Of a stretch of 64,000 bases of DNA, positions 1-64,000 are shown piece by piece; the first letter of the stretch is position 1, and each line of letters starts with the position of its first letter. The notes under the pieces were generated by a model. That model saw only the letters and a list, made by a program, of their open reading frames with translations. It was not told the DNA's origin and did not search any database. Position numbers and translations under genes: made by a program. The stretch is from an uncultured Rhodospirillaceae bacterium. GTDB lineage: Bacteria; Pseudomonadota; Alphaproteobacteria; Dongiales; Dongiaceae. The DNA lies in contig CADEFF010000015.1 of the NCBI GenBank assembly GCA_902826565.1, positions 1 to 64,000 of the forward strand. The letters are read 5' to 3'.

Positions 1-1400
1 GCCTCGTCGAAGGCGCGGCCGATGAGCTGGAGGCCGAGCGGCAGGCCTTCCGCCGACAGGCCGGCCGGCACCGAGATGCCCGGCAGTCCGGCGAGGTTCA
101 CCGGCACGGTGAAGATGTCGTTCAGATACATCGCGACCGGATCGTCCGTCTTGTCGTTCGGCCCGAAGGCGGCGCTCGGCGTCGCCGGGGCGAGGATCGC
201 ATCGACCTTCTCGAAGGCTAGCGTGAAATCGCGGAGGATCAGGCTGCGCAGCCGCTGTGCGCGCAGGTAATAGGCATCGTAGTAGCCGGCCGAGAGAACA
301 TAGGTGCCGATCAGGACGCGCCGCTTCACTTCCGCGCCGAAGCCGGCCGCGCGGGTCAGCTCATACATCGCATCGAGGCTTTCCGCCGGCACCCGTAGCC
401 CGAACCGCACCCCGTCATAGCGCGCGAGGTTGGAGGAGGCCTCTGCCGGCGCGATGATGTAATAGGTTGGCAGCGCATATCTCGAATGGGGCAGCGAGAT
501 ATCGACGATCTCGGCCCCCGCCGCCTTCAACCATTTGGCGCCTTCGGCCCATAGCGTCTCGATCTCGGCCGGCATGCCGTCCATCCGGTATTCCTTCGGC
601 ACGCCGATCCTGAGGCCGCGCACGTCGCCCGTGAGCGCGGCGCGATAATCCGGCACGGGCAGGTCCGCCGAGGTCGAATCCTTCGGATCGTGGCCGGCCA
701 TGGCGCCCAGCATGATCGCCGCATCCTCGACCGAGCGGGTCATGGGACCGGCCTGATCGAGCGAGGAGGCGAAGGCGACGATGCCCCAGCGCGAGCAGCG
801 CCCATAGGTCGGTTTCAGCCCGACGATGCCGCAGAAGGCGGCCGGCTGGCGGATCGAGCCGCCGGTGTCGGTGCCCGTGGCCGCGAGCGCGAGGCGCGCG
901 GAAACCGACGCGGCCGAACCGCCCGAGGAGCCGCCCGGCACGAGCGTCGCCGCATCGCCGTTCCGCTTCCATGGGTTCTCGACGGCGCCGTAATAGCTCG
1001 TCAGGTTGGACGAGCCCATGGCGAACTCGTCGAGATTGAGCTTGCCCAGCATCACCGCCCCGGCGCGCCAGAGATTCGTCGTCACCGTCGATTCGTAGGT
1101 CGGCTTGAAGCCGTCCAGGATGTGCGAGCCCGCCGTGGTCAGCACGCCTTCGGTACAGAAGAGATCCTTGATCCCGATCGGCAGCCCTTCCATCGCGCCC
1201 GCCTTGCCCTCGCGGCGGCGCTTGTCCGAGGCATCGGCCATGGCCCGCGCCCGGTCGGGCGTCTCGGTGATGAAGGCGTTGAGATGGCGATGCTTCTCCA
1301 TCGCCGCGATATGCGCGTCGGTCAGCTCGCGCGACGAGAACTTGCCGCTGGCGAGCCCGTCGAGCGCACCGGCGAGGGTGAGGTCGGTGAGGACGGTCAT
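1..1400 (-). CDS. gatA: Asp-tRNA(Asn)/Glu-tRNA(Gln) amidotransferase subunit A, 3' end outside window
   Basis: Amidase-signature subunit of GatCAB, which releases ammonia from glutamine to amidate misacylated Asp-tRNA(Asn) or Glu-tRNA(Gln). The Ser-cisSer-Lys triad is visible: Lys in PIGIKDLF, cis-Ser in the GGSSGGSAA loop and the nucleophile Ser in [11 protein letters not shown]. About 466 codons are present and the last residues, from IGRAFDEA onward, run off the window. The ATG at 1400 overlaps the TAA of gatC by one base (TAATG), so the two are translationally coupled. gatB is not seen and may lie beyond the left edge. Confidence 0.96.
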
Positions 1401-1687
1401 TACTCGACCACCTTCGGCACGGCGAAAAAGCCGGCGGCGGCTTCCGGCGCATTGGCGAGGATGCGATCGCGATCGCCGCCGTCCGTCACCGCGTCCTTGC
1501 GCTGCGGCAGCTTGAACTGCTCGACGCCGGACATGGGCGCGACGCCCGAAACGTCCACCTCGTTGAGCTGCTCGACCCAGCGCAGGATGCCTTCGAGCTC
1601 GCCGGCCAGCGCGTCGGCCTCCTTCGGCTCCAGCCGGATGCGGGCGAGCGTTGCGATATGGGCAACGGTCTTGCGGTCGAGCGACAT
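1400..1687 (-). CDS. gatC: Asp-tRNA(Asn)/Glu-tRNA(Gln) amidotransferase subunit C
   Basis: Small 95-residue subunit that stabilises GatA and GatB. The protein begins [17 protein letters not shown] and ends in a C-terminal FFAVPKVVE tail, both typical of GatC. The frame stays open upstream of this start, but the ATG at 1687 is chosen because an AAGGAT-type ribosome site lies just before it and the length fits the family. It is the first gene of the gatC-gatA operon; its promoter must lie in the 251-base gap shared with the divergent Rieske gene. Confidence 0.95.
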
Positions 1688-1938
1688 GACGATCCTTCGC
1701 AAATGGAAAACCGGGCGGGACGACCCCGTCGCCGGATCCCGGATATCTCCGAAGGGAGCCGATCCCCGGGCGGAGGCAGGTGCACGCCTTCGGAGGGCGG
1801 CGAAATTATCATCCGCTTCCGGCCGCCGCAACCGGAGGCCGGCCGCGGCTTTCCGCCATAGGCCGCTCGCTTGCCCAAGGAGGACGGCGCGCTTACTCTG
1901 CCGGCCGGCGGCAACGCGGTATCAAGGGAGAGACCCGC

Positions 1939-3105
1939 ATGACCAACCCGGTGCAAGAGCTCCTGGGCAAACCGGCCATCGAGGCGCTGAAGCGGCCGAT
2001 CGGGCAGGCCTTCGGATTGCCGGGCGCCGCCTTCACCAGCGACGCTTTCTTCGATCTGGAGAAGGAAGCGCTCTTTCCGCGCACCTGGGCTGTGGCGGGC
2101 GTGGCGAGCGACATCCCCAAGCCGGGCGATGCGAAGCCGGTCACCGTATCGGGCCTGCCGCTGATGCTGGTGCGCGACCGCGAGGGCCAGATCCGCGCGT
2201 TCCACAACGTCTGCCGCCATCGCGGCATGCGGCTTCTGACCGGGCCCTGCAAGGGCCAGACGACCCTGCGCTGCCCCTGGCATAGCTGGTCCTACGCGCT
2301 CGACGGGCGCTGCATGGCGACACCGAACATCGGCGGCGTCGGCGTGAACGAGGCCAAGGGTTTCGAGAAAAGCGAGCTCGGGCTGAAGCCCGTCCGCGCC
2401 GGGGTATGGCTGAACACCGTCTTCGTCAATCTGGACGGCAAGGCGCCGCCGCTTTCCGAGCATGTCGCGCCCTACGAGGAATATTACTCGGCGTTCGATC
2501 TCTCGCTGCTCCGGCACAGCGGCTACACCGACCGCGAGTTCAAGGCGAACTGGAAGCTCTGCATCGAGGGCGGCATCGAGGATTACCACCTGCCCTGGGT
2601 ACACCCGCAGTTCTTCGAGGGCGTGCCGGCCTGGCACGGTCGCGCGATCCTCGATCGCAGCCTGGTCGGCACCGAGAGCTGGTTCGGCAAGTCGGACGTC
2701 GATCTCTACGGCGCCAAGCGCGAGCTGCCCTGCTTCCCGGGCCTCAACGACGACCATCGGCAGACGGGGAACTTCATGGTGCTCTTCCCAAATGCCGGGC
2801 TCTCGATCGGGCCGGATCACATGGCGATCACGCACTATGTCCCGAAGAGCGCCGGCCTGACCTATTACCGCAAGGACTATTACTTCATCGGCGATGCCGC
2901 GACCGATCCCGCCTTCGAGGAGGCCCGGAAGACCGTCACGAGCGGCTGGCTGCAGATCAACGATCAGGACCAGAGCATCGTCGAGCCGCTGCACGAGAAC
3001 CACCGGACCCGCGACAAGATCGGCATCGACAACCGGTTCTCGCCGGAATGGGAAGGCGCCATCCGCGGCTTCCAGACCCTGGTGGTCGACACGATGATGC
3101 GCTGA
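1939..3105 (+). CDS. Rieske [2Fe-2S] aromatic-ring-hydroxylating-type oxygenase, alpha subunit
   Basis: A 388-residue Rieske non-heme iron oxygenase. The Rieske motif is complete (CRH, 17 residues, CPWH), followed by the mononuclear iron motif EDYHLPWVH, with two His spaced HX4H, and a C-terminal carboxylate in the DQDQSIVE stretch. Such proteins hydroxylate aromatic or quaternary-ammonium substrates using electrons from a reductase. No ferredoxin, reductase or beta subunit lies nearby, so the electron donor is encoded elsewhere and the substrate cannot be inferred. The ATG at 1939 is preceded by AAGGGAG; the longer open frame upstream lacks such a site. Confidence 0.9.
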   Translation: MTNPVQELLGKPAIEALKRPIGQAFGLPGAAFTSDAFFDLEKEALFPRTWAVAGVASDIPKPGDAKPVTVSGLPLMLVRDREGQIRAFHNVCRHRGMRLLTGPCKGQTTLRCPWHSWSYALDGRCMATPNIGGVGVNEAKGFEKSELGLKPVRAGVWLNTVFVNLDGKAPPLSEHVAPYEEYYSAFDLSLLRHSGYTDREFKANWKLCIEGGIEDYHLPWVHPQFFEGVPAWHGRAILDRSLVGTESWFGKSDVDLYGAKRELPCFPGLNDDHRQTGNFMVLFPNAGLSIGPDHMAITHYVPKSAGLTYYRKDYYFIGDAATDPAFEEARKTVTSGWLQINDQDQSIVEPLHENHRTRDKIGIDNRFSPEWEGAIRGFQTLVVDTMMR

Positions 3106-3238
3106 CGGCGCGTCCCCGATCGCCCGGCGTCGCGCCGGAGTGCCGGGCCGTCGCCGGGGAAGCTTTGCGGCTGATATTGCCGGAAATGCCGCGCGAAGGC
3201 AGACTTGGGCCGCGCCCGTCCCGCATAGGTGGCCCTCG

Positions 3239-4486
3239 ATGCGCCCCGCCATGACCCTGCCCGCTCCCGGCCTCGCGCTTGTCGCGTGGGTCGCGCTCTT
3301 TCTCGCCTTCGCCGTTCCCGCCGCGGCCTTCGATCCTTCCCTGGGGCAGACGGTCGACGGGCAGCTCTACAAGCCGACCGAGAAGTTCGTGGCCGCCCTG
3401 CTGGTGGATCAGGGGCTCCGCAGCAAAGTCGACGACGAGGGCGACCTCGAGGTGACCTTCACCGTCGATGGCGTGACGGTCCCGGGCTGGCTGATCTTTG
3501 ACCGCCTCGACGACGGGACGATCTGGAATCTCCGCTTCACGGCGAACCTGCCGACCGACCACGAGCGGCGCGATCAGTATCACGAATACGCCAACGGCTG
3601 GAATCGCGACGAAGTCACGGTGAAGCTCTTCGTCAATGACGAGGAGGGGCTGGTTGCCGAGCAGAACTTCCCGGTGCAGTTCGGGCTCAATCCGAAGGAG
3701 TTCGCCGAGAACGGCTATCAGGTCTTCATCGAAGGCGTCGGGCGCGTGCTCGAGGATATGGGCGCCGGCGCGGTCGGGGCCGGCGACGAGCCGGTGGCGG
3801 ATCCGGGAGACAATCCGGGCGAGCCCATCGTGGCGAGCGATCCGCCGGCCCGCGCCATCGGGTTGCTGGAGATGTCGGATGGCACGGTCTGCTCCGCGAG
3901 CGTGGTCGCCATGGATGTGATCCTGACGGCGGCGCACTGCCTGTTCGACGAGGATCACGACCGCGTCTCGCCGGCCCTGTTCAGCGCCGGCTACGACCGT
4001 GGCGACACCGTCGCCACCTCGAAGATCCGCGACGTCTATCTGCCGCCGGAGTACGACCACAAGAAGTTTCTCTCCACCAACGACATCGACGGCTACGACT
4101 ACGCGTTTCTCCGGCTCTACCGCGAGATCGGCGAGGATACCGGCATCCTGCCGGTGCGCGTGCTGAGCAGCGGCGAGCTCGATGCCATGATGGAGGTAGG
4201 CGGCACCAGCTTTACCCAGATCGGCTACGGCAACGAGGACAGCGACCATCCCGTGGTACGGCGCAACTGCCGCATCGAGCAATGGTGGGACGACAATACC
4301 TATGCGCATCACTGCGGCACGGTACCGGGCGATTCCGGGTCGCCCGACCTGATCCTGCTGAACGGCGAATACTCGATCGTCGGAATCGAATCCGCCGAGG
4401 TCGATTTCCGCAACCTGAAGGGCGCGGACATGGTCGTGTCGGCTGCCGCCTTCGCGGACGCGCTGGCGAATTTCATCGCCCGCTGA
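3239..4486 (+). CDS. Secreted YbjN-domain/trypsin-like serine protease fusion
   Basis: A 415-residue protein with three parts. Residues 1-30 are a signal peptide with a long hydrophobic core ending VPAAA. Residues about 45-170 resemble the YbjN fold: an NGWNRDEV segment, then an acidic strand VNDEEGLVAEQNF and FGLNPKEFAENGY. After a Gly/Pro/Asp linker (about 176-200), residues 205-415 form a trypsin-like domain with His233 (LTAAHC), probable Asp288 (GYDYAFLRL) and Ser366 (GDSGSP). It probably acts in the periplasm or outside the cell. The trypsin assignment is firm and the YbjN assignment is by pattern only. A second ATG four codons downstream is an alternative start. It lies 133 bases after the Rieske gene with no obvious link. 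Confidence 0.85.
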   Translation: MRPAMTLPAPGLALVAWVALFLAFAVPAAAFDPSLGQTVDGQLYKPTEKFVAALLVDQGLRSKVDDEGDLEVTFTVDGVTVPGWLIFDRLDDGTIWNLRFTANLPTDHERRDQYHEYANGWNRDEVTVKLFVNDEEGLVAEQNFPVQFGLNPKEFAENGYQVFIEGVGRVLEDMGAGAVGAGDEPVADPGDNPGEPIVASDPPARAIGLLEMSDGTVCSASVVAMDVILTAAHCLFDEDHDRVSPALFSAGYDRGDTVATSKIRDVYLPPEYDHKKFLSTNDIDGYDYAFLRLYREIGEDTGILPVRVLSSGELDAMMEVGGTSFTQIGYGNEDSDHPVVRRNCRIEQWWDDNTYAHHCGTVPGDSGSPDLILLNGEYSIVGIESAEVDFRNLKGADMVVSAAAFADALANFIAR

Positions 4487-4499
4487 GGAGAGCGCGGGG

Positions 4500-5117
4500 T
4501 CAGCCCCAGGCGATCCAGAGAGCCCAGAGGCCGAACCCGACCAGCACGAGGCCGGAGATCCGGTTGATCCAGGCCGTCGCGGTCGCTCTGAGGCGGTGCC
4601 GCACCGCCCCCACGGCGAGGCTGAGAAAGAGCCACCAGGCCGCCGAGCCGAGCAGCACGCCCGCCACGAGCTGCAGCGCCGATCCGGCGTCGGGCGTCGA
4701 GCCGAGCCCCACGCTCGCGAAGATCGCCGCGAAGGACAGGATGGTCGCGGGATTGGCGAGGGTCAGCAGGAACGTGCTGCCGAAATATCCGGCGAGATCG
4801 ACGGCACCTCGGGACGGCGCGGCGTTGATCTCTGCCGGCGGACGCCGCATCCCGGCAATGCCGAGCCACAGCAGAAAGATGCCGCCCACGGTGGCGATCC
4901 ATTCCTGCCGGTCGATGAGCAGGGCCGCGAGCGCCGTGCCAAAGGCGCCGATCGCGCCATAGACCCCGTCGGCAACGGCCGCGCCGAGGCCGGTCACGAA
5001 GCCGGCGAGACGGCCGGTATTGAGGGTGCGCCGCATGCAGAGCACGCCGATCGGGCCCACGGGGGCCGCGATCGCGAGGCCGATGACGAAGCCGCGGAGC
5101 CAGAGATCGATCGTCAC
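4500..5117 (-). CDS. LysE/RhtB-type amino-acid exporter, copy 2 of a tandem pair
   Basis: A 205-residue inner-membrane protein of the LysE translocator family, with about six hydrophobic segments and the N-terminal signature GLAIAAPVGP shared with its upstream neighbour. The family exports amino acids or related small molecules in exchange for protons. It follows the other LysE gene by 13 bases on the same strand and is probably the last gene of an lrp-lysE-lysE operon. The substrate is unknown. It ends 13 bases from the convergent protease gene. Confidence 0.88.
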   Translation of the reverse strand: MTIDLWLRGFVIGLAIAAPVGPIGVLCMRRTLNTGRLAGFVTGLGAAVADGVYGAIGAFGTALAALLIDRQEWIATVGGIFLLWLGIAGMRRPPAEINAAPSRGAVDLAGYFGSTFLLTLANPATILSFAAIFASVGLGSTPDAGSALQLVAGVLLGSAAWWLFLSLAVGAVRHRLRATATAWINRISGLVLVGFGLWALWIAWG

Positions 5118-5130
5118 CGCGGAACCTGCC

Positions 5131-5811
5131 CTATCGGAAGGTCCACTCCAGCGCCGTGTAGAACACGTAGGCGCCGAAGGCGAGCAATCCCACGGCCGAG
5201 ATCCGGTTGAAATGATGCAGCCAGGCGTCGCTCAACCGCCGGCGGGCAAGGCCGGACATGACAACGAGCATGAACCACCAGGCGACCGAACCCACGAAAA
5301 CGCCCCCGACGAGCGCCATCATCTTCGGATAGTCCACGAGCGGATCGTTGATCTGCTCGGTGTCCCCCGGGGTCGCGCCGATCGCGACGATGACGGCCGC
5401 GAAGGAGAGGATCGTCATCGGGTTGGCGAGCGTCAGCATCAGAATGGTGACGAACTCGCGGACCAGGCCGCCGATGCCGATGGCGCGGCTCGGTTCGCGC
5501 ACGGTTTTCTCCGTCGGATGTGCAAGCCAGCTCTGGATGCCGAGGAAACAGAGCAGCGCGCCACCGACGAAAGCGAGCCAGTTGCGATGGTCGTAGAGGA
5601 AGCTGCCGACCAGCGTCAGGCCGAAGGCGGCGACGAAGCCATAAAAGGCGTCGGCCGTGCCGGCGCCGAGCCCGGTCGCATAACCGGAACGCCAGCCGCG
5701 GGTAAGGGTCCGCCGCACGATGATGAGCGCGGTCGGCCCGACGGGTGCCGCGATCGCGAGCCCGACCAGGATTCCCTTGAAGAAGAATTCCGTGGAGAAG
5801 ACGCTAGGCAT
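5131..5811 (-). CDS. LysE/RhtB-type amino-acid exporter, copy 1 of a tandem pair
   Basis: A 226-residue LysE-family membrane protein, paralogous to the next gene: both carry GLAIAAPVGP, an RRTL motif and a conserved TLANPxTILSFAA helix. It overlaps the 3' end of the Lrp-type regulator by 8 bases, which indicates one transcript and coupled translation. LysE-type exporters next to Lrp/AsnC regulators usually relieve amino-acid excess sensed by the regulator. The two copies differ enough that they may have different substrates or form a hetero-oligomer; that part is inference. Confidence 0.88.
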   Translation of the reverse strand: MPSVFSTEFFFKGILVGLAIAAPVGPTALIIVRRTLTRGWRSGYATGLGAGTADAFYGFVAAFGLTLVGSFLYDHRNWLAFVGGALLCFLGIQSWLAHPTEKTVREPSRAIGIGGLVREFVTILMLTLANPMTILSFAAVIVAIGATPGDTEQINDPLVDYPKMMALVGGVFVGSVAWWFMLVVMSGLARRRLSDAWLHHFNRISAVGLLAFGAYVFYTALEWTFR

Positions 5812-6268
5812 CGGCCGCGTTCCGGCAATCGACGGCAGCGGTTTCCTTCGCCGTGGAAAGCACGATCAGCGTGAACGTCCGTGCGATGCCCGGAAGGGAT
5901 TTGATCCGATCGCCGATGAGATGCTCCAGATGGCGGGTGTCGCGCGCGCGAAGCTTGATCAGGTAGGAATAGTCGCCGGTCATGTGGTGACATTCCTGCA
6001 CTTCCGGCATTTGACGGATGCGTCGCACGAGCTCCCCCTCGGCCCCCGCCCGGTCCACGAGTATCTGGACGAAGGCGAGGATGTCGAGTCCGAGGGTCGC
6101 CGGATCGAGCCGCGCTTCGATCGACCGCAGCACGCCGCGGCTTTTGAGCTTCTTGAGCCGCTCGTTCACGCCGGACACGGAGAGACCGACCGCTTTCCCG
6201 ATCGCGCTGTAGGACCGAGTCGCGTCGATCTGTAGGAGCTGCAGTATTTCTCTGTCTATGGCATCCAT
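5804..6268 (-). CDS. Lrp/AsnC-family transcriptional regulator
   Basis: A 154-residue regulator with an N-terminal AsnC-type helix-turn-helix (MDAIDREILQLLQ, then SYSAIGKAVGLSVSGVNERL) and a C-terminal ligand-binding RAM domain (GDYSYLIKLRARD). These proteins bind amino acids and change oligomer state on DNA. It heads a three-gene operon with two LysE-type exporters, so it most likely controls amino-acid export. No clear ribosome site precedes the ATG. A 9-base inverted repeat lies within 30 bases upstream and is a candidate operator. Confidence 0.9.
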   Translation of the reverse strand: MDAIDREILQLLQIDATRSYSAIGKAVGLSVSGVNERLKKLKSRGVLRSIEARLDPATLGLDILAFVQILVDRAGAEGELVRRIRQMPEVQECHHMTGDYSYLIKLRARDTRHLEHLIGDRIKSLPGIARTFTLIVLSTAKETAAVDCRNAADA

Positions 6269-6272
6269 ACCG

Positions 6273-6296
6273 TATAAAATACATAACTATCTTATA
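6273..6296. promoter_or_regulatory. AT-rich inverted repeat, candidate Lrp operator
   Basis: TATAAAATA, a 6-base spacer, then TATCTTATA: a 9-base inverted repeat with one mismatch, 5 bases upstream of the Lrp-type gene. It sits in an almost pure A/T stretch (6269-6330) that also has T-runs at 6306-6313, 6318-6321 and 6325-6328, a pattern that favours bent DNA. In a GC-rich genome this stands out. Autoregulation by the adjacent regulator is inferred from position. The divergent ruvX gene begins at 6384 and could share the region. Confidence 0.55.
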
Positions 6297-6383
6297 TATG
6301 CTGCATTTTTTTTCAGATTTTCGATTTTAGCAAGAATTAGTACAGGCTTGCCAGTACGCTCGGTAACCGGCTATCCAGCCCCG

Positions 6384-6857
6384 ATGACCGTCCTTTCCCT
6401 CGAGACCCTGAAGGCGGCGCTGCCGCAGCGCAGCGCGCTGCTGGGGATCGATCTCGGCAGCAAGACCATCGGGCTTGCGCTGTCCGATCCCGGCCTTCTC
6501 GTGGCCTCTCCCCTGAGCACGCTGCGGCGCGGCAAGTTCGCCGCGGACGCGGCGGCGATCGAGGCGCTGATCGTGGATCGCAAGGTCGGCGGGCTGGTGA
6601 TCGGCCTGCCGGTGGGCCTCGACGGCCGCGAAGGACCGGCCTGCCAGTCGGTCCGGCAATTCGCGCAGAATTTTCTCGCGCGGAAGGAGATGCCGATCCT
6701 GTTCTGGGACGAGCGCTTCTCGACCGCGGCCGTCAACCGCTTCCTCATCGACGAGGCCGATATGAGCCGCAAGCGGCGCGGCGAAGTGGTGGACAAGATG
6801 GCGGCAGCCTACATCCTGCAAGGCGCGCTCGACGCGCTCGCGCGGGCCGAGGTCTGA
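6384..6857 (+). CDS. ruvX: Holliday junction resolvase-like RNase, RuvX/YqgF family
   Basis: A 157-residue RNase H-fold protein. The first catalytic Asp lies in GIDLGSKTIGLALSD, the central GLPVGLDG strand follows, then the WDERFSTAAVNRFL motif and the final Asp in DKMAAAYILQGAL. The family processes 16S rRNA 5' ends and/or resolves Holliday junctions. The ATG at 6384 is preferred because the in-frame extension upstream runs through the AT-rich control region. It lies opposite the lrp-lysE operon and 118 bases before the CoA-transferase, and is probably its own transcription unit. Confidence 0.93.
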   Translation: MTVLSLETLKAALPQRSALLGIDLGSKTIGLALSDPGLLVASPLSTLRRGKFAADAAAIEALIVDRKVGGLVIGLPVGLDGREGPACQSVRQFAQNFLARKEMPILFWDERFSTAAVNRFLIDEADMSRKRRGEVVDKMAAAYILQGALDALARAEV

Positions 6858-6975
6858 CGCCCTTCGCAGCGGGTCCCCGAACAGGCGCCGACTTCCGCAG
6901 GCCGCCAGTTGACCCCGCCTCCTCCCCTCGCCAGAGTGCCGCCCAAATTCGCATCGCTTCTCGAGGTTTCGATCC

Positions 6976-8193
6976 ATGTCCGGTCCGCTCGCTGGCCTTC
7001 GCGTCTTCGATCTGAGCCGCATCCTGGCCGGCCCCACCTGCTCGCAGCTCCTTGGCGATCTCGGCGCCGAAATCATCAAGATCGAGCGGCCCGGCGCCGG
7101 CGACGATACGCGCAAATGGGGGCCGCCTTATGTGAAGGATGCGGCCGGCACGAACACGACCGAGAGCGCCTATTACATGGCCTCGAACCGCAACAAGCGG
7201 TCGGTCTCGATCGATATCGCGAAGCCGGAGGGACAGGCTCTCGCGAAGCGTCTCATCGCCAAGTGCGACATCATGCTGGAGAACTTCAAGGTCGGCGACA
7301 TGGCGCGCTACGGCCTGTCCTATGCCGACCTCAGGGCCGGATCCCCCGGCCTGATCTATTGCTCGATCACCGGGTTCGGCCAGACCGGCCCCTATGCGCC
7401 GCGAGCGGGCTACGACCTGCTCGCCCAGGGCATCGGCGGTATCATGAGCGTGACCGGCGAGCCGGACCGCCCGCCGATGAAGGTCGGGGTCGGCATCGCC
7501 GACATCATGTGCGGCATGTATGCGACCGTCGCGATCCTGGCGGCGCTTCACCACAGGCGCGAGACGGGCAAGGGCCAGTACATCGATCTTGCCCTGCTCG
7601 ACACGCAAGTCGCCTGGCTGACCACAATCGGGCTCAACTACCTGACCTCGGGCGAGGTGCCGCAGCGCGTCGGCAACGAGCATCCGAACATCGTGCCCTA
7701 CAACGTCATGCCCAGCTCCGACGGCTATTTCATCCTCGCGGTCGGCAATGACGGCCAGTTCGGAAAGTTCTGCGACTTCGCGGGCGCGCCCGAGCTCGCC
7801 CGGGATCCGCGCTTCGCGACCAACGAGGCGCGGCTCAGGAACCGCCGGACGCTCTACGACATCCTTCCCGAGGTGACGCGGCGCAAGACGCAACAGCAGT
7901 GGATCGAAGGCCTCGCGAAGGCCGGCGTCCCGGCGAGCCCGGTGAACGACGTCGCGCAGGTTTTCCAGGACCCGCAAGTCCAGGCGCGCGAGATGAAGCT
8001 GACCATGCCCTACCCGGGGGCCGCCGGCGGCAAGGTGGACCTGATCGCGAACCCGATCCGCTTCTCCGAAACGGCGATCGACTACCGGCTGCCGCCGCCG
8101 GTGCTCGGCGAGCATACGGACGAGGTGCTGACGGGTCTGCTCGGCCTCGAGCCGAGCGAGATCGCGAGCCTGAAAGCGCGCGGCGCGATCTAG
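6976..8193 (+). CDS. Class III CoA-transferase (CaiB/BaiF family)
   Basis: A 405-residue family III CoA-transferase. The start has the usual GPLAGLRVFDLSRILAGP sequence, followed by GAEIIKIERPGAGDDTR. The catalytic Asp is expected in the YIDLALLDTQ segment, and GEHTDEVL lies near the C terminus. These enzymes move CoA from a donor thioester to a carboxylic acid such as formate, oxalate, carnitine or succinate; the acceptor here is unknown. Two MFS transporter genes follow on the same strand, the first only 16 bases downstream, so acid uptake coupled to CoA activation is possible but unproven. Confidence 0.92.
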   Translation: MSGPLAGLRVFDLSRILAGPTCSQLLGDLGAEIIKIERPGAGDDTRKWGPPYVKDAAGTNTTESAYYMASNRNKRSVSIDIAKPEGQALAKRLIAKCDIMLENFKVGDMARYGLSYADLRAGSPGLIYCSITGFGQTGPYAPRAGYDLLAQGIGGIMSVTGEPDRPPMKVGVGIADIMCGMYATVAILAALHHRRETGKGQYIDLALLDTQVAWLTTIGLNYLTSGEVPQRVGNEHPNIVPYNVMPSSDGYFILAVGNDGQFGKFCDFAGAPELARDPRFATNEARLRNRRTLYDILPEVTRRKTQQQWIEGLAKAGVPASPVNDVAQVFQDPQVQAREMKLTMPYPGAAGGKVDLIANPIRFSETAIDYRLPPPVLGEHTDEVLTGLLGLEPSEIASLKARGAI

Positions 8194-8209
8194 AAAAGGC
8201 GGCGCTGTC

Positions 8210-9378
8210 ATGCGGGCATCGGCGCCTTCCTCCGCCATGCGAACACGCGGCCTGATCGCGGCCATCGCGGCCGTCACCATCGCCGGGCTGAACTACGGCT
8301 TCATCGCGCCGCTTATCGCCGTGCTGATGGAGCGGCGGGGGATCGACAAGAGCCTGATCGGCCTCAACGCCAGTTTTCAGGCGGTCGCCGTCGTCATTAC
8401 CTCACCGCTGACCGGACTTCTGCTCCGTCGCCTCGGAGCGACGGGGTTGTTGACCGGTGGCTGGTGAGCACGGCCTGCGTTTACGTGCTCTTCGCGGTGA
8501 TCGACGATGTCTCTGCCTGGTTCGTCTTCCGCTTCATCCTCGGCGCAAGCGGCGCGATCGTCTGGGTCGCGAGCGAGGCCTGGATCAATGCGCTCGCGGA
8601 AACCCACAACCGGGGACGCATCATCGGAATCTACAGCGTCGCGGCGGCGGCGGGTGCGGCGATGGGTCCGCTCATCCTGACGGTGGTCGGCACGAGCGGC
8701 TGGGTCCCCTTCATGGTGCCGGCCTCGATCGCGATTCTGGGTATTCTGGTGATCCGGTTCGTCGGCGGTGCGACGCCGGCGCTTGCCGGTGAGCCCAGCA
8801 GGCAGCCATGGCGCTTCCTCTGGATCGCGCCCCTGCCGCTCCTGCTGTGCTCGGCTTTCTCCGCCACGTCGGAATCGCTTCGGAATTTCCTCGCCGTCTA
8901 CGGACTCGATCGAGGGATTGCGGAACACCATGCCTTCGCGCTGCTGAGCGCCATGGCGATCGGCGGCATCCTGTTCCAGTATCCGCTCGGCTGGCTTGCC
9001 GATCATATGAACCGGCGTTGGCTTCTGGTGCTGTGCGTCGCGATCAGCACGCTCGGCTTTCTCGCTCTGCCGTACATCATCGGCGCTGGCTGGATCGGCC
9101 TCGCCGTCTACTTTCTCTTCGGCGGTGTCTTCTTCATGCTTTACAGCCTCGGGCTCGTACTGCTCGGCGAACGTTTCCGCGGGCCGGACCTGGTCGCCGC
9201 CAGCGCCGGCTTCAGCATGATGTGGGGCGTCGGCACCATCGTCGGCCCGTCCCTTACCGGCGTCGCCATGGACGTCATGGGCCCGTCGGGTCTCGTCTGG
9301 ATCACGGCGGGACTGCTGGTCGCGTTTCTGCCGATGGCCCTGCTGTCGCGATCTGAAGGGCAAAGGGACCCGGAATGA
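8210..9378 (+). pseudogene. MFS transporter broken by a one-base frameshift near 8461
   Basis: Two adjacent frames together encode one MFS permease of the same type as the next gene. Frame one (8210-8467) gives the first 85 residues and stops at TGA 8465-8467 after GLLTGGW; the rest continues in the -1 frame to 9378, where a GTG at 8464 overlaps that stop. Restoring one C at about 8461 would read GLLTGGLVSTAC and gives a gapless match in length to the intact paralogue: 37 residues from GATG to FILG versus 37 from GPGP to FLLG. That predicts a 389-residue permease. It may be a real mutation, an assembly error or, less likely, two coupled polypeptides. An ATG at 8237 is an alternative start. 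Confidence 0.75.
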
Positions 9379-10541
9379 CGGAGCCGGTGCCCGCGCAGCT
9401 CGGGCGTGCGCGCAGCCTCGCGGCCGTGATCATCGCCATGGCGATGGTCACGATGAATCACGGGCTTTCCTATCCCCTGCTCGCCCTCGTGCTCGAGCGC
9501 CACGGCATCTCGTCGAGCCTCATCGGAATCTCGACCGCCGTTCAGGCTTTCGCAGGTCTGGTCTTCGCGTTCTTCGCCGGCAATCTCATCGGCCGCTATG
9601 GACCCGGCCCGATCATGGCGGTCTCGCTCGCGACCATCGCCGCCATCTATCTGCTGCTCGGCGCCTTTCCGGACTATCTGCTGTGGCTGCCGCTGCGCTT
9701 CCTGCTGGGCGGGCTCGGTTCATTCCTGTGGGTCGCGAGCGAAGCCTGGATCAACGCGCTGACCGACAATGCCAGCCGCGGCCGCGTCATCGGCATCTAC
9801 TCGACGGCAGCCGCCGTGGGCAGCGCGCTCGGCCCCGGCATCCTGCTCCTTACCGGCAGCGAGGGGTTCGCGCCCTTCATCGTCATCGCCTCGGTCTCTT
9901 TCGCCGGATCGATCTGCATCCTGCTGGCCGGCACGGTACGGCCGGCTTTTCCCGGCACGCCGAGCGGCGGGGTGCTGCGTTACCTGCTGCTGGCGCCGCT
10001 GCCGATCCTGCTCAATTTCGCCTATGCCTCCATCATGGAGGCGTTCCACACCTTCTTCCCGATTTACGCGAAGGGTCTCGCCTATCTCGAGTCTGACGCC
10101 TTCTTCATCATGACGCTCATCGGACTCGGCGGGATCCTGCTGCAATATCCGATGGGCTGGCTCGCCGACCATATGAACCGGCTCCTGCTGCTCCTGATCT
10201 GCCTCGGCGCGAGCCTCGCCGGCATCCTCTGCATCCCCCTGATGCTCGGCGCGGGCGTGGTCGGCTATGCCCTCTTCTTTCTCTTCGGCGGCATCATGTC
10301 GTCGCTTTACAGCTTCGGCGTCGTGTTGCTCGGCGAGCGTTTCCGCGGCGCCGACCTTGCCATGGCGAGCGCGATGTTCACCATGATGTGGTCGGGCGGC
10401 ACTTTCTTCGGGCCGCCGGTCGCGGGATTCCTCATGGACCAGCTCGGCCCGTCGGGCCTGATCGTCGCGATGGCGGGCGCCATCCTGGTTTTCCTGCCGA
10501 TGCCGATTCGCGCGCTTTTCCGATCGGCCCGCGCGGCTTAG
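9375..10541 (+). CDS. MFS transporter, YcaD-like
   Basis: A 388-residue major facilitator with 12 predicted hydrophobic segments. It shares WVASEAWINAL, the loop GWLADHMNR between helices and LLGERFRG with the broken copy immediately upstream, so the two arose by tandem duplication. The ATG overlaps the stop of the upstream frame (ATGA), suggesting coupled translation. The substrate is unknown. Because this copy is intact, it could cover the function if the upstream copy is truly dead. Confidence 0.9.
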   Translation: MTEPVPAQLGRARSLAAVIIAMAMVTMNHGLSYPLLALVLERHGISSSLIGISTAVQAFAGLVFAFFAGNLIGRYGPGPIMAVSLATIAAIYLLLGAFPDYLLWLPLRFLLGGLGSFLWVASEAWINALTDNASRGRVIGIYSTAAAVGSALGPGILLLTGSEGFAPFIVIASVSFAGSICILLAGTVRPAFPGTPSGGVLRYLLLAPLPILLNFAYASIMEAFHTFFPIYAKGLAYLESDAFFIMTLIGLGGILLQYPMGWLADHMNRLLLLLICLGASLAGILCIPLMLGAGVVGYALFFLFGGIMSSLYSFGVVLLGERFRGADLAMASAMFTMMWSGGTFFGPPVAGFLMDQLGPSGLIVAMAGAILVFLPMPIRALFRSARAA

Positions 10542-10574
10542 CCGCCGCACTCTCCGCGCCTTTGCCGCCCGCGC

Positions 10575-10604
10575 TTGCCCGCCGCGGCGGGCTCTGCATA
10601 TAGT
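10575..10604 (+). promoter_or_regulatory. Candidate promoter of pyrB, possibly leaderless
   Basis: TTGCCC at 10575-10580 and TATAGT at 10599-10604 are separated by 18 bases. The pyrB ATG begins only 10 bases after the -10 hexamer and has no Shine-Dalgarno sequence, so transcription probably starts at or next to the ATG. Confidence 0.45.
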
Positions 10605-10613
10605 CCGGCTTTA

Positions 10614-11582
10614 ATGAGCCCGACCCCCTCCTCGCCCGCCCCGCTCCTCTATCGTCATCGTCATCTGCTTGGAATCGAAGGCCTGACGCGGCCCGAGATC
10701 GGCAGCCTGCTCGACCTGTCCGAATCCTATATCGAGCCGATCCGCAGCAAGACCAAGAGCGCCCTCCTGGTGGGGCGGACGGTCATCAACCTTTTCTTCG
10801 AGAATTCGACGCGCACCCGCACCTCCTTCGAGCTGGCGGCGAAGCGGCTCGGCGCCGACGTGATCAACATGCAGGTGCAGGCGAGCTCGATAAAGAAGGG
10901 CGAGACCCTGCTCGACACGGCAATGACCCTCAACGCCATGCATCCCGACGTGCTGGTGGTGCGCCATCCGGACTCGGGCGCGGTCAACCTGCTGTCGCAG
11001 AAGGTCGACGGCGCGGTCATCAATGCCGGCGACGGGAGCCACGAGCATCCGACCCAGGCGTTGCTCGACGCCGTCACGATCCGCCGCCGGCGAGGGCGCC
11101 TCGAAGGCCAGCTCGTGGCGATCTGCGGCGACGTGCTGCATAGCCGCGTCGCGCGCTCCAACATCCACCTGCTCACGACGATGGGCGCGCGGGTCCGCGT
11201 GATCGCGCCGCCGACGCTGCTGCCGGCCGCCATCGAGCGGCTGGGCGTCGAGGCTTTCACCGACATGCGCAAGGGGCTCAAGGACTGCGACATCGTCATG
11301 ATGCTGCGGCTGCAGAGCGAGCGCATGCACGGCTCGCACGTGCCCTCGACGCGGGAGTATTTCCATTTCTTCGGCCTCGACTACGGGAAGCTCGACGCGG
11401 CCAAGCCCGATGCGCTCATCATGCATCCGGGCCCGATGAACCGCGGCGTCGAGATCGACAGCGAGGTGGCGGACGACATCGACCGCAGCGCGATCCGCGA
11501 GCAGGTCGAGATGGGCGTCGCGGTCCGCATGGCCTGCCTCGATGTGCTTACGCGACCGTTGCGCAGCAATGCGGAGGCCTGA
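10614..11582 (+). CDS. pyrB: Aspartate carbamoyltransferase catalytic subunit
   Basis: A 322-residue ATCase catalytic chain, which joins carbamoyl phosphate and aspartate in the committed step of pyrimidine synthesis. The carbamoyl-phosphate loop [34 protein letters not shown] and [11 protein letters not shown] are all present. A longer in-frame start at 10575 exists, but the ATG at 10614 gives the normal length and fits the promoter. The next gene, an apparently inactive dihydroorotase homologue, follows 4 bases later, as in bacteria where PyrB needs PyrC' to form the dodecameric enzyme. Confidence 0.96.
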
Positions 11583-11586
11583 GCTC

Positions 11587-12906
11587 ATGGCAGGGCGCGT
11601 CGCCAAGCTGCCGCCTCGACCGACGGCCTTCCGCAATGCGCGGCTGATCGATCCCGCTTCGGGTCTCGACGCCGTCGGCGGGCTCCTCGTCGTCGACGGG
11701 CTGATCGCCGATGTGGGCCCGGCGATCGGGCGCGACGGCCTCGCCGAAAGCTTCGAGATCGTCGAATGCGGCGGCCATTGCCTGGCACCCGGTCTCGTCG
11801 ACATGCGGGTGCAGCTCCGCGAGCCCGGCGAGGAGCACAAGGAAACCATCGCCAGCGCCAGCCTCGCGGCCGCGGCCGGCGGCGTCACCAGCATGGTAGC
11901 CCTGCCCAACACCACGCCCGTCGTCGACGACATGGCCGGCCTCGAGTTCATCGCGCGCCGCGCCCGCGAGGCCAAGGGCACCAAGATCTACAGCTATGGC
12001 GCGGTCACCCGCGGCCTTGCGGGCAAGGATCTGGCGGAGCTCGGCCTGCTGGCCGAGAGCGGGGCCGTCGCCTTCACCGACGGTCTCGCGGCCATCGCCG
12101 ACGCGCGCGTGATGCGCCGCGCCTTGAGCTATGGCAGCACCTACGGCCTTCTCATCGTCCAGCATCCCGAGGAGCCGCAGCTCGCCGACGGCGGCGCGAT
12201 GAACTCGGGCGAGCTCGCCACCCGCCTCGGTCTCGCCGGCATTCCGCGGGCCGCCGAGGTCATGATGATCGAGCGCGATCTCCATCTCGTCGCCATGACC
12301 GGCGCCCGCTATCACGTCGCGCATATATCGACCGCGGCGGCGATCGACGCGATCCGCGCGGCCAAAGAGCGCGGCCTCAAGGTCACCTGCGATACGGCGC
12401 CGCCCTACTTCACCCTCAACGAGACCGAGGTCGGCGACTACCGCACCTTCGCGAAGCTTTCGCCGCCCTTGCGCGCCGAGGCGGACCGCGCCGCCGTCGC
12501 CGCCGCCGTCGCGGACGGCACCATCGACTGCATCGCGAGCGACCACGCCCCGCACGATCAGGAGTCGAAGCGCGTGCCCTTCGCACTCGCCGCCCCCGGC
12601 ATCGTGGGGCTCGAGACGCTGCTGCCGCTCTCGCTCGGGCTTTTCCATAACGGCCAGATCGGATTGCTCGAGCTGTTCAAGCGCCTTGCCCGGTCGCCCG
12701 CCGATATTCTCGCCTTGCCGCAGGGACGCTTCGGCCGGGGCGCACCCGCGGATCTCGTGCTGTTCGACCTCGAGCGCGCCGGCCGCATCGAGGTGGACCG
12801 GTTCCGGAGCAAGTCGAAAAACTCGCCCTATGACGGCCGCCCCGTCCAGGGGCGCGTGCTGCGCACGGTGGTCGATGGCCGCACCGTGTTCGAGGCCGAG
12901 CCATGA
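11587..12906 (+). CDS. pyrC': Dihydroorotase-like protein PyrC', metal site incomplete
   Basis: A 439-residue amidohydrolase of the class I dihydroorotase family. Most landmarks are present: PNTTPVVDD, FTDG, QHPEEP, HVAHIST, ASDHAPHD and RSKSKNSPYDGRPVQG. The HxH zinc pair normally found in the DxHxHLREPG motif is replaced by Arg74 and Gln76 (DMRVQLREPG). Established precedent: Pseudomonas-type PyrC' has lost the zinc ligands and acts as a structural partner of ATCase. The position directly after pyrB fits that role. A second, active dihydroorotase would then be needed elsewhere in the genome. It overlaps plsY by 4 bases (ATGA). Confidence 0.88.
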   Translation: MAGRVAKLPPRPTAFRNARLIDPASGLDAVGGLLVVDGLIADVGPAIGRDGLAESFEIVECGGHCLAPGLVDMRVQLREPGEEHKETIASASLAAAAGGVTSMVALPNTTPVVDDMAGLEFIARRAREAKGTKIYSYGAVTRGLAGKDLAELGLLAESGAVAFTDGLAAIADARVMRRALSYGSTYGLLIVQHPEEPQLADGGAMNSGELATRLGLAGIPRAAEVMMIERDLHLVAMTGARYHVAHISTAAAIDAIRAAKERGLKVTCDTAPPYFTLNETEVGDYRTFAKLSPPLRAEADRAAVAAAVADGTIDCIASDHAPHDQESKRVPFALAAPGIVGLETLLPLSLGLFHNGQIGLLELFKRLARSPADILALPQGRFGRGAPADLVLFDLERAGRIEVDRFRSKSKNSPYDGRPVQGRVLRTVVDGRTVFEAEP

Positions 12907-13511
12907 CCGATCTCGGGCCGCTGCTGCTCGCGGCGCTCGGCGGCTATTTGCTGGGCTCGATCCCCTTCGGGTTCCTGCTGACGAAATGGGCCGGGCTCGG
13001 CGACATCCGCGCGATCGGCTCGGGCAATATCGGCGCCACCAATGTGCTGCGTACCGGGAACAAGCGGCTGGCGCTGCTGACGCTGCTGCTCGACGGCGCC
13101 AAGGGGGCGGCGGCGCTCCTCATCGGCGCGCAAGGGGGGTCGGCGATGGCCCTCGCGGCCGGCGGCGGGGCGATGCTCGGCCACCTCTTCCCGGTCTGGC
13201 TCAAATTCAAGGGCGGCAAGGGCGTCGCGACCGCGCTCGGCATCCTGCTCGCGCTCGATTGGCAGGTCGGCGCGCTCGCCTGCCTCACCTGGCTCGCCGT
13301 TGCGCTGCTGTTCCGCTACTCGTCGCTCGCCGCCCTGTTGGCGCTCGCCGCCGCGCCGATCTATGGCTATTTCCTCGCCGGCAGCACCGCCGCGATTTTC
13401 GCGCTGGGCCTCGCCATTCTGGTCTGGGTCCGGCACCACGAAAACATCGGCCGGCTGCTGCGCGGCGAGGAATCCAGGATCGGCGCGAAGAAGAAGGCGG
13501 ATGGCGTCTAG
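12903..13511 (+). CDS. plsY: Glycerol-3-phosphate acyltransferase PlsY
   Basis: A 202-residue polytopic membrane enzyme that transfers the acyl group of acyl phosphate to glycerol-3-phosphate, the first step of phospholipid synthesis. The family motifs are visible: SIPFGFL with GSGNIGATN, GHLFPVWLKFKGGKGVAT, and a C-terminal HHENIGRLLRGEE. The start overlaps the end of pyrC' (ATGA). It is the last gene of a pyrB-pyrC'-plsY unit. Confidence 0.96.
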   Translation: MTDLGPLLLAALGGYLLGSIPFGFLLTKWAGLGDIRAIGSGNIGATNVLRTGNKRLALLTLLLDGAKGAAALLIGAQGGSAMALAAGGGAMLGHLFPVWLKFKGGKGVATALGILLALDWQVGALACLTWLAVALLFRYSSLAALLALAAAPIYGYFLAGSTAAIFALGLAILVWVRHHENIGRLLRGEESRIGAKKKADGV

Positions 13512-13677
13512 CGGCGCATCGTCGAACCGGTCTCGCTGAGGGAATCGCACCTCCGCGGCCCGCCGGTCGTTCCTGTCACACTCGAGCCTGGTTCGGAATC
13601 GCTGGGGATCCCTCGATACAACACTCTTTATAGTTGTAGATATTGACATAACCGCCCGCCGGTGCCAGCGTCGGGCC

Positions 13678-14808
13678 ATGACAGACACATGCGCGCCGAT
13701 TTCCCCGACGGAACGGATCGCCCGGCTTCGCCTCGCCCGCACGGGCGGCATTGGCCCGATCACCTATCGCCAGCTCATGGCGCGGTTCGCTAACGCGGCG
13801 GCCGCCCTCGAGGCAGTGCCCGAGCTCGCGCGCCGCGCCGGCGGCCGGGCGCCGCGGGTCGCGAGCAAGTCGGCGGCCGATGCGGAGCTCGACCGCGCGG
13901 CGCAGGCGGGGGCGACGCTCGTCACCCTCGGCGAAGCAGCCTATCCGTCCGCCGTCGCCGCGATCGAGGACGCGCCGCCGGTTCTTACGCTGCTGGGGCG
14001 GGCGGAACTTCCCGCGCGGCCCACGGTCGCCATCGTGGGCGCCCGCAACGCCTCCGCCGGCGCCTGCCGCATCGCGCAGGACCTCGCGCGCGAACTCGGC
14101 GCAGCAGGCTTCGCGGTCGCTTCGGGATTCGCGCGCGGCATCGATGCGGCGGCCCACGCCGGAAGCCTGTCGACCGGCACCGTCGCGGTCTTCGCCGGCG
14201 GGGCGGACGTGATCTACCCGCCCGAGCATGCGGCGCTTCATCGCAGCGTTGCCGCGCAAGGGCTGATCCTAAGCGAGCTTCCGCTCGGTACGGAACCGCA
14301 CGCCCGACATTTCCCGCGCCGCAACCGGCTGATATCCGGCCTCTCCTCGGGCGTCGTGGTGGTCGAGGCCGCCCTGCGTTCCGGCTCGCTCTCCACGGCG
14401 CGCTTCGCGCTGGAGCAGGGGCGCGAGGTCATGGCGGTGCCCGGCTCCCCGCTCGATCCGCGCTGCCGCGGCTCCAATCATCTGCTGCGTGAGGGGGCCC
14501 GGCTCGTCGAGGGAATTGACGATATCTTAACCGCGCTCGGCGGATCGATCGCCCTCGCGGACCCGTCGCCAATGACAGCGGAGGCTCCGCCGCCGGCCCT
14601 CGCATCCCCGCCCGAAGCGGCGCTTTCCGGCGATCTCGAGCCCCATCTTCAGGTGGCGGAGCGGCTGGGCCCGACGCCGGTGGCAGTTGACGAACTGGTC
14701 CGGCAATGCCAAATGTCACCCCCCGTCGTGCGGGCGGCGCTGCTCGACATCGAGCTTGCCGGCCGGCTTGAGCGTCACCCGGGCGACCGCGTTTCGCTCC
14801 TGCCCTGA
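13678..14808 (+). CDS. dprA: DNA-processing protein DprA
   Basis: A 376-residue protein that binds single-stranded DNA and loads RecA during natural transformation. The Rossmann-like core has TVAIVGARNAS, ASGFARGIDAAAHAG, GGADVIYPPEH, then PHARHFPRRNRLISGLS and VPGSPLDPRCRGSN. An N-terminal helical region precedes it and a winged-helix-like tail (after about residue 310) follows. The upstream gap contains AT-rich promoter-like sequence (TATAGT at 13629, TTGACA at 13643) that I could not pair convincingly. Confidence 0.95.
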   Translation: MTDTCAPISPTERIARLRLARTGGIGPITYRQLMARFANAAAALEAVPELARRAGGRAPRVASKSAADAELDRAAQAGATLVTLGEAAYPSAVAAIEDAPPVLTLLGRAELPARPTVAIVGARNASAGACRIAQDLARELGAAGFAVASGFARGIDAAAHAGSLSTGTVAVFAGGADVIYPPEHAALHRSVAAQGLILSELPLGTEPHARHFPRRNRLISGLSSGVVVVEAALRSGSLSTARFALEQGREVMAVPGSPLDPRCRGSNHLLREGARLVEGIDDILTALGGSIALADPSPMTAEAPPPALASPPEAALSGDLEPHLQVAERLGPTPVAVDELVRQCQMSPPVVRAALLDIELAGRLERHPGDRVSLLP

Positions 14809-14875
14809 GGCTGCGACCCCTGAAGGCCGCGGCGTCGTCTCTCCGAGGCGCGTCCGCTCAAGCAACAAGAGGCCG

Positions 14876-17584
14876 ATGAACGTCGTCGTCGTGGAATCGC
14901 CTGCCAAGGCGAAAACCATCAATAAGTATCTTGGCTCCAGCTATCGGGTGCTGGCGAGCTTTGGCCATGTGCGCGACCTGCCGCCCAAGGACGGGTCGGT
15001 GCGCCCCGACGAAGATTTCGAGATGAGCTGGCAGGTCGAGGGCAAGGCCGACATCCGTCTCAAGGACATCGCCAAGGCCCTCAAGGGCGCCGACCGGCTG
15101 ATCCTCGCGACCGACCCCGATCGCGAGGGCGAGGCCATCTCCTGGCACATCACCGAGGAGCTGGCCCGGCGCAAGGCGCTCGACGGCGTCCAGGTGGAGC
15201 GCGTGGTCTTCAACGAGATCACCAAATCCGCCGTGCTCGACGCGATGCAGCATCCGCGCGTCATCAATCGCGAGCTGGTCGACGCCTATCTCGCGCGCCG
15301 CGCCCTCGACTATCTCGTGGGCTTCACCCTCTCGCCGGTGCTATGGCGGAAGCTGCCCGGCAGCCGTTCGGCGGGGCGCGTCCAGTCGGTGGCGCTCCGC
15401 CTCATCTGCGAGCGCGAGGCCGAGATCGAGGCCTTCCGCCCGCGCGAGTTCTGGACCGTCGAGGCCGTGCTCCAGACGGCCGGCGGCCAGACCTTCACCG
15501 CGCGTCTGACGGAGCTCGACGGCAGGAAGCTCGACAAGTTCGACCTTCCGACCGCGACCGATGCCGAGGCGGCCGTTGCGAAGCTACGGGCCGGCGAGCC
15601 CTTCCGCGTGCGCTCGGTCGAGCGCAAGACGGTACGGCGCAACCCTTTTCCGCCCTTCACCACCTCCACGCTGCAGCAGGAAGCGTCGCGGAAGCTCGGG
15701 CTCGGGGCGAGCCGCACCATGCGGATCGCGCAGAAGCTCTATGAAGGCGTCGATCTCGACGGCGAAACGGTCGGGCTCATCACCTATATGCGCACCGACG
15801 GCGTGCAGATCGCGAACGAGGCGGTGGCGGCGGCGCGCCAGCTCATCAAATCCGAGCATGGCGACCGCTACCTGCCCGCCCAACCCCGACAGTACAAGTC
15901 GCCGGCGAAGAACGCGCAGGAAGCGCACGAGGCGATCCGCCCGAGCGATCTCGGCCGCCATCCGCGCCAGGTCGCCCATGTCCTGCAGCCCGACGAGGCC
16001 AGGCTCTACGAGCTGATCTGGAAGCGCACCATGGCGAGCCAGATGGCGAGCGCCGAATTCGACCAGGTCGGCGCCGATATCGTCGGCAGCGACGGTCGCA
16101 CCGTACTGCGCGCCACCGGATCGGTGCTTCTGTTCGACGGCTTCCTCGCCCTCTATCAGGAAGCCCGCGACGACGACCCGGCGGAAGACGAGGAAGGCGG
16201 CGGACGCCTGCCGCCGCTCGCCGAGAACGACAGCCTGAAGCCGACCGAAGTCAAGCCGGAGCAGCATTTCACCCAGCCGCCGCCGCGCTACAGCGAGGCA
16301 AGCCTGGTGAAGCGGCTCGAGGAGCTCGGCATCGGCCGCCCCTCGACCTACGCCTCGATCATCCAGGTGCTGCAGGACCGCAACTATGTGCGGCTCGACA
16401 AGAAACGCTTCATCCCCGAGGACCGCGGCCGCGTCGTCACGGCATTCCTGACGGGCTTCTTCCAGCGCTATGTCGAGTACAACTTCACCGCCGATCTGGA
16501 GAACCGGCTCGACGAGATCTCCGACGGCCGCATCGACTGGAAGCAGGTGCTGCGCGATTTCTGGACCGATTTCAGCGGCGCCATCGCCGGGACCAAGGAG
16601 CTGTCGATCACGCAGGTGATCGACGAGCTCGACAAGGCGCTCGGCGAGCATTTCTTCCCGCCGCGCGCCGACGGCACCGACCCGCGGATCTGCCCCGCCT
16701 GCAAGGCCGGGCGCCTCAGCCTCAAGCTCGGCAAGTTCGGCGCCTTCATCGGCTGCGCCAACTATCCGGAATGCCGCTACACCCGGCGCCTCGGCGTGCC
16801 GGGCGAGGACGAAGGCTCGGAGGCCGATGCGGGGCCGAAGCTGCTCGGCAGCGATCCGGTTACCGGCTTGCCGGTCACGCTGCGCAAGGGACCCTACGGG
16901 CATTACGTGCAGCTCGGCGAGCAAACGGGCGAAGGCAAGAAGGCGGAGAAGCCGAAGCGCGTGTCGCTGCCGCGCGGCCTCTCGCCCGCCGATGTCGATC
17001 AAGGCAGCGCGCTGAAGCTGCTGTCGCTGCCGCGCGAGGTCGGCCCGCATCCGGAAACCGGCGAGATGATCGTCGCCGGCATCGGCCGCTTCGGGCCCTA
17101 TCTGAAGCATGCGGGGCGCTTCAAGTCGCTTCCGAAGGACGACAACGTGCTCGATGTCGGCATCAACCGCGCCGTCGCCCTCCTCGCCGAGGCGCCGGGC
17201 CGCTCGCGCGGACCCGCCGGCCGCAAGCTCGGCGAGCATCCGTCCGACAGCCAGCCCGTCACCATCCATGCCGGGCGCTACGGTCATTACGTGAAGCATG
17301 GCCGCCTCAACGCGACCCTGCCGAACGACGAGGAGCCGGAGCAATACACGCTGGAGAAGGCGGTCGCCCTTCTTGCGGAGCGCGCCGCGAAGGGCGGCAA
17401 AGGCAAGGCCAAGGCTTTGGCCGAGCCGAAGCCGAAGGCCGCGCCGAAAGCCAGGGCCAAGGGAAAGACCAAAGCCAAAGCCAAGACGAAAGCCAAGGCC
17501 AAAGCAAAATCCAAAGGCAAGGCGAAGGCCGAGGCTGCGCCCGATGGCGGCCAGGTGTCGGACGGCGAGGACAAGGCCGACTGA
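14876..17584 (+). CDS. topA: DNA topoisomerase I
   Basis: A 902-residue type IA topoisomerase that relaxes negative supercoils. The Toprim domain starts MNVVVVESPAKAKTINKYLG and includes ATDPDREGEAISWH; the active-site Tyr lies in GLITYMRTDG. Near nucleotide 16690 a C4 zinc finger (CPAC ... CANYPEC) is followed by several cysteine-free repeats of the GPYGHYV/GRFGPYL type. The last 60 or so residues are a Lys/Ala-rich tail of repeated KAK units, probably for DNA or ribosome/RNA-polymerase contact. The ATG at 14876 follows AAGAGG; the frame is open further upstream through dprA but without family similarity. Confidence 0.97.
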   Translation: MNVVVVESPAKAKTINKYLGSSYRVLASFGHVRDLPPKDGSVRPDEDFEMSWQVEGKADIRLKDIAKALKGADRLILATDPDREGEAISWHITEELARRKALDGVQVERVVFNEITKSAVLDAMQHPRVINRELVDAYLARRALDYLVGFTLSPVLWRKLPGSRSAGRVQSVALRLICEREAEIEAFRPREFWTVEAVLQTAGGQTFTARLTELDGRKLDKFDLPTATDAEAAVAKLRAGEPFRVRSVERKTVRRNPFPPFTTSTLQQEASRKLGLGASRTMRIAQKLYEGVDLDGETVGLITYMRTDGVQIANEAVAAARQLIKSEHGDRYLPAQPRQYKSPAKNAQEAHEAIRPSDLGRHPRQVAHVLQPDEARLYELIWKRTMASQMASAEFDQVGADIVGSDGRTVLRATGSVLLFDGFLALYQEARDDDPAEDEEGGGRLPPLAENDSLKPTEVKPEQHFTQPPPRYSEASLVKRLEELGIGRPSTYASIIQVLQDRNYVRLDKKRFIPEDRGRVVTAFLTGFFQRYVEYNFTADLENRLDEISDGRIDWKQVLRDFWTDFSGAIAGTKELSITQVIDELDKALGEHFFPPRADGTDPRICPACKAGRLSLKLGKFGAFIGCANYPECRYTRRLGVPGEDEGSEADAGPKLLGSDPVTGLPVTLRKGPYGHYVQLGEQTGEGKKAEKPKRVSLPRGLSPADVDQGSALKLLSLPREVGPHPETGEMIVAGIGRFGPYLKHAGRFKSLPKDDNVLDVGINRAVALLAEAPGRSRGPAGRKLGEHPSDSQPVTIHAGRYGHYVKHGRLNATLPNDEEPEQYTLEKAVALLAERAAKGGKGKAKALAEPKPKAAPKARAKGKTKAKAKTKAKAKAKSKGKAKAEAAPDGGQVSDGEDKAD

Positions 17585-17623
17585 TCCCCGGCTCTTCTGC
17601 TATGCTGCCGCGATACGAGGCCG

Positions 17624-17956
17624 ATGGGACAAGGATCGAACAGCATGTGTGCAACGGATCAGGGCGGTACCCGGAAGGCGCAGCCGACGCTGCAGGTCGA
17701 GAACGACCGGGTTCGCGTCATCGAGTGGCGCTTCGAACCCGGCGCGGAAACCGGATGGCACCGTCACGAGTATGACTATGTGATCGTGCCGGTCGTGACC
17801 GGGCGCCTCAAGCTGTTCGACGGCAAGGAGGATCGCTTCGCCGAGCTGCAGGCGGGCAAATCCTATTACCGGCCGAAGGGCGTCGAACACAACGTGACGA
17901 ACGCCAACGCCTACGAATTCGCCTTCGTCGAGGTCGAGTTCAAGACGCCCGCCTGA
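17624..17956 (+). CDS. Cupin-domain protein
   Basis: A 110-residue single-domain cupin. The metal-binding His cluster lies in TGWHRHEYDYVIVPVVTG and the second cupin motif in YRPKGVEHNVTN. No substrate can be assigned. GAGG lies 5 bases before the ATG at 17624; a second in-frame ATG at 17645, after AAGGA, would give 103 residues. It sits in a 385-base space between topA and rnr, two genes normally adjacent in this group, and is on the same strand as both. Confidence 0.83.
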   Translation: MGQGSNSMCATDQGGTRKAQPTLQVENDRVRVIEWRFEPGAETGWHRHEYDYVIVPVVTGRLKLFDGKEDRFAELQAGKSYYRPKGVEHNVTNANAYEFAFVEVEFKTPA

Positions 17957-17969
17957 CCGTCCCTCGGCG

Positions 17970-20267
17970 ATGGCGCGCGCGAAGAACCCTCCGGCGCTGC
18001 CGACGCGGCAGCAGATCCTGGATTTCGTCCGCAACAGCCCGACACCCGTCGGCAAGCGGGAGATCGCGCGCGCCTTCCAGGTCAAGGGCAGCGACCGCAT
18101 CCCGCTGAAGGCGCTTCTCAAGGAGCTGGCGGAGGAAGGCGTCGTCGATCGCGGCAAGAAACGGCGCATGGCGCCCCCGGGGGCGCTGCCGGAAGTGGCG
18201 GTGCTGGACGTGATCGGTCCCGATGCGGACGGCGACCTGCTGGCGCGACCGGCGACCTGGACCGGCGACGCACCGCCGCCGCGCATCGAGCTCGCGCCGG
18301 ATCGCAAGGGCGCGCCGGCGCTCGGCGAGGGCGATCGCGTGCTGGCGCGGCTCGAACGCATCGACGCGCGGAGCTACAAGGCGCGCGTCATCCGCCAGCT
18401 TGCCGGCAGCGCGGACCGGGTGGTCGGCGTCTACGCCGCCCATCCCGAAGGCGGCGGCTGGCTGCGCCCGACCGACCGCCGCGTGAAGGCCGAGTATCGA
18501 ATTCTTCCGCCCCATGCGAACGGCGCGATGCCCGGCGATCTGGTGGTCGTCGAGACGCTGCACACCCACCGGCTCGGCAAGCTGCAGGGGCGCGTTGTGG
18601 AGCGGCTCGGCCAGTTCGGCGAGCCGCGCACGATCAGCATGATCTCGATTACCGAGCATGGCATCCCGGTCGAGTTCGCGCCGGAGGCGATCACCGAGGC
18701 GGAAGCGGCGAAGCCCGTCGCGCTCGGCAATCGCACCGATTTCCGCCCGATGCCGCTCGTCACCATCGACGGCTCGGATGCGCGGGATTTCGACGACGCG
18801 GTCTGGGCAGCGCCCGATCCCGATCCGAAGAATCCGGGCGGCTGGAAGATCTGCGTGGCGATCGCCGACGTCGCCCACTATGTCCGGCCGGGCAGCGCAC
18901 TCGACCGCGCGGCACGCCAGCGCGGCAACTCGGTCTATTTCCCCGACCGCGTCGTGCCGATGCTGCCCGAGGCGCTTTCGAACGGGCTCTGCTCGCTGAA
19001 GCCGGACGAGGAGCGGCCCTGCATGGCCGTCGAGATGACGATCGACGCCGAGGGCACCCGCACCGCCTACCGCTTCCATCGCGGCCTGATGCGCTCCGTG
19101 GCGCGACTGACCTACGAGCAGATGCAGGACGCGGCCGACGGCCATCCCGACGCGCTGACGGGGCCGCTCGCGGACTCCGTGATCCGGCCGCTCTATGGCG
19201 CCTTCCGCTCGCTGCTCAAGGCGCGCGAACGTCGCGGCACGCTCGAGCTCGATATTCCCGAGCGGCGCATCCTGCTCGACGAGAACGGCCGCATCGCGCG
19301 TATCGCGCCGCGAACGCGGCTCGACAGCCACCGGCTCATCGAGGAGTTCATGATCGCCGCCAACGTTGCAGCGGCCGAGGCGCTCGAGCGCCACCGCCAG
19401 CCGGCAATGTATCGCGTGCACGACCAGCCGGATCCGGTGAAGCTGGAAGCGTTGCGCGAGAGCCTCTCCGGATTCGGCCTGCCGCTCGCCAAGGGCCAGG
19501 TGATCCGGCCCAAGCTCTTCACCGATCTTCTTGCGCGCGCAAGCCGCACGCCCTACGCGCAGATGATCCACGAGCTGGTGCTGCGCACCCAGTCGCAGGC
19601 GGTCTATGCGCCGGCCAATATCGGCCATTTCGGCCTCGCGCTTGCCCGCTACGCGCATTTCACCTCGCCGATCCGCCGATATTCGGATCTGCTCGTCCAT
19701 CGCGGCATCATCGCCGCCTATCGATTCGGCGATGACGGCCTGCCGTCCGGCGCGGCCGCGGAATTCGAGACGGCCGGCCAGCACATCTCCGCGACCGAAC
19801 GGCGCGCCGCCGCCGCGGAACGCGATGCGGTCGATCGCTATTGCGCAGCCTTCCTTGCGGAGCGCACCGGACAGCTTTTCGAGGGCGTCGTCACCGGCGT
19901 CACGCGCTTCGGCCTCTTCGTGATGCTGAAGGAAACCGGCGCCAGCGGCCTCGTGCCGATCTCGAGCCTGCCGAGCGACTATTACGAGCATGACGAGCGG
20001 GCCCATGCCCTGATCGGGCGCCGCTGGGGCCGCCGCTACCGCCTCGGCGAGTCGGCGCTTCTACGGCTCGTCGAAGCCGAACCCGTTACCGGCGGGCTCC
20101 TCTTCCACCTCATCGAAGGAGAGGCGGCGAACGCAGATCGCCCGGTAGCGGACAGTCCGGTGCGCAAACCGCAGCCGGCTCGGCCGAGTCGAAAAAGAAA
20201 TAACAAAAACAATAAGATAAAATATAAATCGAGAGACGGCAGAACACCGCCGCGCCGGCGCCGGTGA
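17970..20267 (+). CDS. rnr: Ribonuclease R
   Basis: A 765-residue 3'-5' exoribonuclease that degrades structured RNA. Domains in order: N-terminal helix-turn-helix (about 1-70), cold-shock OB folds, the RNB catalytic domain with SDARDFDDAVW, and a C-terminal S1 domain (GQLFEGVVTGVTRFGLFV). The last 25 residues are basic, Lys/Asn/Arg-rich. The DNA for this tail (20191-20230) is about 85% A+T, very unlike its surroundings. Confidence 0.96.
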   Translation: MARAKNPPALPTRQQILDFVRNSPTPVGKREIARAFQVKGSDRIPLKALLKELAEEGVVDRGKKRRMAPPGALPEVAVLDVIGPDADGDLLARPATWTGDAPPPRIELAPDRKGAPALGEGDRVLARLERIDARSYKARVIRQLAGSADRVVGVYAAHPEGGGWLRPTDRRVKAEYRILPPHANGAMPGDLVVVETLHTHRLGKLQGRVVERLGQFGEPRTISMISITEHGIPVEFAPEAITEAEAAKPVALGNRTDFRPMPLVTIDGSDARDFDDAVWAAPDPDPKNPGGWKICVAIADVAHYVRPGSALDRAARQRGNSVYFPDRVVPMLPEALSNGLCSLKPDEERPCMAVEMTIDAEGTRTAYRFHRGLMRSVARLTYEQMQDAADGHPDALTGPLADSVIRPLYGAFRSLLKARERRGTLELDIPERRILLDENGRIARIAPRTRLDSHRLIEEFMIAANVAAAEALERHRQPAMYRVHDQPDPVKLEALRESLSGFGLPLAKGQVIRPKLFTDLLARASRTPYAQMIHELVLRTQSQAVYAPANIGHFGLALARYAHFTSPIRRYSDLLVHRGIIAAYRFGDDGLPSGAAAEFETAGQHISATERRAAAAERDAVDRYCAAFLAERTGQLFEGVVTGVTRFGLFVMLKETGASGLVPISSLPSDYYEHDERAHALIGRRWGRRYRLGESALLRLVEAEPVTGGLLFHLIEGEAANADRPVADSPVRKPQPARPSRKRNNKNNKIKYKSRDGRTPPRRRR

Positions 20268-20415
20268 CACCACAGCCGTAAAGGGGCCGACGGGCGGGAG
20301 GTCACGATCACGTCGCCGCACGCCGCGTCGCTGGCATTCGCCGACAGTAATTCTGCTATGATCCGCACGACGCGCAGCCGGAGGCTGCGCCGCGGCTGCA
20401 ACCTGCTCGGGCCCC

Positions 20416-22005
20416 ATGCGCCTCGACATTCTCTCCTGGCGGCGGGCCGTTGGCCTATCCGCCCTCGCCCTCGGCTTGACCCTTGCCGCTTGCGGCTCGC
20501 CGGGGGACTCGTCGGCCCGTTCGGATCAGGATGACAGCGCACGCGACATGTTCGTCGCGGGCATGAACGACATCGATGCGGTCTATATCGATCGCGTCGA
20601 TCTTGGCGGCCTTGCGGTGTCCGGCCTCGACAAGCTCTCGACGCTCGACCCCTCGATGCAGCTCGAACGCGTCGGCTCCACGGTCGAGCTCCGCGTCGCC
20701 GGCAAAACGGAAGCGCTCTTCGACGCGCCCGAGGAGGACGCGGCCACGGACTGGGGCGTTCTTACCGCGGGCTATCTCGCCGCCGCCGAACGCGCCTCGC
20801 CCGCTGTGGCGAAGGCCACGCCGGAGCAGCTCTACGAGACGGTCTTCAACGGCATGGTGGCCGAGCTCGACGGCTTCTCGCGCTATGCCGGGGCCGCGAC
20901 CGCAGCCGAGAACCGCGCCTCGCGCGAAGGGTTCGGCGGCATCGGCGTGCGAATTGCCGTCGCCGACGGCAAGGTCCGCGTCGTGTCGGTCATGAAATAC
21001 ACCCCGGCGCAGCGTGCCGGCATGCGACCCGACGACGAGATCCTGACGATCGATGGCGAACCCGTCGCCGGGCTCGTCCAGGAGCAGGTGGTGGAGCGGC
21101 TGCGCGGGCCGGTCGACAGCCCGGTGTTGCTCACGGTCAGCCGCGACACCCAGCCGCAGCCGATCGAGATCCGCATGACGCGCGCCCATATCGTGCCGGA
21201 GACGGTCGTTTATGAGCGCGAGGGCGATGCCGCCTACATCCATCTCTACGGCTTCAACGCCGACACGGTCGAAAGCCTGCGCCGCGAGATCGACGAGGCG
21301 GAGGACGAGATCGGCCTCGAGTTCGCCGGGCTGGTCCTCGATCTGCGCAACAATCCGGGCGGGCTGCTCGACCAGGCGGTCGAGGTCTCCGACCTCTTCC
21401 TCGACGACGGCCGCATCGTCTCGACCCATGGCCGTCATCCCGACAGCCATCAGTTCTTCGAGGCGACCGAAGGCGATGTGCTCGACGGCAGGCCGCTGAT
21501 CGTGCTGGTCAACGGCAATTCGGCCTCGGCATCGGAGATCGTCGCCGCCGCACTGCAGGATACCGGCCGTGCCGTGGTGATCGGCAGCAACTCCTTCGGC
21601 AAGGGCACGGTACAGACGGTGCTGCGCCTGCCCAACAGCGGCGAGCTCACCCTCACCTGGGCGCGTTTCCACGCGCCTTCCGGCTATACGCTCAACAAGC
21701 TCGGCGTCCTGCCGACCATCTGCACGAGCGGGCACAAGGCCGAGCAGCTATTTACCGACCTTCGTCATGACCGGCTGAAGCCGGTGCCGGTGGCGCAGCG
21801 CAACGCCGTCGCCCCGACCGACATCGAGGCGATGGATCGGCTTCGCGCCGAATGCCCACAGGTGAAGGACGAGCCGCCGGTCGATCTCGATCTCGCGCTC
21901 AGGCTTATTCACGCGCTGCCGCTCTACGAGCGCGCCATCGCGCTTGCCGGCCAGCCGACCCTTACCGTTTCCAGCGATTCCGCGCCCGGCGAGGTCACGC
22001 CCTGA
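20416..22005 (+). CDS. S41-family C-terminal-processing peptidase, predicted lipoprotein
   Basis: A 529-residue periplasmic protease. The N terminus is a lipoprotein signal with lipobox LAAC (Cys26), so it is probably lipid-anchored. A PDZ domain (GFGGIGVRIAVADGKVRVVS ... DEILTIDGEPV) is followed by the S41 catalytic domain: LDLRNNPGGLLDQAV, the nucleophile Ser in NSASASEI and the catalytic Lys in SFGKGTVQT. The family trims periplasmic or membrane proteins. A TATGAT hexamer at 20357-20362 could be its -10 element. The stop overlaps the likely start of the Nudix gene. Confidence 0.92.
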   Translation: MRLDILSWRRAVGLSALALGLTLAACGSPGDSSARSDQDDSARDMFVAGMNDIDAVYIDRVDLGGLAVSGLDKLSTLDPSMQLERVGSTVELRVAGKTEALFDAPEEDAATDWGVLTAGYLAAAERASPAVAKATPEQLYETVFNGMVAELDGFSRYAGAATAAENRASREGFGGIGVRIAVADGKVRVVSVMKYTPAQRAGMRPDDEILTIDGEPVAGLVQEQVVERLRGPVDSPVLLTVSRDTQPQPIEIRMTRAHIVPETVVYEREGDAAYIHLYGFNADTVESLRREIDEAEDEIGLEFAGLVLDLRNNPGGLLDQAVEVSDLFLDDGRIVSTHGRHPDSHQFFEATEGDVLDGRPLIVLVNGNSASASEIVAAALQDTGRAVVIGSNSFGKGTVQTVLRLPNSGELTLTWARFHAPSGYTLNKLGVLPTICTSGHKAEQLFTDLRHDRLKPVPVAQRNAVAPTDIEAMDRLRAECPQVKDEPPVDLDLALRLIHALPLYERAIALAGQPTLTVSSDSAPGEVTP

Positions 22006-22685
22006 CCGACAAGGCACCGCCCTTCGTCCGGCCTGTGGATGCGGCCGGCCTCGTGCTCCTGCGACAATCGCGCAAGGGGCCGGAGGTGCTGATGGGACGG
22101 CGCCACGGCCGCGCCAAGTTCCTGCCCGATATCTATGTCTTTCCCGGCGGTCGCGTCGAACCCGACGACCGCACGCCCACCGGATTCCGCGAACGGCTCG
22201 AACCGCAATTCCTCCAGGGTCTGAGGCGGGGCGGCTTGCGCACCGACCCCACGGCGCTGCTCCGGGCCGCGATCCGGGAGACCTACGAGGAAACCGGCCT
22301 CATGCTGGCGGCGGGGCTCGAGGACGAGCCGGCGGAACCGACGGGCGTCTGGCGGGATTTCCATGGCCGAGGGCTCCGGCCTCGGTTCGAGGAAATCGGC
22401 TTCGTCGCCCGCGCCATCACGCCGCGCGGCTCGCACCGGCGCTTCAATACGCGCTTTTTCCTCGCCGACGGAAGCTATGCGGCGGGGGAGCTCACGGGGG
22501 ACGGGGAGCTCGAAGATCTGGCCTGGCGGCCCGCCGCCGACATGGCGCGATTCAACCTGGTGGACGTCACCGAGTTCGTCCTGGCCGAGGCGCTAACGGT
22601 CTGGCGGGACGGCAATATTTGGCGCGATCGGCCACCGCCTCTGTTCAGCTATGTCGGGGAGAGCGCGCGCATCCGCCGCGACTGA
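22002..22685 (+). CDS. Nudix hydrolase
   Basis: About 227 residues with a Nudix box close to GX5EX7REUXEEXGU: RAAIRETYEETGLML, preceded by DIYVFPGGRVEPDD. Such enzymes hydrolyse nucleoside diphosphates linked to another group; larger members of this type include CoA-diphosphatase-like proteins. The start is uncertain. No ATG fits; a CTG at 22002 overlaps the upstream TGA (CTGA) and gives a natural N terminus, while a GTG at 22035 would start inside the first strand. It is probably co-translated with the S41 protease. Confidence 0.82.
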   Translation: MTDKAPPFVRPVDAAGLVLLRQSRKGPEVLMGRRHGRAKFLPDIYVFPGGRVEPDDRTPTGFRERLEPQFLQGLRRGGLRTDPTALLRAAIRETYEETGLMLAAGLEDEPAEPTGVWRDFHGRGLRPRFEEIGFVARAITPRGSHRRFNTRFFLADGSYAAGELTGDGELEDLAWRPAADMARFNLVDVTEFVLAEALTVWRDGNIWRDRPPPLFSYVGESARIRRD

Positions 22686-22704
22686 GCCCGGCCGACCCAA
22701 ATGC

Positions 22705-22732
22705 TTGACAGAACGGGCCAAATCGCTATCTT
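22705..22732 (+). promoter_or_regulatory. Sigma-70-type promoter of rpmG
   Basis: A perfect TTGACA at 22705-22710, a 16-base spacer and TATCTT at 22727-22732, placed 39 bases before the rpmG ATG. This is the clearest housekeeping promoter in the window and suits a ribosomal-protein gene. Confidence 0.65.
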
Positions 22733-22771
22733 CCGCCGCCTCCAATCCCGATCTGCCGAGGATGTCCGCCC

Positions 22772-22939
22772 ATGGCCAAATCCAACACGATTCTGATCAA
22801 GCTGGTGAGCTCGGCCGACACCGGCTTCTACTACGTCACGAAGAAGAATCCGCGGACCTCGACCGAGAAGATCGAGATGAACAAATACGACCCGGTCGTG
22901 CGCAAGCACGTGCCGTTCAAGGAAAGCAAGATCAAGTAG
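22772..22939 (+). CDS. rpmG: 50S ribosomal protein L33
   Basis: A 55-residue protein starting [19 protein letters not shown], with [16 protein letters not shown] and ending VPFKESKIK: the cysteine-free form of L33 usual in Proteobacteria. It is a small basic protein of the large ribosomal subunit. It has its own promoter and is followed by a hairpin. It is easy to miss because of its size. Confidence 0.96.
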
Positions 22940-22964
22940 TTGTCGGCAGGGCCTCCCCGCCGTC

Positions 22965-23000
22965 GCCGGTCCCGAAGGCCCGGCTGCTTTCCCGATTTTT
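22965..23000 (+). terminator. Probable intrinsic terminator after rpmG
   Basis: An 8-base stem with one mismatch (GCCGGTCC / GGCCCGGC) around a CGAA loop at 22965-22984, followed by a T-rich stretch ending in five T. It lies between rpmG and the convergent pleD gene. Confidence 0.5.
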
Positions 23001-23075
23001 CCCGAGATTTCCAGTCCGACAAGACCGCGAAGCGTCTGGCGCGGGCGTTTACGGAATTCGCGCCGACGGTCTTGC

Positions 23076-24476
23076 TCAGGCGCCGGCGGCGAGCCTTTCG
23101 CGGCGCTCATTGCCCGCAATCTCGAGGCGGTTACGCCCGCCCTGCTTCGCGCGATACATCGCCTGGTCAGCCCTCTCGATCACCGCCATGGCGGCTTCCT
23201 GGGGGCCCGCCTCGGCGATGCCGAGGCTGATCGACACGTTGATCGCCTTGCCGTCCTCGTCGATCGGCACCGGCTGCGAGCAGATCGATTGGCGGAGACG
23301 TTCGGCCACCGAGGCGGCGGCGGCGAGATCGAGATCCGGCAGCACGCAGACGAACTCCTCGCCGCCCAGCCGCACCACCATGTCGAAGCTGCGGAGGCTG
23401 TCTGCGAGGCGCTTGGCGACGGCCTTCAGGACTTCGTCGCCGGCGGCATGGCCGTGAACGTCGTTGACCACCTTGAAATGATCGATGTCGCCGAGCACCA
23501 CGCAGAGCGGCTTGCCGCTCACGCGCATGCGCGCAAACAGTTCGTGCAGATGCTGCTCCATGTACCGGCGGTTATAGAGGCCGGTGAGCGCATCGGTCAG
23601 GGCGAGCGAGAGGCCGCGTTCGTAGTTGGCGCGGAGCAGCTCGTAATAGCGCGAGCGGCGCACCTGGGTGCGGGCGCGGGCCAGCACCTCGCTGCCCTCG
23701 ATCGGCTCGACGATGTAGTCGGTGGCGCCGATATCGAGCGCCTTGGCGAGCTCCGGCGATTCGAAGGAACCGACGATCGCCAGGATCGGTAGCTGGCGGG
23801 TCTGCTCCTGGGCGCGGAGCTGCGAGCAGAGCCGGAGCGATTCCGTGGCGCCGATGGCGAAATCCACGACCGCGAGGTCGTAGCGCTGCATGCGGATGGC
23901 GACCTGCGCCTCCGCCGCGTTCAGCACCAAGGTTACCTGGTCCTCGTCCTTCGCGAGCACCTCGCTGATGCGACGGCTGCTTTCGCCAGGCGAGGCCACG
24001 AGGAGGACGGCGGCCTTGCCGCAATCCACCGCGGCGGCCGTGCCGGCCGTGCCGAGCTCGAACCGGTTGGTGGCGGATTCGCGGACCCGCCATTCGTCCA
24101 TCATCATCTTGAGGCGCATCAGCGAACGCGCGCGCGCGAAGAGCGCGAGATCGTTGACCGGCTTCGTGAGGAAGTCGTCGGCGCCGGCCTCCAGCGCCTT
24201 CACGCGGTCGACGACATGCGAGAGCGCCGTCACCATCACGACCGGGATATGGGTGCTGCGCGGATCCGCCTTGATCCGCCGGCAGACCTCGAACCCGTCC
24301 ATGTCGGGCATCATCACATCGAGCAGGATCAGATCGGGCAGGTTCTCCGCGATCTGCTTGAGCGCGTCGGGACCGCTCTCGGCCTGCGCGACCTCGAAAT
24401 ATTCCGCTTCCAGCTTCGCCTGGAGCAGGCGCCGATTGATCGGCACATCGTCGACGACGAGAACACGCCCGGTCAT
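23076..24476 (-). CDS. pleD: PleD-type response regulator diguanylate cyclase (REC-REC-GGDEF)
   Basis: A 466-residue cyclic-di-GMP synthase. REC1 (about 3-118) has the phosphoacceptor Asp53 (LLDVMMPDMDG) and Lys105. REC2 (about 155-270) lacks the matching Lys (DYIVEP) and probably serves as a dimerisation adaptor, as in Caulobacter PleD. The GGDEF domain carries GGEEF at 371-375 and an RxxD inhibitory site (RSFD, 362-365), so product feedback is expected. It follows divK on the same strand by 7 bases; this pairing is the Caulobacter polar-development arrangement. Confidence 0.95.
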   Translation of the reverse strand: MTGRVLVVDDVPINRRLLQAKLEAEYFEVAQAESGPDALKQIAENLPDLILLDVMMPDMDGFEVCRRIKADPRSTHIPVVMVTALSHVVDRVKALEAGADDFLTKPVNDLALFARARSLMRLKMMMDEWRVRESATNRFELGTAGTAAAVDCGKAAVLLVASPGESSRRISEVLAKDEDQVTLVLNAAEAQVAIRMQRYDLAVVDFAIGATESLRLCSQLRAQEQTRQLPILAIVGSFESPELAKALDIGATDYIVEPIEGSEVLARARTQVRRSRYYELLRANYERGLSLALTDALTGLYNRRYMEQHLHELFARMRVSGKPLCVVLGDIDHFKVVNDVHGHAAGDEVLKAVAKRLADSLRSFDMVVRLGGEEFVCVLPDLDLAAAASVAERLRQSICSQPVPIDEDGKAINVSISLGIAEAGPQEAAMAVIERADQAMYRAKQGGRNRLEIAGNERRERLAAGA

Positions 24477-24483
24477 TGCACTA

Positions 24484-24906
24484 CTAAGCCAAGAAGCGTT
24501 CGACGGTCTTCAGGAAGTTCGTTACGGAGATGGGCTTCGCGATATAGGCTTCGCAACCGCCCTGCAGGATTTTTTCCTCGTCGCCCTTCATGGCGAAAGC
24601 CGTAACGGCGATCACGGGGATCGACCGCAGATCGTCGTCCTCCTTGATCCATTTCGTCACTTCGAGGCCGGAAACCTCCGGCAACTGGATATCCATCAGG
24701 ATCAGGTCCGGGCGGTGGGCGCGGGCGAGTTTCAGCGCTTCCATGCCGTCGCGGGTCTGCAGGATGTTGTAGCCGTGTGCCTCCATGAGGTCATGGAAGA
24801 GCTTCATGTTGAGCTCGTTGTCTTCCACGATCAGCACGGTCTTGCCCGAGCCGCGCTTGCGGTCGAAGGCCGACTCGGAGGACGCTTCCTTGGCCATGTC
24901 AGTCAT
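24484..24906 (-). CDS. divK: Single-domain response regulator DivK
   Basis: A 140-residue receiver-only protein. The sequence [20 protein letters not shown], the phosphoacceptor Asp72 in [19 protein letters not shown], and [22 protein letters not shown] follow Caulobacter DivK closely. DivK acts through DivL/CckA to lower CtrA activity at one pole and activates PleC/DivJ. It has about 15 extra N-terminal residues relative to the typical protein; an ATG at 24897 would remove only three. A possible CtrA site lies about 100 bases upstream. Confidence 0.95.
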
Positions 24907-25002
24907 CGCTTCCCCTTGACCTGCTGCCGCTGGAGCTCAGGCGCAACGGCCGGCGCCGCTTTTGTGGCTGCGGTACCTCACTTAACCTTTAGGCCTGTAT
25001 CC

Positions 25003-25017
25003 TTAACAAAATCTTAG
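25003..25017. promoter_or_regulatory. Possible CtrA-binding site between divK and the ROK gene
   Basis: TTAA, seven bases, then TTAG: one mismatch from the CtrA consensus TTAA-N7-TTAA. It lies about 97 bases upstream of divK and about 30 upstream of the ROK gene, in a gap rich in TTAA words (also at 24982 and 25027). In Caulobacter, divK transcription is CtrA-dependent. The assignment rests on motif and position only. Confidence 0.4.
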
Positions 25018-25046
25018 CGCCGGTTCCTAAACCAGTATGCCCTTTA

Positions 25047-26000
25047 ATGTTTAAACCTTCGCAGAAGCCTTTGTTTCGTATCGGGATCGACCTGGGCGGG
25101 ACCAAGATCGAGGCCGTTCTGCTGGGTCCGGACGGCCGGCTCCTGGCGCGGGAGCGGGTCGCCACGCCGCGCGGCGACTATGACGGGACTCTCGCCGCTG
25201 TAGCCCGGCTTGTCGAGAGCATGAAGGCCGCACCGGCAGCCGCGGGGGCGGCGCCGCCGACGGTCGGCGTCGCCATCCCGGGCGCCCTCTCCCCCGCGAC
25301 CGGCCTTGTCAAGAATGCCAACTCCACCTGGCTCATCGGGCGCCCGCTCGACTGCGACCTCGAGGCAAGGCTCGGCCAGCCGGTGCGGCTCGCCAACGAC
25401 GCCAATTGCTTCGCCGTTTCGGAAGCGGTGGATGGCGCCGGCATGGGCGCCACGGTCGTCTTCGGCGTCATTCTGGGCACGGGCGTCGGCGGCGGCATCG
25501 CGATCGACGGCCGGCCGTTGCGCGGCGCGAACGCCATCGCCGGCGAGTGGGGCCACAACCCCCTGCCCGCGCCGCGGCCGGAGGAGCGGCCCGGCCCCGG
25601 CTGCTATTGCGGAAGGCGCGGCTGCGTCGAGACCTGGCTGTCGGGTCCCGCGCTCGAGGCGCAGTATCAGGCAGCGACGGGCCGGCTTCGCACGGCGACG
25701 GAGATCGCAGAGGCGGCCCGCGCCGGCGAGGAAGCGGCGGAGCAGGCGCTTGTCCTCTATGAGGAGCGGCTCGCCCGCGCCCTCGGCCACGTGATCAATC
25801 TGCTCGATCCGGACGTGATCGTGCTCGGCGGCGGGCTTTCCGGCCTGGCGCGGCTCTATCGCGGCGTGCCCGAGCGCTGGGCGCCTTACATCTTCTCCGA
25901 CCGGGTCGATACGCGCCTGCTGCCGCCGAAGCATGGCGATGCGAGCGGCGTGCGCGGCGCCGCCTGGCTCTGGTCCGATGCGGAAGGGGGCGCCCCGTGA
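25047..26000 (+). CDS. ROK-family sugar kinase
   Basis: A 317-residue ROK kinase, probably a fructokinase or N-acetylhexosamine kinase. The ATP-binding start is FRIGIDLGGTKIEAVLL; the catalytic Asp lies in RLANDANCF; the zinc site is CYCGRRGCVE with the upstream His in GEWGHN. The sugar cannot be settled from sequence. No ribosome site is evident before the ATG. Its stop overlaps the GTG start of dinB (GTGA), so the two are probably co-translated although functionally unrelated. Confidence 0.9.
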   Translation: MFKPSQKPLFRIGIDLGGTKIEAVLLGPDGRLLARERVATPRGDYDGTLAAVARLVESMKAAPAAAGAAPPTVGVAIPGALSPATGLVKNANSTWLIGRPLDCDLEARLGQPVRLANDANCFAVSEAVDGAGMGATVVFGVILGTGVGGGIAIDGRPLRGANAIAGEWGHNPLPAPRPEERPGPGCYCGRRGCVETWLSGPALEAQYQAATGRLRTATEIAEAARAGEEAAEQALVLYEERLARALGHVINLLDPDVIVLGGGLSGLARLYRGVPERWAPYIFSDRVDTRLLPPKHGDASGVRGAAWLWSDAEGGAP

Positions 26001-27286
26001 GCTCGCTCTGCCGCGACTGCCTGCAGGAGTTCGGGGCAGTCGCGAAGCGCTGCCCCGATTGCGGCTCGCCGCGCGTCCTCTCCCATCCGGAGCTGGGCCG
26101 GCTTTCCATCGCGCATCTCGATTGCGACGCCTTCTACGCGGCGATCGAGAAGCGCGATGATCCGAGCCTGCGGGACAGGCCGGTGATCGTCGGCGGCGGG
26201 CGGCGCGGCGTCGCCTCCACCGCCTGCTACGTCGCACGGCTCTACGGCGTGCGCTCCGCCATGCCGATGTTCAAGGCGCTGAAGCTCTGCCCCGATGCGG
26301 TGGTGATCCGGCCGAATATGGCGAAATACGCGAAGGCGGGCGCCGAGGTGGTGGCGCTGATGCGCGCCAGGACGCCGCTCGTCGAACCGCTCTCGATCGA
26401 CGAGGCGTTTCTCGATCTCTCCGGCACCGCGGCGCTGCATCACGGCTCGCCGGCGAGGACCATGGCGGCGCTCGCGCTCGAGATCGAACGGCAGCTCGCC
26501 ATCACCGTCTCGATCGGCCTCAGCTACAACAAGTTCCTCGCCAAGGTCGCCTCCGATCTCGACAAGCCGCGCGGTTTTGCCGTCCTCGGGCGCGCGGAGG
26601 CGGCCGGGTTTCTCGCCGCCCGGCCGGTCAGCCTCATCTGGGGGGTGGGCAAGAGCCTGCAGGAGCGTCTCGCCGCGGATGGCATCGCCAGCATCGCGCA
26701 GCTCCAGCAGAAGGAGGAAGCCGATCTCATGCTGCGCTATGGCGCCATGGGCCGGCGGCTTTATCGCTTCGCGCGCGGCGAGGACAGCCGCAAAGTCGAT
26801 CCGGAAGCACCGACCAAGAGCGTATCGGCGGAGACCACCTTCGAAACCGACACCCGTTCGGCCGAGAAGCTCGCCGAGGAGCTATGGCCGCTCTGCGAGC
26901 GTGTGTCGCGCCGGTTGAAGCGCAACGGCTTTTCCGGCCGTACGGTGACGCTGAAGCTGAAGACCGCGGATTTCCAGATCGTCACGCGGCGCACCACCTT
27001 GCCCGACCCGACCCAGCTCGCCGAACGGCTCTATCAGGCGGCGCGGCCGCTCCTCAAGCGTGAGGCGGACGGCAGGCTCTTCCGCCTGATCGGGGTCGGC
27101 GCCTCGGATCTCGGCGATTCCGCAGATGCCGACCCGATCGATCTCGCCGATCCGACGGCTACGCGGCGAAAGCAGATCGAGCGGGCGATCGATGCGGTGC
27201 GCGACAAGCTGGGCACCGGCGCCATCGCAAAGGGCCGCGGCTTTCAGCCGGCCCCGCCCAAGGCGAAGCCGCCGCGCGCTTCCTAG
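25997..27286 (+). CDS. dinB: DNA polymerase IV (Y-family) with N-terminal zinc ribbon
   Basis: A 429-residue translesion polymerase. Residues 5-22 form a four-Cys zinc-ribbon-like motif (CRDC ... CPDC) before the polymerase core, an extension I know from some alphaproteobacterial DinB proteins. The core has the metal-binding AHLDCDAFYAAIEKRD and SIDEAFLDLSG, and the little-finger region SVSAETTFETD. The start is GTG at 25997, overlapping the ROK stop. No LexA box was recognised near it. The gene runs directly into a palindromic repeat. Confidence 0.94.
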   Translation: MSSLCRDCLQEFGAVAKRCPDCGSPRVLSHPELGRLSIAHLDCDAFYAAIEKRDDPSLRDRPVIVGGGRRGVASTACYVARLYGVRSAMPMFKALKLCPDAVVIRPNMAKYAKAGAEVVALMRARTPLVEPLSIDEAFLDLSGTAALHHGSPARTMAALALEIERQLAITVSIGLSYNKFLAKVASDLDKPRGFAVLGRAEAAGFLAARPVSLIWGVGKSLQERLAADGIASIAQLQQKEEADLMLRYGAMGRRLYRFARGEDSRKVDPEAPTKSVSAETTFETDTRSAEKLAEELWPLCERVSRRLKRNGFSGRTVTLKLKTADFQIVTRRTTLPDPTQLAERLYQAARPLLKREADGRLFRLIGVGASDLGDSADADPIDLADPTATRRKQIERAIDAVRDKLGTGAIAKGRGFQPAPPKAKPPRAS

Positions 27287-27383
27287 AGCGCGTTTCCTCG
27301 AGGTTGAACCGGAACGCGCTCCGGAATCCTTAGTCCGGTCGCATTTTCTGCCGCGAACCGGTGCCCATTTCGCGGGAAAATGC
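27286..27383. repeat. Two-part palindromic intergenic repeat
   Basis: Two adjacent inverted repeats: arms GAGCGCGTTTCC and GGAACGCGCTC (27286-27321), and arms GCATTTTC plus CGCGAA with TTCGCG plus GAAAATGC (27341-27383). The pattern matches, from memory, dispersed palindromic elements scattered between genes in many alphaproteobacteria. It sits between convergent dinB and the EipB-like gene, where its hairpins could stop transcription from both sides. Confidence 0.75.
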
Positions 27384-27392
27384 TCTGGCGCT

Positions 27393-28190
27393 TCAGCAGC
27401 GGGGTTTGGGCAGCGCCTCGAGGCGCTTCAGCGTGCCGAGCACGGTGAAGTCGCCATAATCCAGCACCATGCGCTCGACGACGCCGTTCGCGAAGAGATC
27501 GAGCTGCTGCTCGTGCTCCGGCTCCGCCGCCTGCCCCTCCAGCGCGTAGAAGGCGGTGGAGATGTGCCAGCCCGGCACGCCCTTGAGGGCCGGCTGCTCG
27601 TCGGCCTGCTTGCGCGCCTCCGGCGTGAGCGGCGTGACCACCACATTGACGCTGAAGAGGCCCTCCGCATCCGAGCCGTCGAACACCTGCGCCCAGAGCA
27701 TCGGATCGCTCTCCATCGCCCGTTCGACCACCTTGAGGCTGTGCGCCGTGGGGAAGAAGCTGCCGGCGGGCAGCTCGACCTTGTGGCGGTCTGGCGCCGA
27801 GTAGGTCGCCTCGCCGCCGCTGCCGTCGGCGCGCAGCGTCGCATCGCCCCGGAACTCGTCGGTATGCTGGCCATCGGTCGTCTGGCGGACGATGAAGCGG
27901 TAGGAGAGGCCGTCCTTCGCTTCCCAGGAGACCATGCTCCAGTTGAGGTCGGTGCTCTCGCCGCCCTCGTAATAGAAGCCCATGATCGAGCGCTGGTTGA
28001 TGCTCCAGCCGTCGCAGGAATCCTGCCACTCGAAGGCCATCGTCCCGTCCAGCGCCATCAGGCTGGCGTCGCGGTTCTTGAGCATGGAGAGCTCGTAGAG
28101 CGCACGATGCGGCAGCACCTCGGCGCCGACCGCCGTTCGGGCGACGGCCAGGCAGAGGAACAAAATCAGCACACGGCCGGCGCTGCGCAT
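27393..28190 (-). CDS. EipB-like periplasmic envelope-integrity protein (DUF1849)
   Basis: About 265 residues with a signal peptide (start MRSAGRVLILFLCLAVARTA). The mature part begins LPHRALYELSM and includes the DSCDGW motif, then FRGDATLRADGSGG. Two cysteines matter: Cys59 in SCDGW and the C-terminal Cys265. In Brucella EipB an equivalent internal/terminal pair forms a disulfide that stabilises a beta-spiral lipid-binding-type fold. The ATG at 28190 is chosen because it places the signal peptide correctly; a frame start at 28232 is possible. It is a single gene with no clear partner. Confidence 0.85.
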   Translation of the reverse strand: MRSAGRVLILFLCLAVARTAVGAEVLPHRALYELSMLKNRDASLMALDGTMAFEWQDSCDGWSINQRSIMGFYYEGGESTDLNWSMVSWEAKDGLSYRFIVRQTTDGQHTDEFRGDATLRADGSGGEATYSAPDRHKVELPAGSFFPTAHSLKVVERAMESDPMLWAQVFDGSDAEGLFSVNVVVTPLTPEARKQADEQPALKGVPGWHISTAFYALEGQAAEPEHEQQLDLFANGVVERMVLDYGDFTVLGTLKRLEALPKPRC

Positions 28191-28316
28191 GATGCGGGGC
28201 TTGGGATGGCTGAGTGCAATAATCGATGACATTCGGGCCTCGGCGGATTATGTCATGCCGGCACGAAAAACCATAGCGGCCCCAACCCCTTCCCCGCCGT
28301 CGCCGGAGACTCCCCC

Positions 28317-29282
28317 ATGTCCGCCAAGCCCGCCGTGTTCGTCACGCGCAAACTGCCCGACGCCGTCCATGAGCGCCTCCTGCGCAATTATGACGCACGG
28401 CTCAACCTCGCCGACAAGCTCTACAGCACGGCCGAGCTTCTCGCCGGGGTGAAGGACTGCGACGCGCTCCTCCCCTGCCCCACGGACAAGATAAACGCGG
28501 AAACCGTCGCGGCGTTGCCGGAACGGGTGAAGATCATCGCCACCTTCTCCGTCGGCTGCGATCATATCGACGTCGCGGCCTGCAAGGCGCGGGGCATTGT
28601 CGTGGGCAACACGCCGGACGTGCTCACCGATGCCACAGCCGACATCGCGCTGCTCCTCATGTTGGCCGCGGCGCGCGGCGCCTACAACGGCGAACGGACG
28701 GTGCGCGAAGCGCGCTGGGGCGCCTGGGCGCCGACCGGCATGCTGGGCCGTCACATGACAGGCAAGCGGCTCGGCATCTACGGCATGGGCCGTATCGGCC
28801 AGGCGGTCGCCAGGCGCGCCCGCGCCTTCGACATGGAAATCCACTATCACAACCGCGCACGGCTTTCGCCCGACCGCGAGCAGGGCGCCCGCTTCCACGC
28901 CAATGCGGAGGCGATGCTGCCGCATTGCGATTTCCTTTCGCTCAATGCGCCGGCGACGGCCGAGACGACCGGCTTCCTCAACGCCGCACGGATCGGGATG
29001 CTGCCGGACGGGGCCGTCGTGGTGAATACGGCGCGCGGGCCGCTGGTCGACGACGAGGCGCTGATCGCCGCCCTCAAATCCGGCAAGCTCGCCGCGGCGG
29101 GGCTCGACGTCTTTACCGGCGAGCCCGACATCAACCCCGGCTACCGCACGCTCGACAACGCGTTCCTGCTGCCGCATCTCGGCAGCGCCACCACCGAGAC
29201 GCGCAACGCCATGGGCTTCAAGGCGCTCGACAATCTCGACGCCTTCTTCGCCGGAAAGCCGCTCCCGGCGCGGGTTGCCTAG
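28317..29282 (+). CDS. D-2-hydroxyacid dehydrogenase (glyoxylate/hydroxypyruvate reductase type)
   Basis: A 321-residue NAD(P)-dependent dehydrogenase. The nucleotide-binding loop is GIYGMGRIGQAVARRA; the catalytic Arg lies in NTARGPLVDD, Glu in GEPDINPGY and His in LPHLGSATTETR. It likely interconverts glyoxylate/glycolate or hydroxypyruvate/glycerate, but the exact substrate is not readable. It stands between two minus-strand genes and appears to be transcribed alone. Confidence 0.92.
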   Translation: MSAKPAVFVTRKLPDAVHERLLRNYDARLNLADKLYSTAELLAGVKDCDALLPCPTDKINAETVAALPERVKIIATFSVGCDHIDVAACKARGIVVGNTPDVLTDATADIALLLMLAAARGAYNGERTVREARWGAWAPTGMLGRHMTGKRLGIYGMGRIGQAVARRARAFDMEIHYHNRARLSPDREQGARFHANAEAMLPHCDFLSLNAPATAETTGFLNAARIGMLPDGAVVVNTARGPLVDDEALIAALKSGKLAAAGLDVFTGEPDINPGYRTLDNAFLLPHLGSATTETRNAMGFKALDNLDAFFAGKPLPARVA

Positions 29283-29288
29283 GCGGTT

Positions 29289-30314
29289 CTAGCTCGCCGC
29301 GAGGCCGGTCGGCTGCGGCAGGACGGCGGCGTGAATGCCGCCGCCGCCATAGGCGATCTCCGTCGCCACCACCTGCACGGTGTCGCGGCCGGGGAAGAGC
29401 TTGTTGATCGTCTCGAAGGCGCGCTTGTCCGCCGGATCCTCGAAGGCGGGGACGATCAGGCCGCCATTGGCGATGTGGAAGCTCGTATAGGAGAGCGGCA
29501 GGCGCGTGCCGTCTTCGGCATGGCGCGCACGCGGCTGCTCGACCGTGACGATCTCGAAGCTGCGGGCCCTGGCATCGGTCGCCGCCTTGAGCCGCGCGAC
29601 GCAATCCTCGAGCACCGGCCGGTTGCTGTCGGCGCCGTCGCCCGTGGCCAGCGCCAGCACCACGCCCGGCCGCACGAAGCAGGCGAGGCTGTCGATCCGG
29701 CTGCCGATGTCGCCGGCGATGCCGGCGCCGATCCAGATGATCTTCTCGGCGCCGAGGAACCTCGTCAGCAGCTCGTCGGCCGTGCGCTTGTCGAGGCCGG
29801 GATTCCGCTTCGGGTCGAGGATGGCGGCCTCGCTCGCGAGCAACGTCCCTTCGCCATCGGTCGCCACCTCCCCGCCCTCCAGCACAAGGGGCGCCAGATA
29901 ACGCCGCATCTCGAGATGGGCGAGCAGCTTCTCCGGCACCTGCGAATCCGCCTCGTGCTCCGCGTAGCGGCCGCCCCAGGCGTTCCAGCGCCATTGCACC
30001 CCCGCGACATGGCCCGCCTCGTTCAGCAGGAAGCTCGGGCCGTTGTCGCGCAGCCAGGAATCGTCGTGCGGCAGCGGGAAGCTGGCCACGCCCTGTGCCG
30101 TCTTCAGGGAAACCTCGGCGACCTTGGTCGGCTTGGCGATGATGGTGACGGGCTCGAACCGCGCGATCGCGGCGGCGAGCTCCGAATAGCCGTCCCGCGC
30201 CTCGCCGAGCCGCTCGCCCCAGCTCTCGGCGCGCACCGGCCACGCCATCCAGCAACGCGCATGCGGCGCCCAATCGGGAGCGAGGCGGAACCCGTCATCG
30301 GCTGGGCGCGTCAT
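29289..30314 (-). CDS. Agmatine-deiminase-family protein lacking catalytic Cys and His
   Basis: A 341-residue protein with the agmatine deiminase/peptidylarginine deiminase fold: SWLRDNGPSF, LVLEGGEVATDGEGTLL and YGGGGIHAAVLPQP are recognisable in order. Active members have GGGNIHC with a nucleophilic Cys; here Ala329 stands in that place (re-read from the DNA as GCC). The DGHID motif, holding the catalytic His, reads GSRID with Arg206. It is therefore probably not a hydrolytic deiminase; it might bind agmatine-like ligands or have another activity. The reading frame is intact over full length, so it is not simply decayed. No polyamine genes adjoin it. Confidence 0.82.
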   Translation of the reverse strand: MTRPADDGFRLAPDWAPHARCWMAWPVRAESWGERLGEARDGYSELAAAIARFEPVTIIAKPTKVAEVSLKTAQGVASFPLPHDDSWLRDNGPSFLLNEAGHVAGVQWRWNAWGGRYAEHEADSQVPEKLLAHLEMRRYLAPLVLEGGEVATDGEGTLLASEAAILDPKRNPGLDKRTADELLTRFLGAEKIIWIGAGIAGDIGSRIDSLACFVRPGVVLALATGDGADSNRPVLEDCVARLKAATDARARSFEIVTVEQPRARHAEDGTRLPLSYTSFHIANGGLIVPAFEDPADKRAFETINKLFPGRDTVQVVATEIAYGGGGIHAAVLPQPTGLAAS

Positions 30315-30393
30315 GCGAGCTTCCCCCGATCGGCAGCAAGCGCGCCCGACTTTATCAGCTTGAATCGCTTTGGCAACGCGAGGGCCGCCGCGC

Positions 30394-32169
30394 TCATTTC
30401 TTCGGCGGCGCGAGCCGGATGTGGAGCTCGCGCAACCGGGCCTCGGGGACCTCGGCTGGCGCCTGCATGAGCAGGTCTTCCGCGCGCTGATTCAGCGGGA
30501 AGGCCACCACTTCGCGAATATTGGGCTCGTCGGCCAGCAGCATGACGATGCGGTCGATGCCGGGCGCGGAGCCGCCGTGCGGCGGCGCGCCGAACTTGAG
30601 CGCGTTCAGCATGCCGCCGAACCGCCGCTCCACCTCCTCCGCGCCATAGCCGGCGATGGCGAAGGCCTTGTACATGATCTCCGGCAGATGGTTCCGGATG
30701 GCGCCGCTCGACAGCTCCACGCCGTTGCAGACGATGTCGTACTGGTAGGCGTCGATCTCCAGCGGGTCCTTCGTCTCCAGCGCTTCGAGGCCGCCCTGCG
30801 GCATCGAGAAGGGATTGTGGCTGAATTCGATCTGGCCGGTATCCTCGTTGCGCTCAAACATCGGGAAATCGACGATCCAGCAGAACCTGAAGCCGCTCTT
30901 CTCGGAAACCTCGAGCTCGTCGCCGAGCCGCGTGCGGACCTGACCCGCGAACTTCGCCGCGACCTGCTTCTTGTCGCAGGCGAAGAACACGGCATCGCCG
31001 TCCTTCACCCCGGTCGCCGCGCGAATCTGCGCGAGCCGCGCCTCGTCGAGGTTCTTGGCGATCGGCCCCTTGGCGCCGCCATCGGCATAGATGACGTAGC
31101 CGAGGCCGGCGGCGCCCTGCTCGCGCGCCCATTCATTGAGCTTGTCGAAGAAGCTGCGCGGCTTCGCCGCGGCGCCCGGCGCGGGGATGGCACGCACCAC
31201 GGCGCCGCCCGCCACCGCCTTCGCGAAGATGCCGAAGCTCGAATCGCGGAATGCCTCGGTCACGTCGGCGACGGCGATCGGATTGCGGAGGTCCGGCTTG
31301 TCCGTGCCGTATTTGAGCATCGCCTCCTCGAACGCGATCCGCGGGAACGGCGCGGGGCTGACGCGGCGGCCATTGGCGAATTCCTCGAACACGCCATGCA
31401 GCACCGGCTCGATCGCGGCGAACACGTCTTCCTGCGTGACGAAGCTCATCTCGAAATCGAGCTGGTAGAACTCGCCCGGCGAGCGGTCGGCACGGCTGTC
31501 CTCGTCGCGGAAGCAGGGCGCGATCTGGAAGTAGCGATCGAAGCCCGCGATCATCAGAAGCTGCTTGAACTGCTGCGGGGCCTGCGGCAGCGCGTAGAAC
31601 TTGCCGGGATGCAGGCGGCTCGGCACCAGGAAGTCGCGCGCGCCCTCGGGCGAGCTCGAGGTCAGAATCGGCGTCTGGAACTCGGTGAAGCCGGACTCGA
31701 CCATGCGGCGGCGGATCGAGGCGATCACCTGCGAGCGAAGCTGGATGTTGCGGTGAATGCGCTCGCGCCGGAGATCGAGGAAGCGGTAGCGGAGGCGGAT
31801 CTCCTCGCTGGTGTCCTCGTCGCTATTGACCTGAAGCGGCAGCAGGTCGGCCGCGGATTGCAGCGCGAACGCCTTGACCTGCACCTCGATCTGGCCGGTC
31901 GGCAGCTTCGGGTTCACCGTGTCGGGCGTGCGCGCCACGACGGTCCCGGTGATCGTCGCGACGCTTTCCGGCCGCGTCGCCTCGAGCTGCGCGAAAATCG
32001 GGCTCGAGGTGTCGATCACGCACTGGGTGAGCCCGTAATGGTCCCGCAGATCGACGAACAGGAGCTGGCCGTGGTCGCGCTTGCGATGCATCCAGCCGGA
32101 AAGGCGCACCGTCTTGCCGGCGTCGCCGGGTCTCAGCTCGCCGCAATTATGGGTCCTGTAGGGATGCAT
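30394..32169 (-). CDS. aspS: Aspartyl-tRNA synthetase, bacterial type, probably non-discriminating
   Basis: A 591-residue class II synthetase. It begins [13 protein letters not shown], with the anticodon-binding OB domain first. Motif 2 follows ([20 protein letters not shown]), then the large bacterial GAD insertion, and motif 3 ([14 protein letters not shown]). It charges tRNA(Asp) and, in organisms using GatCAB, often also tRNA(Asn) for transamidation. Presence of gatC-gatA in the same window makes that plausible. The divergent rnd gene shares its 141-base upstream region. Confidence 0.97.
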
Positions 32170-32310
32170 CGGGCCGGCTCGGCTCCCGTGTCAGTGGCGG
32201 GGCGGCAGTCGCATGAAAGTGGGCGTTTTGTCAAGCGCTTAACCCCATTCGTCGCTGCCGCGGGCGGGTTGCTTTCGCCCCCCTCCAAAACCGTGTATAG
32301 CAGGGCACCC

Positions 32311-33474
32311 ATGTCGCTCATTTCCGATACCGCCGCGCTCGCGGCGTTCGTGGCCCGGCAGGCTGGCGCCAGGTTCGTCACGGTCGATACCGAGTTCATG
32401 CGCGATCGCACCTTCTGGCCGATTCTCTGCCTCGTGCAGGTGGCGGGTCCCGAAGAGGCGGCGGTGATCGACGCCATGGCGCCCGGCATCGACCTTGCGC
32501 CGCTCTACGGGCTGATGGTCGATCCGACGATCCTCAAGGTGTTCCATGCCGCGCGGCAGGACATCGAAATCTTCTTTCATCAGTCCGGCAAGATCCCGAC
32601 CCCGATCGTCGATACCCAGGTCGCGGCGATGGTCTGCGGCTTCGGCGACGCGGTCAGCTACGAGACGCTGGCCGGCAAGCTTTCCGGCGCCCGCATCGAC
32701 AAATCCTCGCGCTTCACGGACTGGGCGCATCGGCCGTTGACCGAGCGGCAACTGCAATATGCGCTGAGCGACGTTACCCATCTTCGCCCAGCCTACGAGA
32801 AGCTCCGGCGCCGCATCGAGAAGAGCGGCCGCGCCGACTGGGTGAAGGAGGAGATGGCGGTGCTGACCGATCCCGCCACCTACCGCATCGCGCCGCGCGA
32901 GGCCTGGCGTCGTCTCAAGCTGCGCAGCGACAAGCCGCGGTTCCTCGCGATCCTGCGCGAGATCGCGGCCTGGCGGGAAGAGGAAGCGCAGCGTCGCGAT
33001 CTGCCGCGCGGCCGCATCCTGAAGGACGAATCGCTGATCGAGATCGCCGCGCACGCGCCTGCCACCGTGGAAGACCTCGCCCGCAGCCGCGGCCTCGGCC
33101 GCGGCTTCGCTGAAGGCCGGCAGGGCGAGACCCTGCTCGCCGCCATACGCCGCGGGGCGGAGCTGCCGGATTCCGAATGCCCGCGGGTGCCGCCGCGGCG
33201 CGACACGCCGCCCGGCCTCGGGCCGATCGTCGATCTCATGCGGGTGCTGCTGAAGATGCGCTGCGAGGCGCACGAGGTGGCCACCAAGCTGGTCGCGAGC
33301 GCGGAAGATCTGGAGCAGATCGCCGCGAACGACAAGGCCGAGGTGCCCGCCCTCGCCGGCTGGCGGCGCGAGCTCTTCGGCGCGGACGCGCTCGCGCTCA
33401 AGAACGGCCGGCTTGCGCTGACCGCGGCCGGCCGCCACATCAAGATCGTCGAGCTGCCGGTGGCGGCGCAATAG
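32311..33474 (+). CDS. rnd: Ribonuclease D
   Basis: A 387-residue 3'-5' exoribonuclease for tRNA maturation. The DEDDy exonuclease motifs are present: FVTVDTEFMRD, HAARQDIEIF and YALSDVTHLRPAY. Two HRDC-like regions follow (LRSDKPRFLAILREIAAWRE and the C-terminal half). The ATG at 32311 is chosen on homology; the frame is open far upstream opposite aspS, but that extension is not protein-like. A TATAGC at 32296-32301 ends 9 bases before the ATG and no ribosome site is visible, so the mRNA may be leaderless. Confidence 0.95.
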   Translation: MSLISDTAALAAFVARQAGARFVTVDTEFMRDRTFWPILCLVQVAGPEEAAVIDAMAPGIDLAPLYGLMVDPTILKVFHAARQDIEIFFHQSGKIPTPIVDTQVAAMVCGFGDAVSYETLAGKLSGARIDKSSRFTDWAHRPLTERQLQYALSDVTHLRPAYEKLRRRIEKSGRADWVKEEMAVLTDPATYRIAPREAWRRLKLRSDKPRFLAILREIAAWREEEAQRRDLPRGRILKDESLIEIAAHAPATVEDLARSRGLGRGFAEGRQGETLLAAIRRGAELPDSECPRVPPRRDTPPGLGPIVDLMRVLLKMRCEAHEVATKLVASAEDLEQIAANDKAEVPALAGWRRELFGADALALKNGRLALTAAGRHIKIVELPVAAQ

Positions 33475-33509
33475 GGGGCGGCTCCCTGGCAGGGCCGCAA
33501 TCAGCACGC

Positions 33510-34538
33510 ATGCAGCCTTCCCGACTCTGGCTTTCCGCCCGTCTCTTCGGACTATTCCTCGGATGCATCGGCGTGGGACCCGCGATTGCGCGCGCCGAAT
33601 CCGCGCCGCCGCAGTTCGCCCTCCCGCTCGATTGCAAGATCAATGTCGATTGCTTCGTCCAGACCTATTTCGACCACGATCCGGGCCCGGGCGTTCGCGA
33701 TCACGCCTGCGGCGTGCTGACCCGCGACAAGCACACCGGCATCGATATCCGCGTGCCGAACTACGTATCGATGCGCAAGGGCGTGACGGTGATTGCGGCC
33801 GCGGCGGGCACGGTGCTCAAGACGCGCGACGGGATCGAGGATATAGACGTCAACAAGATCGGCGCCGACGTGGTCGACAAATACGGTCTCGGCAACACGG
33901 TGCTGATCGATCACGGCGACGGCTGGGTCAGCATCTACGGACATATGCTGAAGGGCAGCGTGAAGGTGAAGCCGGGCGTTCATGTCGAAACGGGCCAGCC
34001 TCTCGGGCTAGTGGGGCTCTCCGGCCTCACCTCCTACCCGCATGTCCATTTCATGGTGCAGCACGACAGGAAGAACGTCGATCCCTTTACCGGCGTTGCC
34101 GAGGATACGGCCTGCGGCGACACGAGCCGCAGCCTCTGGGCGCCGGCGACACTCGCCGCGCTCGCCTATCGCCCGACCGGATTCCTCACTGCCGGCTTCT
34201 CGACGGTGAAGCCGGACTCCGAGGCGGCGCGCAACGGCGATTACGACGCGGCCGAGCTGCCGGCTGCGGCGAAGCTTCTCGCCTTCTGGGTCGATTTCTA
34301 CGGCCAGCTCAAGGGCGACAAGCGGGTGATCTCGCTCATCGGCCCGGACGGCACGGTGCTGGCGCGCGATGAGGCGATCGCGGAGGCCGACAAGATCTAT
34401 CTCCTCCGCTTCGTCGGCGACCGCTCGCAGGCCGGGTTTCCGCCCGGCACCTATCGCGGCACGCTGGTTCTGACGCGCGAGATCGACGGCGTTCCGACCG
34501 AGCTCATCAATATCGAGAAGCGGATCGAGCTGCGCTGA
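33510..34538 (+). CDS. M23-family (LytM-type) periplasmic metallopeptidase
   Basis: A 342-residue exported protein: a signal peptide (MQPSRLWLSARLFGLFLGCIG) followed by a LytM domain. Zinc ligands are visible as HTGIDI (HxxxD) and the final YPHVHF pair. M23 enzymes cut peptide cross-links of murein or, when degenerate, activate amidases; here the ligands look intact. The C-terminal 120 residues form an extra domain I do not recognise, with two Cys in the middle region. It follows rnd by 35 bases on the same strand. Confidence 0.88.
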   Translation: MQPSRLWLSARLFGLFLGCIGVGPAIARAESAPPQFALPLDCKINVDCFVQTYFDHDPGPGVRDHACGVLTRDKHTGIDIRVPNYVSMRKGVTVIAAAAGTVLKTRDGIEDIDVNKIGADVVDKYGLGNTVLIDHGDGWVSIYGHMLKGSVKVKPGVHVETGQPLGLVGLSGLTSYPHVHFMVQHDRKNVDPFTGVAEDTACGDTSRSLWAPATLAALAYRPTGFLTAGFSTVKPDSEAARNGDYDAAELPAAAKLLAFWVDFYGQLKGDKRVISLIGPDGTVLARDEAIAEADKIYLLRFVGDRSQAGFPPGTYRGTLVLTREIDGVPTELINIEKRIELR

Positions 34539-34560
34539 GGCGGAGCGCCGCGCGCCGGCT

Positions 34561-36069
34561 TCAGGCCGAGCGACGCATCGGCAGGGCCCCGGTGCCGATC
34601 GGGAGATCGACCGCCCGGCCGAGCGCCTCGAAGCGCCGCTGCACCGCTTCGCCGAACATCGCCTCGTCGCCCTTGACGAGCTTCAGGGTGAGCTTGCCGC
34701 CGCTGCGATCGAGGGCGGCGCGGGCGAGCAGCCCGGGGGCGCCGGCCGTCAGCGAATAGGCAAGACGCAACCCCAGCCCCAGCAGCCGCGCACGCTGACG
34801 CGCCGTGTCGTCCAGCAGGCTTCCCAGGCTCGCGATGTAAGGGGCGTCGAACTCCGCGCCATAGCGGCAGGCGACGGCGGTCGCCGCGAAGACGCGCTCC
34901 GCATGATCGAGCCCCGCCACCGGAAGCCGCAGGATGCGGGTGAAGGCCTGTTCGGCGCGATAGTCCGGGTGGTCACGCCAAGCGATGTCGCTGAGCTCGG
35001 CTACCGCCCGCCGCAAACGCTGATGGGCGGGCTTCTCGTCGGGAAAGAGCGGCGCCGTCCATCCCATCAGCTCGGCGCCCTGGCTGCCGAAGCGCGCCTC
35101 GCGCCCGGCGAGGTCGGCGGCCGCCTCGATGAGCGGATCCTTGCGTTGCTCGGCGGGCGTGAGCCGGCTGTGCATCAGCCCATCGCGAAGGCCGTAGGCG
35201 GAGAACACCACCCGGTCCGGCTTGGCGATCCGCAACACGCGCTCCAGCACGAGCGCCGCGAGCGGCAGGCTGTCGAGGCGGCGACGCGGCACGCCGCGGA
35301 TGGTGGCGAGCGAGCGCCGCCCCAGCCGACCGATCACGCGGGCCATCTCCTCGACCTCGCGCCGGCCGAGCTCGTAGTTGTGAATGACATGCAGCGGATA
35401 GCGCGACTGCTCCATATGGATGCGGGCGAGCGATCGCCAGGCGCCGCCCACCGGGAAGAACACGCGGCCCTTGAGGTCGGCGAGCCAGCCCAGCTCCTCG
35501 AGATGCTGATCCACGATCTTTCGCGCCTTGTCGCGATCGCCTTCGGTCGTATCCATGAGCCGCAACGGGCCGATCGGCATGGTCACGTGATCGCCGATCA
35601 CGCCCTTCTCGAGGACCACCAGCTCGAGGCTGCCGCCGCCGAGATCGCCCATCGCGCCGTTGGCGTCGGGCATGCCCGAGAGCACGCCGAGCGCGGAAAG
35701 CCGTGCTTCCTCCTCGCCGCTGATGATCCGGATCGAGCGGCCGCAGCGGCGCTCGACCATGCGGACGAACTCGCGGCCGTTGTCGGCATCGCGCACGGCC
35801 GCCGTCGCGACCATGTCCAGCACGCCGACGCCCATGGCGTCCGCGAGACGCACGAAACGCGTGAGATTGGCGACGGCCATGGTCGCGCCGTCCTCGTTGA
35901 GCCGCCCGGACTTCTCGAGGCCGCGGCCGAGCCCGCAGAGGACCTTTTCGTTGAAGACGACCCACGGCGCCCGGCACAGACGGTCGAACACCACCAGACG
36001 GATCGAGTTCGACCCGATATCGACGACGCCAAAGCTTTTGGAGGATGCTGCGGCGCCGCGGTCAGGCAT
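34561..36069 (-). CDS. ppx: Exopolyphosphatase / guanosine pentaphosphatase (Ppx/GppA)
   Basis: A 502-residue ASKHA-fold phosphatase that removes terminal phosphate from polyphosphate or pppGpp. The start VVDIGSNSIRLVVFDR and the second phosphate loop MGDLGGGSLELVVLE are intact, with GEEEARLSALG between them. A C-terminal HD-like helical region follows. It lies 9 bases after ppk in one operon, so synthesis and breakdown of polyphosphate are co-expressed. Confidence 0.95.
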   Translation of the reverse strand: MPDRGAAASSKSFGVVDIGSNSIRLVVFDRLCRAPWVVFNEKVLCGLGRGLEKSGRLNEDGATMAVANLTRFVRLADAMGVGVLDMVATAAVRDADNGREFVRMVERRCGRSIRIISGEEEARLSALGVLSGMPDANGAMGDLGGGSLELVVLEKGVIGDHVTMPIGPLRLMDTTEGDRDKARKIVDQHLEELGWLADLKGRVFFPVGGAWRSLARIHMEQSRYPLHVIHNYELGRREVEEMARVIGRLGRRSLATIRGVPRRRLDSLPLAALVLERVLRIAKPDRVVFSAYGLRDGLMHSRLTPAEQRKDPLIEAAADLAGREARFGSQGAELMGWTAPLFPDEKPAHQRLRRAVAELSDIAWRDHPDYRAEQAFTRILRLPVAGLDHAERVFAATAVACRYGAEFDAPYIASLGSLLDDTARQRARLLGLGLRLAYSLTAGAPGLLARAALDRSGGKLTLKLVKGDEAMFGEAVQRRFEALGRAVDLPIGTGALPMRRSA

Positions 36070-36078
36070 CTCCCACCG

Positions 36079-38223
36079 TCAGGCTTTCTTCAGATCCAGC
36101 GACGGCGCCTTGCGGGCGCGCTTGAGCGCGCTGCCGCGGCCGGAGAGGCTGGGGTTCGTCATGAAATAGGTATGGCAGCTGAAGGCGTCGGCGGCAGCCG
36201 CGACCCGCGTGTAGATGCCATCCGGCCCGAGCACCCAGCTCTGCGCTTCGTCCTTCAGGTTCGCCACCATGATCTGATCGAGGATCTGTTGATGCACGGT
36301 CGGGTTCTCGATCGGAATCAGCGTTTCCAGACGCCAGTCGAAGTTGCGCGGCATCCAGTCCGCCGAAGAGAGATAGACCTTTGCACCGCGCGAGGGCAAG
36401 CGCTGACCGCCGCCGAAGCAGACGATCCGCGAATGTTCGAGGAAGCGGCCCACGATGCTCTTGACCTGGATGTTCTCGGAAATCCCCGGCACCCCGGGCC
36501 TGAGGCAGCAGATGCCGCGCACGATGAGCTTGATCTGCACGCCCGCCTGGGACGCCCGATAGAGCTCGTCGATGAGGTCCGAATCGACGAGCGAGTTCAT
36601 CTTCGCCCAGATCGTGCCCGGCCGCCCGGCCCGCACATGGGCGATTTCGTCCTCGATGAGCTGCATCAGCGTCGGCCGGAGCGTGATCGGCGCGATCGCG
36701 ATCTTCTCCAGCTTCTCCGGCTTCGCGTAGCCCGTCATGTAGTTGAAGGTGCGCGCCGCGTCGTGGCAGAGCGCCGGGTCGCAGGTGAAAAAGGAAAGGT
36801 CGGTGTAGATCTTGGCGGTGATCGGATGATAGTTGCCGGTGCCGAAATGGACGTAGCCGCGCAAGCCCTGCCCTTCGCGCCGGATCACCATCGAGATCTT
36901 GGCGTGGGTCTTGAGGTGGATGAAGCCGAACACCACCTGCACGCCCGCGCGCTCGAGATCGCGCGCCCAGCGGATGTTCGCCTCCTCGTCGAAGCGCGCC
37001 TTGAGCTCGACGAGCGCCGTGACCGACTTCCCGGCCTCGGCCGCCTCGATCAGCGCCTTGACGATCGGCGAGTCGTCCGAGGTGCGGTAAAGCGTCTGCT
37101 TGATGGCGACCACGGACGGGTCGCGCGCGGCCTGGCGCACGAACTGCACCACCACGTCGAAGCTCTCATAGGGGTGATGAACGACGATGTCCTTCTGGCG
37201 GATCGCGGCGAAGCAATCGCCGCCCATATCGCGGATCCGCTCCGGGAAGCGCGCGTGATAGGGCGAGAACTTCAGCTCCGGGCGGTCATCGACGATGAGC
37301 TTCGAGGTCGAGGCGAGCCCAAGCAGCCCGTCCAGCACGAACACATCGCCCGGCATCACGTCGAGCTCGGAGACGAGGAACTCGCGCAGGCTCTCGGGCA
37401 TCGCGGCATTGACCTTGAGCCGGATCACGTTGCCGCGCCGTCGGCGCTTGAGCGCGCTCTCGAACAGCCGAACGAGATCTTCCGCCTCCTCCTCGATCTC
37501 GATCTCGCTGTCGCGGATCATCCGGAAGTAGCCAATCCCGGCGACCGTGAAGCCGGGGAACAGCCGGCCGAGATAGAGGACCATCAGGTCCTCCAGCGGG
37601 ATGAACCGGATCGCCTTTCCCGGCAGCCGCACGAAGCGGGCGAGCTGTGCCGGCAGCGGCAGCAGGGCGTGCAGCGTGGTCGGCGCCGTCGTGCCGGTGA
37701 GCTCGAGCGCGATGCCGAAGCCGAGGTTCGGGATGAAGGGGAACGGATGCGCCGGGTCTATCGCCATCGGCGTCAGCACCGGGAAGATCTGATCGAGGAA
37801 ATGCGCATCGAGCCAGACGCGCTCCTCGTCCGTCAGCTCCGATGCCTCGATCACCGAGATTCCGGCCGCCCGCATCTCCTGGCGGATCTGCCGCCAGCAG
37901 GCCTGCTGGCGGCGCATCAGCTCGCCCGAGCGCTGATTGATGGCGATGAGCTGCTGCGCCGGCGTCAACCCGTCCTGGCTCGGAGTGGACACGCCTGCGG
38001 CCATCTGGCCGCGCAGACCCGCCACCCGGACCATGTAGAACTCGTCGAGGTTGTTCGCCGAGATGGAGAGGAACCGCAGCCGCTCGAGAAGCGGGTGGGT
38101 GATGTTGGTCGCTTCCTCGAGCACGCGCTCGTTGAAGGCAAGCCAGGAAAGCTCCCGGTTGATGAAGCGCGACTCGGAGTCGGACGTGACCGGCGTGCGT
38201 TCCAGAATCGGCGAATCGTCCAC
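36079..38223 (-). CDS. ppk: Polyphosphate kinase 1
   Basis: A 714-residue enzyme that reversibly builds polyphosphate from ATP at the inner membrane. N-terminal and head domains ([20 protein letters not shown]) precede the two phospholipase-D-like catalytic domains. The autophosphorylated His is in HLKTHAKI, and [15 protein letters not shown] and [11 protein letters not shown] are present. It is first in the ppk-ppx operon. Confidence 0.97.
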
Positions 38224-38399
38224 GGGCGCACCCTCCCTTGTCGCGATGATACCAAGGCGACGGGCCTCGCCATCGGGACGTCGTTGAGTCTAACGGGGCT
38301 TCATGAAAATGTCATGACGGCCGCATAGGTTGCGCTCGGCCGAACTCGATCCAGATCAATGTCTTGGGCCGAAGGACCGGCCGAAACGGGAGGGCGACG

Positions 38400-38915
38400 A
38401 TGCGTCGATTGCTGCTGTTGCGCCACACCAAATCGAGCTGGCGGGACGGCTCCCTGCCCGATATCGAGCGACCGCTCGGGCCGCGCGGCCGCCGCGCCGC
38501 GCCCCCGATCGGCGTCTATCTCCGCGATCACGGCCTGGCGCCGCAGCAGGTCCTCGTCTCGACCGCCCAACGGACCCGCGAGACCTGGAACATGGTCTCG
38601 CTCATGTTGGGCGGCGAGCCGCTGGTCCGATACGACGACAAGCTCTATCTCGCCGACGCCGACGAGATCCTTGCGCGGATCGGCAAGGTCCCTGCGACGG
38701 TCGAGACCTTGCTGGTGGTCGGACACAACCCCGGCATCCAGGAGCTCGCCGTCGCGCTTCACGAAGGCGAGGAAACGGACGACTTCAACCGCCTCGACGC
38801 GAAGTTCCCGACCGGCGGGCTTGCGATTTACGAGTTCGACATCGACAAATGGTCGGACATCGCGACCAGGTCGGGGCATCTCGTGAGCTTCCTCACGCCG
38901 CGCGATCTCGTCTGA
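38400..38915 (+). CDS. SixA-type histidine phosphatase
   Basis: A 171-residue histidine-phosphatase-superfamily protein. The catalytic motif is LLRHTKSSW, and the second His lies in VVGHNPGIQEL. SixA-like proteins dephosphorylate phosphohistidine on signalling or phosphotransfer proteins; the partner is not evident. GGGAGG lies 7 bases before the ATG. It sits between ppk and the CYTH-CHAD gene, on the opposite strand from both. Confidence 0.9.
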   Translation: MRRLLLLRHTKSSWRDGSLPDIERPLGPRGRRAAPPIGVYLRDHGLAPQQVLVSTAQRTRETWNMVSLMLGGEPLVRYDDKLYLADADEILARIGKVPATVETLLVVGHNPGIQELAVALHEGEETDDFNRLDAKFPTGGLAIYEFDIDKWSDIATRSGHLVSFLTPRDLV

Positions 38916-38930
38916 TCGGGGTACGGGAAC

Positions 38931-40460
38931 TCAGCCCTTCCGCCAGAACGGCTTCCGGCGATCGAACCGCTTCCAGACCTCGGCGAATGCCTTGTGCTCC
39001 ATCTCGATCGCGTGGGCCTGCCATCCGCGCAGCAGGGTGCGCGCGTGACCGAGCAGCAGACGCTCATCCTCGTCGCCGGGCAGATCCGCGAGCAGCATGT
39101 CTGTCACGACCGCGTCGTTCAGCGATCCCAGCCGCTCCTGCAATTCGGAAAGCGCGGCGATATAGGCCTGCGTCGCTTTCGGCGGATAGAGCGAGCGGAA
39201 GAAATCCGCGACGTAACGCATCTTCTTGCCGAAGAGCCGGAGACGATGCAGCTCGTTCTCGCTCAGATCCCTCCGCCGCCCGAGCTTGCGGAGGCGGCGA
39301 TGGCGTTTGTCGAGCAGGCCGTCGGCAAACCGCCGCACCGGCCGCGTCAATGTCGCGGCGCCCTCGCCCTCGCCGACCCAGCGGCCGGTCTCGAGCAGCA
39401 ACCCCGTATTGAGCAACAGCGCCGTATATCGCGGCGAGCCGACGGTCTCGCGCACGACGTCATAGGCGGCGGCACGCCGCGCCTCGGCGAGCGCTTCGAG
39501 CCGGAACAGCGCCGCCTCCTCGGGAAGGCGCCGGCGCAGCGGCGGCAAGGTATAGGCCAGCAGCACGTCCCAGTCCCGCGCCGGGCTCAGGCTCTGCTGC
39601 AGCCATCGCAAGTCGCGCGCCAGTCCGCCATGGCATGCGTCGCTCATCTGATGCCGATAGGCGCCGACCAGCGAGCGCAGGCGTCGAAGCGCCACCCGCA
39701 TCTGATGCACGCCCTCGATGTCGTGCCCGTCGAGGGCGGCCGCCTCGTTCTGCCCGAGCTGCGAGATGCAGACGCGGGCGATCGCGCCGAAAGCCTCGGT
39801 CGGCGTCAAAGCCGGATCGAGAAGAATCGGCTGGCCACGCGTCGCGGCGGGCGACGCGTCGGCTCCCAGCGCATAGCCGCGCGCCGATTTGGTGCGCCAT
39901 TCGATCCGGACGGGCAGCCGTTCCGCGAGCGCAAGCGCCGCCCGGTAGAGTCCGGCCGCTTTGCCGCCCTTCAGCTCGAGCTCGATCTCGGACACCGGCA
40001 ACATGCGCCCATCGGCCCGGATCTCGCCGCGATCGAGGACAAGCTCGATGACGGCGCCCGCATGGCGGAGCGTCCAGAGCGTGCGCCGGATTTCCGTCGT
40101 GAAGATCGGCACAAGCTTGGGCGCGATGTGATGCTTGGCGAAGACCCGGCGCAGCCCGGCATCGGGAATGCCCTCGAGATCGAACCGCTCGTCCGGCAGG
40201 GCCGTCTCGACTTCGTGATGGCGCTGCAGCGCCGCGCCGTGCCCGCTCGGCAGCTTGATGGTTTGCAGGTAGCGGCGTCCGACCTTCCGCACACGCAAGC
40301 CGACGCCGAGCTTTCTCAGCGCATGGTCCGGCGTGTCGTAATAGACGCTGAGAAGGCGCCGCGTGCCGCCGCCCTCGGCGCCGGCAAGCAGCGGATCGCG
40401 CCGCAACGTCGCGCCCTTGTTCGGCGCGACAGCGAGCTTTAGTTCGATTTCCTCGTCCAT
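38931..40460 (-). CDS. CYTH-CHAD domain protein (inorganic triphosphatase plus polyphosphate-binding domain)
   Basis: A 509-residue two-domain protein. The N-terminal CYTH domain (about 1-200) has the EIELKL signature (ExExK) and basic tunnel residues, as in YgiF-type triphosphatases. The C-terminal CHAD domain (about 220-505) is a basic helical bundle with conserved His in GVHQMRVALRRLRS and LHRLRLFGKKMRYVADFF. CHAD domains bind polyphosphate. Its position near ppk and ppx supports a role in polyphosphate granules or triphosphate hydrolysis. It converges on the SixA gene with a 15-base gap. Confidence 0.92.
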   Translation of the reverse strand: MDEEIELKLAVAPNKGATLRRDPLLAGAEGGGTRRLLSVYYDTPDHALRKLGVGLRVRKVGRRYLQTIKLPSGHGAALQRHHEVETALPDERFDLEGIPDAGLRRVFAKHHIAPKLVPIFTTEIRRTLWTLRHAGAVIELVLDRGEIRADGRMLPVSEIELELKGGKAAGLYRAALALAERLPVRIEWRTKSARGYALGADASPAATRGQPILLDPALTPTEAFGAIARVCISQLGQNEAAALDGHDIEGVHQMRVALRRLRSLVGAYRHQMSDACHGGLARDLRWLQQSLSPARDWDVLLAYTLPPLRRRLPEEAALFRLEALAEARRAAAYDVVRETVGSPRYTALLLNTGLLLETGRWVGEGEGAATLTRPVRRFADGLLDKRHRRLRKLGRRRDLSENELHRLRLFGKKMRYVADFFRSLYPPKATQAYIAALSELQERLGSLNDAVVTDMLLADLPGDEDERLLLGHARTLLRGWQAHAIEMEHKAFAEVWKRFDRRKPFWRKG

Positions 40461-40558
40461 CGCTGCGCGACGGCACCCCCAGAGTGGCTGCTATGCCTAT
40501 CCGCCGGGTACTGAGATCGCCAAGTTACAAATCGGAGACAGAATGGCGACGGTCGATC

Positions 40559-41257
40559 TTAGGGCAAATCCCCCGCCGTACGCGCGCCTAAACGTTCCAG
40601 CGTTTCCCGCACCTGCGGCAAGGTGACGCCGCGGCCGCGCGCCAGGGTTTCCCTGTCGAGCGCCGCCACCACCGCGGCGGCAGAGGCGAGCGACCGCTCG
40701 ATCCGGGTCGCGAGGAATCCGACGACCTCCGCTGAAACGGCGAGCTGGCGGTCGGCGAAGAGCTTCGTCAGGACCGCCCGCAGCAGCAGATCGTCCGGCT
40801 GGCCGAGGCCGATGGCGGGCGCGGCAGCGAGACGCGAATGCAGGTCGGCAAGGCCGATGCGCCAGCGGGCCGGTGGCGTCCGCGCCACCAGCAACAGATA
40901 GCCTTTGCGCTCGGCGATGGCGTTATGGAAATGCAGCAACCCGCGCTCGACCTGGGATCCGATCTCCTGCGCAATCTCGTCGATCACGAAAGCATGGGCG
41001 GCACCGAGCAGCAGGGGGATGCGCGCCGGATCCGCGAGGTCCTCCGGTGCAAGAAGCTGCGCGCCGCTGCGCAGGCGCCACAGATTGGCGAGATGGGTTT
41101 TCCCCGAACCGACGGGCCCCGAGAGGCAGAGCAACGGCCCCGGCCAGTCGGGCCAACGCTCGATCCAGCCAAATGCGGCGGCGTTGCTCTGGCTCGCGAT
41201 GTAATCCTCCGGCGCGAGCGAGGGCGGATGGAGGAACTCGAAGGGGAGTTGCGGCAT
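40559..41257 (-). CDS. hdaA: DnaA-related replication regulator HdaA
   Basis: A 232-residue AAA+ protein made only of the DnaA ATPase-like module. The N terminus, MPQLPFEF, fits a beta-clamp-binding motif; Walker A is GPVGSGKTHLANLW. HdaA, with the loaded clamp, stimulates DnaA-ATP hydrolysis and so limits initiation. A short, low-motif protein like this could be confused with another DnaA-like AAA+ factor, but the neighbours support HdaA. It is last in a four-gene run with the AI-2E transporter, the CDP-alcohol transferase and the DUF2066 gene. Confidence 0.88.
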   Translation of the reverse strand: MPQLPFEFLHPPSLAPEDYIASQSNAAAFGWIERWPDWPGPLLCLSGPVGSGKTHLANLWRLRSGAQLLAPEDLADPARIPLLLGAAHAFVIDEIAQEIGSQVERGLLHFHNAIAERKGYLLLVARTPPARWRIGLADLHSRLAAAPAIGLGQPDDLLLRAVLTKLFADRQLAVSAEVVGFLATRIERSLASAAAVVAALDRETLARGRGVTLPQVRETLERLGARTAGDLP

Positions 41258-41262
41258 CGCGC

Positions 41263-42342
41263 TCAGACAGGATCGGACGGCGCCGTCGGCGGCGCATGCC
41301 GGCCGCGGTAGTAGCTGCTGCCGAGATACTGCAGGAGCGCGAAGCGCGCGAGCACGCCGCAGACCGCGGCAACAGGGAGCGCGATCAGGACGCCGACGAA
41401 GCCGAACAGCGCGCCGCCCGCGAGCAGCGCGAAGATGACCCAGACCGGATGCAGACCCACGCGATCGCCGACCAGTTTTGGCGTCAGTACGTAACCTTCA
41501 AGCACCTGCCCGACGACGCAGACGGCGACCACGAGCAGGATATGCGTCCAGTCGGGAAACTGCAGCAGGGCGAGGATGACGGAGCCGATGAAGGCAACGC
41601 CGCTGCCGACGAAGGGGATGAAGGAGAGCACGCCGGCGAAAAGCCCGAGCGCAAGGCCGAAATCGAGCCCGACGAGGCTGAAGCCGCCGCCATAGATCGT
41701 CGCGAGGCAGAGACAGACCGTCGCCTGGCCGCGCGCGAAGCCCGCGAGCGTGCGGTCCACCTCGCGAAGCTGCGCCCTGATGGTATCGGCCTGATCGCGC
41801 GGCAGCCAGGCATCGAGCCGCTGGGTGAGCCGGTCCCAGTCGCGCAGCAGATAGATGGCGACGATCGGCGTGATGACGAGAAGCGAGATCAGGTTGAAAA
41901 AGGCGAGGCCGCCGCTGAGGACGTTGCCCAGGGCCCCGACCACCCAGCCGATCACCGCGCCCGCCTGTTCGCCGACGTTCGAGGGAAGCGGGGTGTCGCT
42001 CGAGGGCAGGCGGTCGCGGATGCGGTCGAGGAAGGGCTGCAGCCGCTCGGCCAGTTCCCGGATGTAGTTCGGCAGCTCGGTCGCGAGCGCCACGATCTGG
42101 CGCTGCAGCGGCGGGATCACGATCAGCAGCACGGTCGCAAGCACCAGCAGGAAGCAGAAGGCGACGATCGCGGTCGCCCAGCTCCGCGACAGGCCGCGCC
42201 GCTCCAGCCAGTCGCAGACCGGGTCGAGAAAATAGGCGAGCGCCATGCCGGCGACGAAAGGCAGCAGGATGCCGCGCAGCAGATAGAGCGCCACCACGAA
42301 GATCGCGATGCCGATAAGCCAGAAGCGCACCCGCCGATCCAT
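41263..42342 (-). CDS. AI-2E/PerM-family membrane permease
   Basis: A 359-residue inner-membrane protein with about eight hydrophobic segments and the family's ILLPFVAGMALAYFLDPVCD start and SFIPFVGSGVAFI motif. Members export or exchange various solutes, and the name AI-2E transporter reflects one case only. It is separated by 3 bases from the upstream phosphatidyltransferase gene and 5 from hdaA. That order is common in alphaproteobacteria without a known mechanistic link. Confidence 0.9.
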   Translation of the reverse strand: MDRRVRFWLIGIAIFVVALYLLRGILLPFVAGMALAYFLDPVCDWLERRGLSRSWATAIVAFCFLLVLATVLLIVIPPLQRQIVALATELPNYIRELAERLQPFLDRIRDRLPSSDTPLPSNVGEQAGAVIGWVVGALGNVLSGGLAFFNLISLLVITPIVAIYLLRDWDRLTQRLDAWLPRDQADTIRAQLREVDRTLAGFARGQATVCLCLATIYGGGFSLVGLDFGLALGLFAGVLSFIPFVGSGVAFIGSVILALLQFPDWTHILLVVAVCVVGQVLEGYVLTPKLVGDRVGLHPVWVIFALLAGGALFGFVGVLIALPVAAVCGVLARFALLQYLGSSYYRGRHAPPTAPSDPV

Positions 42343-42345
42343 CTT

Positions 42346-42897
42346 TCAGGCTCCTCCGCCGTAGCCGAGCAGCCGCCGGCCCCAGATCGCGATGTAGGCG
42401 GCGCCCGACAGCAGGGTCGTGACGGCCACCGTATAGCTCAGCACTTCGCGCGCGCCATAATCTTCGAGACCGAGGCCGAGCTCCGCCAGCACCACGCCGA
42501 TCAGCACGATCTGGATGGCAGTATTGAGCTTGCTCACGAAGAGCGGCTGCATGGTGAGGGAGTGCGTCAAGGTGTGATAGAGGATGGCGCCTCCGATGAT
42601 CAGCAGATCGCGAAACACCACCAGGATCACGAGCCAGACTTCGAGATGCTCCTGGTGGCCGAGCGTCACATAGGCGCCCACCAGCAGACATTTGTCCGCC
42701 AGCGGGTCGAGATAGGCGCCGATCTCGCTGCGGCTCTTGAGCCGCCGCGCGAGATAGCCGTCGACCGCGTCGGAGAGCCCGGCGCTCAGGAAGAGCCAGA
42801 AGGCCGCGGTATAGTGATCCGTCAGCATGAGCCAGACCGCAAGCGGCACCGCGAGCAGTCTCGCAAGGGTCACCAGATTGGGAAGCTGGGAAATCAC
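42346..42897 (-). CDS. CDP-alcohol phosphatidyltransferase
   Basis: A 183-residue membrane enzyme with the complete signature D(x)2DG(x)2AR(x)8G(x)3D(x)3D: SDAVDGYLARRLK, then GAYLDPLADK. It moves a phosphatidyl group from CDP-diacylglycerol to an alcohol; the family includes phosphatidylglycerophosphate and cardiolipin synthases. The N terminus (MISQLPNLVTLARLL) resembles PgsA, but the alcohol cannot be assigned. Confidence 0.9.
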   Translation of the reverse strand: MISQLPNLVTLARLLAVPLAVWLMLTDHYTAAFWLFLSAGLSDAVDGYLARRLKSRSEIGAYLDPLADKCLLVGAYVTLGHQEHLEVWLVILVVFRDLLIIGGAILYHTLTHSLTMQPLFVSKLNTAIQIVLIGVVLAELGLGLEDYGAREVLSYTVAVTTLLSGAAYIAIWGRRLLGYGGGA

Positions 42898-42905
42898 CTT
42901 CGCGC

Positions 42906-44036
42906 CTAGGGCGTCGTCGACGCGCCGCTCGGCAGCAGCATCGTGGCGCCGCCTTGATCGAGGAGCGCCAGCGACCGCGCGCGCAGCGCCTGCTCGAGCT
43001 GCATCCGGTCCCCGACATAGACGAGATCGAGAGCCGCCTGATCGACCCGCAGCGACCGCACCTCGACCTGCTGGATCGTGTTGATCGATCCCAATCGATG
43101 GCGTAGCTCGATCCAGTCGCGATAGCCCTGGATGGGCACCAGCACGGGAAGCCGCTGCGCCACGCTGGAGCTGAGGAGGTTCTGCTGCTTCCAGCCGGCC
43201 TGCAACGCGCCGCTCACCTTCTCGATCGCCCCGTCATAGAGGGCGTCCGCCCCGCCCGCTCCGGCCGGGACCTCGTCGGTGAAGCGGCCGATCTCGCCCG
43301 TCGCGTCGAAGCGCTGCACCGAGATCGCGAGGCCGGTCGGCGTGCCTGCCGCATCCAGCACCGGCTTCGCTTCCGCCACCACCACGCTTTCGGCGCTGTA
43401 GCGCTGCGCGAGCGGCATCAGCTTCTGGATATTGCCCCCGAGCGCGTCGGCCGCATCGATGGCGCCCATGTCCGCAAGGTCGCCGAGCGGCAGTCGCATC
43501 GGCACCAGCGATCCGGTGGTCGGATGGTTCTGCCATGCCGTCAGCCAGGGATTCTGCTCGCCCCAGAGCCGCGCCTCGTTCCCGACCGTGTAGACGGGAA
43601 TAACGAGCACCGGCGGGCTCTGCAGCACGGCGTAGCGCACACCGCTCTGCTCGAGCAGGCGGCGGACGGGCTCGCCGCGGAAACGGAAATTGAACTTGCC
43701 GATATAGCGCACCGTGGAGGTCCGCTCGGACACGACGTCGAAATCCTCGACCAGGTCGGAGATCTGGTCGTTGCTGAGATTCGGCACCGAGCCGATCGCG
43801 TTCTCGTCCGCAAGCTGACGCAGCAGCTTCTCGAAGGCGCTGCGCTGCGCGAGGAGGATCGCGGCGTCGCGCGCCTCGACCGCGCTCGCGGCCGTAACGT
43901 CGGCCTGCACGTCGCTGACGGTGTAAAGAACGGCTTGCGCAAGGGCCGGCGCGGGGCCGGCGGTGACGCCCGCCGCCAGGGCCAGAACCGCGAGAAAACA
44001 GGCCTTTCGCCAGATCCGCCGAAGCCCGTCGGCCAT
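42906..44036 (-). CDS. DUF2066-domain exported protein
   Basis: A 376-residue protein with an N-terminal signal peptide (hydrophobic FLAVLALAAGVTAG, then APALAQA). The conserved DUF2066 part begins VSDVQADVTAASAVEARDAA and includes RSAFEKLLRQL and ARLWGEQNPWL. Its function is unknown. It is the first gene of the DUF2066-phosphatidyltransferase-permease-hdaA run and lies back to back with purM, a recurrent arrangement. Confidence 0.86.
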   Translation of the reverse strand: MADGLRRIWRKACFLAVLALAAGVTAGPAPALAQAVLYTVSDVQADVTAASAVEARDAAILLAQRSAFEKLLRQLADENAIGSVPNLSNDQISDLVEDFDVVSERTSTVRYIGKFNFRFRGEPVRRLLEQSGVRYAVLQSPPVLVIPVYTVGNEARLWGEQNPWLTAWQNHPTTGSLVPMRLPLGDLADMGAIDAADALGGNIQKLMPLAQRYSAESVVVAEAKPVLDAAGTPTGLAISVQRFDATGEIGRFTDEVPAGAGGADALYDGAIEKVSGALQAGWKQQNLLSSSVAQRLPVLVPIQGYRDWIELRHRLGSINTIQQVEVRSLRVDQAALDLVYVGDRMQLEQALRARSLALLDQGGATMLLPSGASTTP

Positions 44037-44116
44037 TGCAAACCACCCCGGATCAACTATTGTTCCGCCGCGCTCGGAGGCGTGGCGATTTATAGCTCAT
44101 CGCCAGGGAGGACGCC

Positions 44117-45187
44117 ATAAACGACCGAAACAGCGAGAGCTACAAGGATGCCGGCGTCGACATCGACACCGGGAATGCGCTCGTCGAAGCGATCAAGCCG
44201 CTGGCGCGCGCGACCGCGCGAAGCGGCAGCGACGCGGGACTCGGCGGCTTCGGCGCCTTCTTCGATCTCAAGGCCGCTGGCTATCGCGATCCGATCCTCG
44301 TCACCACCACCGACGGCGTCGGCACCAAGCTCAAGATCGCGATCGAGACGGGCCGTCACGAACGCATCGGCATCGATCTGGTGGCGATGTGCGTGAACGA
44401 CCTCGTGGTTCAGGGGGCGGAGCCGCTTCTCTTCCTCGACTATTTCGCGACCGCCCGGCTCGATCTGGAGACGGCACGGACGGTGATCGCCGGCATCGCG
44501 GAAGGCTGCCGTATCGCCGGCTGCGCGCTGGTCGGCGGCGAGACGGCCGAGATGCCGGGCCTGTACGGCAAGGGCGATTACGACCTCGCGGGCTTCGCGG
44601 TCGGCGCCGTGGAACGCGATCAGGCGCTGACGGGCGACAAGGTTGCGGCCGGCGACATCGTGCTCGGCCTCGCCTCGACCGGCGTCCACTCCAACGGCTT
44701 CTCGCTCGTTCGCCGCATCGTCGAGAAGGCCGGCGTCGATTATCGCGACAAGGCGCCCTTCGCCGCGAAGCGCGACCTCGCCTCGGCGCTGCTCGAGCCG
44801 ACGCGGATCTATGTGAAGAGCTGCCTCGCCGCGGTGCGCTCGGGCCGCGTCAAGGCGCTGGCCCATATCACCGGGGGCGGGCTGGTCGAGAATCCGCCGC
44901 GCGTCGTGCCGGGACATCTCGCCGTCGAAATCGACGCGCGGAGCTGGACCCTGCCGCCGGTATTCGCCTGGCTGATGCGCGAGGGCGTGGTGGCGCGCGG
45001 CGAGATGGCGCGCGTCTTCAATTGCGGCATCGGCATGGTGGCCGTGGTCGCCCATGCCGACGCCGAGCCCGTCACGCAGCTTCTGATCGATCAGGGCGAG
45101 CGCGTGTTCCGGATCGGCCGCATCCAGGAACGGCAGCCGGGCATGCCCGCCGCCGCCGTGATCGGCATGGACGAGGCATGGCGCTGA
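44117..45187 (+). CDS. purM: Phosphoribosylformylglycinamidine cyclo-ligase, non-canonical ATA start
   Basis: AIR synthetase, the fifth step of purine synthesis. From 44117 the frame encodes 356 residues including the normal N terminus ([19 protein letters not shown]), [11 protein letters not shown], the glycine-rich [14 protein letters not shown], and [11 protein letters not shown]. No ATG, GTG or TTG exists between the in-frame stop at 44093 and a GTG at 44381, which would delete about 88 essential residues. AGGGAGG at 44105-44111 sits 5 bases before ATA at 44117, the expected start position. Either AUA is used, or the base is an ATG-to-ATA change or error. TATAGC at 44091-44096 may be the -10 element. 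purN follows 25 bases later. Confidence 0.9.
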
Positions 45188-45212
45188 GGCGCGTGCCGGG
45201 ACGCCGCGACGG

Positions 45213-45869
45213 ATGAAACCCCTCGCTGTCGGCGTGCTGATCTCCGGGCGGGGCAGCAACTTGCAGGCGCTGATCGAGGCCTGCCGCGATCCGGCGACGA
45301 AGGCCGGGATCCGTCTGGTGCTCTCGAACAAAGCCGATGCGCAGGGGCTCGCCCGCGCCGCGGCCGCCGGGATCGAAACCGCTGTCGTCGATCATCGGAA
45401 TTTTCCCGACCGCGCGCGCTTCGATGCCGAGATCGACCGGCGGCTCCGCGAGAAGGGGATCGAGCTCGTCTGCCTCGCGGGCTTCATGCGCATCCTGACC
45501 GACGAATTCGTCGATCGCTGGCGCGACCGCATGATCAATATCCATCCCTCCCTCCTGCCGGCGTTCCGGGGCCTCGACACTCATGCCCGCGCGCTCGCCG
45601 CCGGGGCGAAACTTGCCGGCTGCACGGTTCACTATGTGCGCCGCGAGCTCGATACGGGGCCGATCATTCTGCAGGAGAAGGTGCCCGTGCTGCCGGGCGA
45701 CACGGCCGAGCGCCTCGCCGCGCGCGTGCTGGAAGCCGAGCATCGCGCCTATCCGGCGGCGCTGCGCCTGATCGCCGCCGGCCGCGTGCGGGTCGAGGGA
45801 GAACGGATCTTCATCGACGGCGTCGAGACGTCGGCCTCAGCCGCCGCGGCGTCCCGCCCCTCCGGCTGA
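45213..45869 (+). CDS. purN: Phosphoribosylglycinamide formyltransferase
   Basis: A 218-residue folate-dependent GAR transformylase, third step of purine synthesis. It has the start VGVLISGRGSNLQALIEAC, AGFMRILT, and the catalytic NIHPSLLPAFRG with the later HYVRRELDTGPII. The ATG at 45213 is the second gene of purM-purN. If purM is poorly initiated, this gene still has its own start region. Confidence 0.96.
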   Translation: MKPLAVGVLISGRGSNLQALIEACRDPATKAGIRLVLSNKADAQGLARAAAAGIETAVVDHRNFPDRARFDAEIDRRLREKGIELVCLAGFMRILTDEFVDRWRDRMINIHPSLLPAFRGLDTHARALAAGAKLAGCTVHYVRRELDTGPIILQEKVPVLPGDTAERLAARVLEAEHRAYPAALRLIAAGRVRVEGERIFIDGVETSASAAAASRPSG

Positions 45870-45963
45870 GGCCGCCGCACCGGGAGCGTCGGCCTCGAGG
45901 AGCCGATTGAGGCGTCGGACCGCCTGTGCGAGGCTCGGATGCCGTTCATCGAAGGGAGCGCCG

Positions 45964-47538
45964 ATGAAGCCCGTTATCCGCTCTTCGCCCCGCCGCCTCG
46001 GTCCGGCGCTCCTGGCCGGAATCGCGCTCCTGGTGCCGCTCGGCGTCGACACGGCGCTCGCCTGCCGCTGGGAGCTGGAATCGATCCCCTACGAGGCGTT
46101 GATCGAGGGCTTGCGAGCCGCGGACGCGACGACCCGGGCGCGCTCCGCGCAGTTTCTCGGGCTGCGTACCGAGCGGGACGCGGTGCCGGCGCTGATCGCC
46201 GTCGTTCAGGGGCCGGAGGAGGATCCGGCCGTCCTTTCCGCCGCCTATTTCGCCCTCGGGCAGATCGGCGAGCCGTCCGCCCTTCCGGTGCTCAAGGACT
46301 GCGTGACCTCGGAGGACCGGCCGGAGCTGCGTGCAGACTGTCTCACCGCGCTCGGCGACCTCCACGATCCCGATGCGCTGGCACCGGTGCTCGACGCCTA
46401 TCGCAACGAGGCATCGCCGCTGGTGCGCGGCCGCGCCGTCGACGTGCTGGGCAGCTTCCCGGATGCCGCAGCGGTCGCGCCGCTCGCGGCGCTGGCGACC
46501 GACGGGGATGCCGACGCCGCGCTCCGCCAGCGCGCCGTCCAGGCGCTCGGCCGGACCGGGATGGCCGAGGCTGCCGCGCCGCTGCTCGCGACACTCGCCC
46601 ATCCCGTCGACGCGGCCGAGCTCGTCCCTACGGTGCGGTCGCTGGGCGAGATCCGGGCGAAGGAGGCGGCGAAGCCGCTCGAGGCGCTGCTCGCGCAGAC
46701 GAGCGATCCGCGGATCAAGGCGGAGATCGTGATCGCCCTCGGCGCGATCAGCGACGGGAGCAGCTATCCGACGCTCCTCGCCATGCTGGACGACCCGGTG
46801 CCGGCGCTGCGCTATCTCGCCATCGAAAGCCTGCATGCGCTCGGCAAGCCGGAGGCCGCCGGCCCGCTCAACCGGACGGCGACAGCCATGGCGGAAGAGA
46901 TAAGGCAGGGTCTCGGCGACCCCGAGGGAAGCCCCGCGCGGCTCGTCGTGCTTGCCCGGACGCTCTCGGCCGCGCTGCGCGCGCTCATCGACCTCGATGC
47001 CGCGGCCGGCGCGGCGGCGATGATCGCGACCGCCACCTTGCCCGAGATCGACGCGGCCTCGACGCCGCTGCTCGTCGTGAAGACGGAGCTGTTCGAGAGC
47101 CGCCGCATCGCGTTGCACGGGTTGGGTTCGGCAAGGACGGCCGCCGCCGCCGAGGTCCTTCGCGGGCCGGCCGGCGTGGGCGAAGCCGACTACCGGCTGC
47201 GCGCGGTCGCGGTCCGCTCGCTGGCCATATCGGGCGAGCCGGAGGCCGCGGCGCAGATCGCCCCCTATCTCGACGACCAGGCGGCCGAGGTGCGCTGGAT
47301 GGCGGCCCTCTCGCTCGGCCGCCTCGGCGACCGTGCGGCGGCGGCGGCGCTCGGCGGCGGGCTCGACGACGAGAATGCGCGCGTCCGTCGCGAGGCGACG
47401 CTTGCGCTCGGCTATCTCGGGGATTCCTCGCAGCGTGCGCAGCTCGTCGCCCTGGCGGAGGGCGACCCTTCCCGCCAGGTGCGGGAAGCCGCTTCCTATG
47501 CTCTCCAGCTCATCGACGAGGCCGAGGCGACGCCCTGA
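45964..47538 (+). CDS. Exported HEAT-repeat protein
   Basis: A 524-residue protein with a signal peptide (MKPVIRSSPRRLGPALLAGI, cleavage near DTALA) and then about 12 HEAT/PBS-lyase-type repeats of 30-35 residues: LRADCLTALGDL, RAVQALGRTG, RWMAALSLGRLGD and REATLALGYLGD. HEAT solenoids bind other proteins; no enzyme motif is seen. The ATG at 45964 follows GAAGGGAG. Cys near the cleavage site (ALAC) does not form a canonical lipobox. Function is unknown. Confidence 0.85.
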   Translation: MKPVIRSSPRRLGPALLAGIALLVPLGVDTALACRWELESIPYEALIEGLRAADATTRARSAQFLGLRTERDAVPALIAVVQGPEEDPAVLSAAYFALGQIGEPSALPVLKDCVTSEDRPELRADCLTALGDLHDPDALAPVLDAYRNEASPLVRGRAVDVLGSFPDAAAVAPLAALATDGDADAALRQRAVQALGRTGMAEAAAPLLATLAHPVDAAELVPTVRSLGEIRAKEAAKPLEALLAQTSDPRIKAEIVIALGAISDGSSYPTLLAMLDDPVPALRYLAIESLHALGKPEAAGPLNRTATAMAEEIRQGLGDPEGSPARLVVLARTLSAALRALIDLDAAAGAAAMIATATLPEIDAASTPLLVVKTELFESRRIALHGLGSARTAAAAEVLRGPAGVGEADYRLRAVAVRSLAISGEPEAAAQIAPYLDDQAAEVRWMAALSLGRLGDRAAAAALGGGLDDENARVRREATLALGYLGDSSQRAQLVALAEGDPSRQVREAASYALQLIDEAEATP

Positions 47539-47637
47539 CGCCCCCGACGGCCCTGGCTGCGGGCGCCCCCTCCCCGCCGCGACCGCGCGGGTCGCGGCGG
47601 CGAACATCGGGAAGACCTCGCGAGAGGCGCGGACCGC

Positions 47638-47675
47638 CTAGCGTTCGCACATTGCCCTAGCGCTCGCACATCGCC
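47638..47675. repeat. 19-base imperfect tandem duplication at the cyclase gene end
   Basis: CTAGCG, T or C, TCGCACAT, T or C, GCC occurs twice in a row (47638-47656 and 47657-47675), differing at two positions. The right copy is the last coding bases plus stop of the cyclase gene on the minus strand; the left copy lies just after the stop. Confidence 0.7.
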
Positions 47676-48640
47676 ATGACGCGGCTCGGGCTGCCGGTGC
47701 CGCGGGTATGCTTCATCGCGCCCACGACGAGCGTGCAGCTCGCGCCGTCGTTCATCGCCGTGGTGAGCTCGCCGAGATTGGCCATGTTCTCCAGCAGCAG
47801 GATGTTGCGCTGCAGGAATTTCACGTGGGTGTACCAGACGTTGGTGTCCATGTTCGGCCCCTCGCCGACATTTCCCTCGCCGGAGTCGATGGCAAGGTTG
47901 TCGGCGCCGACGCCGGCGAGCTGGATATTCTTCTCGTCCAGCACCTGAACCAGCTTGTCCACCGATTCGTGGCTCATGCCGGGATGGTTGAAGCCGTTGA
48001 GATAGACCGACTTGTCCCATTCGGGTCCGCCGTCGAAGTAGAATTTCGACCAGCCGAGATTCATGACGAGCCAGGCGCCGTCCTGCAGCTTGTCGGCGAT
48101 GGCGGCGATGTCGTCCGCGGTGACGACGTTGCCGGACGCATCGGAGAAGTCGGTGATCGCCTTGTCCGGGTTGGGGTTGCCGCCATTCTTGTCAAGCTCG
48201 GCCTGGACGCGGCTGCTGATATCGATCAGCACAACCGGCCCGACGAGCTGTTCGACCGTGACGCGTTCGGCGGTATGGCGATCCGCAACCGCGATGCCGC
48301 CCTCTTCCATCGTCTCCTCATTATTCAGGTAATGGGCCGGCGTATCGAAATGCGTGCCATGGTGCTCATCGACGATCAGTTTTCCGGAGTCGAAGTAGCC
48401 TTGATTCGTCGGCCATTCCGAGATCGTCAGGATCGCCTGCTGATCGAAGGTCGGATGCGGCTTGCTGTCGAGCCAGGGCTGGTTGAGGTCCGCCTTCAGC
48501 GGATCGCCTTCCATGGGTTTGAAGGTCGGGATCGGGTGCGTCAGATCGATCAGGAAGGTTTCCGCCCCGGCAGCCGCGATGCCGCCCAGAAGGGCGGCGG
48601 CGAAAGCGAGGCCGATCGGCAGTTTGCTGATTCCGGTCAT
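47657..48640 (-). CDS. Cyclase-family (kynurenine-formamidase-like) exported hydrolase
   Basis: A 327-residue protein with a signal peptide (MTGISKLPIGLAFAAALLGG, cleaved near AAAGA) and a cyclase-family metal-dependent hydrolase domain. The metal motif is HHGTHFDTPAHY, preceded by FLIDLTHPIPTF. Members hydrolyse amides such as N-formylkynurenine or isatin, usually in the cytosol; a periplasmic form suggests a different substrate. GGAGGAA precedes the ATG at 48640. It has no functional partner nearby. Confidence 0.87.
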   Translation of the reverse strand: MTGISKLPIGLAFAAALLGGIAAAGAETFLIDLTHPIPTFKPMEGDPLKADLNQPWLDSKPHPTFDQQAILTISEWPTNQGYFDSGKLIVDEHHGTHFDTPAHYLNNEETMEEGGIAVADRHTAERVTVEQLVGPVVLIDISSRVQAELDKNGGNPNPDKAITDFSDASGNVVTADDIAAIADKLQDGAWLVMNLGWSKFYFDGGPEWDKSVYLNGFNHPGMSHESVDKLVQVLDEKNIQLAGVGADNLAIDSGEGNVGEGPNMDTNVWYTHVKFLQRNILLLENMANLGELTTAMNDGASCTLVVGAMKHTRGTGSPSRVMAMCER

Positions 48641-48905
48641 GAACGTTCCTCCGTTGCGAGCGCTTCTTTCCGCCGGCGTGCCCGGTCTCTCGCGAACCGG
48701 TTGACGCATCCCCGCTCTTGCCGACCATCCTAACGGAAGCGAACCCGGAATCTAGTCCTTGCGTGGAGCGCCCCGAGCGCCGGGCCCGACGCGATTTCCG
48801 GCTGTTGCCCGAGGCCCGCCGGCTGGTCTATGACAGGGGCATTCTGGGGCCGCGGCGCGGCGCCCACGGGCAATTCGGGCTGACGGGACAGGGATTTGGC
48901 GAACG

Positions 48906-49031
48906 ATGGCAAGGATCGATGAAGTTTCCCAAGAGCACCGCGACACCTGGCGCAATTTCTGCCGCCTGACGACCGTGCTCGTGGTCGGCGTGATGGTGCT
49001 GCTGGGGCTGATGGCGCTGACCCTCCTCTAG
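48906..49031 (+). CDS. Small aa3-type cytochrome oxidase subunit IV-like membrane protein
   Basis: A 41-residue protein: a short hydrophilic start [20 protein letters not shown] and one transmembrane helix to the end ([21 protein letters not shown] region). The EHRDTWxxFxRLTT pattern resembles the tiny alphaproteobacterial aa3-type oxidase subunit IV family. No oxidase subunit gene is nearby, so its complex is uncertain. The short length alone makes this call moderate. Confidence 0.62.
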
Positions 49032-49090
49032 CCGCTCGCGACGACGGGCGGCCCGGCGCGCGCAGCCGGCCAGCCCCGCAGGCGGGACCC

Positions 49091-49417
49091 ATGCAGAGCA
49101 TCCTCGCTTTCGTCTTCGCCGCCATCGCCGAGATCGCCGGCTGCTTCGCCTTCTGGGCGTGGCTGCGCAAGGACGCGTCGGCCTGGTGGCTGGTCCCGGG
49201 CTGCCTCGCCCTCGCCCTCTTCGCCTATCTGCTGACGCGGGTCGAAAGCGACTTCGCCGGGCGCGCCTATGCCGCCTATGGCGGCATCTACATCGCCGCG
49301 GCGCTCGTCTGGCTCTGGATTGTCGAAGGCACGCGGCCCGACCGCTGGGATCTTGCGGGCGCCGTGCTATGCCTCGCAGGCACAGCCGTCATCCTGTTCG
49401 GCCCGCGCGCGGCGTAA
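49091..49417 (+). CDS. YnfA/UPF0060-family membrane protein
   Basis: A 108-residue protein with four hydrophobic segments. It opens with [19 protein letters not shown] and includes [19 protein letters not shown], both standard for the YnfA family, a distant relative of small multidrug-resistance transporters. It lies 59 bases after the small membrane protein. The substrate, if any, is unknown. Confidence 0.92.
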
Positions 49418-49472
49418 GCCGTGCGAACCGACCTCAACCCGATCGTTCCGGATTTTGAAGGCGCGGCGCGCC

Positions 49473-49895
49473 TCAGCCGACGATTTCGGCCGGCTTGAAG
49501 AAGTAAGCGATCTCGGTCTTCGCGTTCTCGGCCGAATCCGAGCCATGCACCGAATTGGCCTCGATCGACTCCGCGAAGTCCTTCCGGATCGTGCCGGCCG
49601 CGGCGTTGGCGGGATTGGTCGCGCCCATGATCTCGCGATTGCGGGCGACCGCGTTCTCGCCTTCGAGCACCTGGACCACCACCGGCCCGCTCGTCATGAA
49701 GGCGCAGAGGTCCTTGAAGAAGGGACGCTCGCGATGCACGGCATAGAAGCCCTCGGCCATCTCGCGGCTGAGCCGCAGCCGCTTCTGCGCGACGATGCGC
49801 AGCCCTGCCTCCTCGAACCGGGCATTGATCTTGCCGGTGAGGTTGCGCCGGGTGGCATCCGGCTTGATGATGGAGAGCGTGCGTTCGACGGCCAT
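49473..49895 (-). CDS. ndk: Nucleoside diphosphate kinase
   Basis: A 140-residue NDK that equalises nucleoside triphosphate pools through a phospho-His intermediate. It starts [18 protein letters not shown]; the active His lies in NSVHGSDS and GATNPANAA is present. The frame is open upstream, but this start gives the standard length. It is transcribed away from the ABC-F gene. Confidence 0.97.
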
Positions 49896-50058
49896 GCGCG
49901 GGGTTCCTCCGGGACGAAAGACCGGCGAGCTTATAGAGACTCGCCGGCCCGACCGCAACCCGCCGCAGACCGGCAAATCGCCCCCGCGCCGCCTTGGCGC
50001 CGGGGCGCATCCGCGGGCTTCGCCTGCGGCCCCGGACCGTGCTAAGACGCCGCCCGCC

Positions 50059-51957
50059 ATGTTGCAGATCGCCGACCTCACCTACCGGATCGCCGGCCGC
50101 CCCTTGCTGGAGGCGGCGTCGCTCGCGCTGCCGCCCGGCCATCGGGCGGGCATCGTCGGGCCGAACGGCAGCGGCAAATCGACGCTGCTGAAGCTCATTG
50201 CCGGCGATCTCGCGGCCGATCAGGGGACGGTGGCGGTGCCGAACAACTGGCGCATCGGCCGGCTGCATCAGGAGGCGCCGGACGGGCCCGAGAGCCTGAT
50301 CGATACCGTGCTCGCCTTCGATGTCGAGCGTGGCGCGCTGCTCGACGAGGCCGAGCATGCGAGCGACCCGCACCGCATCGCCGAGATCCACGACCGGCTG
50401 GTGCAGATCGAAGCCCATAGCGCACCCGCCCGCGCCGCCTCGATCCTCGCCGGGCTGGGCTTCGACGAAGCGCAGCAGGCGCGCCCCTGCCGCGAGTTCT
50501 CCGGCGGCTGGCGCATGCGCGTGGCACTCGCGGGCCTGCTCTTCTCCGAGCCGGACCTGCTGCTGCTCGACGAGCCGACCAACCATCTCGACCTCGAGGC
50601 GTCGATCTGGCTCGAGAGCTATCTCAAGAGCTATCCGCGAACCATCCTGCTGGTCAGCCACGACCGCGATCTGCTCAATCGCGCGGTCGAGAAGATCGTG
50701 CATCTCGAGAACCGCAAGCTCGTCCTCTATAACGGCGGCTACGACAATTTCGAGCGCACGCGGAGCGAGCGCCTCGCGCATCAGTCGGCGGCGCACGCGA
50801 AGCAGCTCGCCCAGCGTCGCCACATGCAGGCCTTCGTCGACCGCTTCCGCTACAAGGCGAGCAAGGCGCGCCAGGCCCAGTCGCGCCTCAAGGCGCTGGA
50901 GCGCATGGAGCCGATCGCCGCCGTGGTGGAGGCACGCACGGTCGCCTTCGATTTCCCGGCCCCCGCCCCCATGCCGCCGCCGCTGGTCACCATGGACGGC
51001 GTCGCGGTCGGGTACGAGGCCGGCAAGCCGATCCTGCGCGGCCTCGATCTGCGGCTCGACCAGGACGACCGGATCGCGCTGCTCGGGGCCAACGGCAACG
51101 GCAAATCGACGCTCGCCAAGCTCTTCGTCGGCCGGCTGCAGCCGATGGCGGGCGAGCTGCGGCGTTCCTCCAAGCTCAAGATCGGCTATTTCGCGCAGCA
51201 TCAGGCCGACGAGCTGGCGCTGGAATCGACGCCGCTCATGCTCATGGAACGCGCCGCACCCCAGCTCGCCGAGCCGAAGCGCCGCGCGCATCTGGCCCGG
51301 TTCGGGCTCGACCAGCAGCGCGTCAACACCCAGGTCGGCGCGCTGTCCGGCGGCGAGAAGGCGCGCCTCCTCTTCGCCCTCGTCACCCACGACGCGCCGC
51401 ATGTGCTGATCCTCGACGAGCCGACCAACCATCTGGACGTCGATGCGCGCCAGGCGCTGATCGCCGCGCTCAACGACTATGAAGGCGCCGTGGTGCTGAT
51501 CAGCCACGATCCGCATCTGATCGAGCTCGGCGCGGACCGGCTCTGGCTGGTCGCCGATGGCCATTGCCGGCCCTTCGACGGGTCGATGGAGGATTATCGC
51601 GACTATCTGATGGCGCAGCGGCGCGGCAGCGGCGATCGCGGCGAGGCCGACGGCCGCAATGGCGGCGCCACGCATACCGCCGCCGGCCGCAAGGAGCGGC
51701 GCAAGGCGGAGGCCGAGGCACGGGCGCGGACGGCCGACCTGCGGAAGGCCACGACGGCGGCGGAGAAGCGCCTCGAAGCGCTCAATGCCAAACGCGCGGT
51801 TCTGGAGAAGAAGCTCGCCGATCCCGAGATCTATCTCGGTCCGACACGCGATCTGATGGCGCTCCAGGTCAAGTTCGGCGAGCTGAAGCGCGAGATCGCC
51901 GCCGCCGAGGAGACCTGGCTCGCGGCCCAGGCCGCGATGGAAGAAGCCGGCGCCTGA
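50059..51957 (+). CDS. ABC-F family ATPase (Uup-like)
   Basis: A 632-residue cytosolic protein with two ABC cassettes and no membrane domain. Walker A motifs are [11 protein letters not shown] and [11 protein letters not shown]; signatures are FSGGWRMR and [10 protein letters not shown]; both Walker B segments read DEPTNHLD. The C-terminal 100 residues are charged and form a coiled coil ([19 protein letters not shown]), as in Uup. ABC-F proteins act on the ribosome or on DNA junctions. The start at 50059 is chosen because the first cassette begins [11 protein letters not shown]. Confidence 0.94.
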
Positions 51958-51970
51958 TCTGAACGGGTGA

Positions 51971-52426
51971 TCAGCCCCGCGCCTTCTCTTCCCAGCGACC
52001 GGCCTCGTTCTGCTGGTAATAGACGAGGCTGTGGCCGGCGGATTTGTAGGAGGTCCACCGCTCGCGCGCAGCGGCGACGGCGCTCGTGTCCTGGCCGTCG
52101 AACAGCTCGACGCAGAGCGCGTAGGTGTCGATCGTCTGCGACCGGGCGCCATCGGCAAGGAACAGCACCGCCGCCGCGTTCGGATTTTCGTCGGTCTCGG
52201 TGAGCCAGATCGGCTGACGTTCCGCCTGGCCGTCGCGCTTCGTGCCGTGCGGCAGGAAGTTGCGATCCTTGTAGGTCCAAAGATGCGCCGCGAGCGCCTC
52301 GACCCGCTCCTCCGAGCCCAGCATCACCACGGCGCGCTGTCCGCGCTCGAGAGTCCGCTCCAGCATCGTCGGCAGCGCCGCCTCGAGCGGGCTGCGCTGC
52401 AGATGGTAGAAGCGGATCTCGGTCAT
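51971..52426 (-). CDS. holC: DNA polymerase III chi subunit
   Basis: A 151-residue protein of the HolC family, which links the clamp loader to SSB. The start MTEIRFYHLQRSPLEAALP, HLWTYKDRNFLPHGT and a C-terminal ARERWTSYKSAGH match the family. The frame extends upstream into pepA, but this ATG is the normal N terminus. It follows pepA by 13 bases; the pepA-holC pairing is common. Confidence 0.93.
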   Translation of the reverse strand: MTEIRFYHLQRSPLEAALPTMLERTLERGQRAVVMLGSEERVEALAAHLWTYKDRNFLPHGTKRDGQAERQPIWLTETDENPNAAAVLFLADGARSQTIDTYALCVELFDGQDTSAVAAARERWTSYKSAGHSLVYYQQNEAGRWEEKARG

Positions 52427-52439
52427 CGAGCCTTCCCGC

Positions 52440-53939
52440 TCAGCGTTCCTCGTAATGCTGCGCCACCAGCCGGTTGAGGATACGGATGCCGTAGCCCGTC
52501 GCGCCCTTCGGCACGGTCGGCGCATCCTTGTCGCTCCAGGCCATGCCGGCGATGTCGAGATGCGCCCAGGGCGTGTTGTTCACGAAGCGTTGCAGGAACT
52601 GCGCGGCGGTGATCGAGCCGCCATACCGGCCGCCGACATTCTTCACGTCGGCGATGTCCGAATTGATGAGCTTGTCGTATGCGTCGCCGAGCGGCATACG
52701 CCAGAGCAGCTCGCCCTCGGCGCGTCCGACACCCAGTAGGCGCTCGGCAAGCTGGTCGTTGTTCGAGAAGAGGCCGGCCTGCACCTGGCCGAGCGCCACC
52801 ATGATGGCGCCCGTCAGGGTCGCAAGATCGATCATGAGCTGCGGCTTGAAGCGCTGCTGCGTGTACCAGAGCGCGTCGGCGAGCACGAGCCGGCCTTCCG
52901 CGTCGGTGTTGATCACCTCGATCGTCTGGCCCGACATCGAACGCACCACGTCGCCGGGACGCTGCGCCGTGCCGGAGGGCATGTTCTCGACGAGCCCCAC
53001 CACGCCGACGACATTCGCCTTCGCCTTGCGGCCGGCGAGCGCCTTCATCGCGCCGATCACGGCGCCCGCCCCGCCCATGTCCCACTTCATCTCTTCCATG
53101 CCGGCGGCGGGCTTGATCGAGATGCCGCCGGTATCGAAGGTGACGCCCTTGCCGATGAAGGCAACCGGCGGCTTCTTCCGGCTGGCCGGCAGGCCGTTCC
53201 ACTGCATGACCACGAGCCGCGAATCCCGTTCGCTGCCCTGCCCCACGCCGAGCAGCGCGCCCATGCCGAGCTTTTTCATCTGCGCCTCGCCCAGCACCTC
53301 GACCTCGACGCCGAGCCTGGCGAGCTGCTTCGCCGCCGCCGCGAGGCTCTCCGGATAGATCACGTTGGCGGGCTCAGCCACCAGGTCGCGGGTGAAGACG
53401 ATGCCGTCCGCCAGCCGTTCGAGCGGCTCATAGGCGCGTTTCGCCGCCGCCGGATCCTCGACCATGATGGTGAGCTTCTTCACGCTCGGCTTCTGCTCGG
53501 GCTTTTCCTTGGTGCGGTATTTGTCGAAACGGTAGCTCCGGAGCCGCGCCCCTTGCGCGACGCGCGCGGCGAACTCCGCCGCGCCGACCTTGCTGCCCGA
53601 GATCGGGTCGATGGCGATCGAGAGCGACGTCTCGCCCACGCCATTGGCATGCGCGACGAGGCGTCCGCCGATCGCTTCGGCGACGAGCGGATCCAGGGTC
53701 GCCGGCGCGCCGACACCATAGAGCAGCACGCGGTCGAGCTTCAGCTCGCCCGGCGCCAGAATTTGCAACAGCTCGTCCACCCGGCCCTTGAAGCGGCTCA
53801 CCGCAAGCGCGCGGCCGACGGCGCCCTTGCTCAGGCGGTCGGCGAGCGTGGCCGACGCGGCGAGCTTGCGCTCATCGGCGACCGCGACGGCGAGCGCGCC
53901 CGCGGTCGGCATCTCGTGCTTGGCGAACTGGATCTTCAT
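52440..53939 (-). CDS. pepA: Leucyl aminopeptidase (M17)
   Basis: A 499-residue dinuclear-zinc aminopeptidase. The C-terminal catalytic domain holds GKGVTFDTGGISIKP, the metal-binding DMGGAGAVIGAMKALA and the family signature NTDAEGRLVLADAL. The N-terminal macro-like domain is typical. PepA homologues also bind DNA in some species. It is first in a pepA-holC operon. Confidence 0.97.
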   Translation of the reverse strand: MKIQFAKHEMPTAGALAVAVADERKLAASATLADRLSKGAVGRALAVSRFKGRVDELLQILAPGELKLDRVLLYGVGAPATLDPLVAEAIGGRLVAHANGVGETSLSIAIDPISGSKVGAAEFAARVAQGARLRSYRFDKYRTKEKPEQKPSVKKLTIMVEDPAAAKRAYEPLERLADGIVFTRDLVAEPANVIYPESLAAAAKQLARLGVEVEVLGEAQMKKLGMGALLGVGQGSERDSRLVVMQWNGLPASRKKPPVAFIGKGVTFDTGGISIKPAAGMEEMKWDMGGAGAVIGAMKALAGRKAKANVVGVVGLVENMPSGTAQRPGDVVRSMSGQTIEVINTDAEGRLVLADALWYTQQRFKPQLMIDLATLTGAIMVALGQVQAGLFSNNDQLAERLLGVGRAEGELLWRMPLGDAYDKLINSDIADVKNVGGRYGGSITAAQFLQRFVNNTPWAHLDIAGMAWSDKDAPTVPKGATGYGIRILNRLVAQHYEER

Positions 53940-54093
53940 GGGCGCACTCCTGAGGGCGGGCGTCGACGCGGGGACGGCGCCGGCGGAACTGGCCGCGCCA
54001 GCGTCTCGTCTATCATAGGCGAGGTCTGCGATAAAGTCGGCGCAGGGTCACGGACCAGATGCCGCTAGGAACGCCGCGGCCGGCCCCTCTATC

Positions 54094-55218
54094 ATGCGCG
54101 CCATGCAGGGTCGCAGGATTCTCGACGGGACGACGCGCTATATCGGTCTGCAACTGGTGACGACGTTCATCCTGGTCTCGATCGGGCTGACGCTCATCGT
54201 CTGGCTGACCCAGACCGTGCGGCTGCTCGACCTCATCGTGAATCGCGGCCTGCCCTTCGACACCGCGCTCTACTTCCTCGGTCTGCTCCTGCCGAAACTG
54301 ATCGGCGTGATGATTCCCATCACCCTCTTCATCTCCGTGGTGTTCGTCTATTTTCGCCTCGCCAGCGACAGCGAGCTCGTGGTGCTGGTGGCGGCCGGGC
54401 TGAGCCCGCTGCAACTCGCAAGGGCCGGTATGCTGGTGGCGCTGGTGGTGCTCGTCGTCGGCTACTGGCTTGCGATCTCGCTCCAGCCGGCGGCGGCGCG
54501 CGTGTTCACCGATCTCGCCTTCCGCATGCGCAACGACTACTCGCAGGCGCTGCTTCAGGAAGGGGTCTTCAGCGAGCTCATCCCGGGCCTGACCTTCTAT
54601 GCCCGGGAACGCGACGGCGCAGGCGTGCTTCATGGCGTGCTGATCTATGACCGGCGGATTCCGAAATCGACCCGCATCTACACCGCCGCGAGCGGTCTCA
54701 TCGCCGGCTCCGATGAAGGTCCCCGGGTCGTGCTGGAACGCGGCACGGTGCAGCAATCCGGCGCCGGCGACGTGTCCATCCTCTATTTCGACCGGACGAT
54801 CGTCGAGCTTTCCGATCTGACCACGGATCGCACCGCGCCGCTGCGCAGCGAGGAGATGACCCTCGCCGAGCTGCTGCAGCCGGGGCCGGAGATCGCCGAT
54901 CAGGAGAGTCGCGACCGCCTGCGGGTTCAGGCGCATCGGCGGCTGACCGAGCCGCTGCAGATATTCGCCTACACCATGGTCGGGCTCGCCTGCATGTTGC
55001 TCGGCCCGCGCGGCCGACGGCAGCAGCGCATCAATGCGGTGGTGGCGGTGCTGGCGGTAGGTCTTCTCGTCGCCGCCAGCTATGCCGGCCTCAGCATCGC
55101 GCTCGTCCATCCCTGGCTGGTGTCGCTGCTTTATCTGATACCTCTGCTGACGGCGGCGGCGGCGTTCCTGCTGCTCTCGCAGCGTTTCCGGCGGCACCGC
55201 CCCCGCCTGGCCAGGTGA
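54094..55218 (+). CDS. lptF: LPS export permease LptF
   Basis: A 374-residue inner-membrane subunit of the LptB2FG transporter that lifts LPS into the periplasmic bridge. It has three N-terminal and three C-terminal transmembrane helices around a jellyroll periplasmic domain; LIGVMIPITLFISVVFVYFR is characteristic. A second ATG at 54103 is an alternative start; TATCAT at 54090-54095 ends 7 bases before it and no ribosome site is seen. lptG follows by 7 bases. Confidence 0.93.
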   Translation: MRAMQGRRILDGTTRYIGLQLVTTFILVSIGLTLIVWLTQTVRLLDLIVNRGLPFDTALYFLGLLLPKLIGVMIPITLFISVVFVYFRLASDSELVVLVAAGLSPLQLARAGMLVALVVLVVGYWLAISLQPAAARVFTDLAFRMRNDYSQALLQEGVFSELIPGLTFYARERDGAGVLHGVLIYDRRIPKSTRIYTAASGLIAGSDEGPRVVLERGTVQQSGAGDVSILYFDRTIVELSDLTTDRTAPLRSEEMTLAELLQPGPEIADQESRDRLRVQAHRRLTEPLQIFAYTMVGLACMLLGPRGRRQQRINAVVAVLAVGLLVAASYAGLSIALVHPWLVSLLYLIPLLTAAAAFLLLSQRFRRHRPRLAR

Positions 55219-55225
55219 CGGGCCG

Positions 55226-56338
55226 ATGGCCGCGACTGCAATCTCCTCCCGCATCCTGCCACCGACCTTCTCGCTCTATCTGGCGCGGCTTTTTCTGAAA
55301 TGGCTGCTCGGCACCATGGCGCTGATCGTCGTGATCGTCCTGGTCGCCGACCTCTTCCAGTTCCTCACGGACGAGGGCATCGGCAAGAACGTCTGGCGCG
55401 TCCTGGTGATCGCGCTCCTCAAGCTGCCGCAGACCGCGCAGCAGGCCATTCCGTTCGCGATCCTGGTCGCCGGCCTCGGCACCTATCGGCAGCTCACCCA
55501 GTCGAGCGAGCTGATCGTGGCGCGGGCGAGCGGGCTTTCCGTGTGGCAATTCCTCCTGCCGGTGCTGGTCGCGGCGTTCCTCGTCGGCGTCTTTCGGGTG
55601 ACCGCGCTCGATCCCTTCGCAACCACGCTCATGGCACGGTACGAAACCATGCGGAGCATCTATTTCGAGGGCACCGACGGGCTTTCCGTCTCGATCAGCG
55701 GCGGCGTCTGGCTCCGGGAGCAGGACGAGAAGGGAACGTCGATCGTCCACGCCTTCGGCGTCGATGCCGCAACCGGAACGCTCACGCGGGTCACCATTCT
55801 TCAACTCGATCGGAACGACCAGTTCGAGATCCGCTATGACGCGCTCACCGGACGGTTGCGCGCCGGCCATTGGGAGCTGGAGGAGGTCCGGCAGGTCGAG
55901 GCGGGGCGCGGCGCGGTCCGCCTCGATCGACTCGAGTTGCCGACTCGACTCGCCTTCAGCCAGATTGTCGACCGATTCGCCAAGACCAACTCGATCTCGT
56001 TCTGGGAGTTGCCGGCCTATGCCGCAAATCTGGAAGCGACCGGCTTCTCCGGCAGGCCCCACAAGCTGCTGTGGCATCGGCTGCTGGCGATGCCGTTCCT
56101 CTATCTCGCGCTCATACTCATCGCTGCGGCGTTCGCGCTTCGACTCTATCGCAAGGGCGACGGCGTGATGCTCGTCGGGGCTGGCGCCCTCACCGGTTTC
56201 CTGCTCTATTTCTTTTCGGACCTCGTCTACGCTCTCGGGATCAATTCCAGCATACCGCTCGAGTTGGCCGCCTGGGCGCCAGCCGGGGTCGTTGGCCTGC
56301 TGGGGATTGCCCTGCTGCTGCATCTGGAGGACGGCTGA
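55226..56338 (+). CDS. lptG: LPS export permease LptG
   Basis: A 370-residue partner of LptF with the same 3+3 helix layout. It shares LPQTAQQAIPFAILVAGLGTY and ends with a run of helices (LLLHLEDG). Together with LptB, encoded elsewhere, it powers LPS extraction. It sits between lptF and lptD with gaps of 7 and 5 bases, so all three are one transcript. Confidence 0.94.
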   Translation: MAATAISSRILPPTFSLYLARLFLKWLLGTMALIVVIVLVADLFQFLTDEGIGKNVWRVLVIALLKLPQTAQQAIPFAILVAGLGTYRQLTQSSELIVARASGLSVWQFLLPVLVAAFLVGVFRVTALDPFATTLMARYETMRSIYFEGTDGLSVSISGGVWLREQDEKGTSIVHAFGVDAATGTLTRVTILQLDRNDQFEIRYDALTGRLRAGHWELEEVRQVEAGRGAVRLDRLELPTRLAFSQIVDRFAKTNSISFWELPAYAANLEATGFSGRPHKLLWHRLLAMPFLYLALILIAAAFALRLYRKGDGVMLVGAGALTGFLLYFFSDLVYALGINSSIPLELAAWAPAGVVGLLGIALLLHLEDG

Positions 56339-56343
56339 GAGCC

Positions 56344-58521
56344 ATGAGAGGGGGATGGCTGGTCTGGCTGCTCGGCTGGCTCTTGCTGCTGTACGGCGCA
56401 ATGCCGGCCATGGCAGCGCCGCCGCCCGACAACAAGACCCCGGTTCTCCTCTCCGCCGACAGCGTCACCTACGACCAGGATAACGGCCTGGTCGTCGCCG
56501 AAGGCAATGTCGAGATCTCGCAAGGCGACCGCATGGTGCTCGCCGACCGCGTGATCTACAACGAGCGCACCCTCGTGGTGACGGCCGAAGGCAATGTGAG
56601 CCTGCTCGAGCCGAGCGGCGACGTGCTCTTCGCCGACCACGTCGATCTCACGGACGACCTCCGCAACGGGGCCATCGAGAACATCCGGCTGCTGATGACC
56701 GACCGCTCGCGCATGGCGGCGGCCTCGGGTCAGCGCACCGGCGGGCGATATACCGAGATGAGTCACGCCGTCTACTCGCCCTGCGAGCTCTGCCCCGAAG
56801 ATCGCACGGCGCCGCCGCTCTGGCAGCTAAAGGCGGTGCGGGTGGTGCACGACCAGGAAGAGCACACCATCGAGTACAAGGACGCCTGGATGGAGATCTA
56901 CGGCGTGCCGATCTTCTACACGCCCTATTTCTCGCATCCCGACCCGACGGTGAAGCGCCAGAGCGGCTTCCTCTCGCCCCGCATCGGCGGCAGCGACGAC
57001 CTCGGCGTGTCCTTCCAGATGCCGTATTTCTGGGTGCTGAGCCCGCAGGACGACATCACTTTTTCGCCCCTGTTCACGACCCAGCAGAGCATCGTGCCGA
57101 TGGTCGAGTATCGGCGACGCATGGTCGACGGCGAGATCAATCTCGGCGGCAGCTTCACCGTGGCTGATCGCGAGATCGAGGAAAGCGGCGAAACCCACAC
57201 GATCGACAACGATTTCCGCGGCCATATCGATAGCTGGAGCCGTTTCGACATCAACGACAACTGGCGCTGGGGCATCGATGCCAACCGGGCGACGGACAAG
57301 ACCTATCTGCGCCTCTACAACATCAGCGACGATCGCACGCTCACCAGCCGGCTGTTCGCGGAAGGGTTCCACGGGCGGAACTACCTGACGATCGAGAACT
57401 ATGCCTTCCAGGGCATGCGCGACATCGACGACAACGATCAGGTTCCCTATATCTCGCCTTTCATCAACTACTCCTATGTCGGCGAGCCGGGCAACTACGG
57501 CGGCTATTACAGCTTCGATGCGGGCACCATGGTGCTGTCGCGCATCGAAGGGCGCGACAGCCGCCGCGTCTCGGTCGGCGCGGCCTGGACCCTGCCCTAC
57601 ACGGCGCCCGCCGGCGACATCTACAAGTTCGAGGTCGGCGTGCGTGGCGACCTTTACTGGGTCAACAACGTGCGGCCGGGCAGCGACGACGTCGATCCGA
57701 CGACCAACACCGTCGACGACGTGGTGGGCCGGGTATTCCCGCAGGTGAGCTTCGAATGGCGCTATCCCTTCGTGCGCCACAGCGGCACCAGCCATCAGGT
57801 GATCGAGCCGATCGTGGGCGCCTATGCCGGCATCGGCGGCGGCAATCCCGGCACCATCCCCAACGAAGACAGCCAAGGCTTCGATTTCGACGACACCAAC
57901 CTCTTCAATCCGAACCGCTTTTCCGGGTACGACCGCGTCGACAGCGGCCAGCGCATCGACTACGGCCTGCGCTGGAGCATCTATGGCGATGGCGGCGGCT
58001 TCTCCAGCATATTCCTCGGCCAGAGCTACCGCATCGGCGGCGGCCACGAGTTCGGTCTCGACAGCGGCATCGAGGACGATTTCTCCGACGTGGTCGGCCG
58101 GCTCCAGGTTTCGCCGAACAAGTATCTCGATTTGCTCTACAGGTTTCGTTTCGACACCGACGAGATGGATCTGGAGCGCAACGAGGTCGGTTTGCGGGTC
58201 GGCCCGCCGGCGCTCAATCTCACCGCGTCCTATGCCCGGCTGCACAACAACGAGAGCGACCTCGGCTCGCGCGAGGAAATCTACGGCCGCCTCGCCTCGC
58301 AGGTCACAGACTACTGGTCACTCTTCGCGTCGACGCGCGCGGACCTGGAAGAGAACGAGATTCTCTCGATCGGCGGCGGCGCCAACTACCGGGACGAATG
58401 CTTCGACATCGGCCTCTCGGTGACCCAGACGCATTTCAAGGACGACGAAATCGACCCGGGCACCCGCTTCATGCTGACGGTCGGCTTCAAGAACCTCGGC
58501 GCGGTCGAGCTTCCCTTCTGA
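56344..58521 (+). CDS. lptD: LPS-assembly outer-membrane protein LptD
   Basis: A 725-residue outer-membrane protein with a signal peptide (hydrophobic VWLLGWLLLLYGAMPAMA, then APPP). An OstA/LptA-like periplasmic domain (about 35-150, SADSVTYDQDNGLVVAEGNV) is followed by a beta-barrel of alternating strands. Four Cys might be available for disulfides: CELC near 150 and a late Cys in DECFDIG. The frame is open upstream, but the ATG at 56344 starts the signal peptide. The surA promoter lies just after it. Confidence 0.95.
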   Translation: MRGGWLVWLLGWLLLLYGAMPAMAAPPPDNKTPVLLSADSVTYDQDNGLVVAEGNVEISQGDRMVLADRVIYNERTLVVTAEGNVSLLEPSGDVLFADHVDLTDDLRNGAIENIRLLMTDRSRMAAASGQRTGGRYTEMSHAVYSPCELCPEDRTAPPLWQLKAVRVVHDQEEHTIEYKDAWMEIYGVPIFYTPYFSHPDPTVKRQSGFLSPRIGGSDDLGVSFQMPYFWVLSPQDDITFSPLFTTQQSIVPMVEYRRRMVDGEINLGGSFTVADREIEESGETHTIDNDFRGHIDSWSRFDINDNWRWGIDANRATDKTYLRLYNISDDRTLTSRLFAEGFHGRNYLTIENYAFQGMRDIDDNDQVPYISPFINYSYVGEPGNYGGYYSFDAGTMVLSRIEGRDSRRVSVGAAWTLPYTAPAGDIYKFEVGVRGDLYWVNNVRPGSDDVDPTTNTVDDVVGRVFPQVSFEWRYPFVRHSGTSHQVIEPIVGAYAGIGGGNPGTIPNEDSQGFDFDDTNLFNPNRFSGYDRVDSGQRIDYGLRWSIYGDGGGFSSIFLGQSYRIGGGHEFGLDSGIEDDFSDVVGRLQVSPNKYLDLLYRFRFDTDEMDLERNEVGLRVGPPALNLTASYARLHNNESDLGSREEIYGRLASQVTDYWSLFASTRADLEENEILSIGGGANYRDECFDIGLSVTQTHFKDDEIDPGTRFMLTVGFKNLGAVELPF

Positions 58522-58558
58522 CCCTTCGCTTCGCGACAAGACGCCGTCCGGACGAACG

Positions 58559-58588
58559 TTGTCGGGTTCGGCCCGGTTCGCGTATAGT
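58559..58588 (+). promoter_or_regulatory. Candidate promoter of surA
   Basis: TTGTCG at 58559-58564, an 18-base spacer and TATAGT at 58583-58588, between lptD and surA. GGAG at 58612 and CGGAA at 58622 precede two TTG start candidates. This would let surA be expressed separately from the lpt genes. Confidence 0.45.
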
Positions 58589-58633
58589 GTCGCTCCTGAG
58601 CCTAACCCCTCGGAGTTCAAACGGAATTTGCTC

Positions 58634-59584
58634 TTGAAACGTTGCCTCGTCCCCTTGCTTGCCGGCTTTCTGGCGTGGACTTCGCCGGCCGCCGCGCAGG
58701 ACACCATGCAGATCGCGGCAGTGGTCAACGACGATGTCATCACCGTCATCGACCTGCTCGTGCGAACCCGTGTCGCGCTGGTGGCTTCCAATCAGCAGGA
58801 TACGCCCGAGAACCGCGCGCGGCTCGTCGTTCCTGCCCTTCGCAACCTGATCGACGAGCGGCTGAAGCAGCAGGTGGCCCGGGCCGCCGAGATCGAGATC
58901 TCCGACGCGGACGTCGAAGAGCGCATGCGACAGCTCGCGGCGCAAAACAACATGTCGGTCGATGATTTCAAGCAAGGGCTGATGAGCCGCGGCATCCTGG
59001 TCGACAACTTCACCGACCAGATCCGCGCCGAGCTCGGCTGGGTGAGGTTCGTGCAGGTGTGGTTCCGCGGCCAGGCCGATGTCAGCGACAAGGATATCGA
59101 CGATCAGATCGCGGAATCGCAGAAACACACGGGCACGCCGGAATACTCGATCGCGGAGATATTCCTGCCGGTTTATGCGGCCGACGAGGACACGCTCGTG
59201 AAGCAGAACGCCGAGCAGCTCATGCAGCAGCTGCGCGCCGGCGCGGATTTCCCGGCGCTGGCCCGGCAGTTCTCCCAATCCGCGACGGCAAGCAACGGCG
59301 GCCTCATCGGCTGGAGCCGCGCGGATCAGCTCGATCCGGCGGTCGCCGGCGCGGTCGCGATGATGACGCCCGGCAATGTCACCGGCCCGCTGCCGGTGGC
59401 CGGCGGCTACAGCATTCTCGCGCTGCGTGACGTGCGCAACAACAGCGGCGAGCCGCCCAGCCGCGAGGAGATCCGCGACCAGCTCCGCCGCCAGCGGCTC
59501 GATCGCCTCGCGCGCGGCTACCTGACCGATCTCCGCAACGCCGCCTATATCGATATCCGGGTGCAGATACCGCAGTCGCCTTGA
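58634..59584 (+). CDS. surA: SurA-type periplasmic peptidyl-prolyl isomerase/chaperone
   Basis: A 316-residue exported chaperone that helps outer-membrane proteins such as LptD fold. The signal peptide MKRCLVPLLAGFLAWTS-PAAAQ is followed by an N-terminal SurA domain (IAAVVNDDVITVIDLLVR) and one parvulin domain (about 165-265, YSIAEIFLPVYA ... GGLIGWSRADQLDP). There is no ATG; a TTG at 58634 with GGA upstream gives the ideal signal peptide, and a TTG at 58628 is an alternative. pdxA, usual between surA and rsmA, is absent here. Confidence 0.92.
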   Translation: MKRCLVPLLAGFLAWTSPAAAQDTMQIAAVVNDDVITVIDLLVRTRVALVASNQQDTPENRARLVVPALRNLIDERLKQQVARAAEIEISDADVEERMRQLAAQNNMSVDDFKQGLMSRGILVDNFTDQIRAELGWVRFVQVWFRGQADVSDKDIDDQIAESQKHTGTPEYSIAEIFLPVYAADEDTLVKQNAEQLMQQLRAGADFPALARQFSQSATASNGGLIGWSRADQLDPAVAGAVAMMTPGNVTGPLPVAGGYSILALRDVRNNSGEPPSREEIRDQLRRQRLDRLARGYLTDLRNAAYIDIRVQIPQSP

Positions 59585-59603
59585 GGACGGTCATCCCGGC
59601 GCC

Positions 59604-60473
59604 ATGACAGAGCCGCCCCCGCTTCCGCCGCTAAGCGACGTCATCAGGCGCTACGGGCTTTCGGCGCGACGGTCGCTCGGCCAGCATTTCCTGCTCGATC
59701 CCAACCTCACCGGCCGCATCGCGCGCGCGGCAGCGCCGCTCGACCGCGGCACGGTGATCGAGGTCGGCCCCGGGCCGGGCGGGCTGACGCGGTCGCTGCT
59801 CGCCGAGGGTGCCGCGAGGCTCGTCGCGGTCGAACTCGATCCGCGCTGCATCGAGGCGCTGGAAGAACTGCGCCTCGCCTATCCCGATCGGCTCGAGATC
59901 CGCGCCGGCGATGCGCTCGAGATCGACCCCGGCGCGCTCGGCCCCGCGCCGCGGCGGATCGTCGCCAACCTGCCCTACAATGTCGGAACAGCGTTGCTCG
60001 CCCGCTGGCTGCCGGGGCTGGAGCGCTTCGAGCGGCTGGTGCTCATGTTCCAGAAGGAAGTGGCCGACCGCCTCGCGGCCAAGCCGCGGAGCAAGGATTA
60101 CGGCCGGCTGTCGGTCGCCGTGCAGTGGCGCGCCGAGGTGACGCGGCTCTTCGATATTCCGCCGCGGGCCTTCACCCCGCCGCCGAAAGTGACCTCGACC
60201 GTGGTCGATATCCGTCCGCTTGTCGCACCGCGCTACCCGGCCGACGGCGACATCCTGGAGCGGGTGACGGCGGCCGCCTTCGGCCAGCGCCGGAAGATGC
60301 TGCGGCAGTCGCTGCGGCGCCTGATGCCGGACCCGCTGCCGGTCCTCGCCGCCGCCGGCATCGCCGGGACGGCCCGGGCGGAAGAGTTGTCGGTGGAAGC
60401 CTTCGCCGCGCTCGCCCGCGCTTTTGCGTCGTCGCACGGCCGCGGCGCTACTGACCTTCGCGCAGCGCCTTGA
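59604..60473 (+). CDS. rsmA: 16S rRNA dimethyladenosine transferase (KsgA)
   Basis: A 289-residue methyltransferase that dimethylates two adjacent adenines near the 3' end of 16S rRNA. SAM motif I is VIEVGPGPGGLTRSLL and the catalytic NLPYNVGTALL motif is present, with QHFLLDPNLTGRI at the start. The 3' end overlaps the convergent gmk gene by 26 bases, so the two transcripts share antisense sequence. Confidence 0.96.
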   Translation: MTEPPPLPPLSDVIRRYGLSARRSLGQHFLLDPNLTGRIARAAAPLDRGTVIEVGPGPGGLTRSLLAEGAARLVAVELDPRCIEALEELRLAYPDRLEIRAGDALEIDPGALGPAPRRIVANLPYNVGTALLARWLPGLERFERLVLMFQKEVADRLAAKPRSKDYGRLSVAVQWRAEVTRLFDIPPRAFTPPPKVTSTVVDIRPLVAPRYPADGDILERVTAAAFGQRRKMLRQSLRRLMPDPLPVLAAAGIAGTARAEELSVEAFAALARAFASSHGRGATDLRAAP

Positions 60474-61149
60474 CGAACTCGTGCAGCCCCATCTGCCGCT
60501 CGCGCCGGAGGCGTTCGGCGAGCAGGATGGCCTCGATCTTCCGGACCGTCTCCTCGAGCGATTCGTTGATCAGCACATACTGATATTCGGGCCAGTGGCT
60601 GAGCTCGTCCGCGGCTTTCGCCATGCGGCGGGCGACTTCCTCGGTGCTGTCCTGGGCGCGCTTGCGCAGCCGCACCTCGAGCTCGCGCGTCGAAGGCGGC
60701 AGGATGAAGACGGTAACGAGATCGTCGCGCGCGCGATCGGCAAGCTGCTGCGTGCCCTGCCAGTCGATGTCGAAGAGCACGTCGCGTCCTTCGGCGAGGG
60801 CGCGATCGACGGGCGCGCGCGGCGTGCCGTAATAATTGTCGAACACCTTCGCATATTCGAGGAACTCCTGACGGTTGATCATCAGGTTGAACTCGGTCGC
60901 GTCGGTGAAGTGGTAATCGACGCCCGGCACCTCGCCCGGCCGCTTCGCCCTCGTGGTCGCCGAAACCGACATCTGCAGGAAGGGATCGCGCTCCAGCAGC
61001 ATCCGCGAGATCGAGGTCTTGCCCGCGCCCGAGGGCGAGGAGAGGACCAGCATCAGGCCGCGCCGCTGCGGCGTGACGAAGCCGGTGTTCTCGGCGGCGC
61101 CCGGGCGGGGTCGCTCGCCGTTTCTGGTCTTGGTCGACGCCTTGCTCAT
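60448..61149 (-). CDS. gmk: Guanylate kinase
   Basis: A 233-residue kinase that converts GMP to GDP. The P-loop is VLSSPSGAGKTSISR, and the GMP-binding segment (SVSATTRAKRPGEVPGVDYHF) and lid are intact. About 25 extra N-terminal residues precede the usual start and may be disordered. It follows yicC by 4 bases; the pair is conserved in alphaproteobacteria. Confidence 0.96.
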   Translation of the reverse strand: MSKASTKTRNGERPRPGAAENTGFVTPQRRGLMLVLSSPSGAGKTSISRMLLERDPFLQMSVSATTRAKRPGEVPGVDYHFTDATEFNLMINRQEFLEYAKVFDNYYGTPRAPVDRALAEGRDVLFDIDWQGTQQLADRARDDLVTVFILPPSTRELEVRLRKRAQDSTEEVARRMAKAADELSHWPEYQYVLINESLEETVRKIEAILLAERLRRERQMGLHEFVKALREGQ

Positions 61150-61153
61150 CCGG

Positions 61154-62056
61154 TCACTCGATGTTCTGGACCTGCTCGCGGAGCTGCTCGACGGCGGCCT
61201 TGAGATCGAGGCCGATCGCCGTCAATCCGAGATCCTGCGACTTGCTGCAGATGGTATTGGCCTCGCGATTGAGCTCCTGGCAAAGGAAATCGAGCTTGCG
61301 GCCGATCGCGCCGCCTTCGGCAAGAAGCGTCCGTACCGCCGCCACATGGGCCGCCAGCCGGTCGAGCTCCTCGCGGACATCGCCCTTGGCGATCAGCAGG
61401 GCCAGCTCCTGTGCGAGCCGCTCCTCGGGGAGCGCCGGAAGCTCGCCCATCAGCTCCTCGACCTGCGCGCGGAAGCGCGCCTTCTGCGCATCCGGCTGCA
61501 GGGCGGCAAGCACGCGGGCCCGGGCGACCAGCGCGTCGATCTCGCCGATCTGCGCGCCGATGATCGCGCCGAGGCGCGCGCCTTCCTCCGCCCGCATGCG
61601 GACCAGCGCCGCGAGCGCCGTTTCAAGGCTGCGGGTGAGCAGGGCAAGCCGCGCCGCCCGCTCCTCCTCCGTCTCCTCGATCTCGACGCGCTCGATGACG
61701 CCGGGGAGCGCCAGCAGGCCGTCGAGCCGGGCGGGCGCCATGTCGGGGCCGGCGCCGAGGCTGCGGGCGAGCGCCAGGGCCTGTTCCAGCGTCGCGCGAT
61801 TGACGCGATAGACCGGCTGGGCCGCGCCCTGCCGCGACCCGTCGAGCTGCACGGTGATGTTGCCGCGCTTGCAATGGACGGGCACGAGCTGACGCACTGC
61901 CGGCTCGAGCGCCTCGAGCCCGGCCGGCAGGCGGCAGCGCAGATCGAGGCTGCGACCGTTGACGCTCTTCAGCTCCCAGCTCCAGTGCCGCTCGCCCTCC
62001 GTCGCTTCGGCGCGCGCAAAGCCGGTCATGCTGGCAATGGCGCTTCGTGCGCCCAT
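61154..62056 (-). CDS. yicC: YicC/YloC-family endoribonuclease
   Basis: About 300 residues. The N terminus, SMTGFARAEATEGER, and the C-terminal ELNREANTICSKSQD motif define the YicC family, recently shown to be an endoribonuclease fold. The ATG at 62056 gives MGARSAIASMTGF, like the family's usual MIxSMTGF; a later ATG at 62029 is possible. A much longer frame extends upstream but is not conserved in character. It heads the yicC-gmk operon. Confidence 0.92.
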   Translation of the reverse strand: MGARSAIASMTGFARAEATEGERHWSWELKSVNGRSLDLRCRLPAGLEALEPAVRQLVPVHCKRGNITVQLDGSRQGAAQPVYRVNRATLEQALALARSLGAGPDMAPARLDGLLALPGVIERVEIEETEEERAARLALLTRSLETALAALVRMRAEEGARLGAIIGAQIGEIDALVARARVLAALQPDAQKARFRAQVEELMGELPALPEERLAQELALLIAKGDVREELDRLAAHVAAVRTLLAEGGAIGRKLDFLCQELNREANTICSKSQDLGLTAIGLDLKAAVEQLREQVQNIE

Positions 62057-62255
62057 CGCATACCCCGAGATATTGTGGTTCGCCCCCTCCGACCGACTAT
62101 ATACGGCGGGATGCCCGGCAACAAGCGATCCGCCCGGGAAAGCCGCAGAAAGCCTCGCGCGCATCTTCGACACAAGCGCCGGCACCGCACCCGATGCAAT
62201 CCTCGCCCGCGGAATCGACACGCCCTCCCCGCGAGATCGGAATCCCGGAACCTCG

Positions 62256-63008
62256 ATGACGACGCTGCAGGATCACTACGAGGCGAAATATGCCGCCGAG
62301 GCGCATGCCGGTCTGCCCCGGCGGATAAGCCGGGTCGCGCGGCCGCGCGACCGTTTCACGGCCGCGCTTGCCGCCATCGCGCCGCGGCTCCCCGCGCAAG
62401 CGAGCCTGCTGGAGCTCGGCGCCGGCGACGGGCGCATCGGCTACTCGCTTCTGGCGGAACGTCCCGACATTGCACACCTGGTCCTCTCCGATTTTTCCGA
62501 GCCGAGGGTGCGGGGACTTCGCCGCAGCTTCCGGGACGACGCGCGCGTCGAGGTGGCGCAGCTCGACGCGGAGCATGTCGATTATGCGGAAGGATCGTTC
62601 GACGCCATCATGATGGTGGCGTTGATCGAGCATCTGCTCGATCCCCTGCGCGCGATGATCCGCATCCGGTCGCTGCTGAAGCCGCGCGGCTTCGTCTATA
62701 TCGACACCCCCAACATCGCGAAATGGACCCGGCGCCTCAAGCTGCTGCGGGGCGAATTCCCCTCGACCGCCTCGACGAGCGAAGGCCTCATCACCTATGA
62801 CGGCAGGCCCGTCGACCTCTATGATGAGGGCCACCTGCATTATTTCAGCTACAGCTCGTTGTCGCGCATGCTGATCGATCGTTGCGGATTCTCGGCCGTC
62901 GAGCCGGCGCCCTACGCCGTCGCCCCGCTTCCCGCCGGCCCCGGTCACTGGGCGGCGAAGCGCCTGCCGGGCCTGTTCAGCGACGTCGCGGTCATCGCTC
63001 GCGCCTGA
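62256..63008 (+). CDS. Class I SAM-dependent methyltransferase
   Basis: A 250-residue methyltransferase of the Methyltransf_11/23 type. SAM motif I is SLLELGAGDGRIGYSLL, an acidic motif follows, and the FDAIMMVALIEHLLDP segment matches the usual FDxVxxxxVLEHxxxP post-motif. The substrate is unknown. It lies between yicC and mltG, which are normally adjacent on the minus strand, and points the other way; the SDR gene follows 35 bases later. Confidence 0.87.
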   Translation: MTTLQDHYEAKYAAEAHAGLPRRISRVARPRDRFTAALAAIAPRLPAQASLLELGAGDGRIGYSLLAERPDIAHLVLSDFSEPRVRGLRRSFRDDARVEVAQLDAEHVDYAEGSFDAIMMVALIEHLLDPLRAMIRIRSLLKPRGFVYIDTPNIAKWTRRLKLLRGEFPSTASTSEGLITYDGRPVDLYDEGHLHYFSYSSLSRMLIDRCGFSAVEPAPYAVAPLPAGPGHWAAKRLPGLFSDVAVIARA

Positions 63009-63043
63009 CGAGGCATCAGGGGACCCTCGGCTTCCTTTCGCCC

Positions 63044-63808
63044 ATGACGATGCCTCCCGTGCGGATCCTCATCACCGGCGCCTCGAGCGGCATCGGGGCG
63101 GCGCTGGCCCGGCTCTACGCGGCGCCGGGCCGGTCGCTGCTGCTTGCCGGTCGCGACCGCGGCCGACTCGAGGCCGTGGCGGCCGAATGTCGTGCCAGCG
63201 GCGCCGAGGCGGAGACGGCGGCGATCGACGTGACCGATGCGGCGGCGATGCGCGGGTGGATCGAGGCGGCAGACGATGCCCGCCCCATCGACCTCGTCAT
63301 CGCCAATGCGGGGATTTCCGCCGGCACGGGCGGCGACGGCGAGAGCGCGGCCCAGGCGCGCGCCATCTATGCGATCAATCTCGACGGGGTACTGAACACG
63401 GTATTGCCGGCCCTCGCGGCGATGGCGCGGCGTGGCCGCGGCCAGATCGCCATCATGAGCTCGCTCGCCGCCTTTCGCGGCTTTCCGGGCGCACCGGCCT
63501 ATTGCGGCTCTAAGGCCGCCGTGCGGGTCTGGGGCGAGGCGCTCAGGGGCGAGTTCGCCGCGCGCGGGATCGCCATCAATGTCATCTGCCCAGGCTACAT
63601 CCGCACGCCCATGACCGCCGTGAACCGCTTTCCGATGCCGTTCCTCATGGCGGTCGACCGGGCGGCGCGCATGATTCGGCGCGGCCTCGAGCGCAACCGC
63701 GCCCGGATCGCCTTTCCCTTGCCGATCTATGCGGCCGTGTGGCTCGTATCGCTGCTGCCGCCCGGCCTCACCGACTGGATCATGACGAGGCTGCCGAAGA
63801 AGGGCTGA
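63044..63808 (+). CDS. Short-chain dehydrogenase/reductase
   Basis: A 254-residue SDR. The cofactor loop is ILITGASSGIGAAL, NAG is in LVIANAGIS, Ser in IMSSLAAFRG and the YxxxK pair in YCGSKAAV. A hydrophobic C-terminal segment (PLPIYAAVWLVSLL) suggests membrane attachment. It is likely co-transcribed with the methyltransferase, and the two may act on the same lipid- or sugar-linked substrate; that is inference. Confidence 0.88.
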   Translation: MTMPPVRILITGASSGIGAALARLYAAPGRSLLLAGRDRGRLEAVAAECRASGAEAETAAIDVTDAAAMRGWIEAADDARPIDLVIANAGISAGTGGDGESAAQARAIYAINLDGVLNTVLPALAAMARRGRGQIAIMSSLAAFRGFPGAPAYCGSKAAVRVWGEALRGEFAARGIAINVICPGYIRTPMTAVNRFPMPFLMAVDRAARMIRRGLERNRARIAFPLPIYAAVWLVSLLPPGLTDWIMTRLPKKG

Positions 63809-63839
63809 ACGGAACCTTCCCGCGCGGCCGGGTTCGGCC

Positions 63840-64000
63840 TCAGGGTGTCGTTTCCCCGGTCTCCTTCTTTTGCTCGGCCGAGATCCGCCGCCAGGCGGCG
63901 ACGTTCTTCAGATGCTCTTCCATCGTCTTCGCGAACACATGGCCGCCGGTGCCGTCCGCGACGAAGTAGAACTCGTCGCTTTGCGCCGGCTGCAGCACGG
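63840..64000 (-). CDS. mltG: Endolytic transglycosylase MltG, 3' end only
   Basis: Only the last 53 codons are in the window. They read [18 protein letters not shown], then [18 protein letters not shown] and a short tail to TGA. The [14 protein letters not shown] segment is the C-terminal YceG/MltG signature. MltG cleaves nascent peptidoglycan glycan strands. The rest of the gene runs off the right edge. Confidence 0.88.

Follow-up and report, generated by a model that had tools for sequence, protein, structure and literature searches.

The window, the whole stretch of 64,000 nucleotides that was analysed, carries at 3239..4486 (+) a gene for a YbjN-trypsin fusion of 415 residues, read from the translation of a frame with zero internal stops (an alternative ATG lies at 3251). 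The gene sits between a gatC-like gene (1403..1690, -), a name that we presume from its position next to an Amidase gene, and a lysE-type exporter gene (4500..5117, -; PF01810). The protein consists of a putative export signal (residues 1-30, 3239..3328), a YbjN module (residues 31-175, 3329..3763), an acidic linker (residues 176-200, 3764..3838) and an S1 trypsin-like protease domain (residues 201-415, 3839..4483), all on the + strand. In the N-terminus, one Arg and no acidic residue precede a hydrophobic stretch, with a mean Kyte-Doolittle value of 2.38 across 19 residues from residue 12, that ends in AAA/F. By composition this start looks like an export signal, in line with an earlier note in which the protein was called secreted; export itself is presumed from it. 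The linker holds 5 Asp/Glu and zero Lys/Arg, and the AlphaFold2 model has pLDDT <50 across residues 149-192, in agreement with the disordered acidic linker described before.

Pfam places YbjN (PF10722; 2.4e-7; 31.5 bits, the curated cut-off being 22) at residues 51-157 (3389-3709) and Trypsin (PF00089; 4.7e-10) at residues 210-387, together with Trypsin_2 (9.3e-7). A separate genome search returns YbjN at the same place with 33.7 bits, and an NCBIfam scan of the protein gives zero matches. Both domains lie in the single 415-residue frame, as had been claimed, and the fusion is no assembly or frame artefact, because the same architecture is present in two other genomes.

In these two related genomes, G013 (locus L034) and G014 (locus L035), genes A, B, C and D are consecutive on the same strand. 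A, B and C are three YbjN-protease paralogues with identities to the window protein of ~40%, ~30% and 56-57%, C being the orthologue. D (L034 9580-10431, +; L035 5099-5794, -) lies directly after C in both genomes and encodes a protease-less YbjN protein that starts with an export-like N-terminus and ends in a tail rich in Gly, Ser and Asn. The genome of the window (G000) itself holds a second, diverged YbjN-protease protein of 640 residues on contig 33 (L023 1243-3165, -), with Trypsin at 56.6 bits and YbjN at 24.2 bits over residues 272-320; the fusion profile matches it over 23-334. As YbjN, its N-terminal region 1 reaches a weak hhalign probability of 5.9% and its region 2 one of 11.8%, YbjN in the latter being supported by Pfam. 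The further N-terminal region may be another YbjN copy.

The S1 protease domain

His233 (3935..3937), Asp287 (4097..4099) and Ser366 (4334..4336, in GDSGSP) form a His-Asp-Ser triad in the order of S1 proteases with GDSGxP, and together with Cys 218, 234, 344 and 359 they are invariant across six full fusions (alignment A3). The His and Ser had been named correctly in the earlier note; the Asp had been placed at residue 288, which is a Tyr. The protease blocks are modelled with pLDDT 81-98 from residue 201, and the chymotrypsin fold is recovered in VIA with Z 28.4 and 26.0. The domain is assigned to the S1 serine proteases of YdgD-like kind, with an intact triad.

Escherichia coli YdgD, a putative serine protease (PDB 7uxg), is the solved protease most similar in sequence (E 2.9e-17 across residues 200-409) and the first Foldseek match. 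It aligns in VIA with Z 26.0 at 2.9 A over 225 residues and has the same Cys spacing ahead of GDSGSP, but it lacks a YbjN domain, has a chain of 273 residues and is 22-23% identical to the window protein. The best VIA match is the glutamyl endopeptidase of Bacillus intermedius (1p3c; Z 28.4, 2.2 A over 205 residues). In 1p3c the motif VGVHNA carries a His, which we take to be the S1-pocket residue reading a Glu side chain. The window protein has Glu384 (VGIES) in place of this mark of glutamyl endopeptidases (S1B), so specificity for Glu is not expected. The S1 place is acidic in the window protein, in paralogues A and C and likewise in three of the four members of f42, the single-domain closest outside relatives of the protease (the fourth, L043, shows GIES); it is Asn in B and Ala in L023. 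A preference of the window protease for basic residues is suggested from sequence.

Alphaproteobacterial S1 proteases such as those at L060, L061 and L062 likewise join a related protease to an added N-terminal module, which is a run of Cys-rich DSCxWAxDGECDE-like repeats, whereas in the window protein it is YbjN. Repeats of this kind front related S1 proteases at L059-L062, L049, L050 and L055. At many Rhodobacteraceae-type loci, related protease genes are paired close together (L081, L082, L084, L085 and others). In non-fused relatives, G.D[DN]R is conserved, in most cases 24 residues upstream of the first Cys (L008-L013, L045-L057 and others); by hand count, D[DN][RK] occurs within 50 residues before the first Cys in 37 of 156 rows and in 0 of 8 fused rows. 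The D[DN]R found ~24 residues ahead of the first Cys in many non-fused relatives was considered as an activation site and dropped, as in the fold alignment this position falls within the mature start of glutamyl endopeptidase, a related enzyme.

Identity and predicted fold of the YbjN module

The N-terminal module is assigned to YbjN by PF10722, by the YbjN subfamily alignment (A2) and by predicted secondary structure. The profile search had been set beforehand as the test able to refute this call, and its match at residues 51-157 sustains it, as do the orthologues (C), with 46.4 bits in G013 and 38.4 bits in G014. A scores 18.4 (under the cut-off) and 29.2 bits in the same two genomes, and D scores 34.3 and 41.9 bits. 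B has no Pfam match in either genome, yet the A2 profile reaches it at 1.1e-8 and 7.8e-8, and hhalign gives B of G013 a probability of 96.6%. It is very improbable that the N-terminal part is an unrelated small alpha-beta domain matching the profile by chance: the score of the window protein is modest, the subfamily alignment finds no match against the ordinary YbjN set and the predicted fold is of low confidence, but six of the nine proteins of the set (the window protein, C13, C14, A14, D13 and D14, numbered by genome) exceed the curated cut-off, the best at 5.6e-12.

The strongest YbjN gene in each of 16 genomes was taken as the ordinary YbjN copy. These genes are frames of 171-331 residues, consistent with the earlier statement that YbjN is usually single-domain. 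AmyR, DR1245 and E. coli YbjN are single-domain and cytoplasmic, whereas the YbjN of the window protein lies between an export-signal-like start and a protease.

Prediction of the whole structure, proposed in the earlier note, yields a YbjN-like order of elements in a region of low confidence. The AlphaFold2 model was built from 39 sequences, all except the first covering mainly the protease, and its YbjN part has block mean pLDDT values of 39-69. The predicted elements are a helix (46-57), three strands (70-76, 79-89, 95-102), a helix (108-119), two strands (127-134, 137-145) and helices at 152-158 and 167-173. In this low-confidence region the order agrees with the one described for DR1245 (helix, three strands, helix, two strands, helix; PMC3575483). 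Folded alone without relatives, the YbjN part has a mean pLDDT of 47. With the low-confidence YbjN part alone, Foldseek returns no match at 0.001, DR1245 (4h5b) being among the rows at E 0.45, and VIA lists 4h5b (Z 4.4) and four type III secretion chaperone entries (Z 4.2-4.6) level with many unrelated rows such as kinases. Profile searches of the PDB give weak matches only with A2, the best being G-protein chimeras (E 0.0066) that are taken as chance, and nothing below E 0.9 with the ordinary YbjN. Support for the YbjN fold comes from the profile and from the order of the elements, not from a confident model.

Spread and origin of the fusion

The protease is matched in 16 of 17 family genomes by a search with the whole protein, while the YbjN part in this form is found only in G000, G013 and G014; the A2 profile returns the same count (3/17). 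The survey of genomes that the earlier note had called for finds the fusion in three family genomes and in one of 385 in a draw from the class. The class match of A2 is the own genome, with none in the 384 others; four other family members are listed in this draw, and G013 and G014 are both absent from its matches. At 1e-25, the fusion profile matches 13 of 398 phylum genomes, and only the two places of the own genome extend into the YbjN part. Two scans of 84,980 named species, a collection that may lack records close to the own genome, give no fusion: with the YbjN subfamily there are 36 pattern matches and zero relatives, and with the whole fusion 199 relatives, of which the best 80 were taken and contain zero fusions. 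Among 154 loci scanned with A2, YbjN is found only in those of G000, G013 and G014, the others reaching E 4.6 and 7.4 at best. Viral contigs give no match to A2; with the own cytoplasmic-type YbjN copy they yield two ordinary YbjN, which were left out of the structure work as misaligned with the window protein. Of 10 plasmid records, none reaches 80% query coverage. The YbjN-protease fusion is rare and of narrow spread, and more diverged fusions may exist elsewhere. Among the titles and abstract openings listed for YbjN and for YbjN with protease (PMC13092808 and PMC10948618 among them), no such fusion appears; both families are known, and their combination is new.

Of the 14 family genomes with both neighbours on one contig, 10 have gatC and lysE matches separated by 77-148 bases (G005, with the two genes on separate contigs, G010, with neither match, and G016, with gatC only, were excluded). 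Gaps of 2.8-7.7 kb separate the two genes in G000, G013, G014 and G015; in G015 the space is filled with other genes. The fusion genes of the window, G013 and G014 share this place, and the wide as against narrow gaps (1690-4500 in the window) indicate that they sit in a variable insertion place. By LysE identity, G013 (69%) and G014 (68%) are the nearest relatives, the next reaching 56%.

In the unconstrained protease tree, the f42 proteases, which carry no YbjN part, fall inside the fusions, and L023 stands apart; on this topology YbjN would have been lost or the fusion would have arisen twice. In the second tree, used for the AU test, 22 of 76 rows were dropped (13 distant or long, 9 near-copies). 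The test rejects neither a single clade made up of the seven cluster fusions (p-AU 0.354) nor one that joins all eight fusions (0.085). The four f42 genomes hold one YbjN gene each, of strong ordinary type.

Between G013 and G014, dN/dS of the YbjN or N-terminal part is 0.29 in A, 0.86 in B and 0.31 in C, and that of the whole of D is 0.37; the proteases have 0.45 (A), 0.29 (B) and 0.24 (C). Two of the three paralogue pairs (A and C) show purifying selection on YbjN, and the N-terminal part of B is nearly unconstrained. These values bear on the view that the fusion is a neutral, chance accretion in one lineage, with YbjN playing no role in proteolysis. The narrow spread among the family genomes, the near absence of constraint in B and the lower identity to C of the YbjN part (40-43%) than of the protease (68-70%) fit such an origin, which the constraint on A, C and D and the second YbjN-protease protein of the own genome make unlikely.

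Possible roles of YbjN on a putatively exported protease

The explanation to which we give most weight, at somewhat under an even chance, is that YbjN is kept on an exported protease as a protein-binding or pairing module, dimerising and/or holding a peptide. AmyR and DR1245 form dimers in their crystals, have the type III chaperone fold and are proposed to bind unfolded chains or partner proteins as type III chaperones do (PMC5398634, PMC3575483). Carried over by analogy to an exported protease, this behaviour suggests pairing of subunits or holding of a peptide. The protease, with YbjN behind its export signal, would leave the cytoplasm, and YbjN would stay attached through the flexible acidic tether after export. 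There it would bring fused proteases together as dimers, would in the related genus also pair them with the YbjN-only partner D, and/or would hold an extended peptide beside the active site. That YbjN may deliver or recognise substrates, as the earlier note proposed, is another candidate mechanism.

The main rival to this retained module is a removable pro-domain: YbjN would serve as an internal chaperone or lid that aids folding on export and is cut off in the linker, freeing the N-terminus of the protease for the activation pocket. Pro-segments of S1 proteases sit N-terminal, as YbjN does here, and in trypsins the Asp before the catalytic Ser, present in the GDSG of the window protein, holds the freed N-terminus. 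The fold alignment sets residue 188 of the predicted model against residue 3 of 1p3c, so that the chain start of 1p3c would fall in the linker at ~186. The N-terminal place and this chain start keep the pro-domain alive, as a possibility we take seriously without expecting it. Against it, the linkers vary widely in length and sequence among the paralogues, with no common cleavage-like motif seen by eye, and the single-domain f42 relatives manage without YbjN. Both G013 and G014 have the YbjN-only gene D after C, so that a YbjN module is retained where no protease is attached; a role as mere pro-peptide would leave this unexplained.

A lasting role is favoured by the free partner D and by the selective constraint on the YbjN parts of A and C; the YbjN matches over the cut-off in the window protein, C13, C14, A14 and both D genes, as well as that of L023, also speak for it. 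Against the retained module stand B, which keeps its protease under constraint and not its N-terminal part, the f42 proteins without YbjN, and the low-confidence YbjN model, with a fold search that gives no significant match. In an elaboration that we regard as a long shot, A, B, C and the protease-less D would form mixed dimers in an extracytoplasmic complex, D would set the number of active sites per complex and the YbjN groove would feed extended peptide; the window gene would then be the minimal, self-paired form.

YbjN proteins have the type III secretion chaperone fold, and a YbjN linked to an enzyme bears on what YbjN binds. Joined to an enzyme whose chemistry is known, and accompanied by paralogues and by a free YbjN partner, the module offers a direct biochemical handle: removal of the YbjN domain would let a change in proteolysis be read, which makes the fusion useful for learning how YbjN domains act after export. 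YbjN-like proteins that stand alone and begin with an export-signal-like stretch are encoded in the own genome (L003 1465-2028, -), with no match when compared with A2, and in another member of the class (L190 1498-2043, -).
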